Positions 1-64,000 of a stretch of DNA of 64,000 nucleotides are shown in pieces. This stretch comes from Ramlibacter henchirensis. Lineage in GTDB: Bacteria > Pseudomonadota > Gammaproteobacteria > Burkholderiales > Burkholderiaceae_C. The notes beneath the pieces were generated by a model that worked only from the letters and a program-made list of their open reading frames with translations, did no database searches and had not been told where the DNA came from. The translations under genes and the position numbers were made by a program. Within the stretch, counting starts at the first letter, position 1. Each line of letters starts with the position of its first letter. The stretch is taken from contig NZ_SMLM01000003.1 in assembly GCF_004682015.1 (NCBI RefSeq), positions 372,001 to 436,000 of the forward strand. The letters are read 5' to 3'.

Positions 1-207
1 TAGCTGCTGGCCCGGCAGCAGGTTGTTCCAGGTGCCATCCACCGTGCGCAATCCGAAGGGCGCCAGCGGGTTCACCGCGTCGCGCAACGCATCGCCGTTG
101 ACGGTCCCATCGGGATTGGTGGTCTCCTCCGCGATCTTGATCTGGTTGAGGATGAAGAGCAGGTCCTCGGTCGTCACGAAGAAGTCGTACTGCAGGGGGG
201 TCGCCAT
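1..207 (-). CDS. Putative animal-type haem peroxidase, N-terminal fragment
   Basis: The gene runs off the left edge; 69 N-terminal codons are visible. The ATG at 207 is preceded by a good ribosome binding site (GGAGG near 216-220 read on the minus strand). The visible protein begins MATPLQYDFFVTTEDL and contains PFGLRTVDGTWNNLLPGQ. From memory, that pattern is typical of the N-terminus of bacterial peroxidases of the animal haem peroxidase (peroxinectin-like) family, which are often large secreted proteins with RTX calcium-binding repeats. There is no signal peptide, which fits type I secretion. The haem-binding and catalytic residues lie outside the window, so the family call rests on this short stretch alone. 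Confidence 0.55.
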   Translation of the reverse strand, partial: MATPLQYDFFVTTEDLLFILNQIKIAEETTNPDGTVNGDALRDAVNPLAPFGLRTVDGTWNNLLPGQQL

Positions 208-707
208 GGTGTTTTCCTCCGGGGTGGTGGTGTGGCGGGACTCGCGGTTTTGTTCGCGAGGGGACTTACGGCTTCATGGTGGAAGTGACCGACCTCACCA
301 GCAATCCTCAGTTCTGGTGCATCGCTTCTGATGATGCGGATCAAGTCGCGCGCAGTTTTTTGCGACGCGTCTCCAAGTTCTGAAAGCGCGCCGGATGTTT
401 ACTCGCGTGTCGCGTGTGTTCGTCCCACAGCCGTTGGCGAGTCACGCCACGAAGCTATGAAAGCGATAGCAATATGGCTGAGCCAAGAACGCCGTGCAGG
501 TATCGAAACGGTCAGCGCCGCGCAGCGGCTTCGCGATCTTCCCGGCCTTGAGATAACAAGCTGCGTGAGACGTAATGATTCGATTCGGCGCAACGGTTCT
601 GCTCGGCCGTGGCGGGTATCTGACGAATGTTCGTTGGCGTACAGACATGACCTGCGTCATCAACTTACCTTCGCGTCCCTGAGAGGTGGATAAGGAGGGA
701 ACCTGGA
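208..707. other. Intergenic region, no supported gene
   Basis: About 500 bases lie between two divergent genes. Short open frames exist on both strands but have no convincing ribosome binding site, protein-like composition or recognisable motif, so I do not call a gene. A small hairpin at 241-260 (CTCGCG, 8-nt loop, CGCGAG) lies in the leader of the putative peroxidase gene. A short inverted repeat ATGAC-N4-GTCAT at 647-660 lies 47 bases upstream of the response regulator start and could be an operator. The stretch is less GC-rich than its neighbours, as expected for a shared promoter region. Confidence 0.4.
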
Positions 708-1496
708 ATGACTGACTATGAGTGCCGCGCGCCCGGCGCAACGCCGACCGTCCCCATCCGCGCGCAGCCAGGCGGATTCGCGATCTTCAAGAACTCACCC
801 TGCGTCTGGCCCGAGAGCATGGCCGGCCAGCCCGACTCGCCGCTTCGCGTCCACGTCGTGGACAGCGACGCGCACGTGCGCGGCGTCATCTCGCAGGAAC
901 TCATGGGTGACAGCCGGACAGTCGTGGCGGGCCAGGCGGGCTCGCTGCGCGACGGCAGGCGCCTGGTGCGCGACCTGGGTTTCGACGTGCTGCTCGTCGA
1001 CGTCGCGCTCTCCGACGGGGCCGGGTTCGATCTGATGGCGCACGCCAAGAGCCTCAACCCCAAGGCCGAGGTGATCGCGCTGTCGAAACACGAGACGGAC
1101 GATGACGCGATGCGCGCCTTCGAGCTGGGCGCCGCGGGCTTCGTGGTCAAGAACTCCTGGTTCGTGAGCTTCGTGCAGGCCGTCCTGCAGGTGGCCAACG
1201 GCGGGGCGGCCATCACGCCGGCGCTTTCCAGGCGGCTCTTGCTCAAGCGTGGCGCGAGCGCTGCGACGCACTCGGTGCCGGGGCCGTCCGGCGAAGTGGT
1301 GCGCATCAAGCTCTCGCTTCGCGAACACGAGGTGCTGCGAATGATCGCCAGCGGACTTACGAGCAGCCAGATCGGCGACAAGCTGGCCATCAGCTCCACC
1401 ACCGTCAACTCGCACGTGAAGAACATGTACCACAAGCTGCACGTGCGCTCGCGCGCGCAGGCCGTGAGCTGCGCGAACACGTGGGGCTTGTTGTAG
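708..1496 (+). CDS. Orphan response regulator, receiver plus LuxR-type HTH
   Basis: 262 aa. The start is fixed by a near-perfect Shine-Dalgarno (TAAGGAGG at 691-698). A receiver domain spans about residues 46-165, with acidic residues Asp52/Asp54, phospho-acceptor Asp98 in LLVDVA, Ser126 and the conserved Lys148, so it should be phosphorylatable. A LuxR/NarL helix-turn-helix lies at about 203-258 (LSLREHEVLRMIASG, then TTVNSHVKNMYHKL). The first 45 residues precede the receiver and match no domain I know; an internal ATG at Met38 would remove most of them but lacks such a good binding site. No histidine kinase is adjacent. It may control the flanking peroxidase or multicopper oxidase genes (inference from position). 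Confidence 0.88.
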   Translation: MTDYECRAPGATPTVPIRAQPGGFAIFKNSPCVWPESMAGQPDSPLRVHVVDSDAHVRGVISQELMGDSRTVVAGQAGSLRDGRRLVRDLGFDVLLVDVALSDGAGFDLMAHAKSLNPKAEVIALSKHETDDDAMRAFELGAAGFVVKNSWFVSFVQAVLQVANGGAAITPALSRRLLLKRGASAATHSVPGPSGEVVRIKLSLREHEVLRMIASGLTSSQIGDKLAISSTTVNSHVKNMYHKLHVRSRAQAVSCANTWGLL

Positions 1497-1516
1497 CCAC
1501 GGTGCTCCGTCGTCAG

Positions 1517-1546
1517 GCCGCCCGCATGCCGGGCGGCTTTTTTTTT
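1517..1546 (+). terminator. Rho-independent terminator after the LuxR regulator
   Basis: An 8-bp perfect GC stem (GCCGCCCG at 1517-1524, CGGGCGGC at 1530-1537) with a 5-nt loop is followed at once by nine T residues (1538-1546). It lies 21 bases after the stop codon. It is the clearest intrinsic terminator I saw in the window. Confidence 0.93.
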
Positions 1547-1892
1547 GCAGCCAGCTAGATCAATCGTGACCGAATGCAAGTGGCGAACGCGGACCGCCGT
1601 TTTTTCGACTGTTCTTGCATTTGAAGCGGTGTGGCGGGGAAGGGCGCATGGCGCCTCGCTTGCGCATGGATCGGCAGCGGCCCTCGCGCCAACGCGCAGC
1701 AAGCCGGTCAGGCAGATCGCGTGCCTCGACCGGCGTCCAGGCGGCCCGACTCCTCCCCAGAACTTGCTTTTCCGCCCCCTGTCCTCGCGCGAGCGCGAGG
1801 CCTAAATTGGTCCGACCGCGCGCTGCGCCCTCGAAGTCAATGGGACGGGCCGGCGCTGCTTCCGACATGAGTCGTACGAGGAGGAGGCGGGC
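1547..1892. other. Intergenic region upstream of the multicopper oxidase
   Basis: About 346 bases with no supported gene. A TAAATT hexamer near 1803-1808 followed by GGTCCG resembles the -10-like elements seen before several other genes here, and could serve the multicopper oxidase gene 85 bases downstream. No clear -35, operator or riboswitch fold was recognised. Confidence 0.4.
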
Positions 1893-3593
1893 ATGACTGA
1901 TCGAACCGAATCCCGGGAAAAGCTCCCGGTGGATGCGCCGAGAAGCGCATCGAGGCGCCTGTTGTTCAGGACGGCCGGTGCATCCGCGGCGGGCGTGTTC
2001 GCCCCGAAGCTGGCCACCGGCCAGGTGCTGCCGCCGCCACGGCCTCCCAGCCCTCCCACGACGCCGTGGGCGGAGGAGTTGCCGGTGCAGCAGCCGAAGT
2101 CGCCCGAGTCTTCGCTCAGTCCGACTCCGATCGGCACCCTGGGCGAAGGCGAGGCCGGCCGCGCCGACCACCAGGCGTGGGCCGGCTCCCCCGCGCAGTT
2201 GATGTACAAGATCGACGTCAAGGTGGGCTCGCACCGGTTCCACCCGGAGCTGCCCACGCAGGAAGTCTGGGGTTACGACGGCAAGGTGCCGGGGCCGCTG
2301 TTCCATGCACGGTATGGACAGCCGATCGTGGTGCGCTTCCGCAACCAGCTGCCGAGCTCCGTTCAGGGCTACGGCTCGCCCGACATCTCGGTGCACCTGC
2401 ACAACCTGCACACGCCCTCGGAGAGCGACGGCTATCCGGAAGACTGGTTCAGCGCCACCGCGTGCGGTCCGACGCTCACCCGGGCCGGCGAGTACAAGGA
2501 CTACCACTACCCGATGGTGTACGCGGGCGGCGACTCGAAGGAGGCGCTGGGCACCATGTGGTACCACGACCACCGGCACGACTTCACCGCGGGCAACGTG
2601 TACCGCGGCCTGGCAGGTTTCTTCCTGGCCTTCGACGGCCTCGACTCCGGCAACGAGAACGATCCGAACACGGGGGCGCTGCGGCTGCCCAGCGGCGAGT
2701 TCGACGTGCCGCTGATGCTGGCCGACCGGTATTTCGACAGCGGCGGCTACGTCTCGTTCGACCAGTTCAACCAGGACGGCTTCATCGGCGACAAGTGGCT
2801 GGTGAATGGAAAGGTCCAGCCGTACTTCCACGTCGCGCCGCGCAAGTACCGCTTCAGGCTCCTGGCGGCGGGAACCGCCCGGATCTGGGACCTGCAGCTT
2901 CGCTACCAGAACCGAGTCCAGAGCTTCATCCAGATCTCCAGCGACGGGAACCTGTTCGCCTCGCCGGTCCTGCGCAGCAACGTCGTGCTCGGCGCGGCCG
3001 AGCGCGCCGACCTGGTCATCGATTTTTCGCGGTTCCCGGTGGGCTCCGAGCTGTTCCTGACGAACCGCCTGAAGCACCTGGACGGCCGCAAGGCGGAGGT
3101 CGACCTGCTGCCCACGCCCGACCAGTTGCTCAAGTTCATCGTCGACCGGCCGCTGCCGGGGCCGGACAACAGCCGGGTCCTGAGCAGGCTGCGTGACCAG
3201 CCGACGATCGACATGGCGCAGGTGGCGGCCACGCGCAACTTCAACTTCGGACGCTCCAGCGGGGGCTGGACGATCAACGACAGGCTGTTCGACGGCCGGC
3301 CGATCTGCACGCCGAAGATGGGCACCGCGGAGATCTGGAACCTGCGCAACACCAGCGGCGGCTGGGCGCATCCGGTCCACATCCACTTCGAGGAAGGGCG
3401 CATCCTCAAGCGCAACGGGATCGACCCGCCGGCCTGGGAACGCGGCCGCAAGGACGTGTTCCTGCTCGGACCGAACGAGAACGTGCAGGTGTACCTGCGT
3501 TTCCGGGACTTCCCGGGCAAGTACATCATGCACTGCCACAACACGATCCACGAGGACCACGCAATGATGGCCCGCTTCGACATCGTGGCCTGA
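1893..3593 (+). CDS. Exported multicopper oxidase
   Basis: 566 aa. The start is supported by GAGGAGG just upstream (about 1880-1887). A Tat-like signal, SRRLLFR at 20-26 followed by a small hydrophobic stretch, predicts folded export to the periplasm; a proline-rich region (about 46-80) follows. All four copper-binding motifs are present: HLH (168/170), HDH in WYHDH (225/227), HPVHIH (493, 496, 498) and the C-terminal HCH-x3-H-x4-M (547-558). Met558 is the axial ligand of a type 1 copper. The protein should therefore be a complete laccase-like oxidase reducing O2 to water. The substrate cannot be told from sequence; copper, manganese or phenols are possible. The SCO-type chaperone gene follows after 14 bases, probably in the same transcript. 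Confidence 0.92.
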   Translation: MTDRTESREKLPVDAPRSASRRLLFRTAGASAAGVFAPKLATGQVLPPPRPPSPPTTPWAEELPVQQPKSPESSLSPTPIGTLGEGEAGRADHQAWAGSPAQLMYKIDVKVGSHRFHPELPTQEVWGYDGKVPGPLFHARYGQPIVVRFRNQLPSSVQGYGSPDISVHLHNLHTPSESDGYPEDWFSATACGPTLTRAGEYKDYHYPMVYAGGDSKEALGTMWYHDHRHDFTAGNVYRGLAGFFLAFDGLDSGNENDPNTGALRLPSGEFDVPLMLADRYFDSGGYVSFDQFNQDGFIGDKWLVNGKVQPYFHVAPRKYRFRLLAAGTARIWDLQLRYQNRVQSFIQISSDGNLFASPVLRSNVVLGAAERADLVIDFSRFPVGSELFLTNRLKHLDGRKAEVDLLPTPDQLLKFIVDRPLPGPDNSRVLSRLRDQPTIDMAQVAATRNFNFGRSSGGWTINDRLFDGRPICTPKMGTAEIWNLRNTSGGWAHPVHIHFEEGRILKRNGIDPPAWERGRKDVFLLGPNENVQVYLRFRDFPGKYIMHCHNTIHEDHAMMARFDIVA

Positions 3594-3607
3594 CACGGGG
3601 GACTGCC

Positions 3608-4324
3608 ATGACATCTTCGCCTGATCCCATCCGCGCGAGCAGCGCGGCATCGGCGGCAGAAGGCCGCCGCCAAAGCCTGGCCATCCTGGGGGGCGGCATC
3701 GCTGCCGCCGCCGGTGCCGGACTGGCCTACCAGCTCGAGCTGGCGCCGGGCGCGCAGCTTCCGGGCGGGAGCCTCGCCGCGCGCGGCCCGCTCGGCAGCA
3801 TCCCGGACGTGCCCCTGATCACGCACGACGGCCGGCGCGTGCGCTTCCACTCCGACCTGGTGCGCGACCGCGTGGTGTTCGTGAGCATGATGTACACGCA
3901 GTGCAGCGAGCGCTGCCCGCCGATGACGCAGAACCTGCGCGCGGTGCAGGAGGCGCTGGGCGACCGCGTCGGCCGGGACGTGTTCATGTACTCGATCACG
4001 CTGCTGCCGGAGTTCGACCGGCCGGCCGACCTGAAGGCGTACCGCGAGCTCAACGGCATCGGCCCGGGCTGGACCTTCCTGACCGGCACCAAGGCCGACG
4101 TGGAGCGGCTGCGTGTAGCGATGGGTTTCTCCGATCCGGACCCGGCCATCGACGGAGACATCGGCCAGCACATCGGCATGGCGCGTGTCGGCAACGATGC
4201 GCTCAACCGCTGGTGCATGACGCCGCTGTCGTTGCAGCCGCACCGGATCCTGGAGGCGCTGATGGCCGTGGACCCGGCCACACGCGCCCGGGGCCGCACG
4301 TGGGCCGTCCCGGCGCAGGCCTGA
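3608..4324 (+). CDS. SCO1/SenC-family copper chaperone
   Basis: 238 aa with a thioredoxin-like fold. An N-terminal hydrophobic segment (about 24-42) after an arginine-rich start suggests a membrane anchor or a signal peptide. The copper site is the CxxxC motif in CSERCPP (Cys99, Cys103) plus His188 in GQHIG, 85 residues after the second Cys as in Sco proteins. Sco proteins deliver copper to, or reduce, metal sites of cytochrome oxidase. Here the gene is paired with a multicopper oxidase, so its likely client is that enzyme (inference). No cytochrome oxidase gene is in the window. Confidence 0.88.
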   Translation: MTSSPDPIRASSAASAAEGRRQSLAILGGGIAAAAGAGLAYQLELAPGAQLPGGSLAARGPLGSIPDVPLITHDGRRVRFHSDLVRDRVVFVSMMYTQCSERCPPMTQNLRAVQEALGDRVGRDVFMYSITLLPEFDRPADLKAYRELNGIGPGWTFLTGTKADVERLRVAMGFSDPDPAIDGDIGQHIGMARVGNDALNRWCMTPLSLQPHRILEALMAVDPATRARGRTWAVPAQA

Positions 4325-4403
4325 AAGAGCCATCCCGCCGCGGCTTGCGAGCGGCTCGTGTTAACTTGCGGCCCGGTCGCGCCTGCGCGCGGACGGGAGC
4401 AGG

Positions 4404-5519
4404 ATGGATCAGGTCGAAGCGGTGGTGGTCGGCGCCGGCGCGGTGGGGCTCGCCGTGGCGCGCGCGCTCGCCATTTCGGGTCGCGAGACCCTGGTGCTGG
4501 AAGCGCAGGGCGGCATCGGCCAGGGCGTGAGCTCGCGCAACAGCGAGGTCATCCATGCAGGGCTTTACTACGTGCCTGGCTCGCTCAAGGCCCCGCTGTG
4601 CGTGCGCGGCAAGGAGCTGCTCTATGCGATGTGCGCGAGCCACGGCATCGGCCATCGGCGCTGCGGCAAGTTCACCGTGGCCAACAGCGAAGCGGAAGTG
4701 CGCGCGCTGCGCGGCTTGCAGGACCGTGCCGCCGCGAACGGCGTCCCCGTCGAGTGGCTCGAGGGTGAGCAGGCCTGCGCCATGGAGCCGGCGCTGCGCT
4801 GCATCGCCGCGCTGCATTCGCCCAGCACGGGCATCGTCGACAGCCACGGCTTCATGCTCGCGCTGCAAGGCGACCTCGAACGGGCCGGCGGCATGGTCGC
4901 CTTCCGTTCCGCGCTCGATTCGGTTCGCCTCGCGGCGGGCGAGGGCGGGCTGCACGTTCTGCGGCTGGCCGACGGCACCGAACTGGCCACCTCGATCCTG
5001 GTGAACTCCGCTTCGCTGCACGCGTGCGCACTCGCGCGCCGCTTCGAGGGGCTGGATGCGCGCTTCGTCCCGCGCGAGTGGTTCGCCAAGGGCAACTACT
5101 ACGCGCTGGCCGGCAAGGCGCCTTTCAGCCGGCTGATCTATCCGGCGCCGGCCGATGCCCACCTGGGCACGCACCTGACGCTCGACCTCGGTGGCCAGGC
5201 CAAGTTCGGGCCGGACATCGAGTGGCTGGACATCCACGCGCCCGAGGAGATCGACTGGACGGTCGACCCGGCGCGCGCCGAGGGTTTCTACGCCGAAGTG
5301 CGGCGCTACTGGCCCGGCCTGCCGGATGGAAGCCTGCAGCCGAGCTACAGCGGCGTGCGGCCCAAGATCCACGGCGCGCACGAGAAGGCGCCGGATTTCC
5401 GCATCGACGGTCCGGCCCTGCATGGCGTGCCCGGGCTGGTGAACCTGTTCGGGATCGAGTCGCCGGGGTTGACGAGTTCGCTGGCGCTGGCGGAGGACGT
5501 GGTGGGGTTGCTTCAGTAG
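4404..5519 (+). CDS. FAD-dependent oxidoreductase, L-2-hydroxyglutarate dehydrogenase-like
   Basis: 371 aa. An N-terminal dinucleotide-binding motif [10 protein letters not shown] (about 10-19) and [14 protein letters not shown] (about 43-56) are typical of the L2HGDH/LhgO branch of the DAAO superfamily, and the length matches. The C-terminal part holds the substrate-domain signature SGVRPK. LhgO oxidises L-2-hydroxyglutarate to 2-oxoglutarate and passes electrons to the quinone pool. Several relatives of unproven substrate are annotated the same way, so the exact substrate is open. It lies 79 bases after the SCO gene and points at pyrD. Confidence 0.82.
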
Positions 5520-5544
5520 TTCCCCGTCATTCGGGCGAACAACT

Positions 5545-6585
5545 TCAGCGCATGCGCTTGAGCGCCGAAGCAACTTCACCCACGAGGGCAGGCCCCTTGT
5601 AGATCAGGCCGGTATAGATCTGCACCACGTCCGCTCCGGCTCGTACCTTCGAGACCGCGTCCTCGGCGCTCAGGATGCCGCCGACTCCGATGATCGGAAA
5701 CCCCGCGCCGAGCGCGGCGCGCAATTGCGAGATCACGCGATTGCTGGCGGCCAATACAGGCGCTCCACTCAGCCCCCCAGTCTCCTGCGCATACGGCAGG
5801 CCTTGGACGGCCTCGCGCGAGATCGTGGTGTTCGTCGCGATCACGCCGTCCATGCCGTGCCGCCGCAGCGTGGCCGCGATCACGTCGACCTGGGCTTCGT
5901 CGAGATCGGGCGCGATCTTCACGAAGACGGGCACGCGCCGGCCGTAGGTCGTGGCCAGCGTCTCGCGCCGCTGCGCGATGGCTCCCAGCAGCGAATCCAG
6001 TGCTTCATCGGACTGCAGCGCGCGCAGGTTCTTCGTGTTGGGGCTGGAGATGTTGACCGTCACGTAGTCGGCGTGCGGGTACACGCCTTCCAGGCCAGTG
6101 AGATAGTCGCTCGTCGCGTCCTCGATGGGCGTGGCGGCGTTCTTGCCGATGTTCAGGCCGAGGATGCGTCCGCGCTGGCGGAAGGACGAACGCTTCACGT
6201 TGGCTAGGAAGGCATCGAGCCCGTCGTTGTTGAATCCCAGCCGGTTGATCAGCGCATGGGCCTGCGGCAGGCGGAACATGCGCGGCTTCGGGTTGCCTGG
6301 CTGCGGCCTGGGCGTGACGGTGCCCACTTCGACGAAGCCGAAGCCCATGGCCCCCAGGCCGTCGATGCAGCGCGCGTTCTTGTCGAGACCGGCCGCGAGG
6401 CCGACGCGGTTGGGAAAGCGCAGCCCGGCCAGCTCGATCGGATCGTGGACGGCCGGCGAGCTCCAGGCCCGCGCCAGCGGCGTGCCCTGCAGCCGCGCCA
6501 GCGATTCCATCGTGAGGTCGTGCGCGGCTTCGGGATCGAGCCCGAACAGGAACGGCCGCGCGAGCGAGTAGGGCAGCAGGGGCAT
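5545..6585 (-). CDS. pyrD: Dihydroorotate dehydrogenase (quinone), class 2
   Basis: 346 aa, the usual length. It oxidises dihydroorotate to orotate in pyrimidine synthesis and passes electrons to membrane quinones. The N-terminal amphipathic region ([20 protein letters not shown]) is the class 2 membrane-association helix. [11 protein letters not shown] carries the catalytic Ser of class 2 enzymes, and the C-terminal GVGGI and [11 protein letters not shown] segments bind FMN phosphate. It is divergent from rpiA with a 47-base gap and is probably monocistronic. Confidence 0.96.
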
Positions 6586-6632
6586 GGATAATCCGTCGCG
6601 TTTTCTCTTGTCGAACAGCCGAGGATTGTCGC

Positions 6633-7304
6633 GTGACCCAGGATGAACTGAAGGCCCTCGTCGGCCAGGCCGCCTTGCAGTACGTCGTGCCGGGCGAGAT
6701 CGTGGGCGTGGGCACCGGCTCCACCGTCAACAAGTTCATCGAGGCGCTCGCCGGGATGAAGGACCGCGTCCGAGGCGCGGTGTCCAGCTCGGAGGCTTCC
6801 ACCGCGCGGCTGCGCGCCATCGGCGTGCCGGTGTTCGACGCGAATGAGGTCGGGGAACTGGCCGTCTACATCGACGGCGCCGACGAGATCGACGGCGTCG
6901 GCCACATGATCAAGGGCGGTGGCGCCGCGCTCACGCGCGAGAAGATCGTGGCCGCCCAATCGCGGTCCTTCGTCTGCATCGCCGACGAATCCAAGCTGGT
7001 GCCGGTGCTGGGCACATTCCCGGTGCCGGTGGAGGTGGTGCCGATGGCCGCAGGCCGCATCGCCCGCCAGTTCGCCGCGATGGGCGCGCGGGCCACGCTG
7101 CGGGTGAAGGACGGCGCGCCGCTGGTCACCGACAACGGGCAGCGCATCCTGGATGTCGCCGGCCTCAAGATCGACCAGCCCCTCGCCTTCGAGAGCGAGG
7201 TGAACCAGTGGCCGGGCGTGGTGACGGTGGGCGTGTTCGCCCACCAGAAGGCGTCGGTCTGCCTGCTGGGCACGCCTTCCGGCGTGCGCACGATCAAGTT
7301 CTAG
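6633..7304 (+). CDS. rpiA: Ribose-5-phosphate isomerase A
   Basis: 223 aa with a GTG start. It interconverts ribose 5-phosphate and ribulose 5-phosphate. The phosphate-binding [13 protein letters not shown] (about 27-39), the active-site DGADEIDG and [11 protein letters not shown] loop, and the C-terminal GVRTIKF ending are all characteristic. Its stop is one base from the stop of the convergent glutaredoxin-like gene, with no room for a separate terminator. Confidence 0.96.
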
Positions 7305-7305
7305 T

Positions 7306-7968
7306 TCAGAACGTGATGCCGGCGGGGTTGCTGCCCCCCGGTTGCTGCGGCGCGCGCGCCGGTGCACGAGTCGCCGCGGCGGGCTCGGCTGCGGCGGCCG
7401 GGGCCTCCGGCTGGATCGGCTGCGCCATCACCAGCGGGGTCGCCGCGGGCGGACGGTAGCTGGCGGGCAGCAGCGAGTTGCGCGGGTAGCCGGCGGCGTC
7501 CAGGAACTGCGACCACTCCGTCTCGGAGTAGCCCTTGAGCTGCTGCGCGCCCACCGTGAGCAGGGGCAGGGCGGGGCTGCCGCCGCTCAGGCGTGCGAAC
7601 GCCTCGACATCGTCCTGGCTGCTGACCGTCTTCTCGACGAACGGAATGCCGCGCTGCGACAGGTAGCTGCGGCCCGCGCCGCAGGGCACGCAGTTGGGAC
7701 CGGCGTAGAGGGTGACGGGGTAGCGGCTGGCGACCTGGCGCAGTTCGAACGGCAGCGAGCCGGAGGCGATGGCCCCGCCCGCGCGGCCACCCGCGGCGGC
7801 CGCCGGGGCTGCCTTGGCGCCGGTTTCAACGGGCGGCTTGTCGGAGAAGGTGACCTTGCCGTCGGGACCGACGATGCGATAGACCTGTTGCGCGCCCGCC
7901 GCGCCGGTGGCGGCAACGAGGGCGAGGACCGCCAGGCGGCCCGCAAGAACGGCTTTCGAAGACGACAT
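7306..7968 (-). CDS. Secreted DUF4124/glutaredoxin-like protein
   Basis: 220 aa from the ATG at 7968; the GGAGGAGAGGG upstream supports this start. A signal peptide ends near residue 26 (TGAAGAQ). A DUF4124 module follows (QVYRIVGPDGKVTFSDKPP, 28-46), then an Ala/Gly linker, then a glutaredoxin-like domain at about 72-165 with a CxxC motif CVPC (93-96). The C-terminal 50 residues are Pro/Ala-rich. The CxxC and predicted periplasmic location suggest thiol-disulfide exchange, but no partner is evident. Multi-domain proteins of this kind are common but uncharacterised in Burkholderiales. Confidence 0.82.
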   Translation of the reverse strand: MSSSKAVLAGRLAVLALVAATGAAGAQQVYRIVGPDGKVTFSDKPPVETGAKAAPAAAAGGRAGGAIASGSLPFELRQVASRYPVTLYAGPNCVPCGAGRSYLSQRGIPFVEKTVSSQDDVEAFARLSGGSPALPLLTVGAQQLKGYSETEWSQFLDAAGYPRNSLLPASYRPPAATPLVMAQPIQPEAPAAAAEPAAATRAPARAPQQPGGSNPAGITF

Positions 7969-8005
7969 CACGAACCCTCTCCTCCTGCTGTTTGGACTGA
8001 CTCCG

Positions 8006-10066
8006 TCAGGCCATCCCCTGGTGCCGCAGCAGCGCGTCCAGCGTGGGCTCCCGCCCGCGGAACGCCTTGAACGACTCCATCGCCGCCCGGCTGCCGCCGG
8101 ACTCCAGGATGGCCTGCCGGTATTTTCGCCCGGTTTCCACGCTGGGTGAACCATCCGCGCCCGCGGTTTCCTCAAAAGCCGCATAAGCGTCGGCAGAAAG
8201 CACCTCCGCCCACTTGTAGCTGTAATAGCCCGCCGCATAGCCGCCCGAGAAGATGTGGCTGAAGGTGTGGGCGGTGCGGCTGAATTCCGGCGGCTGCAGG
8301 ACGGCGACTTCCTCGCGAACCTTGCGAAGCAGCGGCATGAAGTCCTCGGCCGGGTCGTGTTCGGTGTGCAGCAGCATGTCGAACAGCGCGAACTCGATCT
8401 GCCGCAGCGTGGCCAGCCCGCTGTGGAAATTGCGCGCCGCCACCATCTTGTCGAACAGGTCGCGCGGTAGCGGCTCGCCCGTCTCCACGTGCGCCGTCAT
8501 GTGGCGCAGCACGGCCCATTCCCAGCAGAAGTTCTCCATGAACTGGCTGGGAAGTTCCACCGCGTCCCATTCCACGCCGCTGATGCCCGAGACGTCGCGC
8601 TCGTTCACGCGCGTCAGCATGTGGTGCAGCCCGTGGCCCGATTCGTGGAACAGGGTGATCACGTCGTCATGCGTCAGGAGCGCCGGCTTGCCTTCCACGC
8701 CGTCGGCGAAGTTGCACACCAGGTGTGCCACCGGGGTCTGCAGCTTGCCCGTGTCGGGCCGCTGCCAGCGGGCGCGCACGTCGTCCATCCAGGCGCCGCC
8801 TCGCTTGCCGGTGCGCGCGGCCGGATCCAGGTAGAACTGGCCGACGCGCTCGGTGCTCACGTGCCCGCTCGAGTCCTTGTGTTCGCGCTCGATCCGGTAG
8901 AACTCGACGCCGGGGTTCCACACCGGCGCGTAGTCGCGGCGGATCACCACCTCGAACAGCGTCTCGACGATCTTGAACAGGCCCGCCAGCACCTTCGGTG
9001 CCGTGAAGTACTGCTTGACCTCCTGCTCGCTGAACGCGTAGCGCTCTTCCTTCAGCTTCTCGCCGATGTAGCTCCAGTCCCAGGGCTGCGGGTCGCGGAT
9101 GCCGAGCTTCTCCGCGGCGAAGGCCCGCATATCGGCCACGTCCTTTTCCGCGAACGGCCGCGCCTTGGCGGCCAGTTCGCGCAGGAAGCCGATCACCTGC
9201 TGCGGCGACTCCGCCATCTTGGGCACGACGGACACTTCGCCGAAGTTGCCGTATCCGAGCAGCTGGGCTTCTTCCTTGCGCAGCGCGAGAATCTCGCGGA
9301 TCGCCTCGGTGTTGTCGTACTTGCGGAACTCCGGCGGCGCCTGGTCGCTCGCCCGCGTGACGTACGCTCGGTACATGCGCTGGCGCAGTTCGCGGCTGTG
9401 GGCGAACTGCATCACCGGCAGGTAGCTCGGCATCTTGAGCGTGAGCTTGTAGCCGTCCTTGCCCTCGGCCTGGGCGGCGACGCGCGCGGCCTGCACCACG
9501 TCCTCCGGAACGCCATCGAGCTCCTGGAGCGACGCGTAGTAGGCGAAGGCGTCGGTGGCATCGAGCGCGTTCTCGCTGAACTTCTGCGACAGCTCCGCCT
9601 GCCGCTCCTGGATGGCGGCGAAGCGTTCCTTGGCCGCGCCCTGCAGCTCCGCGCCCCCGAGCACGAAGTTGCGGATCGCGTTCTTCAGCGCCTGGCGCTG
9701 CTCCTCGTTGAGGGTGGCGGGATCGATCGCCTTGTACTTGGCGTACAGGCGCTCGTCCGACCCGAGCCGGGTCCAGAACTCGGTCACGCGCGGCAGCGCC
9801 TCGTTGTAGGCGGCGCGCAGCTCGGGGGTGTCGGCGACGTTGTTCAGGTGGCTGACCGCACCCCAGGCGCGGCTCAGGCGTTCGGTGGTGCAGTCCAGGC
9901 GGGCCGACAAAGCCTTCCAGTCGGCGGGGAAACCGGGCGCGACGACGGCTTCCAGCGCCGTTTCGCTCTCGGCCAGCAGGGTGTCGACGGCGGGGGCGAC
10001 GTGTTCCGGCCGGATCTGGTCGAACAGCGGCAGGTCGTGGAAGTCGAGCAGGGGATTGGTGGGCAT
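8006..10066 (-). CDS. prlC: Oligopeptidase A, M3 family zinc metallopeptidase
   Basis: 686 aa, the usual size. It degrades short peptides, including cleaved signal peptides, in the cytoplasm. The zinc site is HESGH at 474-478, with Glu475 as catalytic base, and a downstream Glu-rich helix supplies the third ligand. The start chosen (MPTNPLLDF) gives the normal family N-terminus; an ATG nine bases upstream would add three residues and neither has a strong ribosome binding site. It lies 37 bases upstream of the glutaredoxin-like gene on the same strand. Confidence 0.95.
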   Translation of the reverse strand: MPTNPLLDFHDLPLFDQIRPEHVAPAVDTLLAESETALEAVVAPGFPADWKALSARLDCTTERLSRAWGAVSHLNNVADTPELRAAYNEALPRVTEFWTRLGSDERLYAKYKAIDPATLNEEQRQALKNAIRNFVLGGAELQGAAKERFAAIQERQAELSQKFSENALDATDAFAYYASLQELDGVPEDVVQAARVAAQAEGKDGYKLTLKMPSYLPVMQFAHSRELRQRMYRAYVTRASDQAPPEFRKYDNTEAIREILALRKEEAQLLGYGNFGEVSVVPKMAESPQQVIGFLRELAAKARPFAEKDVADMRAFAAEKLGIRDPQPWDWSYIGEKLKEERYAFSEQEVKQYFTAPKVLAGLFKIVETLFEVVIRRDYAPVWNPGVEFYRIEREHKDSSGHVSTERVGQFYLDPAARTGKRGGAWMDDVRARWQRPDTGKLQTPVAHLVCNFADGVEGKPALLTHDDVITLFHESGHGLHHMLTRVNERDVSGISGVEWDAVELPSQFMENFCWEWAVLRHMTAHVETGEPLPRDLFDKMVAARNFHSGLATLRQIEFALFDMLLHTEHDPAEDFMPLLRKVREEVAVLQPPEFSRTAHTFSHIFSGGYAAGYYSYKWAEVLSADAYAAFEETAGADGSPSVETGRKYRQAILESGGSRAAMESFKAFRGREPTLDALLRHQGMA

Positions 10067-10135
10067 GGCGCCCATTTTGCGGCACGCCCGCGGCTGTTCA
10101 AGCACCCGCGGGATTGCCGATGCTGATGGCCGCGA

Positions 10136-10987
10136 TTACCGGGCTGCGCGCTCGGCCGCTTCGAGCGTGTTCACGAGCAGCATCGCGCGCGTCATCGGAC
10201 CGACTCCGCCGGGCACCGGGGTGATCCAGCCCGCCACCTGGCGCACGCCTTCGAAGTCCACGTCGCCGCAGAGCTTGCCCTCGTCGTTGCGGTTCATGCC
10301 CACGTCGATGACCACCGCGCCGGGCTTGACCATGTCGGCCGTCAGCACGTTGCGCTTGCCGACCGCGGCCACCACCACGTCGGCCTGCAGCGTGTGCGCC
10401 TTCAGGTCGCGCGTGGCGCTGTGGCAGATCGTCACCGTGGCGTTCTTCTGCAGCAGCATCAGCGCCATCGGCTTGCCGACGATGTTGCTGCGCCCGATCA
10501 CGACGGCGTGCTTGCCGCGCAGGTCGAAGCCGATGCTCTCCAGCATCTTCATGCAGCCGTAGGGCGTGCACGGCCAGAAGCCCGGCTGGCCGGTGACCAG
10601 CGCGCCGGCGCTGGCGACGTGGAAGCCGTCGACGTCCTTGGCGGGCGAGATGGTCTCGATCACCTTGCTGGCGTCCATGTGCCTGGGCAGGGGCAGCTGC
10701 ACCAGGATGCCGTGCACCTTCGGGTCGGCGTTCAGGGTGTGGATGCGGTCCAGCAGCGCCGCCTCGGTGAGGTCGGCCGGATAGGTCTCCAGCGTGGCCT
10801 TCAGGCCCGTCTCGGTGCTGTCGTTCACCTTGTGCCGCGTGTAGACCTGGCTGGCCGGGTCGCTGCCCACGAGGATGATGGACAGGGCCGGCTGGATGCC
10901 GCGCGCCTTGAGCGCTTCGGTGCGGCCGGTGACTTCGGAACGAATGCGCCTGGCCAGCGCGTTGCCGTCAATGAGTTGTGCAGTCAT
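10136..10987 (-). CDS. folD: Methylenetetrahydrofolate dehydrogenase/cyclohydrolase
   Basis: 283 aa. It is bifunctional, converting 5,10-methylene-THF to 10-formyl-THF with NADP. It shows the substrate-binding [16 protein letters not shown] with the catalytic Lys, the QLPLPRHMD segment, [14 protein letters not shown] at the nucleotide site, and the C-terminal [16 protein letters not shown] signature. The length is normal. It lies 54 bases downstream of the response regulator gene on the same strand, so read-through from the kinase-regulator pair is possible. Confidence 0.97.
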
Positions 10988-11041
10988 GGGAGGGATGCGC
11001 GATGGGCGCCGCGCCGGCGCCCGCGGCGTGCGGGCGGGGCG

Positions 11042-11671
11042 TCAGGCCTTGGCCGGGTGGTTCTGGCCGAGGGCGATCTTGAGCAGGTCGGCCACCGTGT
11101 TGGCGTTGAGCTTTTCCATGATGTTGGCGCGGTGCGCCTCCACCGTCTTGATGCTGATGCCCAGGTCGTCGGCGATCTGCTTGTTCAGGCGGCCGGCGAC
11201 GATGCGCTCGAGCACCTGCGCCTCGCGGCTCGTGAGCTTGGACAGCAGCGCGTCGCGGCTGGCGGCGCTCTGGTACTCGGCGAAGGCGCCCTTGGCGTGT
11301 TCGAGCATCCGTTCGACCAGGCCGACCAGCTCTTCTTCCTTGAAAGGCTTCTGGATGAAGTCCATCGCACCCTTCTTCATGGTGTTCACCGCCATCGGCA
11401 CGTCGCCGTGGCCGGTGATGAAGACGACGGGCAGGGGCGACTTGCGCTCGATCAGGCGGTCCTGCAGTTCCAGGCCCGTCATGCCGGCCATGCGGATGTC
11501 GACGATCAGGCAGGCCACCTCGCGCGGGTCGTAGCGGGAGAGGAAGGATTCGGCCGATTCGAAGCAGCGGACGCGGTAGTCCTTGCCTTCCAGCAGCCAC
11601 TGGAGCGAGTCGCGCACGGCCTCGTCGTCGTCGACGACATACACCGTGCCCTTTTTCGGAATCAGGCTCAT
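11042..11671 (-). CDS. FixJ/NarL-type response regulator
   Basis: 209 aa. The receiver (about 8-125) has the acidic pocket Asp14-16, phospho-acceptor Asp58 in LIVDIRM, Thr86 and Lys108 in IQKPF. The C-terminal LuxR-type HTH (about 142-200, TSREAQVLERIVAGRLNKQI) is of the FixJ/TodT class. Its ATG overlaps the kinase stop by 4 nt (ATGA), showing translational coupling to its cognate sensor. The pair is divergent from the pyruvate dehydrogenase operon, so control of that operon is a reasonable but untested idea. Confidence 0.93.
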   Translation of the reverse strand: MSLIPKKGTVYVVDDDEAVRDSLQWLLEGKDYRVRCFESAESFLSRYDPREVACLIVDIRMAGMTGLELQDRLIERKSPLPVVFITGHGDVPMAVNTMKKGAMDFIQKPFKEEELVGLVERMLEHAKGAFAEYQSAASRDALLSKLTSREAQVLERIVAGRLNKQIADDLGISIKTVEAHRANIMEKLNANTVADLLKIALGQNHPAKA

Positions 11672-14202
11672 GCAACTACTCCGGCGTCCTTGTTTGCTGC
11701 GGAACTGATAGCGCCGGAGACAGGAATCCAGAAGGAGAAGCGGCAGCCGGCGACTTCGCTGCCATTGTAGATGTTCTCCGCCTGCATCCTGCCCTGGTGC
11801 GATTCGACGATGCTTCGGCACAGGTTCAGGCCGATGCCCATGCCTTCGACCTTGGTGGAGAAGAAGGCCTCGTACAGGCGCTCCATCACCTCGGGCGCCA
11901 GGCCCGCGCCCGAGTCCTGCACCGAGAACTCCACCACGTGCTGGCCTTCGATCTGGCGCGGCACGGCGCGCAGTTCCACGCTGCGGTGCGCGGTGGGACG
12001 TCTCGCATGCTCGATGGACTCGGCGGCGTTCTTCAGCAGGTTGACCAGCACCTGCTCGATCAGGATCGGGTCCACCATCAGCTTGGGCAGGCGCGCGGCC
12101 ACGTAGTGCGACAGGCGCACGTTGCGGCGGCGCAGTTCGATCTCGGCCAGTTCCACCGCTTCGGCCACCATGGTCGCCACGTCCGAGAGCGAGCGATTCG
12201 GTTCGCTGCGGCGCACGAAGCTGCGGATGCGCTGGATGATCTGGCCGGCGCGCTGCGCCTGGCGGGCTGTCTTGTCCAGCGCCACCAGCAGGTCGTCCTG
12301 GTTGATCTGGTTGGAGCGGATGCGCGAGACCAGGCCGTTGCAGTAGTTGTTGATGGCCGTCAGCGGCTGGTTCAGCTCGTGTGCCACGCTGGAGGCCATC
12401 TCGCCCATGGTGATCAGCCGGCTGGCGGCCTGCGCGCGCTCGGCCTGCGCGGCGGCCTGTTCCTCGGCATGCCGGCGCGGCGTGATGTCGGTGGCGATCA
12501 CCATCTGCGCCAGGCGGCCGTCCACCCAGTTCAGGTAGCGCGAACGCACTTCCAGCCACTTGCCCAGTTCGGGCACGAAGATCTCCGCGTTCTCCGATTG
12601 GGCCGTGGTCAGCTGGCCGGTGGGCAGGCCGACGAAGGAGTCGACCTCGTCGAGCGATTCGTCGGTGCGCGGATGGTCCGGCACGCCGGCCTGCGCCACC
12701 ATCTGCAGGTGGCCGCCCGTGTGCAGCCCGAACCACAGGCGGTACAGCTTGTTGGCGAACAGCAGTTCCTCGCTGCCCAGCGGCGCGACGGACACGGATG
12801 CATCCAGCGCCTCCAGCACCGTCGTGAACCGCTCGTAGGAAGCGGAGAGCTGTTCGCGGATGCGGTTCGGCTCGGTGATGTCGGTCATCGACGTCATCCA
12901 GCCGGTCTGGTGGCCCTTGGGGTCGACCAGCGGCGAGACGTACATGCGTGCGTCGAACAGCGTGCCGTCCTTGCGCTTGACGCGCACCTGGAAGCCGCCG
13001 GGCGTGGTGCGGCCATTGAGTTCGTCCTCCAGCCGCGCCATCAGCTGGTCGCGGTCGGCTTCCGGCCAGTAGGGGAAGGGCGCCGTGCGGCCCACCAGCT
13101 CCGCCTCGCTCCAGCCGGTCATCTGGCAGAAGGCGGGGTTGACGTAGGTGATGCGGCCCTGCATGTCGAGCGCCCGCATGCCCGTGAGCATGGAGTTCTC
13201 CATCGCCCGGCGGAAGTTGGTCTCGGCGATCAGGGCCTGCTGCGCCTGCATGCGACGGCGCGTGTGGCGCCAGTTGCCGATCAGCATCCAGGCCGTCATC
13301 GCGCTCAGGGTTCCCACCAGCCAGAACAGGCCGCTGCCGACCACGCCCAGCGAAGTGCGGTAGGCCTGGGCCTTGAGCACCAGCCCGTTGCCCACGGGCG
13401 AGACCGGCACTTCGTATTCATTGGCCTGCGGCGCGGCCCACGCGAGCAGCCGGCTGGCGGTGCCGCGCCCGGGCAGCACCTGCCCGGCCAGCGCGCGGCC
13501 CTTCGCATCCAGCAGCGACACCGCGTAGCGGGCCGAGACCTCGGCGGGCACGCCGTACCGCAGCAGGCTGTCCACCGAGTACTCGGCGAGGATCACGCCG
13601 CCGAAGCGCGCGTGTTCGGCGAGCGGCACGTGCAGTTGCAGCAGCGGCGCGTTCTCGCCCGCGAGCGGCGGCTGCGAGTACACCGGCTGCTGCAGGTCGC
13701 GCACGAGCGAGAAGGTAGTCTCCGTTTCGCCGGGACGCAGCACGTCGCCCGCGCGGCGCTGCTGCTGCGCGGGCACGCTCGGGCCCGCATAGGCGGCCTG
13801 GATGCGCCGGCGGTCGTCGATCCAGGCCAGGGCCTGCAGCTCCGGGTACTGGATCACCATGGTCTCGGCGCGTCCGACGAATTCCTCCGGATCGATCTCC
13901 TTGTTGGAGATGTCGCGGGCGATCCGCATCAACTGCTCCTGGCGTTCGAGCAACCGCAGGCGCAGGCGCTGCTGCGCGTATTCCACGTCGCGCCGCACCG
14001 CTTCCTGCTCGCGGTCCATCTCCTCGAGGCGCAGGTACCAGAACGCGGAAATGATGGCCGCGAGGAACAGCAGCACCGCGGCCAGGGGCGCGAGCATCGC
14101 GTAGCGATCCTGCCGCCCCGGCGTCTGCCGCCGCCACCAGCGGCGCAGCCACGGGACCGGCGCCACGGCCTCGTGCAGCTCGGGAAGGGTGCTGTCTTGC
14201 AT
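11668..14202 (-). CDS. Membrane PAS sensor histidine kinase
   Basis: 844 aa from the ATG at 14202 (MQDSTLPEL). Two membrane segments (about 40-63 and 280-305) flank a periplasmic sensor region of about 220 residues. PAS domains follow; one has the clear pattern YVNPAFCQMTGWSEAELVG, and a second, more divergent one precedes the kinase core. The dimerisation domain has VAHELNQPLTAINNY with phospho-acceptor His608. The ATPase domain has N-box NLLKNAAESI, then DSGAGL and GMGIGLNLCRSI. This is the FixL/TodS-like class that pairs with FixJ-type regulators, and the regulator gene is coupled downstream. A start at 14310 would add 36 untypical residues and was not chosen. Confidence 0.92.
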   Translation of the reverse strand: MQDSTLPELHEAVAPVPWLRRWWRRQTPGRQDRYAMLAPLAAVLLFLAAIISAFWYLRLEEMDREQEAVRRDVEYAQQRLRLRLLERQEQLMRIARDISNKEIDPEEFVGRAETMVIQYPELQALAWIDDRRRIQAAYAGPSVPAQQQRRAGDVLRPGETETTFSLVRDLQQPVYSQPPLAGENAPLLQLHVPLAEHARFGGVILAEYSVDSLLRYGVPAEVSARYAVSLLDAKGRALAGQVLPGRGTASRLLAWAAPQANEYEVPVSPVGNGLVLKAQAYRTSLGVVGSGLFWLVGTLSAMTAWMLIGNWRHTRRRMQAQQALIAETNFRRAMENSMLTGMRALDMQGRITYVNPAFCQMTGWSEAELVGRTAPFPYWPEADRDQLMARLEDELNGRTTPGGFQVRVKRKDGTLFDARMYVSPLVDPKGHQTGWMTSMTDITEPNRIREQLSASYERFTTVLEALDASVSVAPLGSEELLFANKLYRLWFGLHTGGHLQMVAQAGVPDHPRTDESLDEVDSFVGLPTGQLTTAQSENAEIFVPELGKWLEVRSRYLNWVDGRLAQMVIATDITPRRHAEEQAAAQAERAQAASRLITMGEMASSVAHELNQPLTAINNYCNGLVSRIRSNQINQDDLLVALDKTARQAQRAGQIIQRIRSFVRRSEPNRSLSDVATMVAEAVELAEIELRRRNVRLSHYVAARLPKLMVDPILIEQVLVNLLKNAAESIEHARRPTAHRSVELRAVPRQIEGQHVVEFSVQDSGAGLAPEVMERLYEAFFSTKVEGMGIGLNLCRSIVESHQGRMQAENIYNGSEVAGCRFSFWIPVSGAISSAANKDAGVVA

Positions 14203-14240
14203 CAGCGTCAGAGTGTAGGTGAGCGTCAGAAGTGCTCTTA

Positions 14241-14256
14241 ATTCATTATGTGAAAT
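14241..14256. promoter_or_regulatory. AT-rich near-palindrome between the kinase gene and aceE
   Basis: ATTCA-TTATG-TGAAAT is an imperfect inverted repeat in the only AT-rich part of the 173-base divergent region. It lies 39 bases from the kinase start and 120 bases from the aceE start, so it could serve either gene as an operator. I do not recognise it as a known consensus. Confidence 0.25.
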
Positions 14257-14375
14257 TAGACGGCACGATTTGAAAAAGACCGGGTCCTGTGCGACACTCG
14301 CCGCGGCCACGCCGGCCTGCGAAGGTCAGCCGTATGGCGCGTACTAAATTAGCCCCCGAAAGAAGGAGACAAACC

Positions 14376-17087
14376 ATGTCAGCCCAGCCCGACAACATGT
14401 TCGGCGCGGCCGCGAACGACGCGGACGTGCAGGAGACCCGCGAATGGGTCGATGCCCTGTCCGCGGTCATCGCCGCCGAAGGCCGTGAACGGGGGCATTT
14501 CCTGCTCGAACAGTTGCTGGAGCAGGCTCGGCAGGAGGGCATCGACATGCCCTTCTCGGCCACCACCGGTTACGTGAACACCATCGAGCCGCAGGACGAG
14601 GAACGCTGCCCCGGCAACCTGGAGATGGAGGAGCGGCTGCGCGCCTACATGCGCTGGAACGCCATGGCGATGGTGGTCAAGGCCAACCGCCTGCATCCGG
14701 AAGACGGCGGCGACCTGGGCGGCCACATCAGCTCCTTCGCTTCGCTGGCCACCATGTTCGGCGCGGGCTTCAACCATTTCTGGCACGGCGAGAGCGACAA
14801 CCACGGCGGCGATTGCCTGTACATCCAGGGCCACAGCTCGCCGGGCATCTACGCCCGAGCGTTTCTCGAGGGCCGCATCAGCGAGGAGCAGCTGCTCAAC
14901 TTCCGCCAGGAGGTGGATGGAAAGGGCCTGTCGAGCTATCCGCACCCGAAGCTGATGCCGGAGTTCTGGCAGTTCCCCACGGTTTCGATGGGCCTCGGTC
15001 CGTTGATGGCGATCTACCAGGCGCGCTTCCTGAAGTACCTGCACGCCCGCGGCATCGCCAACACCGAGAACCGCAAGGTGTGGGTGTTCTGCGGCGACGG
15101 CGAGATGGACGAGGTGGAGTCGCTCGGCGCGATCGGCGTGGCGGCGCGCGAGAAGCTGGACAACCTGATTTTCATCGTCAACTGCAACCTGCAGCGGCTG
15201 GACGGCCCGGTGCGTGGCAACGGCAAGATCATCCAGGAGCTCGAAGGCGAGTTCCGCGGCGCCGGCTGGAACGTGATCAAGCTGATCTGGGGCAGCTACT
15301 GGGACCCGCTGCTGGCGCGCGACAAGGAAGGCATCCTGCGCCAGATCATGATGGACGTCGTCGACGGCGACTACCAGGCGATGAAGGCCAACGACGGCGC
15401 CTTCGTCCGCAAGAATTTCTTCGGACGCCACCCGAAGGCGCTGGAGATGGTGGCCAAGATGAGCGACGAGGACATCTGGCGCCTCAACCGCGGCGGCCAC
15501 GACCCGCAGAAGGTCTATGCGGCCTACCACAAGGCGGTCAACACCAAGGGCCAGCCGACGGTGCTCCTGATCAAGACGGTCAAGGGCTTCGGCATGGGCA
15601 AGGCGGGCGAGGGCAAGAACATCGCCCACCAGGCCAAGAAGCTGACGGACGAGGACATCCGCGCGTTCCGCGACCGCTTCAACATCCCCATCCCCGACGA
15701 GAAGCTGGCCGACATCCCGTTCTACAAGCCGGAGGAACACACGCCGGAGATGCAGTACCTGCACCAGCGGCGCAAGGCGCTGGGCGGCTACCTGCCCAAG
15801 CGCCGCGTGAAGGCCGACGAGCAGCTGAAGGTGCCCGCGCTGGACGCTTTCAAGGCGGTGCTGGAGCCGACGGCGGAAGGGCGCGAGATCAGCACTACGC
15901 AGGCCTACGTGCGCTTCCTGACCTCGCTGCTGCGCGACAAGGAACTGGGTCCGCGCGCGGTGCCGATCCTCGTCGACGAGGCGCGCACCTTCGGCATGGA
16001 GGGCCTGTTCCGCCAGATCGGCATCTACAACCCCGAAGGCCAGAAGTACACGCCGCAGGACCGCGACCAGGTGTCCTACTACAAGGAAGACCAGTCCGGG
16101 CAGATCCTGCAGGAGGGCATCAACGAGGCGGGCGGCATGGCCAGCTGGATCGCCGCGGCGACGTCGTACTCGACGAACAACCGCATCATGGTGCCGTTCT
16201 ACATCTACTACTCGATGTTCGGCCTGCAGCGCGTAGGCGACCTGTGCTGGGCGGCGGGTGACATGCAGGCGCGCGGGTTCCTGCTGGGCGGCACGTCCGG
16301 CCGCACGACCCTGAACGGCGAAGGCCTGCAGCACGAGGACGGCCACAGCCACATCCTGGCGCAGACCATCCCCAACTGCGTGAGCTACGACCCGACCTTC
16401 GCGCACGAGCTGGCGGTGATCATGCACGACGGCCTGCGGCGCATGGTGGAGAAGCAGGAGAACGTCTTCTACTACATCACCCTGCTCAACGAGAACTACC
16501 CGATGCCGGGCCTGGTGGCCGGCACCGAGCAGCAGATCATCAAGGGCATGTACCTGTTCAAGCCGGGCGCGAAGAAGGCCAAGGCGCCTTCGGTGAACCT
16601 GCTGGGGTCGGGCACGATCCTTCATGAATCCATCGCCGCGCAGGCGCTGCTGGAAAAGGACTGGGGCGTGTCTGCCAACGTGTGGAGCTGCCCGAGCTTC
16701 AACGAACTGGCTCGCGACGGCCAGGACTGCGAGCGCTGGAACCTGCTGCATCCGGGCGAGACGGCGCGCACGCCGTTCGTGTCGCAGCAGCTCGAGCCGC
16801 ACGCAGGTCCGGTGGTGGCGTCGACCGATTACATGAAGGCTTACGCCGAGCAGATCCGCCCCTTCGTGCCCAAGGGCCGCAGCTACAAGGTGCTGGGCAC
16901 GGACGGCTTCGGGCGCAGCGATTTCCGCAGCAAGCTGCGCGAGCACTTCGAGGTCAACCGCCACTACGTGGTGGTCGCGGCGCTGAAGGCGCTGAGTGAG
17001 GACGGCGCCGTGCCGGCCGCCAAGGTGGCCGAGGCGATCCGCAAGTACGGGATCAAGGCCGACAAGATCAATCCGCTCTACGCCTGA
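14376..17087 (+). CDS. aceE: Pyruvate dehydrogenase E1 component, homodimeric
   Basis: 903 aa. It is the thiamine-diphosphate enzyme that decarboxylates pyruvate and acetylates the lipoyl groups of AceF. The start MSAQPDNMFG follows AGAAGGAG at 14361-14368; an upstream in-frame ATG at 14289 lacks support. The ThDP motif begins GDGEMDEVESLGAI and continues to the NCNLQRLDGPVRGNGK segment. The C-terminal GTDGFGRSD is typical of homodimeric E1. It is first in the operon aceE-aceF-peptidase-lpdA. Confidence 0.97.
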   Translation: MSAQPDNMFGAAANDADVQETREWVDALSAVIAAEGRERGHFLLEQLLEQARQEGIDMPFSATTGYVNTIEPQDEERCPGNLEMEERLRAYMRWNAMAMVVKANRLHPEDGGDLGGHISSFASLATMFGAGFNHFWHGESDNHGGDCLYIQGHSSPGIYARAFLEGRISEEQLLNFRQEVDGKGLSSYPHPKLMPEFWQFPTVSMGLGPLMAIYQARFLKYLHARGIANTENRKVWVFCGDGEMDEVESLGAIGVAAREKLDNLIFIVNCNLQRLDGPVRGNGKIIQELEGEFRGAGWNVIKLIWGSYWDPLLARDKEGILRQIMMDVVDGDYQAMKANDGAFVRKNFFGRHPKALEMVAKMSDEDIWRLNRGGHDPQKVYAAYHKAVNTKGQPTVLLIKTVKGFGMGKAGEGKNIAHQAKKLTDEDIRAFRDRFNIPIPDEKLADIPFYKPEEHTPEMQYLHQRRKALGGYLPKRRVKADEQLKVPALDAFKAVLEPTAEGREISTTQAYVRFLTSLLRDKELGPRAVPILVDEARTFGMEGLFRQIGIYNPEGQKYTPQDRDQVSYYKEDQSGQILQEGINEAGGMASWIAAATSYSTNNRIMVPFYIYYSMFGLQRVGDLCWAAGDMQARGFLLGGTSGRTTLNGEGLQHEDGHSHILAQTIPNCVSYDPTFAHELAVIMHDGLRRMVEKQENVFYYITLLNENYPMPGLVAGTEQQIIKGMYLFKPGAKKAKAPSVNLLGSGTILHESIAAQALLEKDWGVSANVWSCPSFNELARDGQDCERWNLLHPGETARTPFVSQQLEPHAGPVVASTDYMKAYAEQIRPFVPKGRSYKVLGTDGFGRSDFRSKLREHFEVNRHYVVVAALKALSEDGAVPAAKVAEAIRKYGIKADKINPLYA

Positions 17088-17130
17088 CCGGCGGCCGGCG
17101 GCTCACAAGAACAAACAGGAGAACAAGCCC

Positions 17131-18810
17131 ATGGCATCGGTCGAAGTGAAGGTCCCCGACATCGGGGACTTCAGTGAGGTTGCGGTCATCGAATTGCTGG
17201 TCAAGCCGGGAGACACGATCAAGCCCGAGCAGTCGCTCGTCACGGTCGAGAGCGACAAGGCGTCGATGGAGATTCCGTCGTCCACCGGCGGTGTCGTCAA
17301 GGAACTGAAGGTCAAGCTCGGGGACAAGGTGTCCGAGGGATCGGTGCTGCTGGTGGTGGAGGCGGAGGGCGCTGCGGCTGCGGCGCCTGCAGCCGCCGCT
17401 CCCGCGAAATCGGCGCCTGCCGCGCCGGCTGCTGCGAGTCCAGGCGCCGGAGCGCCCCCACCCCAACCCTCCCCGGCAGGGGGAGGGAGCGTCGAGGTCA
17501 AGGTGCCCGACATCGGCGACTTCAAGGACGTCGCCGTCATCGAAGTGCTGGTCAAGCCGGGCGACATGGTGAAGCAGGAGCAGTCGCTCATCACGGTGGA
17601 GTCGGACAAGGCCTCGATGGAGATTCCGTCTTCGGCGGCAGGGACCGTGAAGGAGCTGAAGGTCAAGCTGGGGGACAAGGTCAACATCGGCGATCTGATC
17701 GCGGTGCTCGAAGGCGCAGTGGGGGCAGGGAGTTCCTCACCCCAGCCCTCTCCCCCGAGTGGAGAGGGAGCGGCACCGGTTGTTCCTCCCTCTCCCGCAC
17801 CAGCGGGAGAGGGCCGGGGTGAGGGCGCCCGCGTCGCGCCCACCGCCGCCTTGCCGCCCCACGAACCCTCCGCGCCGTCCGGCAAGCTCCCGCACGCCTC
17901 GCCGACCGTGCGCAAGTTCGCGCGCGAACTCGGCGTGCCTCTCGAAGAGGTCAAGGGCACGGGTCCGAAGGGACGCATCCTGCAGGAGGACGTGCAGAAC
18001 TTCACCAAGGCGGTGATGAAGGGCGAGGCCAGCACTCGTGCGGCGGCGGGCAGGGCTCCCGCCGGCGGCGGCGAGGCGATGGGCGTGCTGCCCTGGCCCA
18101 AGGTGGACTTCGCGAAGTTCGGGCCGATCGAGCGCAAGGACCTCTCGCGCATCCGCAAGATCAGCGGCCCCAACCTGCACCGCAACTGGGTGATGATCCC
18201 GCACGTCACCAACCACGACGATGCCGACATCACCGACCTGGAAGCTTTCCGCGTCCAGCTCAACAAGGAAAACGAGAAGAGCGGCGTGAAGGTCACCATG
18301 CTGGCCTTCCTCATCAAGGCCTGCGTGGCGGCGCTGAAGAAATTCCCGGAGTTCAACAGCTCGCTGGACGGCGAGCAGATGGTGCTCAAGAACTACTGGA
18401 ACATCGGCTTCGCGGCCGACACGCCCAACGGCCTCGTGGTCCCGGTGATCAAGGATGCCGACAAGAAGGGCGTGCTGCAGATCAGCCAGGAGATGTCGGA
18501 TCTGGCGAAGAAGGCGCGCGACGGCAAGCTGGGGCCGGCCGACATGTCGGGCGCGACCTTCACGATCTCCTCGCTGGGCGGCATCGGCGGGCGTTACTTC
18601 ACGCCGATCATCAATGCGCCGGAAGTCGCTATCCTCGGGGTGTGCAGGAGCCAGACCGAACCGGTCTGGGACGGCAAGCAGTTCCAGCCGCGTCTGATGC
18701 TGCCGCTGTCCCTGTCGTGGGACCATCGCGTCATCGATGGCGCCGCGGCGGCCCGCTTCAATGCCTACCTGGGCGCCATCCTGGCGGACTTCCGCCGCGT
18801 GCTGCTCTGA
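17131..18810 (+). CDS. aceF: Dihydrolipoamide acetyltransferase E2 with two lipoyl domains
   Basis: 559 aa. It forms the core of the pyruvate dehydrogenase complex and transfers acetyl groups to CoA. There are two lipoyl domains (about 2-78 and 121-195) with lipoyl-lysines Lys43 and Lys160, each in [13 protein letters not shown] peripheral-subunit-binding domain follows (about 254-290, ASPTVRKFARELGVPLEEV), then the catalytic domain with SWDHRVIDGA (His532). Both interdomain linkers hold GC-rich palindromic repeats read in frame (residues about 109-120 and 202-232), giving PSPQPSP and [12 protein letters not shown] peptides rather than the usual Ala/Pro linker. It lies 43 bases after aceE. 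Confidence 0.97.
   Translation: MASVEVKVPDIGDFSEVAVIELLVKPGDTIKPEQSLVTVESDKASMEIPSSTGGVVKELKVKLGDKVSEGSVLLVVEAEGAAAAAPAAAAPAKSAPAAPAAASPGAGAPPPQPSPAGGGSVEVKVPDIGDFKDVAVIEVLVKPGDMVKQEQSLITVESDKASMEIPSSAAGTVKELKVKLGDKVNIGDLIAVLEGAVGAGSSSPQPSPPSGEGAAPVVPPSPAPAGEGRGEGARVAPTAALPPHEPSAPSGKLPHASPTVRKFARELGVPLEEVKGTGPKGRILQEDVQNFTKAVMKGEASTRAAAGRAPAGGGEAMGVLPWPKVDFAKFGPIERKDLSRIRKISGPNLHRNWVMIPHVTNHDDADITDLEAFRVQLNKENEKSGVKVTMLAFLIKACVAALKKFPEFNSSLDGEQMVLKNYWNIGFAADTPNGLVVPVIKDADKKGVLQISQEMSDLAKKARDGKLGPADMSGATFTISSLGGIGGRYFTPIINAPEVAILGVCRSQTEPVWDGKQFQPRLMLPLSLSWDHRVIDGAAAARFNAYLGAILADFRRVLL
17454..17490. repeat. Short GC-rich palindromic repeat inside the first AceF linker
   Basis: The pattern CCCCCACCCCAACCCTCCCC, four bases, then GGGGGAGGGAG matches the core of the longer repeats at 17735 and 19671. 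It encodes APPPQPSPAGGGS between AceF lipoyl domains 1 and 2. The arms can pair as a hairpin. Confidence 0.7.
17735..17825. repeat. Long GC-rich palindromic repeat inside the second AceF linker
   Basis: A two-part element. CCTCACCCCAGCCCTCTCCC pairs imperfectly with GGGAGAGGGCCGGGGTGAGG at its far end, and there are further internal hairpins (CCCTCTCCCGC / GCGGGAGAGGG). The open frame is kept through it, encoding SPQPSP and then [13 protein letters not shown]. The same peptide is found in the LpdA linker, so the elements were inserted, or retained, in the same frame. Confidence 0.82.
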
Positions 18811-18835
18811 AGAAGAAAAGAAAACCCGATCCCAC

Positions 18836-19426
18836 ATGACGACCGTCGTAGTAGTGAAGAAGGCCGGCCAGATCGCCATCGCAGCGGACACCCTGGTGAC
18901 ATTCGGCGACACCATGCTCTCCAAGCGCTACGAGGACAACGCCAAGATCTTCCGCGTCGAGACCGATGAAGGCCCCAGCTACGTCGGCATGGCCGGCACC
19001 GTGGCCCACTTCCCGGTGCTGCGCAAGGCGATGGGCTTGATGCCGCGCGAGATCCTCCACCTGAACAGCAAGGACGAGGTGTTCGACACCTTCACCAAGC
19101 TGCACCCGTACCTGAAGGACAACTTCTTCCTGCAGACCAAGGAAGAGGACAGTGATCCGTACGAGTCCAGCCAGTTCAGCGTGGTGATCGCCAACGCGAC
19201 CGGCATCTACGGCCTCTACAGCTACCGCGAGGTGTTCGAGTTCAAGGAGTTCTGGGGCATCGGCTCCGGTCGCAGCTTCGCGCTCGGCGCCATGCACTCG
19301 ATCTACAACAAGGCGAAGACGGCGCGCGAAGTGGCCGAAGCCGGCATCACCGCGGGGTGCGAGTTCGACCGCAATTCCGCGCTGCCGTTCGACCTGTTCA
19401 CGCTCAGGACGAAGGAAGCCAAATGA
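18836..19426 (+). CDS. Proteasome-like Ntn hydrolase, probable betaproteobacterial proteasome homologue (BPH)
   Basis: 196 aa. After Met removal the protein begins TTVVVV, giving an N-terminal catalytic Thr as in HslV and proteasome beta subunits. In full-length numbering Thr2, Asp18 (AADTL) and Lys37 (NAKIFR) match the canonical Thr1/Asp17/Lys33, with three extra residues before the Lys. The GMAGTVA loop (51-57) and the [12 protein letters not shown] segment (142-153) are HslV-like. It is not HslV itself: no hslU is nearby and the body of the sequence differs. BPH is a known but little-studied family, reported as I recall to form a double-ring particle. Here it sits between aceF and lpdA, 25 bases after aceF and overlapping lpdA by 4 nt, so it is cotranscribed and coupled with pyruvate dehydrogenase. 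Substrates and partner are unknown. Confidence 0.85.
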
Positions 19427-21231
19427 GCACCGTCGACGTCAAGGTTCCGGACATCGGCGACTTCAAGGATGTCGCGGTCATCGAGGTGCTGGTCAAGCCG
19501 GGCGACACGATCAAGGCGGAGCAGTCGCTCGTCACCGTCGAGAGCGACAAGGCTTCGATGGAGATCCCGTCGTCCCATGCGGGGGTGGTGAAGGAACTGA
19601 AGGTCAAGCTAGGGGACAAGGTGTCCGAAGGCTCCGTGTTGTTGGTGCTGGAGAGCAGTGCGGCGCAGAGCCCCTCACCCCAGCCCTCTCCCCAGGGGGG
19701 AGAGGGAGCAAAGGCGTCCTCTCCCTCTCCCGCCCCGGCGGGAGAGGGTCGGGGTGAGGGCAGACCCGCGCCCGTTGCCTCCACCTACGGCGGCGGCGCC
19801 GACCTCGAATGCGACATGCTGGTCCTCGGCGCCGGCCCGGGCGGTTACTCCGCGGCGTTCCGCGCCGCCGACCTGGGCATGAAGGTCGTGCTGGTGGAGC
19901 GCTACGCCACGCTCGGCGGCGTCTGCCTGAACGTCGGCTGCATTCCTTCGAAGGCGCTGCTGCACGTCGCGGCCGTCATGGACGAGGTCAGCCACTTCGA
20001 CACGCTCGGCATCAGCTACGGCAAACCGAAGATCGAGCTGGACAAGCTGCGCGCCCACAAGGGCAAGGTGGTGGGCAAGCTCACGGGCGGCCTGTCAGCG
20101 ATGGCCAAGATGCGCAAGGTGACGGTGGTCCGCGGGAGCGGCCGCTTCGTCGATCCGCACCACCTCGAGGTCGAGGAGACCAGCGGCGAAGGGCAGCAGG
20201 CCACCGGCAAGAAGCAGACGGTCAAGTTCCGCAACGCGATCATCGCGGCCGGCTCGCAGGCGGTGAGCCTTCCGTTCATGCCGAAGGACCCGCGTGTCGT
20301 CGACTCCACCGGCGCCCTGGAACTCGCGAGCATTCCCAAGCGCATGCTGATCCTGGGCGGCGGCATCATCGGCCTGGAGATGGGCACGGTCTATTCCACG
20401 CTGGGCTCGCGCCTCGACGTGGTCGAGATGCTCGACGGCCTGATGCAGGGCGCCGACCGCGACCTGGTGCGCGTGTGGCAGAAGATGAATGCGCCGCGCT
20501 TCGACAACATCATGTTGAAGACCAAGACCGTCGGCGCCGAAGCGACCAAGGGCGGCATCCTCGTCCGCTTCGAAGGCGAGCAGGCGCCCAAGGAGCCGCA
20601 GGTTTACGACCTCGTGCTGCAGGCAGTGGGCCGCAGCCCCAATGGCGCAAAAATCGGCGCCGACAAGGCCGGCGTCATCGTCGGCGAGCGGGGCTACATC
20701 CCGGTCGACATCCAGATGCGCACCAACGTGCCGCACATCTTCGCGATCGGCGACATCGTCGGCCAGCCGATGCTGGCGCACAAGGCGGTGCACGAGGCGC
20801 ACGTGGCCGCCGAAGCGGCGGCGGGCGAGAAGAGCACGTTCAACGCGCGTGTGATCCCCAGCGTCGCCTACACCGATCCCGAAGTGGCCTGGGTGGGGCT
20901 CACGGAGGAGCAGGCCAAGGCGCAGGGCCTCGCGATCAAGAAGGGCATGTTCCCCTGGACGGCTTCCGGCCGCGCCATCGCGAACACGCGCGACGAGGGC
21001 TTCACCAAGCTGCTCTTCGACGCGGAGACCCACCGCATCGTGGGCGGCGGCATCGTCGGCACCCATGCGGGCGACCTGATCAGCGAGGTGGCCTTGGCCA
21101 TCGAGATGGGCGCGGACGAGGTGGACGTCGGCAAGACCATCCATCCGCACCCCACGCTCGGCGAGAGCGTCGGCATGGCCGCCGAGATCGCCCACGGCAC
21201 CTGCACGGACGTGCCGCCGCAGCGGCGCTAA
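19423..21231 (+). CDS. lpdA: Dihydrolipoamide dehydrogenase E3 with N-terminal lipoyl domain
   Basis: 602 aa, against about 475 for a plain E3. Residues 2-78 are a lipoyl domain with Lys43. A linker (about 79-125) includes an in-frame palindromic repeat at residues about 83-113. The flavoprotein proper follows, with FAD motif [12 protein letters not shown], redox-active Cys168/Cys173 in CLNVGC, NAD motif [10 protein letters not shown], and the C-terminal HPHPTLGES with catalytic His576. It reoxidises dihydrolipoyl groups of AceF using NAD. Lipoyl-E3 fusions are known in betaproteobacterial and neisserial PDH. The ATG overlaps the peptidase stop (ATGA). Confidence 0.96.
19671..19760. repeat. 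Long GC-rich palindromic repeat inside the LpdA linker
   Basis: Same family as 17735-17825: CCCTCACCCCAGCCCTCTCC at the left pairs with GGAGAGGGTCGGGGTGAGGG at the right, with an inner hairpin CCCTCTCCCGCCCCGGCGGGAGAGGG interrupted by short loops. It encodes [12 protein letters not shown] and then [14 protein letters not shown], almost the same peptide as in AceF. Confidence 0.82.
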
Positions 21232-21241
21232 AGCCTGGAGA

Positions 21242-21826
21242 TCAGGGAGCGGAAGGGGCGCCGGCGGCGGGCTCAGGCTGCTGCTGCGCCACCACCACGC
21301 GCCGCGCGCCATCGAAGCGGCGCTGCCAGTAGCTGGCGTTCATGTCTTCCACCCGTACCTGCGCGCCCGGCTTGGGCGAGTGGATGAACTTGCCTTCCCC
21401 GACGTAGATCCCCACGTGGCTGAAGGCGCGGCGCAGCGTGTTGAAGAACACCAGGTCGCCGGGCTGCAGTTCGCGCTTGTCGATGACCTGCGTGGCAGCG
21501 GCCTGCTCGTTGGCGCGCCGGGGCAGGATCAGGCCGACTGTCTGCTCATAGATCGCCCGCACGAATCCGCTGCAGTCGAAGCCCGTCTCGACCGAGTTGC
21601 CGCCGCGCCGGTACGGCACGCCCAGGAATCCCATCGCGGTGACCACGAGCTCGGAGGTGGTGCTCGTGACGCTGCTCGTGACGCGCCCACCCACCTCGCC
21701 CAGCCGCTGCAGAAGCCCGCTCTCGGCCACGAAGCGGTTCGGGTCGTCTTCGGCCGTCGCGGGCTGCGCATGGGCGGGCAGTGCGCAAGACACGGACAAG
21801 CCGAAACTGATGAGCCACTTGGTCAT
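21242..21826 (-). CDS. NlpC/P60-family peptidoglycan hydrolase
   Basis: 194 aa. A signal peptide ends near residue 20 (CALPAHA). The NlpC/P60 papain-like domain (about 58-160) has catalytic Cys85 in DCSGFVR, His137 in SHVGIY and His149 as third residue. Such enzymes cleave the D-Glu/meso-diaminopimelate linkage in murein stem peptides. The C-terminal tail is Ala/Pro/Gln-rich. It is convergent with lpdA (10-base gap). Confidence 0.9.
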   Translation of the reverse strand: MTKWLISFGLSVSCALPAHAQPATAEDDPNRFVAESGLLQRLGEVGGRVTSSVTSTTSELVVTAMGFLGVPYRRGGNSVETGFDCSGFVRAIYEQTVGLILPRRANEQAAATQVIDKRELQPGDLVFFNTLRRAFSHVGIYVGEGKFIHSPKPGAQVRVEDMNASYWQRRFDGARRVVVAQQQPEPAAGAPSAP

Positions 21827-21964
21827 TTGCCCGCAGGGTAAGCAGCGTGATACGAGAAGTCAAGCGAGGTTTGCACTGTAACTGCCTGATGCTCAAGCAG
21901 ATTCCAGTTGGTTCGTTCGAGCCAGACTGCGTCGGCCATCAACTTTCTGCAAGGAGTTCGAACA

Positions 21965-23086
21965 ATGCGCTGGATGCTTCCGGGCTTCTCCCGCTGGCGC
22001 TGGGCCGCGGTTCTGCTGGCCGGCGCCGGCGGCTTCGTGGGCGCGGCCCGCGCGGAGCCGAGGGCCGAACCGGTGGCATCAGGCCTGGCGCACCCTTGGG
22101 CGGTGGCGTTCCTGGAGGGCGGCCGGTTCCTGGTGACGGAACGCGCCGGCCGCATGCGGGTGGTGGAGCCCGACGGCAAGGTCGGGCAGCCGCTGGCCGG
22201 CGTACCGCAGGTGGCGGTGGGCGGGCAGGGCGGTTTGCTGGACGTGGTGGTGGACTCCGGCTACGCGTCGAACCGCACGGTGTATTTCTGCTTCTCCGAA
22301 CCCGGCAACGGAGGCAACTCGACGGCGTTGGCCAAGGCGCGGCTCGCGCCCGACCGCTCGCGGCTGGAAGACGTGCGGATCATCTTCAGCCAGCGCCCGA
22401 AGGTTTCGAGCCAGATGCACTTCGGCTGCCGGATCGTGGAGGCGCGTGACGGCAACCTGTTCCTGGTGATGGGCGACCGCTACTCGCGGATGCAGGACGC
22501 GCAGCGGCTGGACAACCACATCGGCAAGGTGGTGCGGATCACCAAGGAAGGTGCGCCCGCTTCGGGAAACCCGTTCGCCAACCGCTCCGGTGCGATGCCG
22601 GAAATCTGGAGCTACGGCCATCGCAACGCCCAGGGCGCCGCGCTCGCGCCCGACGGAAAGTTCTGGCTGCACGAGCACGGTCCGCAGGGCGGCGATGAGA
22701 TCAACCTGCCCGAGCCCGGCCGCAACTACGGCTGGCCCATCATCACGTTCGGCGAGAACTACGGCGGCGGGAAGATCGGCGAGGGCATCACCGAGCGCGA
22801 GGGGCTGGAGCAGCCGGTGCACTACTGGGTGCCGTCCATCGCTCCGTCCGGCATGGTCTTCCTCACCAGCGACCGCTATGGCGCGGGCTGGAAAGGCAAC
22901 CTGTTCGTCGGTGCGCTCAAGTTCAGTCATCTCGCGCGTCTCGAACTCGCCGACGGGAAGGTGCTGCGCGAGCACCGCCTGCTGCAAGGCGTGGGGCGGG
23001 TGAGGGACGTGCGCCAGGGCCCCGACGGGCTGCTCTACCTGCTCACCGACAGCACCGACGGCAAGCTGTTGCGCGTGGCGCCCTGA
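21965..23086 (+). CDS. PQQ-dependent sugar (aldose) dehydrogenase, soluble-GDH family
   Basis: 373 aa from the ATG after AAGGAG (21951-21956). A signal peptide (about 1-30, GAARAEP) directs it to the periplasm. The beta-propeller domain shows GLAHPWAVAFL, GGQGGLLDVV, SYGHRNAQGAAL and HGPQGGDEINLPEPGRNYGWP. These are hallmarks of the Asd/YliI family of PQQ-dependent aldose sugar dehydrogenases, which oxidise free sugars to lactones. No pqq synthesis genes are in the window. Its TGA abuts the convergent regulator's stop with no gap. Confidence 0.9.
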   Translation: MRWMLPGFSRWRWAAVLLAGAGGFVGAARAEPRAEPVASGLAHPWAVAFLEGGRFLVTERAGRMRVVEPDGKVGQPLAGVPQVAVGGQGGLLDVVVDSGYASNRTVYFCFSEPGNGGNSTALAKARLAPDRSRLEDVRIIFSQRPKVSSQMHFGCRIVEARDGNLFLVMGDRYSRMQDAQRLDNHIGKVVRITKEGAPASGNPFANRSGAMPEIWSYGHRNAQGAALAPDGKFWLHEHGPQGGDEINLPEPGRNYGWPIITFGENYGGGKIGEGITEREGLEQPVHYWVPSIAPSGMVFLTSDRYGAGWKGNLFVGALKFSHLARLELADGKVLREHRLLQGVGRVRDVRQGPDGLLYLLTDSTDGKLLRVAP

Positions 23087-23734
23087 TCAGGGATTGACCA
23101 GCCCCTTGCGCACCGCGTAGCGGGTCAGGCTCGCGATGTCGTTGAGCTTGAGACGCTCCATGATGCGGGCGCGGTGCACGTCCACGGTCTTCGACGACAG
23201 GCCCAGGTCGAACGCGATTTCCTTGGACGCCTTGCCCTGCGCGATCAGCTTCAGGATCTCCAGCTGGCGGTCGGTGAGTTCGTCGCTGGCGCTGGGCTCC
23301 GAAGGCTGCAGCAACCGCTGCGCGATGACCGGGCTGAAGTAGGTGCCGGTCGCCATCACGCTGCGGATCGACTGCTCGAGCTCGAAGGGCGGGGCGTCCT
23401 TCATGAGGTAGCCGCAGGCGCCGCTGGCCACCGCGCGCTTCACGAAATCCACGGTGTCGTACATGGAGAGCACGAGCATCCGCACTTCGGGCATGCGGGC
23501 GCGGATCTCGGCGATGGCGGCGATGCCGTCCATGCCCGGCATCGAGATGTCCGTCATCACGAGGTCGGGCCGCAGCGACTCGACCAGCGTGACCAGTTCG
23601 CGGCCGTCGCGGGCCTCGGCCACCACTTCGACGCCGTCGACCATGGTCAGCAGGGCCTTGATGCCCGAGCGCACCAGGTCGTGGTCGTCGGCGAGCACGA
23701 CGCGGATCGTTGCGGTTGCAACGGAGTTCTTCAT
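23087..23734 (-). CDS. NarL-type response regulator
   Basis: 215 aa from the ATG at 23734; AAGGGGAC upstream supports it over a start 14 codons earlier. The receiver has Asp16/Asp17, phospho-acceptor Asp62 in VMTDISMP, Ser90 and Lys112 in LMKDAPP. The LuxR-type HTH is at about 150-208 (LTDRQLEILKLIAQGKASKEI). It lies 16 bases downstream of the receiver-fused kinase, clearly its partner. Confidence 0.94.
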   Translation of the reverse strand: MKNSVATATIRVVLADDHDLVRSGIKALLTMVDGVEVVAEARDGRELVTLVESLRPDLVMTDISMPGMDGIAAIAEIRARMPEVRMLVLSMYDTVDFVKRAVASGACGYLMKDAPPFELEQSIRSVMATGTYFSPVIAQRLLQPSEPSASDELTDRQLEILKLIAQGKASKEIAFDLGLSSKTVDVHRARIMERLKLNDIASLTRYAVRKGLVNP

Positions 23735-23750
23735 CTTGTCCCCTTGAATC

Positions 23751-24845
23751 TCAAAGCACGGCGCGAACCGCGACACCGGAGCCCGGCCGCGTGCGGATGT
23801 GCAGCCGGCCGCCGGCCAGTTCCGTGCGTTCGATCATGCCGTACAGCCCGACATTGCGTTCGCTGGGGGCTCCCGTGAGCAGCGCTTGCTTGTCGAAGCC
23901 CACGCCGTCGTCGACCACGAGCAACGCGATGCGGCCTTGCGGCAGGAAACGCAGCCGCACCTCGATGCGCGCGGCGCGAGCGTGGCGCACGGTGTTGGTC
24001 AGGGCTTCCTGCACCAGCCGCACGGCGACGGAGGCGTTCTCCCCCAGCGGCTTGGGCTCCTCGCCGCGCGAGGTGACCCGGAACTCGAGCTGGGCCGGCT
24101 CGGCGATGCGCTGCACCGCCGACTGCACCGCCGCCACCAGACCGAGCAGGTCCAGCTGCGCGGGCCGCAGCGAGAACGAAAGCGTCTTGAGCTGCTCGAT
24201 GGCGGCCTGCGCCATCTCCATGGCCGTGCCCGTGTAGTTGCGTGCCGCGTCGGGATCGCAGGACCGCCGCGCCGCATGCAGGTGGATGAGCATGCCGGTG
24301 AGCGTCTGGCCGAGGTGGTCGTGCAGCTCGCGCGAGATGCTCAGGCGCTCGCGCTCCTGCGCCACCACGAGGCGTGCCGACAGCTTCTTCAGGCGGCGGT
24401 AGGCCGCTTCCAGCTCGCGCGCCATCCGGTCCTGCTCCGTCGTGCGGCGCCGTTCAGACATGACGCGCTCGATGATCTGCGGCAGCGTGCCGAGCTTGTC
24501 CTTGGTGACGTAATCCTTGGCGCCGCAGCGCAGCACGTGCACCGCCGCATCCTCGCCGATCGCCCGCGTCACCACCACCAGCGGTGTCGGCGACCGGCGC
24601 GCCATCAGGATCTGCAGCGCGGCATACGGTGAGAACCGCGGCATGTTGAAGTCGCACAGGATGGCGTCGAAATCCTCCTGCAGCGCATGCGCGAACGTGC
24701 TGGCGTCGTCGACCCGGTGCAGCTGGTAGCGGCGCCGCGGGTCGGCCCGCTCCAGCGCGATGCCCATCAGCTCCACGTCGTCCGGGTTGTCCTCCACGCA
24801 CAGCAGCCTCACGGGGGGCGCGTCGGCGAGTGGAGAAGCGTGCAT
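23751..24845 (-). CDS. Soluble NarX-type kinase with N-terminal receiver domain
   Basis: 364 aa. Residues about 12-130 form a receiver domain with Glu18/Asp19, phospho-acceptor Asp65 in ILCDFNMP, Thr93 and Lys115. A coiled region leads to a HisKA_3 dimerisation helix (RERLSISRELHDHLGQTL, His175) and a HATPase domain (EALTNTVRHA, DDGVGFD, GLYGMIER). There is no transmembrane segment, so it is cytoplasmic and probably takes its signal from another kinase that phosphorylates Asp65, rather than from a ligand (inference). It is followed by its NarL-type regulator gene. Confidence 0.92.
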   Translation of the reverse strand: MHASPLADAPPVRLLCVEDNPDDVELMGIALERADPRRRYQLHRVDDASTFAHALQEDFDAILCDFNMPRFSPYAALQILMARRSPTPLVVVTRAIGEDAAVHVLRCGAKDYVTKDKLGTLPQIIERVMSERRRTTEQDRMARELEAAYRRLKKLSARLVVAQERERLSISRELHDHLGQTLTGMLIHLHAARRSCDPDAARNYTGTAMEMAQAAIEQLKTLSFSLRPAQLDLLGLVAAVQSAVQRIAEPAQLEFRVTSRGEEPKPLGENASVAVRLVQEALTNTVRHARAARIEVRLRFLPQGRIALLVVDDGVGFDKQALLTGAPSERNVGLYGMIERTELAGGRLHIRTRPGSGVAVRAVL

Positions 24846-25038
24846 GGATGAGCTCGGGCGGGAGGCGGGCAAGTTTAAGCGCCAGCACCTGACATCCACC
24901 CGTCACCAGATCGCTCTTCAGTAAGCAAATTCCTTAGAACTTTCCCCGCATCCGCTTAGCAGCGCGCGCGCCCGCGCTTCCATAGTTGAGTTTCGCGGGC
25001 ACAACAAGCGGTTCGAAGGCCACGCGGAAGGTGAAGCA

Positions 25039-26217
25039 GTGACAGAACAGGGTGGCACAGGGACACGGGCGCCGGGCGGTGACCGGCACCATGCCGCTGC
25101 GGCGATGCCGCCCGGATGGGTGTCCACCCGGGTGCGCGCGATCGAACCCTGGGCGCTTGCGGCCCTGTCCTTCTCGACGGCCGCCACGGCGGTCTTCCTC
25201 TGGCCCGGCCTCCTCGCCTCCTGGCTGCTGGCCCCGGTGCCGCTGCTTGCGGCGCGCTGGGCGCACTCCGGCGCTGCGCGCCACCCCTCGGAACTCGCGC
25301 TGCGCGGCACGCTGGTCGTTTGCGCGGTGCTCTTGCTCCAGCTGCACCGCCCGGCAGACGCCGGCGCCGCTGCACTGCTGACGCAAGCGTGGCTGGCTGT
25401 CGCCTGCGCCGCTTACGCGTTCATGCTCCGTCCGGCGTGGGCTTGCGGCGTCAGCTCGGTCGCGCTCGTCGTGCTGGCCGCCGTGCGCCTGCTGTCGGGT
25501 GAGCCGCCGACGCCCGTGGTCGCAATCGCCGAAGGACTCGGTGTCGTGCTGCCCGCCCTGCTCGCAGCGTTTGCCGGCGCGGCCATGCGGCGGGCCGACG
25601 CGCAGCGCGAGTTCAGCCACTTCGATCCCGCCACGGGCCTCTACAGCCACGAAGGCCTGCTGTCCTGCGGACACGAGCTCCTGGCCCGGTGCCTGCGCCG
25701 GCGCCGGGCCGTGACGATGGCCGTCTTCGATTGCAGCGACCTGCTCGAGGTGCGCCGTATCTACGGTCCGCAGGTCGCGCGGCATCTGGCGCTGAGCGTG
25801 GCCCGCCAGCTCTCCAGGGTCGCGGGCGACAAGGGAATGGCGGCGCGCAGCGGAATGGTCGAATTCAGCCTGGTGCTGCCCGGGCTCGACCGCGAGCAGG
25901 CGCTGCGCGCGATCCAGCAGGTGCTGGGCTCGCCTACGCGCGTGGAGTACGAGGCGGGGGGTGTCGAGATCGTGCTGGTCCCGAACTTCGTGCTTGCCCC
26001 GGTCGAGAACACGGACGAGGACATCGCCCGCGTTCACGCCGGCGCCATCCGCAAGCTGGCCGCGTCGCGGGAGCAGGAGGAGCGGCGCCACCGCTCCATG
26101 CGCCGCGCGCGCGAGCGGCATTCGCGGCCCGGTTCGCAGGCGAGGCAGGAGATGCAAAGCGCGCGCGAGCGGGCCCTCGCCAAGACGGTGCCGATGCCGC
26201 TGATGGCATCGTCCTGA
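25039..26217 (+). CDS. Membrane protein with degenerate GGDEF domain
   Basis: 392 aa with a GTG start. After about 30 hydrophilic residues come several Ala/Leu-rich membrane helices (about 35-190). The region from about 198 begins DPATGLYSHEGLL, which corresponds to the DxLTGLxNR start of GGDEF domains. Where the active-site GGDEF should be, the sequence reads GMVEF (272-276). Loss of the second Gly and the Asp means it probably cannot make cyclic di-GMP; it could bind GTP or act as a structural domain. The C-terminus (about 345-390) is highly basic and rich in Arg/Glu. It is divergent from the kinase gene across 193 bases. Confidence 0.68.
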   Translation: MTEQGGTGTRAPGGDRHHAAAAMPPGWVSTRVRAIEPWALAALSFSTAATAVFLWPGLLASWLLAPVPLLAARWAHSGAARHPSELALRGTLVVCAVLLLQLHRPADAGAAALLTQAWLAVACAAYAFMLRPAWACGVSSVALVVLAAVRLLSGEPPTPVVAIAEGLGVVLPALLAAFAGAAMRRADAQREFSHFDPATGLYSHEGLLSCGHELLARCLRRRRAVTMAVFDCSDLLEVRRIYGPQVARHLALSVARQLSRVAGDKGMAARSGMVEFSLVLPGLDREQALRAIQQVLGSPTRVEYEAGGVEIVLVPNFVLAPVENTDEDIARVHAGAIRKLAASREQEERRHRSMRRARERHSRPGSQARQEMQSARERALAKTVPMPLMASS

Positions 26218-26229
26218 AACCGCGCGCCG

Positions 26230-26235
26230 GATAAT
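26230..26235 (+). promoter_or_regulatory. -10-like hexamer before the isochorismatase-like gene
   Basis: GATAAT followed by CGGGC, 25 bases before the start codon. It belongs to a group of similar hexamer-plus-CGG elements upstream of several genes in this window. No clear -35 was seen. Confidence 0.4.
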
Positions 26236-26260
26236 CGGGCGACCCGAAGGACTCGCCCGA

Positions 26261-26860
26261 ATGCTGCTCCAAGCCGAAGAATCCCAACTGGTGCTGGTGG
26301 ACTACCAGCAGCGCCTCATGCCCGCCATCCACGACCGCGAGGCCGTGCTGGCCAATGCGCTGCGGCTCGCGAAGGCGGCCCGCCTGCTGGAGGTGCCCTG
26401 CTGGGGCACGGAGCAGAACCCGCAAGGCCTCGGCCCCCTTGATCCCGCGTTGCAGCCGCTGATCGGCAAGACCGTCTCCAAGATGACGTTCGGGGCGGCC
26501 GAACAGCTGATCCCGCGCCTGCGCCCGCCGGCGCGCGCCCCGCAGGGCAATGCGCGCAGCCTGCCCAAGCACCTGCAGAAACCCGCCGAGCCGCAGGACG
26601 AGCGCGAGAGCCTCGTGCTCGCCGGCTGCGAGGCCCATGTGTGCCTGCTGCAGACTGCGCTTGAACTGCTGGAGCAGGAGTTCGAGGTCTGGGTGGTGAC
26701 GGACGCCTGCGGCTCGCGAACCGAACGCAACCGCGACGCCGCCTTCGATCGCTTGGCCGGCGCGGGCTGCGAGCTGGTGACCACCGAGATGGTCGTGTTC
26801 GAGTGGCTGCGCTCCGCCGGGCACCCGCAGTTCAAGGAAGCGCTGGCACTGGTGAAGTAG
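26261..26860 (+). CDS. Isochorismatase-like cysteine hydrolase
   Basis: 199 aa. The family triad is present: Asp14 in LVLVDYQ, Lys74 in SKMTF and nucleophile Cys123 in AGCEAHVC. The fold is that of isochorismatase/nicotinamidase hydrolases. This YcaC-like branch has no firm substrate. Residues about 87-116 form an Arg/Pro-rich insertion before the last strands. The gene lies 68 bases before prpE on the same strand. Confidence 0.85.
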   Translation: MLLQAEESQLVLVDYQQRLMPAIHDREAVLANALRLAKAARLLEVPCWGTEQNPQGLGPLDPALQPLIGKTVSKMTFGAAEQLIPRLRPPARAPQGNARSLPKHLQKPAEPQDERESLVLAGCEAHVCLLQTALELLEQEFEVWVVTDACGSRTERNRDAAFDRLAGAGCELVTTEMVVFEWLRSAGHPQFKEALALVK

Positions 26861-26928
26861 CGCGCCCGTCAGCGTCCGGAAAGGCCGCGGTCCACAATGG
26901 CGCGGCAGAACCGAGACAGGAGACAAGG

Positions 26929-28821
26929 ATGGGCTACGCCGAGTTCTACCGCCGCTCCATCGAGCAGCCCGACGAGTTCTGGGCCGAGCAGGGCCGGCTC
27001 ATCGAATGGCAGACGCCGCCGCAACGCGTCTGCGACGACAGCCATCCGCCGTTCACCCGCTGGTTCGTCGGGGGCACGACCAACCTCTGCCACAACGCGG
27101 TCGACCGGCATCTGAAGGACCGGGCCGAGCAGCCCGCGCTGATCTGGGTGTCGACCGAGACGGACCGGGAGCGCGTCTACAGCTTCCGCGAGCTGCACCA
27201 GGAAGTGCAGCGCACCGCGGCCATGCTGCAGGCGCTGGGTGTGGGCAAGGGCGACCGCGTCCTGATCTACATGCCGATGATCCCGGAGGCCGCGTTCGCG
27301 ATGCTGGCCTGCGCGCGCATCGGCGCGATCCATTCCGTGGTGTTCGGCGGCTTCGCTTCCGTGTCGCTGGCGTCGCGCATCGAAGACGCCGAGCCCAGGG
27401 TGATCGTCAGCGCCGACGGCGGCTCACGGGCCGGCAAGGTGATCGCGTACAAGCCGCTGCTGGACGAGGCGATCCGCCTGTCCTCGCACAAGCCGCAGGC
27501 GGTGCTGCTCGCCGACCGCCAGCTCGCGCCCATGGAGCGCGTCGCGGGCCGCGACCACGACTGGGCGCCGCTGCGTGACAAGCACCTCGATGCGCAGGTC
27601 GCCTGCGAGTGGCTGCAGTCGACCGACATCAGCTACACGATCTACACCAGCGGCACGACCGGCCGGCCCAAGGGCGTGCAGCGCGACGTCGGCGGCTACG
27701 CGGTGGCGCTGGCGGCCAGCATGCAGCACATCTTCCAGGGCCGCGCCGGCGAGACCTACTTCTCGACCAGCGACATCGGCTGGGTGGTGGGGCACAGCTA
27801 CATCGTCTACGGCCCGCTGATCGCAGGCATGGCGACCATCATGTACGAGGGCCTGCCGATCCGGCCAGATGCCGGGATCTGGTGGAAGCTGGTCGAGAAG
27901 TACAAGGTCACCGTGATGTTCAGCGCGCCCACTGCGGTGCGCGTGCTGAAGAAGCAGGACCCGGCGTTCCTGAAGAAGTACGACCTGTCCAGCCTGCGCG
28001 GGCTGTTCCTCGCCGGCGAGCCACTGGACGAGCCCACCGCGCGCTGGATCTCCGACGGCCTGGGCGTGCCCATCATCGACAACTACTGGCAGACCGAGAG
28101 CGGCTGGCCGATCCTCACCATCGCCGGCGGCGTGGAGCGCAAGCCCGCGAAGTTCGGCAGTCCGGGCGTGCCGATGTACGGCTACAAGGTCAAGATCCTC
28201 CACGAGTCCACCGGCGAGGAACTCACCCGGCCGAACGAGAAGGGGGTGGTCGTCATCGAGGGTCCCACGCCGCCCGGCTTCATGCAGACCGTCTGGCGCG
28301 ACGACGAGCGATTCGTGCGCACCTACTGGCAGAGCATCCCGGGCAAGCAGGTCTACAGCACCTTCGACTGGGGCATCCGTGATGCCGACGGCTACTTCTA
28401 CATCCTCGGCCGCACCGACGACGTGATCAACGTGGCCGGCCACCGGCTGGGCACGCGGGAGATCGAGGAGAGCATCTCCAGCCACCCCGGCGTGGCCGAG
28501 GTGGCGGTCGTTGGCGTGGCCGACCCGATGAAAGGCCAGGTGGCGATGGCCTTTGCCATCCCGAAGGACTCTTCCGTGATCACCGACGCCGCTGCCGCGC
28601 TCAAGCTCGAGGGCGACGTCATGAAGCTCGTCGACCAGCAACTCGGCGCCGTCGCTCGCCCGTCGCGCGTCCGTTTCGTGTCCCTTCTCCCCAAGACCCG
28701 CAGCGGCAAGCTCCTGCGCCGCGCCATCCAGGCCGTCTGCGAAGGCCGCGACCCCGGCGACCTGACGACAATCGAAGATCCCTCAGCGCTGCAACAAATC
28801 AAAGACCTGATCAAGCAATGA
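26929..28821 (+). CDS. prpE: Propionate-CoA ligase
   Basis: 630 aa, matching PrpE length. It activates propionate to propionyl-CoA through an acyl-adenylate. The start MGYAEFYRRSIEQPDEFW follows CAGGAGACAAGG. The P-loop YTSGTTGRPKGV, the NYWQTESGWP motif that separates PrpE from acetyl-CoA synthetases, and the C-terminal Lys594 in KTRSGK (adenylation, controllable by acetylation) are visible. No prpBC genes adjoin it; sucA follows after 238 bases. Confidence 0.92.
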   Translation: MGYAEFYRRSIEQPDEFWAEQGRLIEWQTPPQRVCDDSHPPFTRWFVGGTTNLCHNAVDRHLKDRAEQPALIWVSTETDRERVYSFRELHQEVQRTAAMLQALGVGKGDRVLIYMPMIPEAAFAMLACARIGAIHSVVFGGFASVSLASRIEDAEPRVIVSADGGSRAGKVIAYKPLLDEAIRLSSHKPQAVLLADRQLAPMERVAGRDHDWAPLRDKHLDAQVACEWLQSTDISYTIYTSGTTGRPKGVQRDVGGYAVALAASMQHIFQGRAGETYFSTSDIGWVVGHSYIVYGPLIAGMATIMYEGLPIRPDAGIWWKLVEKYKVTVMFSAPTAVRVLKKQDPAFLKKYDLSSLRGLFLAGEPLDEPTARWISDGLGVPIIDNYWQTESGWPILTIAGGVERKPAKFGSPGVPMYGYKVKILHESTGEELTRPNEKGVVVIEGPTPPGFMQTVWRDDERFVRTYWQSIPGKQVYSTFDWGIRDADGYFYILGRTDDVINVAGHRLGTREIEESISSHPGVAEVAVVGVADPMKGQVAMAFAIPKDSSVITDAAAALKLEGDVMKLVDQQLGAVARPSRVRFVSLLPKTRSGKLLRRAIQAVCEGRDPGDLTTIEDPSALQQIKDLIKQ

Positions 28822-28824
28822 TCC

Positions 28825-28898
28825 GGCCCCTCTCCCCCTCGGGGGAGAGGAGCAAGGCGGATGCCTTGCGACGAGGGGGCCGGGCTGGGGTGAGGGGG
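28825..28898. repeat. Intergenic copy of the GC-rich palindromic repeat
   Basis: GGCCCCTCTCCCCCTCGGGGGAGAGG, then GCAAGGC-GGAT-GCCTTGC, then a GGGCCGGGCTGGGGTGAGGGG right arm. It belongs to the same family as the copies inside aceF and lpdA but is non-coding, 3 bases after the prpE stop. It may also act as an mRNA 3'-end structure. Confidence 0.78.
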
Positions 28899-28920
28899 TT
28901 CGTGATGCGGCCAACGGCGG

Positions 28921-28976
28921 GCACTACAGCGAAGCGGGTTGTGCCACACCGTGGCACAATCCGCGGCCTGTAGTGC
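28921..28976. promoter_or_regulatory. Nested inverted repeats upstream of sucA
   Basis: The outer arms GCACTACAG (28921-28929) and CTGTAGTGC (28968-28976) enclose a perfect inner palindrome TTGTGCCA-CACCG-TGGCACAA (28939-28959), with spacers of 9 and 8 bases. A CACAAT-CCG -10-like element overlaps the inner right arm. It ends 83 bases before the sucA ATG. It may be an operator with two half-site pairs or an RNA structure; I do not recognise the consensus. Confidence 0.5.
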
Positions 28977-29027
28977 AACCGCCAACCGGTCCAGCCGTGC
29001 CGCGGAAGGTTTCATCAACCAGCTGAA

Positions 29028-29044
29028 GCTCCCTGAAGGGGAGC
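29028..29044 (+). promoter_or_regulatory. Hairpin just upstream of sucA
   Basis: GCTCCC-TGAAG-GGGAGC forms a 6-bp stem ending 15 bases before the sucA ATG. Its right arm holds AAGGGGAG, the only strong Shine-Dalgarno-like run, but at an unusually long distance from the start. It may limit ribosome access. Confidence 0.4.
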
Positions 29045-29059
29045 AGAAAGTAGCGAGAG

Positions 29060-31930
29060 ATGAGCGATCAGAGCTCCGTCTATTCGGCCTACCGTGGCAA
29101 CTCCTACCTGTTCGGCGGCAACGCGCCGTACGTGGAGGAGATGTACGAGAACTACCTGGCCAACCCCACGAGCGTTCCGCAGACCTGGCGCGAATACTTC
29201 GACGCGCTGCAGCACGTGCCCGCCTCCGACGGCAGCGACGCCAAGGACGTGCCGCACATGCCGGTCATCAATGCCTTTGCGGAGCGCGCCAAGCAGGGCG
29301 GCACCCGGGTGGTGGGCGCGCGGGGCGCCGATTCGGAGCTGGCGCGCAAGCGCACCGCCGTCCAGCAGCTGATCGCCGCGTACCGCAACGTGGGCTGCCG
29401 CTGGGCCGACCTGGACCCGCTCAAGCGCGCCGAGCGCGAGAACATCCCCGAGCTGGAGCCGTCCTTCTACGGCTTCACCGCCGCCGACCAGGAAGCGGTG
29501 TTCAACACCAGCAACACCTTCTTCGGCCGCGACAGCATGTCGCTGCGCGAGCTGATCAACGCCCTGCGCGAGACGTACTGCGGCTCCATCGGCGCCGAGT
29601 ACATGTACATCAGCGACCAGGGCCGCAAGCGCTGGTGGCAGCAGAAGCTGGAATCCATCCGCAGCAAGGCCAGCTTCCCGAACGAGAAGAAGAAGCACAT
29701 CCTCGAGCGCCTCACGGCCGCCGAGGGCCTGGAGCGCTTCCTGCACACCAAGTACGTCGGCCAGAAGCGCTTCTCGCTGGAAGGCGGCGAGAGCTTCATC
29801 GCCTCGATGGACGAGCTGATCCAGCAGGCCGGCGCCCGGGGCGTGCAGGAGATCGTGATCGGCATGGCCCACCGCGGCCGCCTCAACGTGCTGGTCAACA
29901 CGCTGGGCAAGATGCCGGCCGACCTGTTCGCCGAGTTCGAGCACACCGCCAAGGAAGACCTGCCCGCGGGTGACGTCAAGTACCACCAGGGCTTCTCCTC
30001 CGACGTCAGCACGCCCGGCGGCCCCGTGCACCTGTCGCTGGCCTTCAATCCCTCGCACCTGGAGATCGTGAACCCGGTGGTCGAAGGCTCCGTGCGCGCT
30101 CGCATGGACCGTCGCGCCGACCCCAAGGGCAAGCAGGTGCTGCCCGTGCTGGTCCACGGCGACGCCGCCTTCGCGGGCCAGGGCGTGGTGCAGGAGACGC
30201 TGGCGCTGGCCGAGACGCGCGGCTACTTCACCGGCGGCACGGTGCACATCGTCATCAACAACCAGATCGGCTTCACCACGTCGGACCCGCGCGATGCGCG
30301 CTCGACGCTGTACTGCACCGACATCGTGAAGATGATCGAGGCGCCGGTGCTGCACGTGAACGGCGACGACCCCGAGGCGGTGGTGCTGGCGACCCAGCTG
30401 GCGCTGGAGTACCGCATGGAGTTCGCCAAGGACGTGGTGGTGGACATCATCTGCTTCCGCAAGCTGGGCCACAACGAGCAGGACACGCCCTCGCTCACCC
30501 AGCCGCTGATGTACAAGAAGATCGCGGCCCACCCCGGCACCCGCAGGCTGTACGCCGACAAGCTGGCCGCGCAGGGCCTGGGCGAGTCGCTGGGCGACGA
30601 CATGGGCAAGGCCTACCGCGCCGCCATGGACGCGGGCAAGCACACGGTCGATCCGGTGCTGTCCAACTTCAAGAGCAAGTACGCCGTCGACTGGCAGCCC
30701 TACCTGGGCAAGAAGTGGACGGATGCGGGCGACACGGCCATTCCCACCGCCGAATGGCGCCGCCTGGCCGAGCGCATCACGGCCGTACCGGAGAACTTCA
30801 CGGTCCATCCGCTGGTCAGGAAGGTGCTGGAAGACCGCGCCGCGATGGGCCGCGGCGACGTCAACGTCGACTGGGGCATGGGCGAGCACATGGCCTTCGC
30901 CTCCCTGGTGGCCAGCGGCTACCCGGTGCGCCTGTCGGGCGAGGACGTGGGCCGCGGCACCTTCACCCACCGCCACGCCGTCCTGCACGACCAGAACCGC
31001 GAGAAGTGGAACGAGGGCACCTACATCCCGCTGCAGAACGTGACGGAGAACCAGGCGCCGTTCACCTGCATCGACTCCATCCTGTCGGAGGAGGCGGTGC
31101 TCGGCTTCGAGTACGGCTACGCGTCCAACGACCCGCACACGCTGGTGATCTGGGAAGCGCAGTTCGGCGACTTCGCCAACGGCGCCCAGGTCGTCATCGA
31201 CCAGTTCATCGCGTCGGGCGAGGTGAAGTGGGGCCGTATCAACGGCATCACGCTGATGCTGCCGCACGGCTATGAAGGGCAGGGACCGGAGCACAGCTCG
31301 GCGCGCCTGGAGCGGTTCATGCAGCTGTCGGCCGACACCAACATCCAGGTGTGCCAGCCCACCACGGCCAGCCAGATCTTCCACCTGCTGCGCCGCCAGA
31401 TGATCCGCCCGCTGCGCAAGCCTCTGGTGATCATGACGCCCAAGTCGCTGCTGCGGAACAAGGACGCGACGTCGCCGCTGTCCGAGTTCACCAAGGGCGG
31501 CTTCCAGACCGTGATCCCCGAGAACAAGGACCTCAAGGCCGACAAGGTCAAGCGCGTCATCGTCTGCTCGGGCAAGGTCTATTACGACCTGGCCAAGAAG
31601 CGCGAGGAGAAGGGCGCCGACGACGTGGCCATCCTGCGCGTGGAGCAGCTGTATCCGTTCCCGCACAAGGTCTTCGCCGCGGAGCTGCGCAAGTACCCCA
31701 ACACCACCGACATCGTGTGGTGCCAGGACGAGCCGCAGAACCAGGGCGCGTGGTTCTTCATCCAGCACAACATCCACGAGAACATGCTGGAAGGCCAGAA
31801 GCTCGGCTACGCCGGCCGGGCCGCGTCGGCCTCACCCGCGGTGGGGTACGCGCACCTGCACCAGGAGCAGCAGAAGGCCCTGGTGGACGGCGCGTTCGCC
31901 AAGCTCAAGGGCTTCGTGCTCACGAAATAA
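29060..31930 (+). CDS. sucA: 2-oxoglutarate dehydrogenase E1 component
   Basis: 956 aa. It is the ThDP-dependent decarboxylase of the TCA-cycle 2-oxoglutarate dehydrogenase complex. It opens with [24 protein letters not shown] sequence, the E2-binding N-terminus of OGDH E1. The central part has [29 protein letters not shown] (ThDP/Mg site) and NNQIGFTTS. The C-terminal half has [14 protein letters not shown] and [12 protein letters not shown]. It is first of sucA-sucB-lpd. Confidence 0.97.
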
Positions 31931-31936
31931 GCGCAA

Positions 31937-32022
31937 CGTCATCCCCGCGCAGGCGGGGATCCAGACGCGCGCGCATGCGCGCCGCCCAAGAGCCCTGGAT
32001 TCCCGCCTCCGCGGGAATGACG
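31937..32022. repeat. Paired inverted REP-like repeats between sucA and sucB
   Basis: Two 28-base arms in opposite orientation (31937-31964 and 31995-32022) match at 25 of 28 positions and are separated by 30 bases. Each arm is itself a palindrome: ATCCCC-N8-GGGGAT and ATTCCC-N8-GGGAAT. The second fits the pattern of the neisserial dRS3 element. The spacer holds GCGCGCATGCGCGC. The element sits inside an operon, so it would form a strong mRNA fold between two cotranscribed genes. Confidence 0.85.
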
Positions 32023-32054
32023 GCACACCAGATAAGAACCTAGGAAAAAACAAC

Positions 32055-33317
32055 ATGGCGATCGTTGACGTCAAAGTGCCGCAGCTGTCCGAGTCCGTGG
32101 CCGAAGCCACCCTGCTGCAATGGAAGAAGAAGCCCGGCGAGGCCGTGGCGCAGGATGAGATCCTGATCGAGATCGAGACCGACAAGGTGGTGCTCGAGGT
32201 GCCCGCGCCCAGCGCGGGCGTGCTGTCCGAGATCGTGGTCGCCGACGGCGGCACGGTGGCCGCCGAACAGGTGATCGCGAAGATCGACAGCGAAGGGCGG
32301 GCCGCCGCCGCGGCTGCAGCAGCGCCGGCGCAGGCCGCCGCACCGGCCGCGGCCAAGCCGGCTCCCGCCACGGCCTCGGCCGGCGCGAAGTCGGACATCG
32401 CGATGCCCGCCGCGGCCAAGCTGATGGCCGACAACCAGCTGGGTGCCGGCTCGGTTCCGGGCACCGGCCGCGATGGCCGCGTGACGAAGGGCGACGTGCT
32501 GCAGGCGGTTGCCGGGGGTGCCGCCAAGGCCGCCGTGGCGCCGCCCGCGCCCGCCGCCCGCCCGCCCGCGCCTGCACTGCAACAGGTGTCCGCGCCGGCG
32601 TCGCCCGACCTGGGCGAACGGCCCGAGCAGCGCGTGCCCATGAGCCGACTTCGTGCTCGCGTCGCGGAGCGGCTGCTGCAGTCGCAGTCCAGCAACGCCA
32701 TCCTGACCACCTTCAACGAGGTCAACATGGCCCCGGTGATGGAGATGCGCAAGCGCTTCCAGGATCGCTTCGAAAAGGAACACGGCGTCAAGATCGGCTT
32801 CATGTCGTTCTTCGTGAAGGCCGCGGTGCACGCCCTCAAGAAGTACCCGGTGATCAACGCCAGCGTCGACGGCAACGACATCGTCTACCACGGCTACTTC
32901 GACATCGGCATCGCGGTGGGCTCGCCGCGCGGCCTGGTGGTGCCGATCCTGCGCAACGCCGACCAGATGTCGTTCGCCGAGATCGAGAAGAAGATCGCCG
33001 AGTTCGGCGCCAAGGCGCGCGACGGAAAGCTGGGCATCGAGGAGATGACCGGCGGAACCTTCTCCATCTCCAACGGCGGCGTGTTCGGCTCGATGCTGTC
33101 GACGCCCATCATCAACCCGCCGCAGTCGGCCATCCTGGGCGTGCACGCCACCAAGGACCGCCCGGTGGTGGAGAACGGGCAGGTCGTCGTCCGCCCGATC
33201 AACTACCTGGCCATGAGCTACGACCACCGCATCATCGACGGCCGCGAGGCCGTGCTGGGGCTGGTGGCGATGAAGGAAGCGCTGGAAGACCCGGCCCGCC
33301 TGCTCTTCGACATCTGA
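32055..33317 (+). CDS. sucB: Dihydrolipoamide succinyltransferase E2
   Basis: 420 aa. It is the core of the 2-oxoglutarate dehydrogenase complex. A single lipoyl domain (about 2-78) has Lys44 in ETDKVVLEV. An Ala/Pro-rich linker, an E3-binding domain (about 115-152, [13 protein letters not shown]) and the catalytic domain with SYDHRIIDG (His391) follow. The linker is ordinary, with no palindromic repeats, unlike AceF. Confidence 0.97.
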
Positions 33318-33327
33318 GGAGCGGCAC

Positions 33328-34746
<1,419 letters not shown>

Positions 34747-34758
34747 AGGCCGGGTTGA

Positions 34759-34862
34759 ACACCCGTACGCAGAAAACGCAGAAATGACGCAGGCAACGCA
34801 GAAGAATCGATGATGGCTTCTTCGGTTTCTGCGCGCTTTCGGCGTTTTCCGCGTACGGGTGT
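34759..34862. repeat. Long inverted repeat between lpd and zapE
   Basis: 46-base arms (34759-34804 and 34817-34862) match at 37 of 46 positions around a 12-base centre containing ATCGAT. The outer 12 bases, ACACCCGTACGC against GCGTACGGGTGT, pair with no mismatch. It fills almost the whole 128-base gap. It could form a large hairpin that ends or insulates the sucA-sucB-lpd transcript. It is unrelated in sequence to the other repeat families here. Confidence 0.85.
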
Positions 34863-34874
34863 CCGCTCCCCTGC

Positions 34875-35972
34875 ATGAGCGTCCGCGCCGCCTACGAGGC
34901 CGAACTGAAGGCGCGGGGTTACGAAAGCGACCCCGCGCAGCTGCGCGCGGTCGAGGCCCTGGACCGCTGCGCGCAGGAGTGGGCGGAGTTCAAGGAGCAG
35001 CGCTCCAACGTCTTCAAGAAGCTGATCAACCGGCCGGACATCCCGCGCGGCGTCTACATGTGGGGCGGCGTGGGGCGCGGCAAGAGCTTCCTGATGGACT
35101 GCTTCTTCAACGCAGTCCCGCTGCGGCGCAAGACGCGCCTGCACTTCCACGAGTTCATGCGCGAGGTGCACCGCGAGCTCACCGAGCTGCAGGGCACGGT
35201 GAACCCGCTGGACGCCCTCGGGGAACGCATCGCCAAGCGCTTCCGGCTCATCTGCTTCGACGAGTTCCACGTCGCCGACATCACCGACGCGATGATCCTG
35301 CATCGCCTGCTGCAGGCGCTGTTCGACAACGGCGTGGGCTTCGTCACCACGTCCAACTTCCGGCCGGACGACCTGTACCCGAACGGGCTGCACCGTGACC
35401 GCATCCTTCCCGCGATCGCGCTGCTCAACGAGAAGCTGGAGGTCGTCAACGTCGACAACGGCATCGACTACCGGCGCCGCACGCTCGAACACCTGAAGCT
35501 CTACCACACGCCTTTGGGCGCGCAGGCCGATGCGGAGATGAGCCGCGCCTTCGACGAACTGGCCGAGGCGCATTACGAGGATCCGACGCTGCACATCGAG
35601 CAGCGCGAGATCCGCGCCCGCCGCAGGGCCGGCGGCGTGGTGTGGTTCGACTTTCGCACGCTCTGCGGCGGTCCGCGCTCGCAGAACGACTACCTGGAGA
35701 TCGCGACGCAGTTCCACACCGTGCTGCTGTCCGACGTGCCGTACATGCCGGTCAACCTCGCCTCCGAAGCGCGCCGCTTCACCTGGCTGGTCGACGTGCT
35801 CTACGACCGGCGCGTCAAGTTGATCATGTCGGCTGCCGTCGCGCCGGAGGCGTTGTACACGGAAGGTCCCCTCGCGCATGAGTTCCCGCGCACGGTTTCG
35901 CGGCTGAACGAGATGCAATCGGCCGAATTCCTGGCCGAGGAGCACCGCTCGGTGGACACTCGGCTCACATGA
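34875..35972 (+). CDS. zapE: ZapE/AFG1-type ATPase
   Basis: 365 aa. Walker A GGVGRGKS (64-71), Walker B LICFDE (about 125-130) and the FHVADITD segment mark the AFG1 family. E. coli ZapE is a cell-division ATPase that acts on Z-ring stability; the mitochondrial relative helps degrade respiratory subunits. The ATG at 34875 has only a poor ribosome binding site and lies 13 bases after the long inverted repeat. The next gene overlaps its stop by 4 nt. Confidence 0.93.
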   Translation: MSVRAAYEAELKARGYESDPAQLRAVEALDRCAQEWAEFKEQRSNVFKKLINRPDIPRGVYMWGGVGRGKSFLMDCFFNAVPLRRKTRLHFHEFMREVHRELTELQGTVNPLDALGERIAKRFRLICFDEFHVADITDAMILHRLLQALFDNGVGFVTTSNFRPDDLYPNGLHRDRILPAIALLNEKLEVVNVDNGIDYRRRTLEHLKLYHTPLGAQADAEMSRAFDELAEAHYEDPTLHIEQREIRARRRAGGVVWFDFRTLCGGPRSQNDYLEIATQFHTVLLSDVPYMPVNLASEARRFTWLVDVLYDRRVKLIMSAAVAPEALYTEGPLAHEFPRTVSRLNEMQSAEFLAEEHRSVDTRLT

Positions 35973-36610
35973 ACAAGTTCGCGTTTCTTCTTCTCGCTTG
36001 CGTGGCCGTGCCGGCCTGGGCACAGCCGGGCGACGTCGCGGCCCAGCGCGCGCAGATCGCCGCCGAGCGCAGCCGGGCCGAAGCCGAGTTCGAGCAGGCG
36101 CACAAGGCCTGCTACCAGAAGTTCGCCGTCAACGACTGCATCTCCGATGCACGAGCCACACTGCGCCAGGTTCTCGCCGGCCTGCGCCAGCAGGAACTGG
36201 CGCTCAATGACGCGGAGAGGCGGCGCCGTGCGGCCGAGCGGATGCGCGAGATCGAATCGCGCTCGGCTGGGCGAGAGGGCGGAGCGGAGCCCGGGGGGCA
36301 GCAAGCGCAGCAGCGCGCACCACAAGAGACGCAGCAGGAAACGCAGCAGGACACCGAGCGCGGCTCCAGGGTGCGCGACACGGCCAAGGCGGCTCCGCCG
36401 CAACGCGCCGCCTCCGCACAGGCGCCAAAGCCTCGCCGTGCCGCCCAGGCGCCGCGCACGCCCAAGCCGGTCGAACGTCCCGACACCGAAGAGAACGAGC
36501 GCCGCTACAACGAGCGGCTGCAGCAGGCCCAGGAGCACAGGGCCAAGGTGGAAAAGCGCGCCGCCCAGTCCGGCAACAAGGACGTGAAGCCGCTGCCCGT
36601 GCCGCCCTGA
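35969..36610 (+). CDS. Secreted coiled-coil protein of unknown function, coupled to zapE
   Basis: 213 aa. The ATG overlaps the zapE stop (ATGA). A signal peptide ends at about residue 18 (AVPAWAQ). Residues about 20-95 are an Ala/Arg/Glu-rich helix, likely a coiled coil, with two cysteines in KACYQKFAVNDCISDAR that may form a periplasmic disulfide. The rest is low-complexity Gln/Arg/Pro-rich with a second charged helix near the end. I do not recognise a named domain. Its coupling to zapE suggests an envelope or division role, but that is only positional. Confidence 0.75.
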   Translation: MNKFAFLLLACVAVPAWAQPGDVAAQRAQIAAERSRAEAEFEQAHKACYQKFAVNDCISDARATLRQVLAGLRQQELALNDAERRRRAAERMREIESRSAGREGGAEPGGQQAQQRAPQETQQETQQDTERGSRVRDTAKAAPPQRAASAQAPKPRRAAQAPRTPKPVERPDTEENERRYNERLQQAQEHRAKVEKRAAQSGNKDVKPLPVPP

Positions 36611-36619
36611 GCCTCGCGT

Positions 36620-36636
36620 GAGCGGGCGGCCCGCTC
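36620..36636. other. Hairpin at the convergent gene junction
   Basis: GAGCGGG-CGG-CCCGCTC, a 7-bp stem, lies between the convergent stops and overlaps the last two bases of the phosphatase stop codon. There is no T-tract on either strand, so it is not a classical terminator, though it may help define 3' ends. Confidence 0.4.
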
Positions 36637-37396
36637 AGCCCTCCAGCGGCTCCAGCTTGACGATCACGAGCGACAGGTTGTCGCCGCCGCCGCGGGCGCG
36701 CGAGCGCGCCTTCTCGATCAGGAACTCGCTGGCCTCGCGCGGCGAGAGCGACGAAAGCACCGAACCGAGTTCGTTGGGGCTGAAGTAGTGCCACACGCCG
36801 TCGCTGCAGGCCATGAGCACGTCGCCGGGGCGCAGCTGGTCCACGTGGTGCAGTGTGGCCGGCGGATCGTCTTCCGCCCCCAGGCAGCCCATGAGGATGT
36901 TGGACTGCGGGTGGACGTTGGCCTCTTCCTCGGTGAGCTGTCCCGCTTCCACCAGCGTCTGCACGTAGGAGTGGTCGAGAGTGCGCTTGACCAGGTTGCC
37001 GCCGTGGAAGTGGTAGATGCGCGAATCGCCCGCATGCACCCAGTGGCAGTCGCCCGCCGGGTTGATGAGGAACGCGGCGATGGTGCTGTGCGGCTCCTGC
37101 TCCGCGGCAATCGCTGTGAGCTTGATGACGAGGTGCGCCTCCTGCACCACCTGCTTGAGCAGCACGCCGGCGTCGTCGTGGTCGGGCGAGTAGCGCTCGA
37201 ACAGCTGGCGCGCCGTGAGCATCACCTGGTCGGATGCCTTGCGGCCGCCGCTGCGGCCGCCCATGCCGTCGGCCACCACCGCGAGCACGCAACCGCTCAT
37301 TCGGGGATGGGCGATCAGGGCGACCTGGTCCTGCTGGTATTCGCGGTCACCCTTGTGGATGCCCGTCGCTGCGGTGAGTCGGTAGCCTTTGCCCAT
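36635..37396 (-). CDS. PP2C-family Ser/Thr protein phosphatase
   Basis: 253 aa. It has the metal-binding motifs GDREYQQDQ (about 16-24), VVADGMGGRSGG (Asp43), a central AGDSR and SDGVW, with a C-terminal GGDNLSLVIVKL. This is the Stp1-type soluble phosphatase that dephosphorylates Ser/Thr in a Mn-dependent way. No Hanks-type kinase is next to it, which is the usual partner; one would be expected elsewhere in the genome. Confidence 0.93.
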   Translation of the reverse strand: MGKGYRLTAATGIHKGDREYQQDQVALIAHPRMSGCVLAVVADGMGGRSGGRKASDQVMLTARQLFERYSPDHDDAGVLLKQVVQEAHLVIKLTAIAAEQEPHSTIAAFLINPAGDCHWVHAGDSRIYHFHGGNLVKRTLDHSYVQTLVEAGQLTEEEANVHPQSNILMGCLGAEDDPPATLHHVDQLRPGDVLMACSDGVWHYFSPNELGSVLSSLSPREASEFLIEKARSRARGGGDNLSLVIVKLEPLEG

Positions 37397-37509
37397 GCTT
37401 GGCGAGTGCGCGCCGGGAAAGCGTCGCGCCCTCGATAATTGACTGCGGAGCGCGTATTATCGTTTGATCCTGTGGAGTTCCCGCTCCGCCGAGCCGCCCC
37501 CCATTCGTC

Positions 37510-37713
37510 GTGGAATCCAACCTGCACTCGCCCGAGCGGCGCCTGATCGAGCTGCGCATCGAACATGCCGATCTCAACGCCCTCATCGACGCCGCCGCGC
37601 GCGAGCAGCCCCTGGACGAACTCACGTTGCGCCGCCTCAAGAAACGCCGCCTGGCCCTGCGCGACCTGATCGCCCATCTCGAGCTGGAGCTGGATCCCAA
37701 GGAACCCGCCTGA
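37510..37713 (+). CDS. DUF465/YdcH-family small helical protein
   Basis: 67 aa with a GTG start. It is predicted to be two antiparallel helices: SPERRLIELRIEHADLNALID, then DELTLRRLKKRRLALRDLIA. The LKKRRLxLRD segment is the DUF465 signature. The function of the family is unknown. It lies 10 bases before the DinG-like helicase gene and is probably cotranscribed. Confidence 0.85.
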   Translation: MESNLHSPERRLIELRIEHADLNALIDAAAREQPLDELTLRRLKKRRLALRDLIAHLELELDPKEPA

Positions 37714-37723
37714 AACTGCCCCG

Positions 37724-39775
37724 ATGACGTTGACTGATGCGGTCCGCCGGGCCTTCGCGGCCGACGGCGCCCTGCCGCGCGCGGCCGATTCCTTCCGGCC
37801 GCGAGCCGCCCAGACCGAGATGGCCCTGGCCGTCGCCCGCACGATCGAAGAAGGCGGCGCGCTCGTCGTCGAGGCGGGCACCGGCGTGGGCAAGACCTTC
37901 TCCTACCTCGTCCCGGCGCTGCTCTCGGGCGACCGGGTGCTGCTGTCGACCGCCACCAAGACCCTGCAGGACCAGCTGTTCGGGCGCGACCTGCCGCGGC
38001 TGGTCGAGGCGCTCGGGCTGCCCGTGCGCACCGCGCTGCTCAAGGGGCGCGGCAGCTACCTGTGCCTGCACCGGATGGAGCTGGCGCGTCGCGATCCGGG
38101 CGCGGGCGACCGCGGCATCGCCGCCGCGCTGGCCCGCGTGGAGCAATGGGCTCAGGCCACCCGCAGCGGCGATCTGGCCGAGCTGCCGGGGCTGGACGAA
38201 CGCTCACCGGTGATCCCGCTGGTCACCTCGACGCGAGACAACTGCCTGGGCGCGCAGTGCCCGAAGTTCCGCGAGTGCCACGTGAACCGCGCGCGTCGCG
38301 AAGCGCTCGCGGCCGACGTCGTCGTGGTGAACCACCACCTGTTCTTCGCCGACCTGGCCGTGCGCGAATCGGGCATGGCCGAACTGCTGCCCACGGTGCG
38401 CGTGGCGGTCTTCGACGAAGCGCACCAGTTGAACGAAACCGGCGTGCAGTTCCTCGGCGCGCAGCTGGGCACCGGACAGCTGCTGGACTTCACGCGCGAC
38501 TTGCTGGCGGCCGGCCTGCAGCTGGCCCGCGGGCTCGCCCCGTGGCATGAAGTCGCCGCGGCGCTCGACCGCGCCGCGCGCGAACTGCGGCTGGTGGTGG
38601 GACGCTCGACGGCCGGCAGCCGCCTGCGCTGGACCGGCGCCGCGCCGGAAGGCGTGCCGCAGCACGCCTGGCAGGACGCATTGGCCGACGTGGAGGTTGC
38701 ATGCGAAGACGCGATGGAGGCCTTGGCCACCGTGAGCGAGATCGCGCCCGACTTCGTGCGGCTGCACGAGCGCGCCGCGACCCTGGCCCAGCGCAGCGGC
38801 CGCTTCCTCGCCGAGGCCGCGCCGGATGCCGTGCGCTGGGTCGACGTGGGCCAGCAGCTGCGGCTGGTGGAGTCGCCGCTGGACATCGCGCAGGCGGTGC
38901 GCACGAAGCTGCTCAAGGCTGATCCCCCAACGGCGAAGGGCACCGACGACGAGCCGGGGCGCGAGCCGGTGGAGCAGGGCGGCCGCGCCTGGATCTTCAC
39001 TTCGGCCACGCTGGGCGATGACGCGCGCCTGCGATGGTTCACCGAGCCCTGCGGGCTGGACGACGCCGAGGTCTTGAAGGTCGGCAGCCCGTTCGACTAT
39101 CCCGCGCAGGCGGCGCTCTACCTTCCGCGCGACCTGCCCAAGCCCAACGATCCCGGCCACAGCCCGGCGGTGGCGCGGCTTGCTGCGCAGGCAGCCCAGG
39201 GCCTGGGTGGCCGCACGATGGTGCTCACGACCACTCTGCGCGCACTGCGAGGCATCGGCGAAGAGCTGCAGCGGCGATTCCAGGGCTCGATGGAGCTCGA
39301 AGTGCTGGTCCAGGGCCAATGGCCCAAGCGCCGCCTGATCGAGCGATTCCGCGAAGGCGCCGGCCCCGGCCGGCCGGGCTGCCTGCTGGTGGCCTCGGCC
39401 TCCTTCTGGGAAGGCGTGGACGTGCCCGGTGACGCTCTCGAACTCGTGGTGATCGACAAGCTGCCTTTCCCACCGCCCGGCGATCCGCTGGTGGAAGCGC
39501 GTTCGCAGCGGCTGCAATCGCAAGGCCGCAATCCGTTCAACGACTACTTCGTCCCCGAAGCGGCGGTGGCGCTCAAGCAGGGCGCAGGCCGCCTGATCCG
39601 CAGCGAGACGGATCGCGGCGTGCTGGTGGTGTGCGACACGCGCCTGGCGCAGATGGGTTATGGGCGGCGGCTGCTGGCGGCGATGCCGCCGATGCGGCGG
39701 CTGTCGTCGCCGGAGGAATTCGAGGAGGCACTCGAGGCGCTGGGGGCGGCGCGGACTTCAGCCGCGGCGGCCTGA
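37724..39775 (+). CDS. DinG/YoaA-type ATP-dependent DNA helicase
   Basis: 683 aa, XPD-like superfamily 2. It has a Q-motif-like RAAQTEM (27-33), Walker A EAGTGVGKT (50-58), an Fe-S cluster region with Cys114, Cys174, Cys179 and Cys185, and DEAH at 231-234. The C-terminal domain has SASFWEGVDVPGD and the QGAGRLIRSETDRGV motif VI. The four cysteines are all present, so a 4Fe-4S cluster is expected. It unwinds 5'-3' and probably acts in DNA repair or replication-fork rescue. The size fits YoaA or DinG and I cannot separate them. Confidence 0.92.
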   Translation: MTLTDAVRRAFAADGALPRAADSFRPRAAQTEMALAVARTIEEGGALVVEAGTGVGKTFSYLVPALLSGDRVLLSTATKTLQDQLFGRDLPRLVEALGLPVRTALLKGRGSYLCLHRMELARRDPGAGDRGIAAALARVEQWAQATRSGDLAELPGLDERSPVIPLVTSTRDNCLGAQCPKFRECHVNRARREALAADVVVVNHHLFFADLAVRESGMAELLPTVRVAVFDEAHQLNETGVQFLGAQLGTGQLLDFTRDLLAAGLQLARGLAPWHEVAAALDRAARELRLVVGRSTAGSRLRWTGAAPEGVPQHAWQDALADVEVACEDAMEALATVSEIAPDFVRLHERAATLAQRSGRFLAEAAPDAVRWVDVGQQLRLVESPLDIAQAVRTKLLKADPPTAKGTDDEPGREPVEQGGRAWIFTSATLGDDARLRWFTEPCGLDDAEVLKVGSPFDYPAQAALYLPRDLPKPNDPGHSPAVARLAAQAAQGLGGRTMVLTTTLRALRGIGEELQRRFQGSMELEVLVQGQWPKRRLIERFREGAGPGRPGCLLVASASFWEGVDVPGDALELVVIDKLPFPPPGDPLVEARSQRLQSQGRNPFNDYFVPEAAVALKQGAGRLIRSETDRGVLVVCDTRLAQMGYGRRLLAAMPPMRRLSSPEEFEEALEALGAARTSAAAA

Positions 39776-39780
39776 GGGCG

Positions 39781-40575
39781 TCACCAGAACTGCCACCAGG
39801 ACTTGCCGTTGCCGGCCTTGTAGCCCCGGGTCAGGTACTCGCTCTGCGGATACGTCTTCTCAAGCACGCGCCGGCTGTCATCGCGCAGCTGGGTCATGCC
39901 GAGCGCGTCGTACGAACGCACCAGGATGTACAGCGCCTCCTCCAGCGCGGGCACGTCGCGGTAGTCGGCCAGCGCAGCCTGCGCGCGGTTGATCGCGGCC
40001 ACGTAGGCGCCGCGGGAGAAGTAGTAGCGCGCCACGTGCACCTCGGACTGGGCCAGCGAGTTGACGATGTACGTCATGCGGGCCCGCGCATCGGGCGTGT
40101 AGCGCGAATCCGGAAAACGGGCGACCAGTTCCTTGAAGGATTCGAAGGATTCCTTGGCCGCCTTCTGGTCACGCTCGGACAGGTCCTGCCGCGACAGCCA
40201 CGAGAACATGCCGAGGTTGTCGTTGAAGTTGACCAGTCCCTTGAGGTACAGCGCGTAATCGACAGCGGGGCTGGCCGGGTGCAGCTTCATGAAGCGGTCG
40301 AGCGTCGCGATGGCCTGGGCCTGCTCGCCGGCCTTGTAGTGCGCGTAGGCTTTCTCCAGCTGGGCCTGCTGGGCCAGCGGCGTGCCGGCCGCGCGGCCTT
40401 CGAGCTTCTCGAACAGCGGAACCGCTTTCTCGTACGAGCCGGCGTTCATCTCGTCGCGGGCTTCGGCGTAGATCCGGTTCGGGCTCATCGTGGCCGTGCG
40501 GTCCTCGCTCACCGAAGCGCAGCCGGCCAGCAGAAGGGCCGCCACCGCGACACCGGATAATTTCGCTCGAAGCAT
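39781..40575 (-). CDS. bamD: Outer membrane assembly lipoprotein BamD
   Basis: 264 aa. A lipoprotein signal with lipobox LLAGC puts lipidated Cys19 at the mature N-terminus. Five TPR-like repeats follow, with the characteristic YAEARDEMNAGSYEKAVPLFEKL and HPASPAVDYALYLKGLVNF. BamD is the essential partner of BamA in beta-barrel insertion. The ATG at 40575 leaves a perfect TATAAT 34-39 bases upstream. It is divergent from rluD. Confidence 0.95.
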   Translation of the reverse strand: MLRAKLSGVAVAALLLAGCASVSEDRTATMSPNRIYAEARDEMNAGSYEKAVPLFEKLEGRAAGTPLAQQAQLEKAYAHYKAGEQAQAIATLDRFMKLHPASPAVDYALYLKGLVNFNDNLGMFSWLSRQDLSERDQKAAKESFESFKELVARFPDSRYTPDARARMTYIVNSLAQSEVHVARYYFSRGAYVAAINRAQAALADYRDVPALEEALYILVRSYDALGMTQLRDDSRRVLEKTYPQSEYLTRGYKAGNGKSWWQFW

Positions 40576-40590
40576 CACGCGCAGACCTTC

Positions 40591-41676
40591 TTGAAACAGG
40601 GCCGGACGATTATAGAAGCGGGCCTTTCTCCCGACGCCTCGCCGCTGCCGCCGGACGAGGAGGGCGAAAGCGAACCTGCGTCCGAGCTGCGGCAGCTCGT
40701 CGTCGACGAGGAGCGGCACGGCCGCCGGCTGGACCAGGCGCTGGCCGAGCTGGTGCCCGAGTTCTCGCGCAATTACCTGCAGCAGCTGGTCAACGGTGGC
40801 GCGGTCGCACTGAACGGCCGCCGTGCTGCGCGGCCCGCGCACCGCGTCAAGGCGGGGGACGCGATCGCGATCGAACTGCGGCCCACGCCGCAGAGCCTGG
40901 CATTCCGGCCCGAGCCGATGCCGCTGTCCGTGGTGCACGAAGACGAGCACCTGCTGGTGATCGACAAGCCGCCAGGCCTGGTGGTGCATCCCGCGCCGGG
41001 CAACTGGACCGGCACGCTGCTCAATGGCCTGCTGGCGCGTGACGAGCGTGCGGGGCTGCTGCCTCGCGCGGGCATCGTGCACCGGCTGGACAAGGACACC
41101 AGCGGCCTGATGGTGGTGGCGCGCACGCGCGCAGCGATGGACGCACTGGTGCGGGCGATCGCGGCGCGCGCGGTCGCGCGGCAGTACATCGCGATCGCGC
41201 ATCGCCGCTGGAGCGGGCCCCCGACCCGCGTGGTCGATGCGCCGATCGGGCGCGACCCGCGCAACCGGCTGCGGATGGCAGTCGTCGGCGCGGCGGACCC
41301 CGGCAAGGCCGCGATGACGACCTTCGAGCTCCTCGACACCGCGCAGGAGGCCTGCCTAGTGCGCGCGAGCCTGCACACCGGCCGCACCCACCAGATCCGC
41401 GTGCACATGGCGCACCTGGGTCATCCGCTGGTGGGCGATGCCCTCTACGGCGGCAGCGTGGACGGCGGCCTGGGGCGGCAGGCGCTGCATGCGTTCCGCC
41501 TCGCTTTCGCGCATCCTTTCACGGGCGAGGCGCTGGACTTCGCGTCGGCGCTTCCTGCCGACCTCGTGCATGGGCTTTCGCTCTGGGGGCTGCGTTACAA
41601 TCCGGCTCCAGCGATGGCCCCCCATGCCACGCCTGCCGGTCCAGCCGCGCAGCCTGCGCAAGGCCCCCGGCGATGA
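40591..41676 (+). CDS. rluD: 23S rRNA pseudouridine synthase RluD
   Basis: 361 aa if the TTG at 40591 is the start. It makes pseudouridines in helix 69 of 23S rRNA. An S4 domain (about 36-95) and the catalytic GIVHRLDKDTSGL (Asp167) are clear, with HTGRTHQIRVHMAHLGHPLVGD in the C-terminal part. The start is uncertain: there is no ATG or GTG before the S4 domain, and the TTG lies on the wrong side of the bamD -10 hexamer, which would put promoter DNA inside the coding region. A leaderless or other rare start a little downstream is possible. Confidence 0.88.
   Translation: MKQGRTIIEAGLSPDASPLPPDEEGESEPASELRQLVVDEERHGRRLDQALAELVPEFSRNYLQQLVNGGAVALNGRRAARPAHRVKAGDAIAIELRPTPQSLAFRPEPMPLSVVHEDEHLLVIDKPPGLVVHPAPGNWTGTLLNGLLARDERAGLLPRAGIVHRLDKDTSGLMVVARTRAAMDALVRAIAARAVARQYIAIAHRRWSGPPTRVVDAPIGRDPRNRLRMAVVGAADPGKAAMTTFELLDTAQEACLVRASLHTGRTHQIRVHMAHLGHPLVGDALYGGSVDGGLGRQALHAFRLAFAHPFTGEALDFASALPADLVHGLSLWGLRYNPAPAMAPHATPAGPAAQPAQGPRR
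40609..40614 (-). promoter_or_regulatory. bamD -10 element
   Basis: A perfect TATAAT on the minus strand, its near end 34 bases upstream of the bamD ATG, followed by CGTCCGG. The -35 region is weak. It falls within the first codons of rluD as annotated. Confidence 0.55.
41596..41601 (+). promoter_or_regulatory. -10-like hexamer inside the rluD 3' end
   Basis: TACAAT followed by CCGGCTCC, within the last part of rluD and 147 bases before scpB. It may give scpB its own promoter. Confidence 0.35.
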
Positions 41677-41748
41677 CGCCGCCCAGCCCACATGGGCCCA
41701 TGACTGGAGCGCCGCCGGCGCCCGATCCAGCCAGGAAGTAGCAAGAAG

Positions 41749-42462
41749 ATGAATACCGCGGATGCCAAGCGCGTCCTCGAAACCGCGCTGATCTGTTCGC
41801 CGCAGCCGCTGCCGCTGCGCGAACTGCGCGTGCTGTTCAACGACGAACTGGGCGCCGACACTGTCAGGTCCCTGCTGGAAGACCTGCAGCACGACTGGGC
41901 CCAGCGCGGCGTCGAACTGGTCTGCGTGGCCAGCGGCTGGCGTTTCCAGAGCCGCCCCGAGATGCGCGAGTACCTGGACCGGCTGCACCCGGAGAAGCCT
42001 CCCCGCTACACCCGGGCGGCGCTCGAGACGCTGGCCATCATCGCGTACCGCCAGCCCGTGACGCGCGGCGACATGGAAGACATCCGCGGCGTCACCATCA
42101 ACACGCAGATCCTCAAGCAGCTCGAGGACCGCGGCTGGGTCGAGGTGATCGGCCATCGCGAGGCGGCCGGCCGCCCGGCGCTCTATGCCACCACGCGGCA
42201 GTTCCTCGACGACCTGGGCCTCGGCTCCCTCGACCAGCTGCCCATGCTGGAGTCGCCCTCGCAGCAGGTCGCCGCGCTCGCCGGCCTGGCCGGCGCGGCC
42301 GACGATGCGGTCCAGCCAGACCTCGCCATCGACTCGCAGGATGCACGCGGCGACGCCGCCGGCGAACATGCGCAATCCCCCGAAGCCGCTTCCTCCCATT
42401 CCCCTTCCGATGAAGTCCCGCCGGCCGATGCCGGCGATGCGGCCCCCGCCGCGCTGACCTGA
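41749..42462 (+). CDS. scpB: Segregation and condensation protein B
   Basis: 237 aa. Two winged-helix domains: the first starts [17 protein letters not shown], the second has [29 protein letters not shown], a strong ScpB signature, then [25 protein letters not shown]. It works with SMC and ScpA in chromosome compaction. No scpA is adjacent. The C-terminal 60 residues are an acidic, low-complexity extension. It lies 10 bases before rluB. Confidence 0.94.
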
Positions 42463-42472
42463 AGTCCCCCGC

Positions 42473-43915
42473 ATGAACCCCACCGACCAGCCCGCCACGG
42501 CCGACGAGGCCCCTCCCCCGGAAGACCAGGAACAGGCGGCGCGGCAGGCCGCGACCGAAGGCGCGGCGCTCCCGCAGGACCCGGTGGAAGCTCGCCAGCG
42601 CGATCCGGAGGACCTTCGGGACGAGGGCGAAGAGGCCGACGACGAGGACGCCGACGACCTGCAGCCCCAGGGGCGCCGCGAGCGGCCCGCTCCGCTGCCG
42701 CCGGCCGAGCCGATCCGCTTCGAGGACGTGGTCTCGGGCCGCTTCGACGAGCAGGAGACCAGCGCGGAGACCGGGCCGCCCAAGCGCGTGCTGGCGCCGC
42801 AGGCCGAGACGCCCAAGCTGCACAAGGTGCTGGCCCAGGCCGGCCTGGGCTCGCGCCTGGAGATGGAACAGCTGATCATGGAAGGGCGCATCTCGGTCAA
42901 CAACGAGCCCGCCCACATCGGCCAGCGCATCCAGTGGGGCGACCAGATCAAGGTCAACGGCAAGCCGATCAAGGTCCGCATCGCGCCGCCGCCGGCCCGC
43001 GTGATCGCGTACCACAAGCCCGTGGGCGAAGTGGTCACGCATGACGATCCGCAGAACCGCCCCACCGTATTCCGCAAGCTGCCGCGGCTGCAGCAGGGCA
43101 AGTGGCAGTCGGTCGGACGGCTGGACCTGAACACCGAAGGCCTGCTGCTGTTCACGAATTCCGGCGAACTGGCCAACCGTCTGATGCACCCTCGCTTCGG
43201 CCTGGAGCGCGAATACGCGGTGCGCGTGCTGGGCGCGCTGTCGGACGAGGAGAAGCAGCGGCTGCTGGAAGGCATCGAGCTGGACGACGGCAAGGCCCAG
43301 TTCGGCGCGATCGAGGATGGCGGCGGCGAGGGCGCCAACACCTGGTACCGCGTGACGATCTCCGAAGGCCGCAACCGCGAGGTGCGCCGGCTGTTCGAGG
43401 CGCTCGGCCATGCGGTCAGCCGCCTGATCCGCATCCGTTACGGCGCGATGGTGCTGCCGCGCGGTTTGAAGCGCGGCGCCTGGCTGGAGCTGGACGAGCG
43501 CGACATCCGGGCGCTTACGCAGGCTTCCGGCGGGCCGCTCTCGAGCGAGCGCGCGCAGGGTGAGGGGGACGCCAAGTCCCGCAACAACCGCAGGCGCGGC
43601 AACCGCGGCGGCGGCCCGCGGCCCGACGGCGCGAACCGGGGCAACGGCCAGCCCGGCGGCAAGGGCGGCCAACCCCAGCAGCAGCAGCGCCGGTCCAAGG
43701 ACCGCACGGGCGGAGGCGGCGGCAATTCGCAGCCCGATCCGATGAAGACCTCCTTCGGCTACATCGGCGCGGACAGCTTCATGCGGCAGCGCCAGGGGCC
43801 GGGCGGCGGTGGCGGCGGACAACGCCGCGGCGGCGGAGGGGGTGCTGGGGGCGGTGGGGGCGGTGGTGGCTCCGGCGGCCAGCGCCGGGGCGGCGGCGGC
43901 CGCGGCGGCCGCTGA
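42473..43915 (+). CDS. rluB: 23S rRNA pseudouridine synthase RluB with Gly-rich tail
   Basis: 480 aa. An acidic N-terminal extension (about 1-105) is followed by an S4 domain (about 113-165, [20 protein letters not shown]), the catalytic [18 protein letters not shown] (Asp218) and [15 protein letters not shown]. The last 110 residues are Arg/Gly/Gln-rich, ending in near-continuous Gly runs with RGG. Such tails occur in betaproteobacterial RluB and probably bind RNA. The enzyme modifies U2605 of 23S rRNA in E. coli. Confidence 0.93.
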
Positions 43916-43954
43916 ACAAGCCCACGCTGCCATGAGGCGGCTTCGCCGGCAGGC

Positions 43955-43960
43955 TAAAAT
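43955..43960 (+). promoter_or_regulatory. -10-like hexamer before ndk
   Basis: TAAAAT followed by ATCGGGCTTT, 84 bases before the ndk start. It resembles the element before hisZ (TAAAAT-CCCGCTTTT). No good -35 was found. Confidence 0.45.
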
Positions 43961-44044
43961 ATCGGGCTTTGCCGAACTTTCGCGCCACGGCACACCCCAA
44001 GCGGCGCGCATTCCTCCACAAAACAATCGACAGGCAGATTCCAA

Positions 44045-44470
44045 ATGGCGATCGAACGCACCCTTTCCATCATCAAGCCGGACGCCGTGGCGAAGAACGT
44101 GATCGGCCAGATCTACGCGCGCTTCGAGGCCGCCGGGCTGAAGATCATTGCCGCCCGGATGGCGCATCTGTCCCGCCAGGAGGCCGAGCAGTTCTACGCC
44201 GTGCACAAGGCGCGCCCCTTCTTCAAGGACCTGGTCGACTTCATGATCTCGGGCCCCGTGATGATCCAGGTGCTGGAAGGCGAGAACGCCATCCTCAAGA
44301 ACCGCGAGCTGATGGGCGCCACCGACCCGAAGAAGGCCGAGAAGGGCACCATCCGCGCCGACTTCGCCGACAGCATCGACGCCAACGCGGTGCACGGCTC
44401 CGACGCCCCCGAAACCGCCAAGGTCGAAGTCTCGTTCTTCTTCCCCGGCATGAACGTCTACTCCCGCTGA
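44045..44470 (+). CDS. ndk: Nucleoside diphosphate kinase
   Basis: 141 aa, the standard length. It transfers phosphate from ATP to other NDPs through phospho-His117 in NAVHGSD. It starts [17 protein letters not shown], as in the whole family. It heads a long same-strand run, with rlmN 16 bases later. Confidence 0.98.
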
Positions 44471-44486
44471 CGGGAGCCCGCATGCG

Positions 44487-45653
44487 ATGACGGCCAGTCC
44501 TGTTGGCTCCCGGGCCAACCTCCTCGAATTCGACCTCGAAGGGCTGGCCGCGTTCTGCGAAACGCTCGGGGAAAAGCGTTTCCGCGCCACGCAGCTTTTC
44601 CGCTGGATCCACCATCGCGGCGCGCGAGACTTCGACCAGATGAGCGATCTGGCCAAGTCGCTGCGCGAGAAGCTCAAGACCACGGCCTGCATCGAAGGCC
44701 TGCCCGTCCTCTCGCAGCACGAGTCGGCCGACGGCACGATCAAGTGGCTGTTCGACGTGCGCGACGGCAATGCGGTGGAAGCAGTGTTCATCCCGGAGGA
44801 CGACCGCGGCACGCTGTGCGTTTCCTCCCAGGCCGGGTGTGCGGTGGGCTGCCGTTTCTGCTCCACCGGCCACCAGGGCTTCTCGCGCAACCTCACCGCC
44901 GGCGAGATCGTCGCCCAGCTCTGGTTCGCCGAGCACTTCCTGCGCCGCCACCTGGACACGGGCGAGCGGGTCATCTCCAACGTGGTGATGATGGGAATGG
45001 GCGAGCCGCTGCAGAACTATTCGGCGCTCGTACCCGCCCTGCGCGTGATGCTGGACGACCACGGCTACGGCCTGTCGCGCCGCCGCGTGACCGTCTCCAC
45101 GTCGGGTGTCGTGCCGATGATGGACAGACTCGGGCAGGACTGCCCGGTGGCCCTGGCCGTGTCGCTGCACGCGCCGAACGACGACCTGCGCGACAACCTC
45201 GTGCCCCTGAACCGCAAGTACCCGCTGGCCGAACTGCTGGACGCGTGCAACCGGTACCTGGAGCACGCGCCGCGCGACTTCATCACCTTCGAATACTGCA
45301 TGCTCGACGGCGTCAACGACCAGCCGGAGCATGCGCGCCAGCTGATCGAGCTGGTGCGGCACCACGCCGGCCGGGGCGTCAGCTGCAAGCTGAACCTGAT
45401 CCCGTTTAATCCATTTCCCCAGTCCGGGCTGACGCGCTCGCCCAACACCCGTGTTGTCGCGTTCGCGAAATTGCTGAGTGATGCTGGTATCGTCACCACC
45501 GTGCGCAAGACGCGAGGGGACGACATCGACGCTGCCTGCGGCCAGCTCGCCGGCGACGTCAAGGACCGCACCCGCGTGGGCGAACGGATCGCCCAGCAGC
45601 GCACCGTGATGCTGAAACCGGTGCCCGTCGGCGCCGGCGCGAAGGAGACGTGA
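44487..45653 (+). CDS. rlmN: Dual-specificity 23S rRNA/tRNA methyltransferase RlmN
   Basis: 388 aa. It is a radical-SAM enzyme that makes C2-methyladenosine in 23S rRNA and some tRNAs. The 4Fe-4S motif is CAVGCRFC (Cys118, Cys122, Cys125). [13 protein letters not shown] and the C-terminal [13 protein letters not shown] with the methyl-carrying Cys are present. The downstream pilW gene overlaps its stop by 4 nt if started at GTG (GTGA). Confidence 0.97.
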
Positions 45654-46480
45654 GCATGAAGCGGGGCGTGGGGATGGTGGGATTGCTCGCGGCGGTCGTG
45701 CCCTGGGCGGGGCTGTTGTCCGCGGCCCTGGTGCTGGGCGGATGTGCATCCGGCCCAAATGCGGACATGGGGCAGCAGGACATCGCGACCGAGTCCGACG
45801 AATCCGAAGCCCGTCGCCGCGCCCGCATCCGCATGCAACTGGCGGTCGGCTACTTCGAGCAGGGCCAGACCGCGGTCGCACTGGACGAACTCAAGCAGGT
45901 GGTCGCAATCGACCCGACCTATCCGGACGCCTACAACCTGCGCGGCCTGATCCACATGCGCCTGAACGACTTCCGCCAGGCGGAGGACAGCTTCAAGCGC
46001 GCCGTCTCGCTCAATCCGCGCGACGGCAACACCATCCACAACCTCGCGTGGCTGTACTGCCAGCAGCGCCGCTTCGAGGATGCCAACCAGTCTTTCGAGC
46101 AGGCCCTCAGCAACCGGACGTATGGCGATCGCGCCAAGACGCTGATGGCGCAAGGCCTGTGCCTCAACCGGGCGGGCAAGAAGGCTGAGGCGGAAAAGAG
46201 CCTCAGCCGCGCGTACGAGCTGGATGCGGGCAATCCCATCATCGGCTACAACCTGGCGTCGCTGATGTACGACCGCGGCGAGCTGCAGCGCTCGCAGTTC
46301 CTGATGCGCCGCCTGAACAACAGCCAGCTGGCCAACGCGGAGACGCTGTGGCTGGGCGTGAAGGTTGAGCGCAAGATCGGCGACCGCCTCGCCATGAACC
46401 AGCTGGCCGACCAGCTCAAGCGCCGCTTCCCGCAGTCGAAGGAAGCGGGGCGCCTGGACCGCGGAGCCTTCGATGAGTGA
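45650..46480 (+). CDS. pilW: Type IV pilus biogenesis lipoprotein PilW/PilF
   Basis: 276 aa from the GTG at 45650; the ATG two codons later is equally possible. A lipoprotein signal has lipobox LGGC (Cys32). TPR repeats follow: [32 protein letters not shown] and [25 protein letters not shown] units. PilW/PilF pilots the PilQ secretin to the outer membrane. Its position between rlmN and rodZ is the usual proteobacterial context. Confidence 0.9.
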
Positions 46481-47399
46481 CACCGCCTTTGCCGCCGGCC
46501 CCAGCGGGGGCGTCCTGCTTCGGCAAGCCCGGGAGGCTGCCGGCCTGCATGTCGCCGCCTTGGCCGCGTCTCTGAAGGTCCCCGTGCGCAAGCTCGAGGC
46601 GCTGGAGGAAGACCGCTACGAACAGCTCACCGACGCGGTGTTCGCGCGCGCGCTGGCTCTGAGCGTTTGCCGCACGCTGAAGATCGATCCGCAACCGATC
46701 CTGGATCGCCTGCCGCAGACCACCGCGCCGCGGCTGGTCCAGGACCATGAAGGCATCGGCGCGCCTTTCCGCGCACCGGGCGATGCGGCTGCCCCGGTTT
46801 GGCGCGACTACGTGAAGAGCCCCGTGACGCTCGCAGTGGGCGGCTTGCTCCTGGGCGCCATCGCCATCCTGCTGCTTCCCAGCTTCCGCAGCGAAGCTCC
46901 CGCCGCCGCGGTCCGCACCGAAACGACCGAGGTGCCGATGGCCGCGTCCGTGGTCCTGCCGGCCACCGTCTCTGATGGCGGTACGCCAGCGGCCAATACT
47001 TCTCCCTCCGCGCCTGCCGTGCCCACCGCAGCCCCGGTCGCGGTGTCGACCACGCCGGCGCTTGCCGCCGCCCCCGCGGTCACCGTTACGACGGTCAGCA
47101 CCGTGGCTTCACCGGCCAGCGCCCCGGCCGCTGCGACACCCGTCAACGTCGCGCCGGCCGCCACCGGCATCGTCGTTTTCAAGGTCAGCGGCCCGTCCTG
47201 GATCGAGGTCATGGACAGCCAGGGCAAGGTTCCCCTGCGCCGGCTGCTGGCCGCCGGTGAGAGCGCCGGGGCTTCCGGCGCGCTGCCGCTGGCGGTCACG
47301 GTCGGCAGCGTCAGCACGACGACCGTCGAGGTTCGCGGCAAGCCGTTCGACCTCGGTCGGGTCTCGCGCGACAACGTCGCCCGATTCGAGATCAAGTAA
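46473..47399 (+). CDS. rodZ: RodZ-like helix-turn-helix membrane protein
   Basis: 308 aa. An N-terminal HTH_25 domain (about 12-80, GVLLRQAREAAGLHVAALA and KLEALEEDRYEQL) is followed by a membrane helix (about 112-132), a long Ala/Thr/Pro/Val-rich periplasmic linker (about 135-230) and a DUF4115 domain (about 231-308, VFKVSGPSWIEVMDSQGK). RodZ links MreB to the cell-shape machinery. It overlaps pilW by 8 nt and abuts ispG with no gap. Confidence 0.85.
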   Translation: MSDTAFAAGPSGGVLLRQAREAAGLHVAALAASLKVPVRKLEALEEDRYEQLTDAVFARALALSVCRTLKIDPQPILDRLPQTTAPRLVQDHEGIGAPFRAPGDAAAPVWRDYVKSPVTLAVGGLLLGAIAILLLPSFRSEAPAAAVRTETTEVPMAASVVLPATVSDGGTPAANTSPSAPAVPTAAPVAVSTTPALAAAPAVTVTTVSTVASPASAPAAATPVNVAPAATGIVVFKVSGPSWIEVMDSQGKVPLRRLLAAGESAGASGALPLAVTVGSVSTTTVEVRGKPFDLGRVSRDNVARFEIK

Positions 47400-48674
47400 A
47401 TGTCCCCCCAACCCTGCCTGCCGGTTCTGCCGGCCGCTCCCGCTTCCCGCCGCAGTCGCCAGGCTCGCATCACCTGGGGCTCGCGCGTGGTCACCGTCGG
47501 CGGCGATGCGCCGGTGCGCGTGCAGTCGATGACCAACACCGACACCGAGGACCCGATCGCCACGGCCATCCAGTGCAAGGAGCTCGCGCAGGCCGGTTCC
47601 GAGGTGGTGCGCATCACCGTCAACACGCCCGAAGCCGCGAAGCAGGTGCCCTACATCCGCGAGCAGCTGGACCGCATGGGCGTGGACGTGCCGCTGGTGG
47701 GCGACTTCCACTACAACGGCCACCGCCTGCTGACCGAGTTCCCGGACTGCGCGCAGGCCCTGTCCAAGTACCGGATCAACCCCGGCAACGTCGGCAAGGG
47801 CGACAAGCGCGACCGTCAGTTCGGCCAGATGATCGAAGCCGCCATGCGCTGGGACAAGCCGGTGCGCATCGGCGTCAACTGGGGCAGCCTCGACCAGGAG
47901 CTGCTCGCGACGCTGATGGACGAAAACCACGCCCGCGCCGAGCCCTGGGACGCCCGCAGCGTGATGTACGAGGCGCTGATCACGTCCGCCATCGAATCGG
48001 CCCGCCGGGCGGAAGCGATGGGCATGCCCGGCCACCAGATCATCCTGTCGTGCAAGGTCAGCGGCGTGCAGGACCTGATCTCGGTGTACCGGGAGCTGGC
48101 GCGCCGCTGCGACTATCCCTTGCACCTCGGCCTGACCGAGGCGGGGATGGCCACCAAGGGCACCGTGGCCTCCAGCGTGGCGCTGGGAATCCTGCTGCAG
48201 GAAGGCATCGGCGACACGATCCGCGTGTCCCTCACGCCGCAGCCGGGCGAGTCGCGCACGCAGGAAGTCGTGATCGCGTCCGAGATTCTCCAGGCGCTGG
48301 GCCTGCGCGTGTTCGTTCCCAGCGTCACGGCCTGCCCGGGCTGCGGCCGCACGACCAGCACCACCTTCCAGGAACTGGCCAAGCAGATCGATGACCACCT
48401 GCGGGCCAACATGCCTCTGTGGCGCACCAAGTACCCCGGTGTCGAGAAGCTCAGGGTCGCCGTGATGGGCTGCATCGTCAACGGCCCGGGCGAGAGCAAG
48501 CACGCCGACATCGGCATCAGCCTCCCCGGCACGGGCGAGGCCCCGGCGGCGCCCGTCTTCATCGACGGCCAGAAGGCGTTGACGCTGCGCGGCGAGAACA
48601 TCGCCGCCGAATTCCACAAGATCGTCGAGAACTACATCGAAAAGCGTTTTGGCGCTCCTGCGCTGACGCTCTGA
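47400..48674 (+). CDS. ispG: 4-hydroxy-3-methylbut-2-enyl diphosphate synthase (HMBPP synthase)
   Basis: 424 aa. It converts MEcPP to HMBPP in the MEP isoprenoid pathway. The 4Fe-4S ligands are Cys312 and Cys315 in [10 protein letters not shown] and Cys358 in [23 protein letters not shown] near residue 40 is the family start. The ATG follows the rodZ stop directly. Confidence 0.97.
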
Positions 48675-48702
48675 GCGCCTTCCGCTTTGCGGCAGGCAGG
48701 AA

Positions 48703-48720
48703 GGGCGAGCAAGCTCGCCC
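48703..48720. other. Perfect hairpin between ispG and hisS
   Basis: GGGCGAGC-AA-GCTCGCCC, an 8-bp stem with a 2-base centre, lies 28 bases after the ispG stop. There is no T-tract, so it is more likely an mRNA stability or attenuating structure than a terminator. Confidence 0.5.
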
Positions 48721-48747
48721 GGCGCCCCGAAAGAGCACCTGTTACTC

Positions 48748-50067
48748 ATGGCTGAAAAACTGAGTGCCGTCAAAGGCATGAACGACATCCTGCCGGCTTC
48801 CGTGCCGCGCACGGAGAAGCTGCCGGATTCGGCACTGTGGCAATGGTTCGAGTCGGCCGTGCGCACGGTGCTCGCGCGCTACGGCTACCAGTACCTGCTG
48901 ACGCCCATCGTCGAGCCCACCGCGCTGTTCGTCCGTGGCCTGGGCGAGGTCACCGACATCGTCGAAAAGGAGATGTATTCCTTCGTCGATTCGATGAACG
49001 GCGACCGGCTCACGCTGCGTCCCGAGGCCACCGCCGGCATCGTCCGCGCGGTCATCGAGCACAACGCCCTGTACAACGGCCCGCTGCGCATCTGGACGCT
49101 GGGCCCTATGTTCCGCCACGAGCGCCCCCAGAAGGGCCGCTACCGGCAGTTCCACCAGCTCGACGTCGAGGCGATGGGCTATGCGGGCCCCGACGTCGAT
49201 GCCGAGATGATCCTGATGGCCCGCGCGCTGTGGCGCGAGCTGGGCTTGGTCGAAGGGCAGCACGTCCGGCTGGAGATCAACAGCCTGGGCCAGCCCGAGG
49301 AACGCCGCGCGCATCGCGAGGCGCTCGTGCGCTACTTCGAGGAGAACGCCTCCACGCTGGACGCCGATGCGCAGCGCCGCCTGCACAGCAACCCGCTGCG
49401 CATCCTGGACAGCAAGAACCCGGCGATGCAGGCGGTGATCGAAGGCGCGCCGCGCCTGATGGATTTCCTCGGCGCGGAATCGAAGGCGCATTTCGATGCC
49501 GTGCGCGGCGCGCTGGATGCCGTGGGACTCGAGTACCGCGTCAACCCGCGCCTGGTTCGTGGCATGGACTACTACAACCTCACCGTGTTCGAGTGGATGA
49601 CCGACCAGCTCGGCTCCCAGGGCACGGTCTGCGGAGGCGGCCGCTACGACGGCCTGATCGGCCAGCTGGGCGGCAAGCCCGCGCCGGCCGTCGGATTCGG
49701 CCTGGGCATCGAGCGGCTGCTGCTGCTGATCCAGGAACTCGGGCTGCCGGTCCCCTCGGCGGCCCCGGATGTCTACGCGGTGGTGCCGGCCGATGCGCCG
49801 CTGCCGACCGTGGTCGCCGCACTCGAAGCGCTGCGTGCCGCCGGCGTGCGGGTGTTGCAGCACGGTGCCGGTCCGGACGGCCCCGGCAGCCTCAAGTCGC
49901 AGTTCAAGAAGGCCGATGCCAGCGGCGCGCGTTACGCGCTGATCTTCGGCGCGGACGAACTCGCTGCGGGTGAAGTCACGGTCAAGGCGCTGCGGGATGG
50001 CTCGGGCGCGCAGCAGCGGCAGCCGCTCGCAGGCGTCACCGCCTGGGCCGCGACGCTGAAGAGCTGA
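48748..50067 (+). CDS. hisS: Histidyl-tRNA synthetase
   Basis: 439 aa, class II synthetase. Motif 2 is [29 protein letters not shown] and [14 protein letters not shown] are the histidine-specific segments; GFGLGIERL is motif 3. The anticodon-binding domain is at about 335-430. Normal length. Confidence 0.98.
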
Positions 50068-50081
50068 CCTCCGCGGCTCAC

Positions 50082-50087
50082 TACAAT
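50082..50087 (+). promoter_or_regulatory. -10-like hexamer before the yfgM-like gene
   Basis: TACAAT followed by GCCCGGTTG, 32 bases before the next start codon and 14 after the hisS stop. It may be an internal promoter for yfgM-bamB-der. Confidence 0.45.
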
Positions 50088-50119
50088 GCCCGGTTGCCCC
50101 GTCCGGGCACAAGGATTCC

Positions 50120-50809
50120 ATGGCCTCGCATCTCGACCTCGAAGAACAGGAGCAGCTTGACGATCTCAAGCACTTCTGGAAGACCTACGGCAACCTGATC
50201 TCCTGGCTGCTGATCGCCGTGTTCGGCGCCATTGCCGCGATGAACGGCTGGCAGTGGTACCAGCGCACCCAGTCGGCCAAGGCCTCGGCCCTGTACGAGG
50301 AAGTCGAGCGGGCCGTGCGGGCCGGCGACATGGCGCGCGCGGAGCAGGGCTTCGCCGACGTCAAGAACAAGTACGGCGGCACGGTGTTCGCGCAGCAGGC
50401 CGGCCTGCTCGTCGCGCAGGCGGAGGCCGACAAGGGCAAGCCCGATGCGGCCAAGGCCGCCCTGCAGTGGGTGGCGGACAAGGCGTCCGACGAAGGCCTG
50501 CAGGCCGTCGCGCGCCTGCGCCTCGCGGCGCTGCTCGTGGAGTCCAAGGCGTACGACGAGGCGCTGAAGCAGCTGAACGCCGAGGTGCCCGACGAATTCA
50601 ACGCGCTGGTGGCCGACCGCCGCGGGGACATCTACAACCTGCAGGGCAAGAAGGCCGAGGCCAAGGCCGAATACACCAAGGCCTACCAGTCGCTCACCGA
50701 CGGCGCCGAGTACCGGCGGCTGCTCGAAGTGAAGCTCACCTCGCTGGGCGTCGATCCCAAGAGCCTGGCGCCCGCCAAGGAGGCCTCGTCCGGGACCGCC
50801 AAGTCATGA
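50120..50809 (+). CDS. yfgM: YfgM-family SecYEG-associated TPR membrane protein
   Basis: 229 aa. One membrane helix near the N-terminus (about 24-42, LISWLLIAVFGAIAAMNGW) follows the typical EEQEQLDDLKHFWKTYGN. A periplasmic TPR-like helical domain fills the rest. In E. coli YfgM is an ancillary translocon subunit that works with PpiD and is encoded between hisS and bamB, as here. The bamB ATG overlaps its stop. Confidence 0.92.
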   Translation: MASHLDLEEQEQLDDLKHFWKTYGNLISWLLIAVFGAIAAMNGWQWYQRTQSAKASALYEEVERAVRAGDMARAEQGFADVKNKYGGTVFAQQAGLLVAQAEADKGKPDAAKAALQWVADKASDEGLQAVARLRLAALLVESKAYDEALKQLNAEVPDEFNALVADRRGDIYNLQGKKAEAKAEYTKAYQSLTDGAEYRRLLEVKLTSLGVDPKSLAPAKEASSGTAKS

Positions 50810-51957
50810 TGGGCCGGGCGCAACCGGTGCTCCGACGCGGCCTCGCCGCCGCTGCGATCACGCTGCTTCTTGCGGGCTGCTCCTCGCTGCCGTTCTTCGG
50901 CGGCCCCGAGAAGCCGAAGCCGGCGGAGCTGCAGCCCAACCCGGCGACGCTGGGCATCCGGCCGGCCTGGACGAATCGCATCGGTGAAGTGGCGTTCCCG
51001 CTGCTGGTGAACGTCACCGGCAACCAACTGGCGGTCGCGAGCAGCGACGGCACCGTGGCGGTGCTCGATGCAAGCACGGGCCGCGACCTGTGGCGTGCGA
51101 GCGTGGGCGCGCCGATCGGCGCCGGGGTGGGCAGCGACGGCACACTGGCGGCGGTCGTCACCCAGCAGAACGAAGTGGTGGCGCTCTCCGGCGGCAAGGT
51201 GCTGTGGCGCGAGCGTCTGCCCGCCCAGGCCTACACGGCACCGCTGGTGGCCGGCAACCGCGTGTTCGTGCTGGCGGCGGATCGCTCCGTCACCGCCTTC
51301 GACGGCCAGACCGGCCGTCGCCTCTGGAACCAGTCGCGCCCGGGCGAGCCGCTGGTGCTGCGCCAGGCCGGCGTGCTGCTGGCCGTGGGCGACACGCTGG
51401 TGGCCGGGCAGGGCGGGCGCCTCGCCGGGCTGAATCCCTTGAACGGCAGCATCCGCTGGGAAGCACCGATCGCCACTCCGCGTGGCACCAACGATGTCGA
51501 ACGGCTGGTCGACCTGGTTGGGCGTGTCAGCCGCGTCGGCAACTCGGTCTGTGCGCGCGCTTTTCAGGCATCCGTGGGCTGCGTCGACACCGGTCGCGGC
51601 CTGGTGTCCTGGACCAAGCCGGCCAACGGCGGCGAAGGCGTGAGCGGTGACGAGCGCTTCGTCATCGGCACCGAATCGGACGGCCGCGTGGTGGCCTGGC
51701 GCCGCGACAACGGCGAGCGCGCCTGGGTGAACGACAAGCTGCTGTACCGCGGTCTCTCCACGCCGCTGGTCGTGGGCAGTTCGGTCGCCATCGGCGACAG
51801 CACCGGCCTGCTGCACGTGCTCTCGCGCGACGATGGCTCGCTGCGCAACCGCCTGCCTACCGATGGCACGCCCGTGGCGGCGCCGCCGGTGGTGGTGGGC
51901 AACACCCTGGTCGTGGTCACGCGCGGCGGCGGCGTGCACGCCTTCGTTCCGCAGTAA
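50806..51957 (+). CDS. bamB: Outer membrane assembly lipoprotein BamB
   Basis: 383 aa. A lipoprotein signal with lipobox LLAGC (Cys25) precedes an eight-bladed beta-propeller with repeated motifs such as GTVAVLDASTGRDLWRASVG and GRLAGLNPLNGSIRWE. BamB assists BamA in outer-membrane protein folding. The start is ATGATG (50806 or 50809), overlapping the yfgM stop. Confidence 0.95.
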   Translation: MMGRAQPVLRRGLAAAAITLLLAGCSSLPFFGGPEKPKPAELQPNPATLGIRPAWTNRIGEVAFPLLVNVTGNQLAVASSDGTVAVLDASTGRDLWRASVGAPIGAGVGSDGTLAAVVTQQNEVVALSGGKVLWRERLPAQAYTAPLVAGNRVFVLAADRSVTAFDGQTGRRLWNQSRPGEPLVLRQAGVLLAVGDTLVAGQGGRLAGLNPLNGSIRWEAPIATPRGTNDVERLVDLVGRVSRVGNSVCARAFQASVGCVDTGRGLVSWTKPANGGEGVSGDERFVIGTESDGRVVAWRRDNGERAWVNDKLLYRGLSTPLVVGSSVAIGDSTGLLHVLSRDDGSLRNRLPTDGTPVAAPPVVVGNTLVVVTRGGGVHAFVPQ

Positions 51958-51975
51958 GTTGCTCGAAGGGCGCCG

Positions 51976-53313
51976 ATGAAACCCGTGATGGCCCTGGTGG
52001 GCCGCCCGAACGTCGGCAAGTCGACGCTGTTCAACCGCCTCACCAAGTCGCGCGACGCCATCGTCGCCGACTTCGCGGGCCTCACGCGCGACAGGCACTA
52101 CGGCAACGCGAAGCACGGCAAGCACGAGTTCATCGTGGTCGACACCGGCGGCTTCGAGCCCACCGCCGAGAGCGGCATCTACATGGAGATGGCCAAGCAG
52201 ACGCGGCAGGCCGTGGCGGAAGCCGACGTCGTGGTCTTCGTGGTCGATGCCCGCGGCGGCCTCTCCGCGCAGGACCACGACATCGCCAACTACCTGCGCA
52301 AGCTGGGCAAGCCGACGGTGCTTGCGGCCAACAAGGCCGAGGGCATGACGGAGGGCGTTCAGCTCTCGGAGTTCTACGAGCTGGGCCTGGGCGAGGTGCA
52401 CCCGGTCTCGGCCGCGCACGGTCAGGGCATCCGCAGCCTGGTGGAGACGGCGTTCGAGCCGCTGAATCTGCCCGACGAGGAGGAAGAAGCGGGCGAGGTG
52501 GAGGCGGGCGTCATCAAGCTGGCCGTGGCGGGTCGTCCCAACGTCGGAAAGTCCACCCTGATCAACACCTGGCTGGGCGAGGAGCGCCTGGTCGCGTTCG
52601 ACTTGCCCGGCACGACGCGCGATGCGATCGCGGTGCCGTTCGAGCGCGGCGGGCAGAAGTACGAGCTGATCGACACCGCCGGATTGCGCCGGAAGGGCAA
52701 GGTGTTCGAGGCGATCGAGAAGTTCTCGGTGGTCAAGACGCTGCAGGCGATCGAGTCGGCCAACGTGGTGCTCCTGCTGTTGGACGCCACGCAGGGCGTG
52801 ACCGACCAGGACGCGCACATCGCCGGCTACATCCTGGAGAGCGGCCGCGCGGTGGTGATCGCCGTCAACAAATGGGACGCAGTCGACGAGTACCAGCGCG
52901 AGCAGCTGCAGCGTCAGATCGAGGCTCGGCTGGCCTTCCTGAAGTTCGCGTCCCTGCACCTCATCTCGGCGAAGAAGCGCCAGGGCCTGGGCCCGGTGTG
53001 GCAATCGATCGCGCAGGCGCACAAGGCCGCGATGACCAAGATGCCGACGCCGGTGCTGACGCGGCTGCTGCAGGAGGCTGTGCAGTTCCAGTCGCCCAAG
53101 CGCTCGGGCATGTTCCGCCCCAAGCTGCGCTACGCGCACCAGGGCGGGATGAACCCGCCGGTGATCGTCATCCACGGCAACTCGCTCGAGCACGTCACCG
53201 ATGCGTACAAGCGCTTCCTGGAGGGGCGGTTCCGCAAGGAGTTCAACCTCATCGGCACGCCGCTGCGCATCGAGATGAAGACGTCGAAGAACCCTTACGC
53301 CGACAAGGAGTAA
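51976..53313 (+). CDS. der: Ribosome-assembly GTPase Der (EngA)
   Basis: 445 aa with two tandem GTPase domains, each with GRPNVGKST (about 9-17 and 186-194). DTGGF/DTAGL, NKAE/NKWD and a C-terminal KH-like domain (about 360-445) follow. It acts in maturation of the 50S subunit. It lies 18 bases after bamB; the hfq gap downstream has its own promoter. Confidence 0.98.
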
Positions 53314-53398
53314 GGTGCGCGAGATGCCCGTTGATGGGGCGCGCCCTTGAACCGGACCGCGCCGGCCCCATGTGCTGGCGGTGCCGAAGCCAGACTAC

Positions 53399-53426
53399 TT
53401 GCACAGCTGTGTTGCTGTGGTAAGGT
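53399..53426 (+). promoter_or_regulatory. Probable hfq promoter
   Basis: TTGCAC (53399-53404), a 16-base spacer and TAAGGT (53421-53426), 36 bases before the hfq GTG. The 149-base gap after der supports a separate promoter for hfq-hflXKC. Confidence 0.42.
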
Positions 53427-53462
53427 GCGTTTTCCAACAACACCCCGAACACGGAGAATATC

Positions 53463-53711
53463 GTGAGCAACAAAGGGCAGCTACTTCAAGACCCGTTCCT
53501 GAACACGCTGCGACGCGAGCACGTGCCGGTGTCGATCTACCTGGTCAACGGGATCAAGCTGCAGGGGCAGATCGAATCTTTCGACCAGTACGTCGTCCTC
53601 CTGCGCAACACCGTGACGCAGATGGTCTACAAGCACGCGATCTCCACCATCGTCCCCGGCCGCGCCGTGAACTTCTCCACGGCCGAAACCAACGAAGCCG
53701 CCGCCAGCTGA
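53463..53711 (+). CDS. hfq: RNA chaperone Hfq
   Basis: 82 aa with a GTG start preceded by GGAG. It has the Sm1 motif ([24 protein letters not shown] then [18 protein letters not shown]) and the Sm2 [10 protein letters not shown], forming a hexameric ring that binds sRNAs and mRNAs. The C-terminal tail is short, as in other betaproteobacteria. It heads the classic hfq-hflX-hflK-hflC cluster. Confidence 0.98.
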
Positions 53712-53779
53712 CCGCGAGCACGCGGTGGCGTGCGCTCCCCGCCGGGCGTGTCCATCCCTGATACCCCCGGATCCCCGTT

Positions 53780-54964
53780 TTGTCAGATTCCCAAGCAAGC
53801 CCCGCCGCCCCCACGATCCTCGTCGGGGTGGACCTTGGCCTTCCCCATTTCGATTCCGAACTCCTGGAACTCGGTGAACTGGCCCGCACCGCCGGCCTGG
53901 AGCCTGTGGCGCGATTGACCGCCAAGCGCAAGGCGCCCGACGCGGCGCTGTTCGTCGGCCGCGGCAAGGCCGACGAGATCAAGGCGCTGGCCGAAGAGAC
54001 CGGCGCTGCCGAAGTGCTGTTCGACCAGGCCCTCAGCCCCGGCCAGCAGCGCAACCTCGAACGCCACCTGGGCCTGCCGGTCAACGACCGCACGCTGCTG
54101 ATCCTGGAGATCTTCGCCCAGCGCGCCCGCAGCCACGAAGGCAAGCTGCAGGTCGAACTGGCGCGCCTGCAGTACCTGAGCACCCGGCTGGTCCGCCGCT
54201 GGTCGCACCTGGAGCGCCAGCGCGGCGGCATCGGCGCGCGCGGCGGCCCGGGCGAAACGCAGATCGAGCTGGACCGCCGGATGATCGGCGACGCCATCAA
54301 GCGCACGCGCGACCGCCTCGAGAAGGTCAAGCGACAGCGCCACACGCAGCGCCGCCAGCGCGAGCGCCAGGGGGCCTACAACATCTCGCTGGTGGGGTAC
54401 ACCAATGCCGGCAAGTCGACGCTGTTCAATGCGCTGGTGAAAGCCCGCGCGTATGCGGCCGACCAGCTGTTCGCCACGCTGGACACCACCACGCGGCGCC
54501 TGTACCTCGATGACGTCGAAGGCGGCTCCGGCGGCCGGTCGGTGTCGCTGTCCGACACGGTCGGGTTCATCCGCGACCTGCCGCACGGACTGATCGACGC
54601 GTTCCAGGCCACGCTGCAGGAAGCAACCGATGCCGACCTGCTGCTGCACGTGGTCGACGCGGCCAACCCGAACCACCGCGAGCAGATCGAGGAAGTGCAG
54701 CGCGTGCTGCACGAGATCGGCGCCGACCAGGTGCCGCAGCTCCTGGTCTTCAACAAGGTCGATGCGCTGGAGCCTTCGCAGCGCCCGCGCCTGCGCAGCG
54801 ATGTCTTCGAGCTCGAGGGAACGCCGGTGCGCCGCCTGTTCGTCAGCAGCCGCACCGCGGACGGCCTGCCCGCCCTGCGGCAGGAGCTGGCCGGCCGCGC
54901 CGCCGACGCGGCCCGCCCCCAATCCCTCCCGCAAGGTCCTGAATTGCACGACGCCGCCGCCTGA
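53780..54964 (+). CDS. hflX: GTPase HflX
   Basis: 394 aa with a TTG start giving MSDSQASPAAPTILVGVDLG; there is no ATG that would preserve the normal N-terminus. The HflX domain has RRWSHLERQRGGIGARGGPGE-type sequence and a coiled segment, followed by the GTPase domain from about 198 (VGYTNAGKSTLFNAL, DTVGFIRDLPH, NKVD). It binds ribosomes and splits stalled or heat-damaged 70S. Confidence 0.95.
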   Translation: MSDSQASPAAPTILVGVDLGLPHFDSELLELGELARTAGLEPVARLTAKRKAPDAALFVGRGKADEIKALAEETGAAEVLFDQALSPGQQRNLERHLGLPVNDRTLLILEIFAQRARSHEGKLQVELARLQYLSTRLVRRWSHLERQRGGIGARGGPGETQIELDRRMIGDAIKRTRDRLEKVKRQRHTQRRQRERQGAYNISLVGYTNAGKSTLFNALVKARAYAADQLFATLDTTTRRLYLDDVEGGSGGRSVSLSDTVGFIRDLPHGLIDAFQATLQEATDADLLLHVVDAANPNHREQIEEVQRVLHEIGADQVPQLLVFNKVDALEPSQRPRLRSDVFELEGTPVRRLFVSSRTADGLPALRQELAGRAADAARPQSLPQGPELHDAAA

Positions 54965-55005
54965 TTGGGCACAATCCGGCCAGACAACGAACAGAAACAC
55001 TTCGA

Positions 55006-56319
55006 ATGAAGCTTCCCCTGCCCGGCATCGGGTCGCGCCTCAGAGGCATGTTCAACCTGAACGATCCCCGGTGGGGACGGGGCGGGGACGACGGCAAGGA
55101 CAACCGTCCCGATCCGCAGCGACCGGAGCGCGGCCCCAACCAGGGCCCGCCCGACCTGGACGAACTCTGGCGCGACTTCAACCGTCGCCTGGGCGGCCTG
55201 TTCGGCGGCGGCCGCGGCCGCCGGCCTGACAACAACAACAACAACGGCTTCCAGCCCGACATGAAGAGCGCCGGCGTGGGCATCGGCCTCATCGCGGCGG
55301 TGCTGCTGCTGATCTGGCTGGGGACCGGCTTCTTCATCGTGCAGGAAGGCCAGCAGGCCGTGATCACGCAATTCGGCCGCTACAAGGCTACGGTGGGCGC
55401 GGGCTTCAACTGGCGCCTGCCGTACCCGATCCAGCGGCACGAGGTCGTCTACGTCACGCAGATCCGCTCGGTCGACATCGGCCGCGACACCGTGATCAAG
55501 GCGACGGGCCTGAAGGAGTCGGCGATGCTGACCCAGGACGAGAACATCCTGGACATCAAGTTCTCCGTGCAGTACCGGCTGAAGGACGCGCGAGCCTACC
55601 TGTTCGAGAGCAAGAACCCCGCGGAAACCGTCGTGCAGGTCGCCGAGACCGCCGTGCGCGAAGTGGTCGGCAAGATGCAGATGAACGCGGCGCTGGGTGA
55701 GGAGCGCGAGCAGATCGCGCCGCGCGTGCGTACGGTGATGCAGAACGTGCTGGATCGCTACCGCGTCGGGATCGACGTCGTCGTCATCAACCTGCAGCAG
55801 GGCGGGGTGCGCGCGCCCGAGCAGGTGCAGGCCGCGTTCGACGACGTCAACAAGGCAGCCCAGGAGCGCGAGCGGCTGAAGAACGAAGGCGCGGCCTACG
55901 CCAACGATGTGATCCCGCGCGCCGCCGGTTCCGCAGCGCGCCTGCGGGAAGAAGCGGAGGGCTACAAGTCCCGCGTGGTCGCGCAGGCCCAGGGCGATGC
56001 GCAGCGCTTCCGCTCGGTGCTGACCGAATACCAGAAGGCGCCCCAGGTGACGCGGGACCGCATGTACCTGGAGACGATGCAGCAGATCTACGCCAACGTC
56101 ACCAAGGTGATGATCGATTCGCGCCAGGGCTCCAACCTGCTGTACCTGCCGCTCGATCGCATCATGCAGCAGGTGTCGCAGGGCGGCGCCGCGGTCGTGC
56201 CCGATGCCGGCACCGGCGGCGCGCCGGCCGCCGGCACCAGCGGCGGGCCCGCCGGTCCTTCCTCCGATGTCCGCAACCGGGACACCAACGCCCGCGGCCG
56301 CGAACGCGAGTCGCGCTGA
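55006..56319 (+). CDS. hflK: FtsH modulator HflK
   Basis: 437 aa. A Gly/Arg/Pro/Asn-rich cytoplasmic N-terminus is followed by one membrane helix (about 87-108) and a periplasmic SPFH/band 7 domain (GFFIVQEGQQAVITQFGRYK onward) with a long helix and a Gly/Ala-rich C-terminus. With HflC it forms a cage around the FtsH protease and limits its activity on membrane proteins. Confidence 0.96.
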   Translation: MKLPLPGIGSRLRGMFNLNDPRWGRGGDDGKDNRPDPQRPERGPNQGPPDLDELWRDFNRRLGGLFGGGRGRRPDNNNNNGFQPDMKSAGVGIGLIAAVLLLIWLGTGFFIVQEGQQAVITQFGRYKATVGAGFNWRLPYPIQRHEVVYVTQIRSVDIGRDTVIKATGLKESAMLTQDENILDIKFSVQYRLKDARAYLFESKNPAETVVQVAETAVREVVGKMQMNAALGEEREQIAPRVRTVMQNVLDRYRVGIDVVVINLQQGGVRAPEQVQAAFDDVNKAAQERERLKNEGAAYANDVIPRAAGSAARLREEAEGYKSRVVAQAQGDAQRFRSVLTEYQKAPQVTRDRMYLETMQQIYANVTKVMIDSRQGSNLLYLPLDRIMQQVSQGGAAVVPDAGTGGAPAAGTSGGPAGPSSDVRNRDTNARGRERESR

Positions 56320-56334
56320 CGGGAGCACCACGCA

Positions 56335-57267
56335 ATGAACCGAATCGGCTTTATCGGCGCCGCCGCCCTCGTGGCTCTGGCCCTGCTCAGCTCCATGCTC
56401 TTCGTCGTCGACCAGCGCCAGTTCGGCGTGGTGTACGCACTCGGCCAGATCCGCGAAGTGATCACGGAACCCGGTCTGAACTTCAAGCTGCCGCCGCCTT
56501 TCCAGAACGTCAGCTACATCGACAAGCGCCTGCTCAACCTGGACAGCAACGACACCACGCCGGTGCTCACGGCGGAGAAGCAGCCGGTGGTGATCGACTG
56601 GTACGTGCGCTGGCGCATCACCGATCCCACCCTGTACATCCGCACCGTCGGCCTGGACGAGGCCACCGGCGCCAACCGGCTCTCCAACGTCGTGCGCAGC
56701 GCCTTCAACCAGGAGGTCAACAAGCGCACGGTGCGCGACCTGCTGTCGACGCAGCGCGAGCAGCTGATGGCCGACGTGAAGGCGGAGGTGCTGGAACAGG
56801 TCAAGGGCTCGCAGCCCTGGGGCATCGATGTGATCGACGTGCGCGTGACGCGGGTCGACTACAGCGAAGCGATCACCGAGTCGGTCTATCGCCGGATGGA
56901 GGCCGAGCGGCGCCGCGTGGCGAACGAACTGCGCTCCACCGGCGCCGCCGAGAGCGAGAAGATCCGCGCCGACGCCGACCGCCAGCGCGAGGTGATCATC
57001 GCCAACGCCTACCGGGACGCGCAGAAGATCAAGGGTGAGGGCGATGCCCAGGCCGCCTCGGTCTACGGCGACGCCTTCGGACGCGATCCGCAGTTCGCGC
57101 AGTTCTATCGCAGCCTCGAGGCCTACCGCGCCACCTTCAACAAGCGCGGCGACCTGCTCGTGGTCGACCCGAACGGGTCGGAGTTCTTCCGCGCCTTCCG
57201 GGGCCCCGGCAGCGGCGCCGGCGCCGGCGGCGGCTCGGCCCCCGCGGCACCGGCTCAGCGTCGCTGA
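56335..57267 (+). CDS. hflC: FtsH modulator HflC
   Basis: 310 aa. One N-terminal membrane helix (about 4-22) is followed by an SPFH domain (VVDQRQFGVVYALGQIREVI) and a helical region with SEKIRADADRQREVIIANAYRDAQ-type heptads. It is the partner of HflK, 15 bases downstream of it. The Gly/Ala/Pro-rich tail is longer than in E. coli but ordinary for the order. Confidence 0.96.
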   Translation: MNRIGFIGAAALVALALLSSMLFVVDQRQFGVVYALGQIREVITEPGLNFKLPPPFQNVSYIDKRLLNLDSNDTTPVLTAEKQPVVIDWYVRWRITDPTLYIRTVGLDEATGANRLSNVVRSAFNQEVNKRTVRDLLSTQREQLMADVKAEVLEQVKGSQPWGIDVIDVRVTRVDYSEAITESVYRRMEAERRRVANELRSTGAAESEKIRADADRQREVIIANAYRDAQKIKGEGDAQAASVYGDAFGRDPQFAQFYRSLEAYRATFNKRGDLLVVDPNGSEFFRAFRGPGSGAGAGGGSAPAAPAQRR

Positions 57268-57268
57268 G

Positions 57269-57457
57269 TTGGACAGCGATACCCTCTGGGCGGCCCTCGC
57301 CCTGGTCCTGGTGCTCGAGGGCCTGTTCCCGCTGCTGTCCCCGCGCGGCTGGCGCAGCACCTTTCGCAAGCTGCTCGAACTGAAGGACGGGCAGCTGAGG
57401 TTCTTCGGGTTGTGCAGCGTGGGGCTGGGATTGCTGCTGCTGCTCGTGTTCGGCTGA
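57269..57457 (+). CDS. DUF2065 small membrane protein
   Basis: 62 aa with a TTG start one base after the hflC stop. Two membrane helices ([20 protein letters not shown] and [15 protein letters not shown]) flank a short basic loop [22 protein letters not shown], the DUF2065 pattern. This gene commonly follows hflC in proteobacteria; its function is not known. A connection with the HflKC-FtsH complex is suggested only by position. Confidence 0.85.
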
Positions 57458-57509
57458 GCCGCCTCTGTGCGGTGCGCCGAGTCCAGCTCGGCAGCCGAGG
57501 CACGCCCGG

Positions 57510-57515
57510 TAAAAT
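57510..57515 (+). promoter_or_regulatory. -10-like hexamer before hisZ
   Basis: TAAAAT followed by CCCGCTTTT, 28 bases before the hisZ ATG. It fits an internal promoter for hisZ-purA. A -35 is not obvious. Confidence 0.48.
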
Positions 57516-57543
57516 CCCGCTTTTAACAGCCCATCACTTCCTC

Positions 57544-58692
57544 ATGTCCGCCTGGGTCCTGCCGGATCACATCGCCGATGTCCTGCCGTCCGAGGCCCGG
57601 CACATCGAGGAACTGCGGCGGCAGCTGCTCGACACGGCGCGCGGCTACGGCTGCGAGCTCGTGATGCCGCCGCTGCTGGAGCACCTGGAGTCGCTCCTCA
57701 CCGGCACCGGCGAAGCGCTGGACCTGCAGACGTTCAAGCTGGTGGACCAGCTGTCCGGCCGCATGATGGGCCTGCGCGCCGACACCACGCCGCAGGTGGC
57801 CCGCATCGACGCCCACCTCCTGAACCGCTCCGGCGTCGCCCGCCTGTGCTACTGCGGACCGGTGCTGCACACCCGCCCCGACCGGCCCCATGCCACGAGG
57901 GAGCCGCTGCAGTTCGGCGCCGAGATCTACGGCCATGCGGGCCTGGAAGCGGACCTCGAAGTCCTGTTGCTCGCGCTCGATTGCTTGAAGGCGACGCAAG
58001 TGGCCTGGCTCACGGTGGACCTCGCCGATGCCCGCATCGTGCGTTCGCTGTTCGCCGGCGTGCCGGTGGAAGCGCAGGCGCTGCGTGACGTGCACGCGGC
58101 CCTCGCGGCGAAGGACGCTTCCTCGCTCGCCCGGCTCACGCGCGACTTCCCGGCCGCTTCGCGTGAAGGGCTTGCCGCCCTGGTCACGCTCTATGGCGAC
58201 GAGACGGTTCTGGCCGAGGCGCGCCGCGTGCTGCCGCCGTCGCCCGCGATCGCGCAGGCGCTGGACCAGCTGGCCTGGATCGGCCGCCACCTCGAGGGCG
58301 CTGCGATCACGTACGACCTGGCCGACCTGCGCGGCTATGCGTACTACAGCGGCATCCGCTTCGGCATCTACACGCCGGGCGCGAGCGACGCGCTGGTGCG
58401 CGGCGGCCGCTACGACGAAGTCGGCGCCGTGTTCGGCCGCAACCGGCCGGCCGCCGGCTTCTCGCTCGACGTCAAGGAGCTCGTCGGCGTGGTGGCCAAG
58501 CGGCCACTGAAGGCCGCCATCCGCGCGCCCTGGGGCGAGCAGCCCCAGCTGCGCGCCGCGATCGCGCGCCTGCGCGCCGAGGGCGAGACCGTGGTCTGCG
58601 TCCTGCCGGGCCACGAAAGTGAAGTGGACGAGTTCCACTGCGACCGCGAGCTGGTCGCCCAGCACGGCCAATGGGCCGTGCGCCCCCTCTGA
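57544..58692 (+). CDS. hisZ: ATP phosphoribosyltransferase regulatory subunit HisZ
   Basis: 382 aa from the ATG at 57544 ([18 protein letters not shown]). It is a catalytically inactive histidyl-tRNA-synthetase paralogue that pairs with short HisG to form the first histidine-synthesis enzyme. Class II motifs are partly kept ([38 protein letters not shown]) but tRNA-binding parts are absent. Its place between hflC and purA, away from other his genes, is standard in Burkholderiales; hisG is not in the window. Confidence 0.94.
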
Positions 58693-60048
<1,356 letters not shown>

Positions 60049-60060
60049 GAGTAGAACGAG

Positions 60061-60585
60061 ATGTTGACGGAAGACGGCAAGCACCTGTACGTGAGCTACG
60101 ACGAGTACCACAACCTGATCGAGAAGCTCGCGATCAAGGTGTACCAGTCGGGCTGGAAGTTCGACACGATCCTCTGCCTGGCGCGCGGCGGCATGCGGCC
60201 GGGGGACATCCTCTCGCGCATCTTCGACAAGCCGCTGGCCATCATGTCCACCAGCTCCTACCGCGCCGAAGCCGGCACCATCCAGGGACACCTGGACATC
60301 GCGCGCTACATCACCACGCCCAAGGGCGAGATCGCGGGGCGGGTGCTGCTGGTCGACGACCTGGCCGACTCCGGCCACACGCTGCACAAGGTGGTGGACC
60401 TGCTGCGGAACAGCTACAAGCCCATCACCGAGCTGCGCAGCGCAGTGATCTGGACCAAGGGCCTGTCCACGTTCACGCCGGACTACTCGGTGGAATTCCT
60501 GCCCACCAACCCCTGGATCCACCAGCCGTTCGAGGGCTACGACGCAATGGGCCCCGAGAAGCTGCTGGAGAAGTGGAAGATCTGA
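60061..60585 (+). CDS. Purine-type phosphoribosyltransferase
   Basis: 174 aa, type I PRTase fold. The PRPP-binding loop is VLLVDDLADSGHTL (95-108), with LARGGMRPGDIL (about 40-51) as the pyrophosphate loop. The sequence resembles bacterial xanthine/hypoxanthine/guanine PRTases, and the position 12 bases after purA supports purine salvage, but the base specificity is not readable from the sequence. Confidence 0.87.
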   Translation: MLTEDGKHLYVSYDEYHNLIEKLAIKVYQSGWKFDTILCLARGGMRPGDILSRIFDKPLAIMSTSSYRAEAGTIQGHLDIARYITTPKGEIAGRVLLVDDLADSGHTLHKVVDLLRNSYKPITELRSAVIWTKGLSTFTPDYSVEFLPTNPWIHQPFEGYDAMGPEKLLEKWKI

Positions 60586-60614
60586 GTCGCTGAGGCCGCC
60601 GCTACCATCGCGGC

Positions 60615-61826
60615 ATGCCCTCGCGTCCGACCGATCTCATCCACCACCCCTACACACCGCCGGCGGGCTTTTCCGCGCCGCAGCCCGGGGTCTACAAGGC
60701 CTCGACGGTCATCTTCCCCAACGTCGCGGCGCTGCGCGCCCGCGACTGGAAGCACAAGACCGGCTACACCTACGGCCTGCACGGCACGCCCACGACCTTC
60801 CAGCTCGAGGAGCGCATCGCCACGCTCGAAGGCGCGAAGCAGTGCCTGCTGGTGCCCAGCGGCCTGGCGGCGATCGCATGCGTGAACTTCGCGCTGCTGG
60901 CAACGGGCGATGAGGTCCTCATCCCCGACAACGCCTATGGCCCGTTGAAGGCGCTGGCCGAAGGCGAGCTGCGGCAATGGGGGATCACGCACCAGCGCTA
61001 TGACCCGATGAACCCGGCGGACCTGGAGCGGCGTCTCGGCCCGCGGACGAAGCTGGTCTGGCTGGAGGCGCCGGGCTCCGTGACGATGGAGTTCCCGCCG
61101 CTCGCGCACCTGGCGCACGTGTGCCGGCAGCGCGGCATTACGACCGTCCTCGACAACACGTGGGGTGCGGGCCTGGCCTTCAACGGCTTCGACCTGAGGC
61201 ACGGCGAACGCTTCGGGGCCGGCAGCGGCGCCGACATCGTGGTGCAGGCGCTGACCAAGTACCCCAGCGGAGGCGGCGACGTGCTCATGGGCAGCATCGC
61301 CACGCGCGACGAGGCGCTGCACGTGCGCATCAAGCTCACGCACATGCGGATCGGTTTCGGCATCGGCGCGAACGACGTCGAAGGGGTGATGCGCTCGCTC
61401 CCGAGCCTGCCGGTGCGCTATCGCGCGCACGATGCCTCCGCCCGCTCGCTCGCCCGCTGGATGCAAGGCCGACCCGAAGTCGCGCAGGTCCTGCATCCCG
61501 CGCTCGAGGGCTCGCCCGGCCACGAGCACTGGCGTTCGCTGTGCGGCGACGACGGCCTCGCCGCGGGCCTGTTCTCGGTGGTCTTCCACGACCGCTACGC
61601 GTCCACCCAGGTCGACGCGTTCTGCGATGCGCTGAAGCTCTTCAAGCTCGGCTATTCATGGGGCGGCCCGATGAGCCTGGTGGTGCCTTACGACGTCCCG
61701 TCCATGCGCAGCGCCGAGGTCGCGAAGTGGCCGCATCGCGGCGTGCTGGTGCGCTTCTCGGTCGGGCTCGAACACCCGGCGGACCTGCAGGCGGACGTCG
61801 AACAGGCGCTGGCCGCGCTCGGCTGA
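60615..61826 (+). CDS. metC: Cystathionine beta-lyase (Cys/Met metabolism PLP enzyme)
   Basis: 403 aa. It has the fold-type I PLP motif VVQALTKYPSGGGD, with Lys215 forming the internal aldimine, and DNTWGAGLAF upstream. TYGLHGTPTTFQLEERIATLEGA and PSGLAAIACVNFALL are MetC-like. It is predicted to cleave cystathionine to homocysteine, pyruvate and ammonia. Related PLP lyases of the family could share this sequence, so specificity is likely rather than certain. Confidence 0.88.
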   Translation: MPSRPTDLIHHPYTPPAGFSAPQPGVYKASTVIFPNVAALRARDWKHKTGYTYGLHGTPTTFQLEERIATLEGAKQCLLVPSGLAAIACVNFALLATGDEVLIPDNAYGPLKALAEGELRQWGITHQRYDPMNPADLERRLGPRTKLVWLEAPGSVTMEFPPLAHLAHVCRQRGITTVLDNTWGAGLAFNGFDLRHGERFGAGSGADIVVQALTKYPSGGGDVLMGSIATRDEALHVRIKLTHMRIGFGIGANDVEGVMRSLPSLPVRYRAHDASARSLARWMQGRPEVAQVLHPALEGSPGHEHWRSLCGDDGLAAGLFSVVFHDRYASTQVDAFCDALKLFKLGYSWGGPMSLVVPYDVPSMRSAEVAKWPHRGVLVRFSVGLEHPADLQADVEQALAALG

Positions 61827-61905
61827 GGCAGGCGGGGCAGCTGCCGTGTTGCCGCCCCAGATTTTTGGCGTACATTGGTCCCATCCTCTTACGAACGGAC
61901 GAGCT

Positions 61906-62097
61906 GTGGCCACACCCAATTACGGATACGAGAAGCGACAGAAGGAATTGGCCAAGAAGCGCAAGAAGGAAGAAAAGCTCAGGGCCAAGGCCGACCGGAA
62001 GGCCGGGGTCGGCGGGCCGGCGGGCGACACGACGGCCGGCGACGAAGGGCAGGGCGACGCGCCCGCCGAACCCAGCCAGCAGCCCCCGCAAGGCTGA
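61906..62097 (+). CDS. Small basic conserved hypothetical protein
   Basis: 63 aa with a GTG start (ATPNYGYEKRQKELAKKRKK). The first half is very Lys/Arg-rich and likely helical; the second half is Gly/Ala/Asp/Pro-rich and disordered. I recall short proteins with this ATPNYxxEKRQ start in Burkholderiales, with no known function. An in-frame ATG at 61846 would add 20 unlikely residues. TACATT-GGTCCC near 61871 may be a -10 element. Confidence 0.68.
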   Translation: MATPNYGYEKRQKELAKKRKKEEKLRAKADRKAGVGGPAGDTTAGDEGQGDAPAEPSQQPPQG

Positions 62098-62101
62098 GCA
62101 C

Positions 62102-63163
62102 TCAGCCGCCCGCCTCGACGATCTCCCGCGCCAGACGCTCCATGCTGGCCGCGCTGCGGTCGGGCAGCACGCAGGCCCGCGCATCCGCAAACCGAACGAA
62201 GTTGCGCTGCGTCGACGACGCATAGCCCGGGTCGTAGTGGGCCTGCAGCAGCTCACGCACCACAGTTTCCACCTCCCCCTTCTTCACCAGCGCCTGCCAG
62301 CGCTCGACCGTGGCCTTGCCACGCAGCTGGCTCAGGGCCGCAAGCCGGCCGCAGAACAGCTGCGGATCGTGGACGAAGAAGGCGTAGTCCTCCATCAGCA
62401 GCGCCACGCGCTCGTCGTCGGGCAGGTCGATGCGCAGGCACGGGCTGGCGCGCATGGCGTCGATCAGGGCCTCGGGCACGGCGACATTGCCGACCTTGCG
62501 GCTCTCGCTCTCCACGTACACCGGCCGCTGCGGATCGAAGCGGCGCAGCGCGTCCCAGACGCGGGTGTCGAAAGCCTTCTGGCTGGGCTGCGGTTCGCCG
62601 GGGATGAACCCCAGCACCGAGCTGCGGTGGTGCGCCAGGCCTTCGAGGTCCAGCACCTGCGCGCCGGCCGCGGCCAGCGCATGCAGCAGCCGGGTCTTGC
62701 CGGAGCCGGTCGGCCCGCACACCACGCGATACGACAACCGCTGGGCAAGCTCAGGCACCTGCGCCAGTACCGCGCTGCGGAAAGCCTTGTAGCCGCCCTC
62801 GATCAACGTGACCCGGAAGCCGATCTGGTCCAGCACCAGCGACAGCGCCCCGCTGCGCTTGCCGCCGCGCCAGCAGTACACCAGCGGCTGCCAGTCCTTG
62901 GGCTTGTCGAGCACCTCGCTCTCGATGTGCCGCGCGACGTTGGCGGCCACCAGCGCCGCCCCGCGCTTGCGCGCCTCGAAAGGGCTGACCTGCTTGTAGA
63001 TCGTGCCGACGAGCGCACGCTCGTCGTTGTTCAGCGAAGGCCAGTTGACGGCGCCGGGCAGGTGGTCCTCGGCGAACTCGGCCTCGCTGCGCGCATCGAC
63101 GATGGTGTCGAACTCGGCCAGGCGCCCAACGGCCTGCGCCGCCGCCAGGGTCTGCACGCTCAC
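62102..63163 (-). CDS. mnmH: tRNA 2-selenouridine synthase
   Basis: 353 aa with a GTG start overlapping the tesA stop (GTGA). A rhodanese domain (about 8-130) has active-site Cys97 in VYCWRGGKRS, the specific SelU signature. A P-loop domain follows with CGPTGSGKT (149-157). The enzyme replaces sulfur with selenium in the tRNA wobble 2-thiouridine, with geranylated intermediates. Selenophosphate from SelD is needed, but no selD is in the window. Confidence 0.95.
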   Translation of the reverse strand: MSVQTLAAAQAVGRLAEFDTIVDARSEAEFAEDHLPGAVNWPSLNNDERALVGTIYKQVSPFEARKRGAALVAANVARHIESEVLDKPKDWQPLVYCWRGGKRSGALSLVLDQIGFRVTLIEGGYKAFRSAVLAQVPELAQRLSYRVVCGPTGSGKTRLLHALAAAGAQVLDLEGLAHHRSSVLGFIPGEPQPSQKAFDTRVWDALRRFDPQRPVYVESESRKVGNVAVPEALIDAMRASPCLRIDLPDDERVALLMEDYAFFVHDPQLFCGRLAALSQLRGKATVERWQALVKKGEVETVVRELLQAHYDPGYASSTQRNFVRFADARACVLPDRSAASMERLAREIVEAGG

Positions 63164-63783
63164 CTGAGCAGCTTGCGCAGCTCGGGCCAGACATTGGCCA
63201 GCATGCGCTCCTGGGCCTGCTCGTTGGGATGGATGCGGTCGGACTGGAAGAACCGCGGCGCGTCCTCGATGTCGGCAACGCCCTTGAGCAGGAAAGGCAC
63301 CACGGCCGCCTGGTGCTCGCGCGCCACTTTCTCGTAGATCGCCGCGAACCGGTTGCCGTAGTCCGCGCCGTAGTTGGGCGGCAGCTGGATGCCCACCAGC
63401 AGCACGCGGGCGCCGGCCTTCTGTGCGGCCTGCACCATGGACGCGAGATTGGCCTGCGTCATCTCCAGCGGCAGCCCTCGCAGGGCGTCGTTGCCGCCCA
63501 GCTCGATGACCACGTGCGTCGGCTTGTGCTGCGCCAGCAGCGGCGCCAGCCGCGAGCGCCCGCCCGAGGTGGTGTCGCCGCTGATGCTGGCATTGACCAC
63601 GCGGGCGTCGACCTTGTCGTCGGCGAGCTTGCGTTCCATCAAGGACACCCAGCCGCTGCCGCGCTTGAGGCCATACTCGGCGCTGAGCGAATCGCCCACC
63701 ACCAGGACGGTGGCGGGCGCCGCGAAAGCGGTCCCCGCATAAGCGGCAGCTAACCCAGCCGCGATAAAGTGCCTGCGCCTCAA
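63160..63783 (-). CDS. tesA: Periplasmic GDSL esterase/lysophospholipase TesA-like
   Basis: 207 aa from a TTG start (RRRHFIAAGLAAAYAG), with GGAGAAGG upstream. An alternative start at 63834 would overlap the divergent ABC gene by 36 bases. A signal peptide ends near residue 22. The SGNH hydrolase motifs are GDSLS (30-34, nucleophile Ser32), a block II Gly, GGND in LGGNDALRG, and the C-terminal Asp182/His185 in SDRIHPN. It is divergent from the ybbA-like gene, as in E. coli. Confidence 0.92.
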   Translation of the reverse strand: MRRRHFIAAGLAAAYAGTAFAAPATVLVVGDSLSAEYGLKRGSGWVSLMERKLADDKVDARVVNASISGDTTSGGRSRLAPLLAQHKPTHVVIELGGNDALRGLPLEMTQANLASMVQAAQKAGARVLLVGIQLPPNYGADYGNRFAAIYEKVAREHQAAVVPFLLKGVADIEDAPRFFQSDRIHPNEQAQERMLANVWPELRKLLR

Positions 63784-63798
63784 GACTGAACCTTCTCC

Positions 63799-64000
63799 AT
63801 GCCCGAACCCATCATCGCCGTCGAACACGTCCACAAGTCGGTCACCGATTCGACGGGCACGCTCGACATTCTGCGCGATATCGATTTCACGCTCGCGGAG
63901 CGGGAGACCGCCGCCATCGTCGGGGCCTCGGGCTCCGGCAAGAGCACGCTGCTGTCCATCGTCGCCGGGCTGGATACGCCCACCCAGGGCACCGTGCGCC
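63799..64000 (+). CDS. ybbA: ABC transporter ATP-binding protein, YbbA/LolD-like, N-terminal fragment
   Basis: 67 codons are visible before the right edge. Walker A is GASGSGKST at about 42-50, in the context of the MacB/LolD/YbbA group. The divergent tesA gene points to YbbA, whose permease YbbP would follow outside the window. The two starts are only 15 bases apart, so their expression signals overlap each other's 5' ends. Confidence 0.88.
   Translation, partial: MPEPIIAVEHVHKSVTDSTGTLDILRDIDFTLAERETAAIVGASGSGKSTLLSIVAGLDTPTQGTVR

Follow-up and report, generated by a model that had tools for sequence, protein, structure and literature searches.

A BPH gene inside the pyruvate dehydrogenase operon of Ramlibacter henchirensis: the position is conserved within one clade and does not by itself point to the substrate

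We analysed a 64,000-nucleotide stretch of the Ramlibacter henchirensis genome (contig NZ_SMLM01000003.1, positions 372,001 to 436,000), called the window here. It carries a pyruvate dehydrogenase (PDH) operon in which a gene for BPH, a proteasome-like protein, lies between aceF and lpdA. The features of the operon are as follows.

14376..17087, + strand: aceE (pyruvate dehydrogenase E1), first gene of the operon
17131..18810, + strand: aceF (dihydrolipoamide acetyltransferase E2, two lipoyl domains)
18811..18835, + strand: aceF-BPH intergenic gap, 25 nt
18836..19426, + strand: BPH gene, 196 aa from ATG, intact
19423..19426, + strand: ATGA overlap of the BPH stop and the lpdA start, 4 nt
19423..21231, + strand: lpdA (dihydrolipoamide dehydrogenase E3, N-terminal lipoyl domain), last gene of the operon

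The names of the three PDH genes and the lipoyl domains of aceF and lpdA were read from the sequence, and the start codons of aceE and aceF are predicted. The names of two features on the reverse strand, divergent from aceE, were assigned in the same way: a large ORF at 11668-14310 resembles a PAS sensor kinase, and a stretch within 11042-12736 resembles a response regulator. A promoter and terminator scan of the PDH operon gave results at chance level.

The original prediction described a 196-aa proteasome-like ORF at 18836..19426, located 25 bases after aceF and overlapping lpdA by 4 nt. The ORF, its translation and its Pfam and PDB matches agree with this description. The aceF stop lies at 18810, and the lpdA ATG at 19423 falls within the BPH stop. 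The N-terminal Thr, Asp18, Lys37 and HslV-like GSG of that prediction are all present in the translation. Thr follows immediately after Met1, no propeptide was seen, and GSG occupies residues 143-145. Asp18 and Lys37 are numbered with Met counted; in the mature chain the three residues are Thr1, Asp17 and Lys36. Removal of Met would expose Thr1.

To Pfam, the only match of the window protein above its cut-off was PF00227 (Proteasome), with an E value of 1.6e-7. When searched against the PDB, it matched 5OVU best (E 5.3e-63), followed by 5OVS (7.1e-31) and then HslV (3.9e-5). A profile search likewise ranked the solved BPHs above HslV. 5OVU is the BPH of Cupriavidus metallidurans (Cm-BPH, locus Rmet_1198), and 5OVS and 5OVT are that of Thiobacillus denitrificans (Td-BPH) (PMC5777263). 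The Pfam and PDB scores, together with 34 of 196 residues invariant across 110 PDH-type rows, show that the identity is not due to chance. The window protein also has the long acidic pore loop; over the aligned PDH-type rows this stretch holds a mean of 5.1 D/E and 1 K/R. In a 77-row tree, Cm-BPH fell inside the PDH-type (aceF-BPH-lpdA) group, with 91% identity to locus L043, and Td-BPH fell inside the argG-type group, with 89% identity to L228. Both positions match the operon contexts given in PMC5777263. The predicted membership of the BPH family is confirmed by the PDB ranking, the triad, the pore loop and the tree, and the window gene is a real, intact BPH gene, orthologous to that of C. 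metallidurans.

All five NCBIfam matches of the window protein were far under their cut-offs. Curated HslV models gave 31.5 of the required 157.75 bits and 31.8 of 137, and curated 20S beta-subunit models gave 24.7 of 224 and 22.3 of 191.9. HslV identity is ruled out by the scores and the tree, and identity as a 20S proteasome beta subunit is rejected because the curated score was not reached. The flanking genes are aceF and lpdA rather than hslU, and a separate hslV-hslU pair is present on another contig of the window's own genome. The HslU-interface residues of HslV are reported not to be conserved in BPH (PMC5777263). In public records, the BPH proteins P0024, P0058, P0095, P0114 and P0177 are called "MFS transporter" and others "HslV"; neither name fits the sequence.

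The nearest named loci belong to Ramlibacter and Caenimonas, with Ramlibacter sp. Leaf400 at the top (95%), among the best 80 of 170 stretches in a search that may omit the window's own record. An AlphaFold monomer model built from a 58-row alignment had a mean pLDDT of 83.7, with pore-loop residues 101-105 and 108-110 below 50. An earlier model from a shallow alignment (pLDDT 59.8) was set aside.

Conservation of the Thr/Asp/Lys triad among orthologues had been put forward as a test of the original prediction. We aligned 277 rows, which represent 276 distinct proteins (109 PDH-type) because the window's own sequence was counted twice. Loci L098 and L256, with broken or unresolved frames, were left out. 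The triad is kept: every one of the 277 rows has Thr or Ser as its nucleophile, and Asp18, Lys37 and Gly54 are each present in 277 of 277. In the PDH-type rows the nucleophile is always Thr (110/110). It is Ser in all 29 RibD/RibE-type rows and in both NrdR-only rows. Fuchs et al. ascribe Ser-1 to all BPHs outside Betaproteobacteria (PMC5777263).

Several individual sequences deserve mention. In Ramlibacter terrae H242 (L098, a complete genome) the BPH match is split over two frames, and in genome G003 (L256) it is in two pieces with an unresolved start; each may be a frameshift or a sequencing error. Ser-1 BPHs also occur within the window's GTDB order (L212, L230 and L237). Those of G185 (L230) and G152 (L237) are second copies, and a Thr-1 argG-type BPH (L246 and L245, respectively) is also present in these genomes. 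Outside the order, L287, L290, L291, L294 and L295 encode divergent Thr-1 BPH-like proteins (23-37% identity), which may belong to other proteasome-like families.

To survey the BPH neighbourhoods, we searched 320 loci for 15 marker proteins near BPH and then gave context labels. Ten representative neighbourhoods were checked with Pfam. The marker names YajQ, NrdR, HslR and ArgD are our readings of the sequences, and two further markers are presumably GluQRS and Orn. Over the 320 loci, which are redundant, the labels were PDH (152), the composite Hsp33/HslR/CinA/GluQRS or Hsp33-type (74), ArgG/YajQ/ArgF or ARG (46), RibD/RibE or RIB (29), NrdR only (2) and other (17). Counted as distinct full-length BPHs, the same labels covered 109, 74, 45, 29, 2 and 17.

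Of 398 genomes from the window's own family, 95 have BPH, and these cover 35 of 115 genera; the other 303 gave no match. Neighbourhoods were examined in 91 of the 95 BPH genomes. The order aceF-BPH-lpdA was seen in 90 of the 91, and a contig end truncates the remaining neighbourhood. Among the named GTDB loci (the best 80 of 170 stretches encoding a relative), 78 had both flanks; L088 and L093 are cut by contig ends. Over the 109 distinct PDH-type loci, the aceF-BPH gap had a median of 18 nt (range -4 to 228). BPH overlapped lpdA by 4 nt in 70 of these loci and was separated from it by 0 to 47 nt in 31; in the other 8, the script located no lpdA start.

A wider sample gave other contexts. In the order, BPH was found in 143 of 399 genomes at 145 places: 74 Hsp33-type, 45 argG-yajQ (ARG), 16 PDH and 10 elsewhere, so that 129 of the 145 are not PDH-type. 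In the class, 45 of 370 genomes matched BPH. Besides the window's own neighbourhood and five weaker matches that were left out, 39 class neighbourhoods lie outside the order: 29 RIB, 7 other, 2 NrdR only, 1 ARG and no PDH. When a Ser-1 BPH served as query across the phylum, 38 of 299 genomes matched; the 29 outside the class were weak (E 3.6e-6 or worse) and were left unclassified. Random placement in other genomes, the second test proposed with the original prediction, is ruled out within the PDH-type clade by the family and named-locus counts. In other clades BPH does sit in unrelated operons.

The 29 RIB neighbourhoods of the class (L257, L258, L260, L265 and L275 among them) form a fourth home, nrdR-ribD-BPH-ribE, in a riboflavin operon. 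A riboflavin or ribD context is absent from the main text, figures and supplements aside, of PMC5777263, PMC8665760 and PMC5666114. With respect to those main texts, the ribD-BPH-ribE home is the newest by-product of the survey, and its Ser-1 BPHs offer a second system for substrate hunting.

To follow the history of these contexts, trees were compared with the labels. On a FastTree tree with 207 rows, 3 changes, the minimum, account for the four main contexts (187 rows), and an IQ-TREE tree of 75 labelled rows also gave the minimum of 3. When the 17 "other" and 2 NrdR-only rows were included as states, 10 changes were required compared with 5 at the least. The branch that sets the PDH-type rows apart has modest support, at 89 (FastTree) and 55 (IQ-TREE). 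These results suggest that the aceF-BPH-lpdA position goes back to an ancestor within the order. Two f21 genomes (L149 and L189) may represent a separate insertion.

Over 97 PDH-type loci, BPH distances correlated with LpdA distances at r=0.82 and with AceF distances at r=0.67, and AceF with LpdA at r=0.73. For neither BPH correlation did any of 999 permutations reach as high a value. Median dN/dS was 0.10 for BPH, 0.16 for the AceF segment and 0.15 for the LpdA segment (838 pairs, picked by BPH distance <0.15; a simple count estimate). By these measures BPH looks functional and mainly vertically inherited. Repeated recent horizontal insertion is disfavoured as the main history because BPH distances track those of LpdA.

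We compared these loci with 25 BPH-less family genomes. Lipoyl-LpdA was kept in 24 of them (74-80% identity), and G036 had only a 38% LpdA paralogue. In 22 of the 24, aceF and lpdA are spaced by -4 to 28 nt; in the other two the spacing is 807 and 1101 nt. BPH is under purifying selection and co-inherited with its neighbours, yet dispensable. These two longer BPH-less junctions hold other same-strand genes, a DUF4253 gene (L334:3396-4091) and a 294-aa ORF (L350:3471-4355) with no Pfam or NCBIfam match, which indicates that the aceF-lpdA junction accepts unrelated genes too. A BPH remnant in L334 was considered and rejected, since the weak match (E 0.025) lies outside the junction. Such BPH-less junctions in close relatives provide natural comparison strains.

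The link between BPH and PDH had been described before. Fuchs et al. (2017), who credit the initial description of BPH to Valas and Bourne (2008), placed it within the PDH-complex operon of C. metallidurans and named argG, PDH complex and Hsp33 as the three operon types that prevail (PMC5777263). They suggested that BPH turns over oxidised proteins. In their report, pull-downs recovered neither PDH subunits nor HslU, carbonylation patterns were unchanged, and the two BPHs were inert on the peptides and casein tried, with Thr1 reacting with epoxomicin (PMC5777263). The same text gives no unfoldase candidate, and no BPH function is established in a 2021 survey (PMC8665760). No later paper on BPH function was found among the matches listed. 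The original prediction stood on the BPH identity, the catalytic residues, the spacing to lpdA and the missing unfoldase partner, and fell on the novelty of the link, which was published in 2017 for C. metallidurans. The place of BPH in the PDH operon is already known, and the first direct tests of a PDH link reported in PMC5777263 were negative.

We consider it probable that BPH is a general protease riding on a housekeeping operon and is not PDH-specific. As a self-compartmentalising N-terminal-threonine peptidase, it would use Thr1, after Met removal, as the nucleophile together with Asp17 and Lys36. To judge from the solved orthologue, its subunits would form a double heptameric ring, with the acidic loop at the pore. 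BPH would have taken up its place in the aceF-lpdA junction in an ancestral member of the order, with mainly vertical inheritance afterwards. It is presumably co-transcribed with the PDH operon, and its translation may be coupled to that of lpdA; this arrangement would keep its expression steady. Most likely it acts, with no need of an ATPase, on a general range of unfolded, damaged or short polypeptides and is not dedicated to PDH subunits. The published pull-downs and carbonylation results (PMC5777263) count for a general protease over a PDH link. The 22 of 24 close-spaced BPH-less junctions, the 3-change trees, the r of 0.82 and the dN/dS of 0.10 also count for it. On the other side, the fixed position over many genera and the 70 of 109 overlaps could reflect selection for E3-matched expression. 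Since the BPHs were inert in the peptidase and casein assays of PMC5777263, "general protease" is unproven.

It is unlikely that BPH instead belongs to a redox or oxidative-stress protein quality system, with operon homes that supply expression following oxidative metabolism, as Fuchs et al. proposed (PMC5777263). In its favour stand their argument and homes that include Hsp33, PDH with its flavoprotein E3, and riboflavin synthesis. The argG-yajQ and CinA/GluQRS homes are harder to reconcile with it, although Fuchs et al. argue that arginine synthesis is linked to stress, and their own carbonylation tests were negative (PMC5777263).

Quite improbable, in our view, is a PDH-dedicated quality control in which BPH clears E2/E3 or lipoyl domains that are damaged or in surplus, and is co-expressed for that reason. 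The constant position in the clade and the frequent 4-nt overlap agree with it. So do four of five BPH-less same-genus genomes (G016, G021, G026 and G036; completeness 69, 95, 90 and 99%), whose best aceF matches are only 34-42% identical, with no orthologous aceF detected. However, a single deletion removing neighbours explains these four equally well, and the fifth, G023, has aceF followed 36 nt on by a lipoyl-domain match. Most family genomes lack BPH, yet those examined nearly all keep lipoyl-LpdA; most places in the order are not PDH-type; and the published pull-downs were without PDH subunits. A place in the PDH operon is not enough to show an action of BPH on pyruvate dehydrogenase.

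A quality-control protease tied to flavin or redox enzymes is very improbable, even though two of the four homes are flavin-related (between ribD and ribE, and immediately ahead of the flavoprotein E3), a third adjoins the redox chaperone Hsp33, and Ser replaces Thr throughout the riboflavin home; if true, ribD-BPH-ribE would point independently, for a second time, to the class of substrate.

The survey reverses the operon argument. BPH neighbours vary from clade to clade but hold steady inside each one, which makes them weak guides to the substrate.

BPH structures have been solved, yet the same paper reports no activity, partner or substrate (PMC5777263). Compared with these known systems, the window BPH is closest to Cm-BPH, with which it shares the PDH-operon home in another genus. 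Its pore loop reads EEDSD where Cm-BPH has EDEDD, and its Lys36 (mature) is the equivalent of Cm-BPH Lys37. Td-BPH has the same Thr1/Asp/Lys and long pore loop; unlike the window BPH, it is encoded in an argG operon and lies on another branch of the BPH tree. HslV (ClpQ), the partner of HslU, is likewise a proteasome-like Ntn hydrolase, with a TT start and a weak sequence match to the window BPH.
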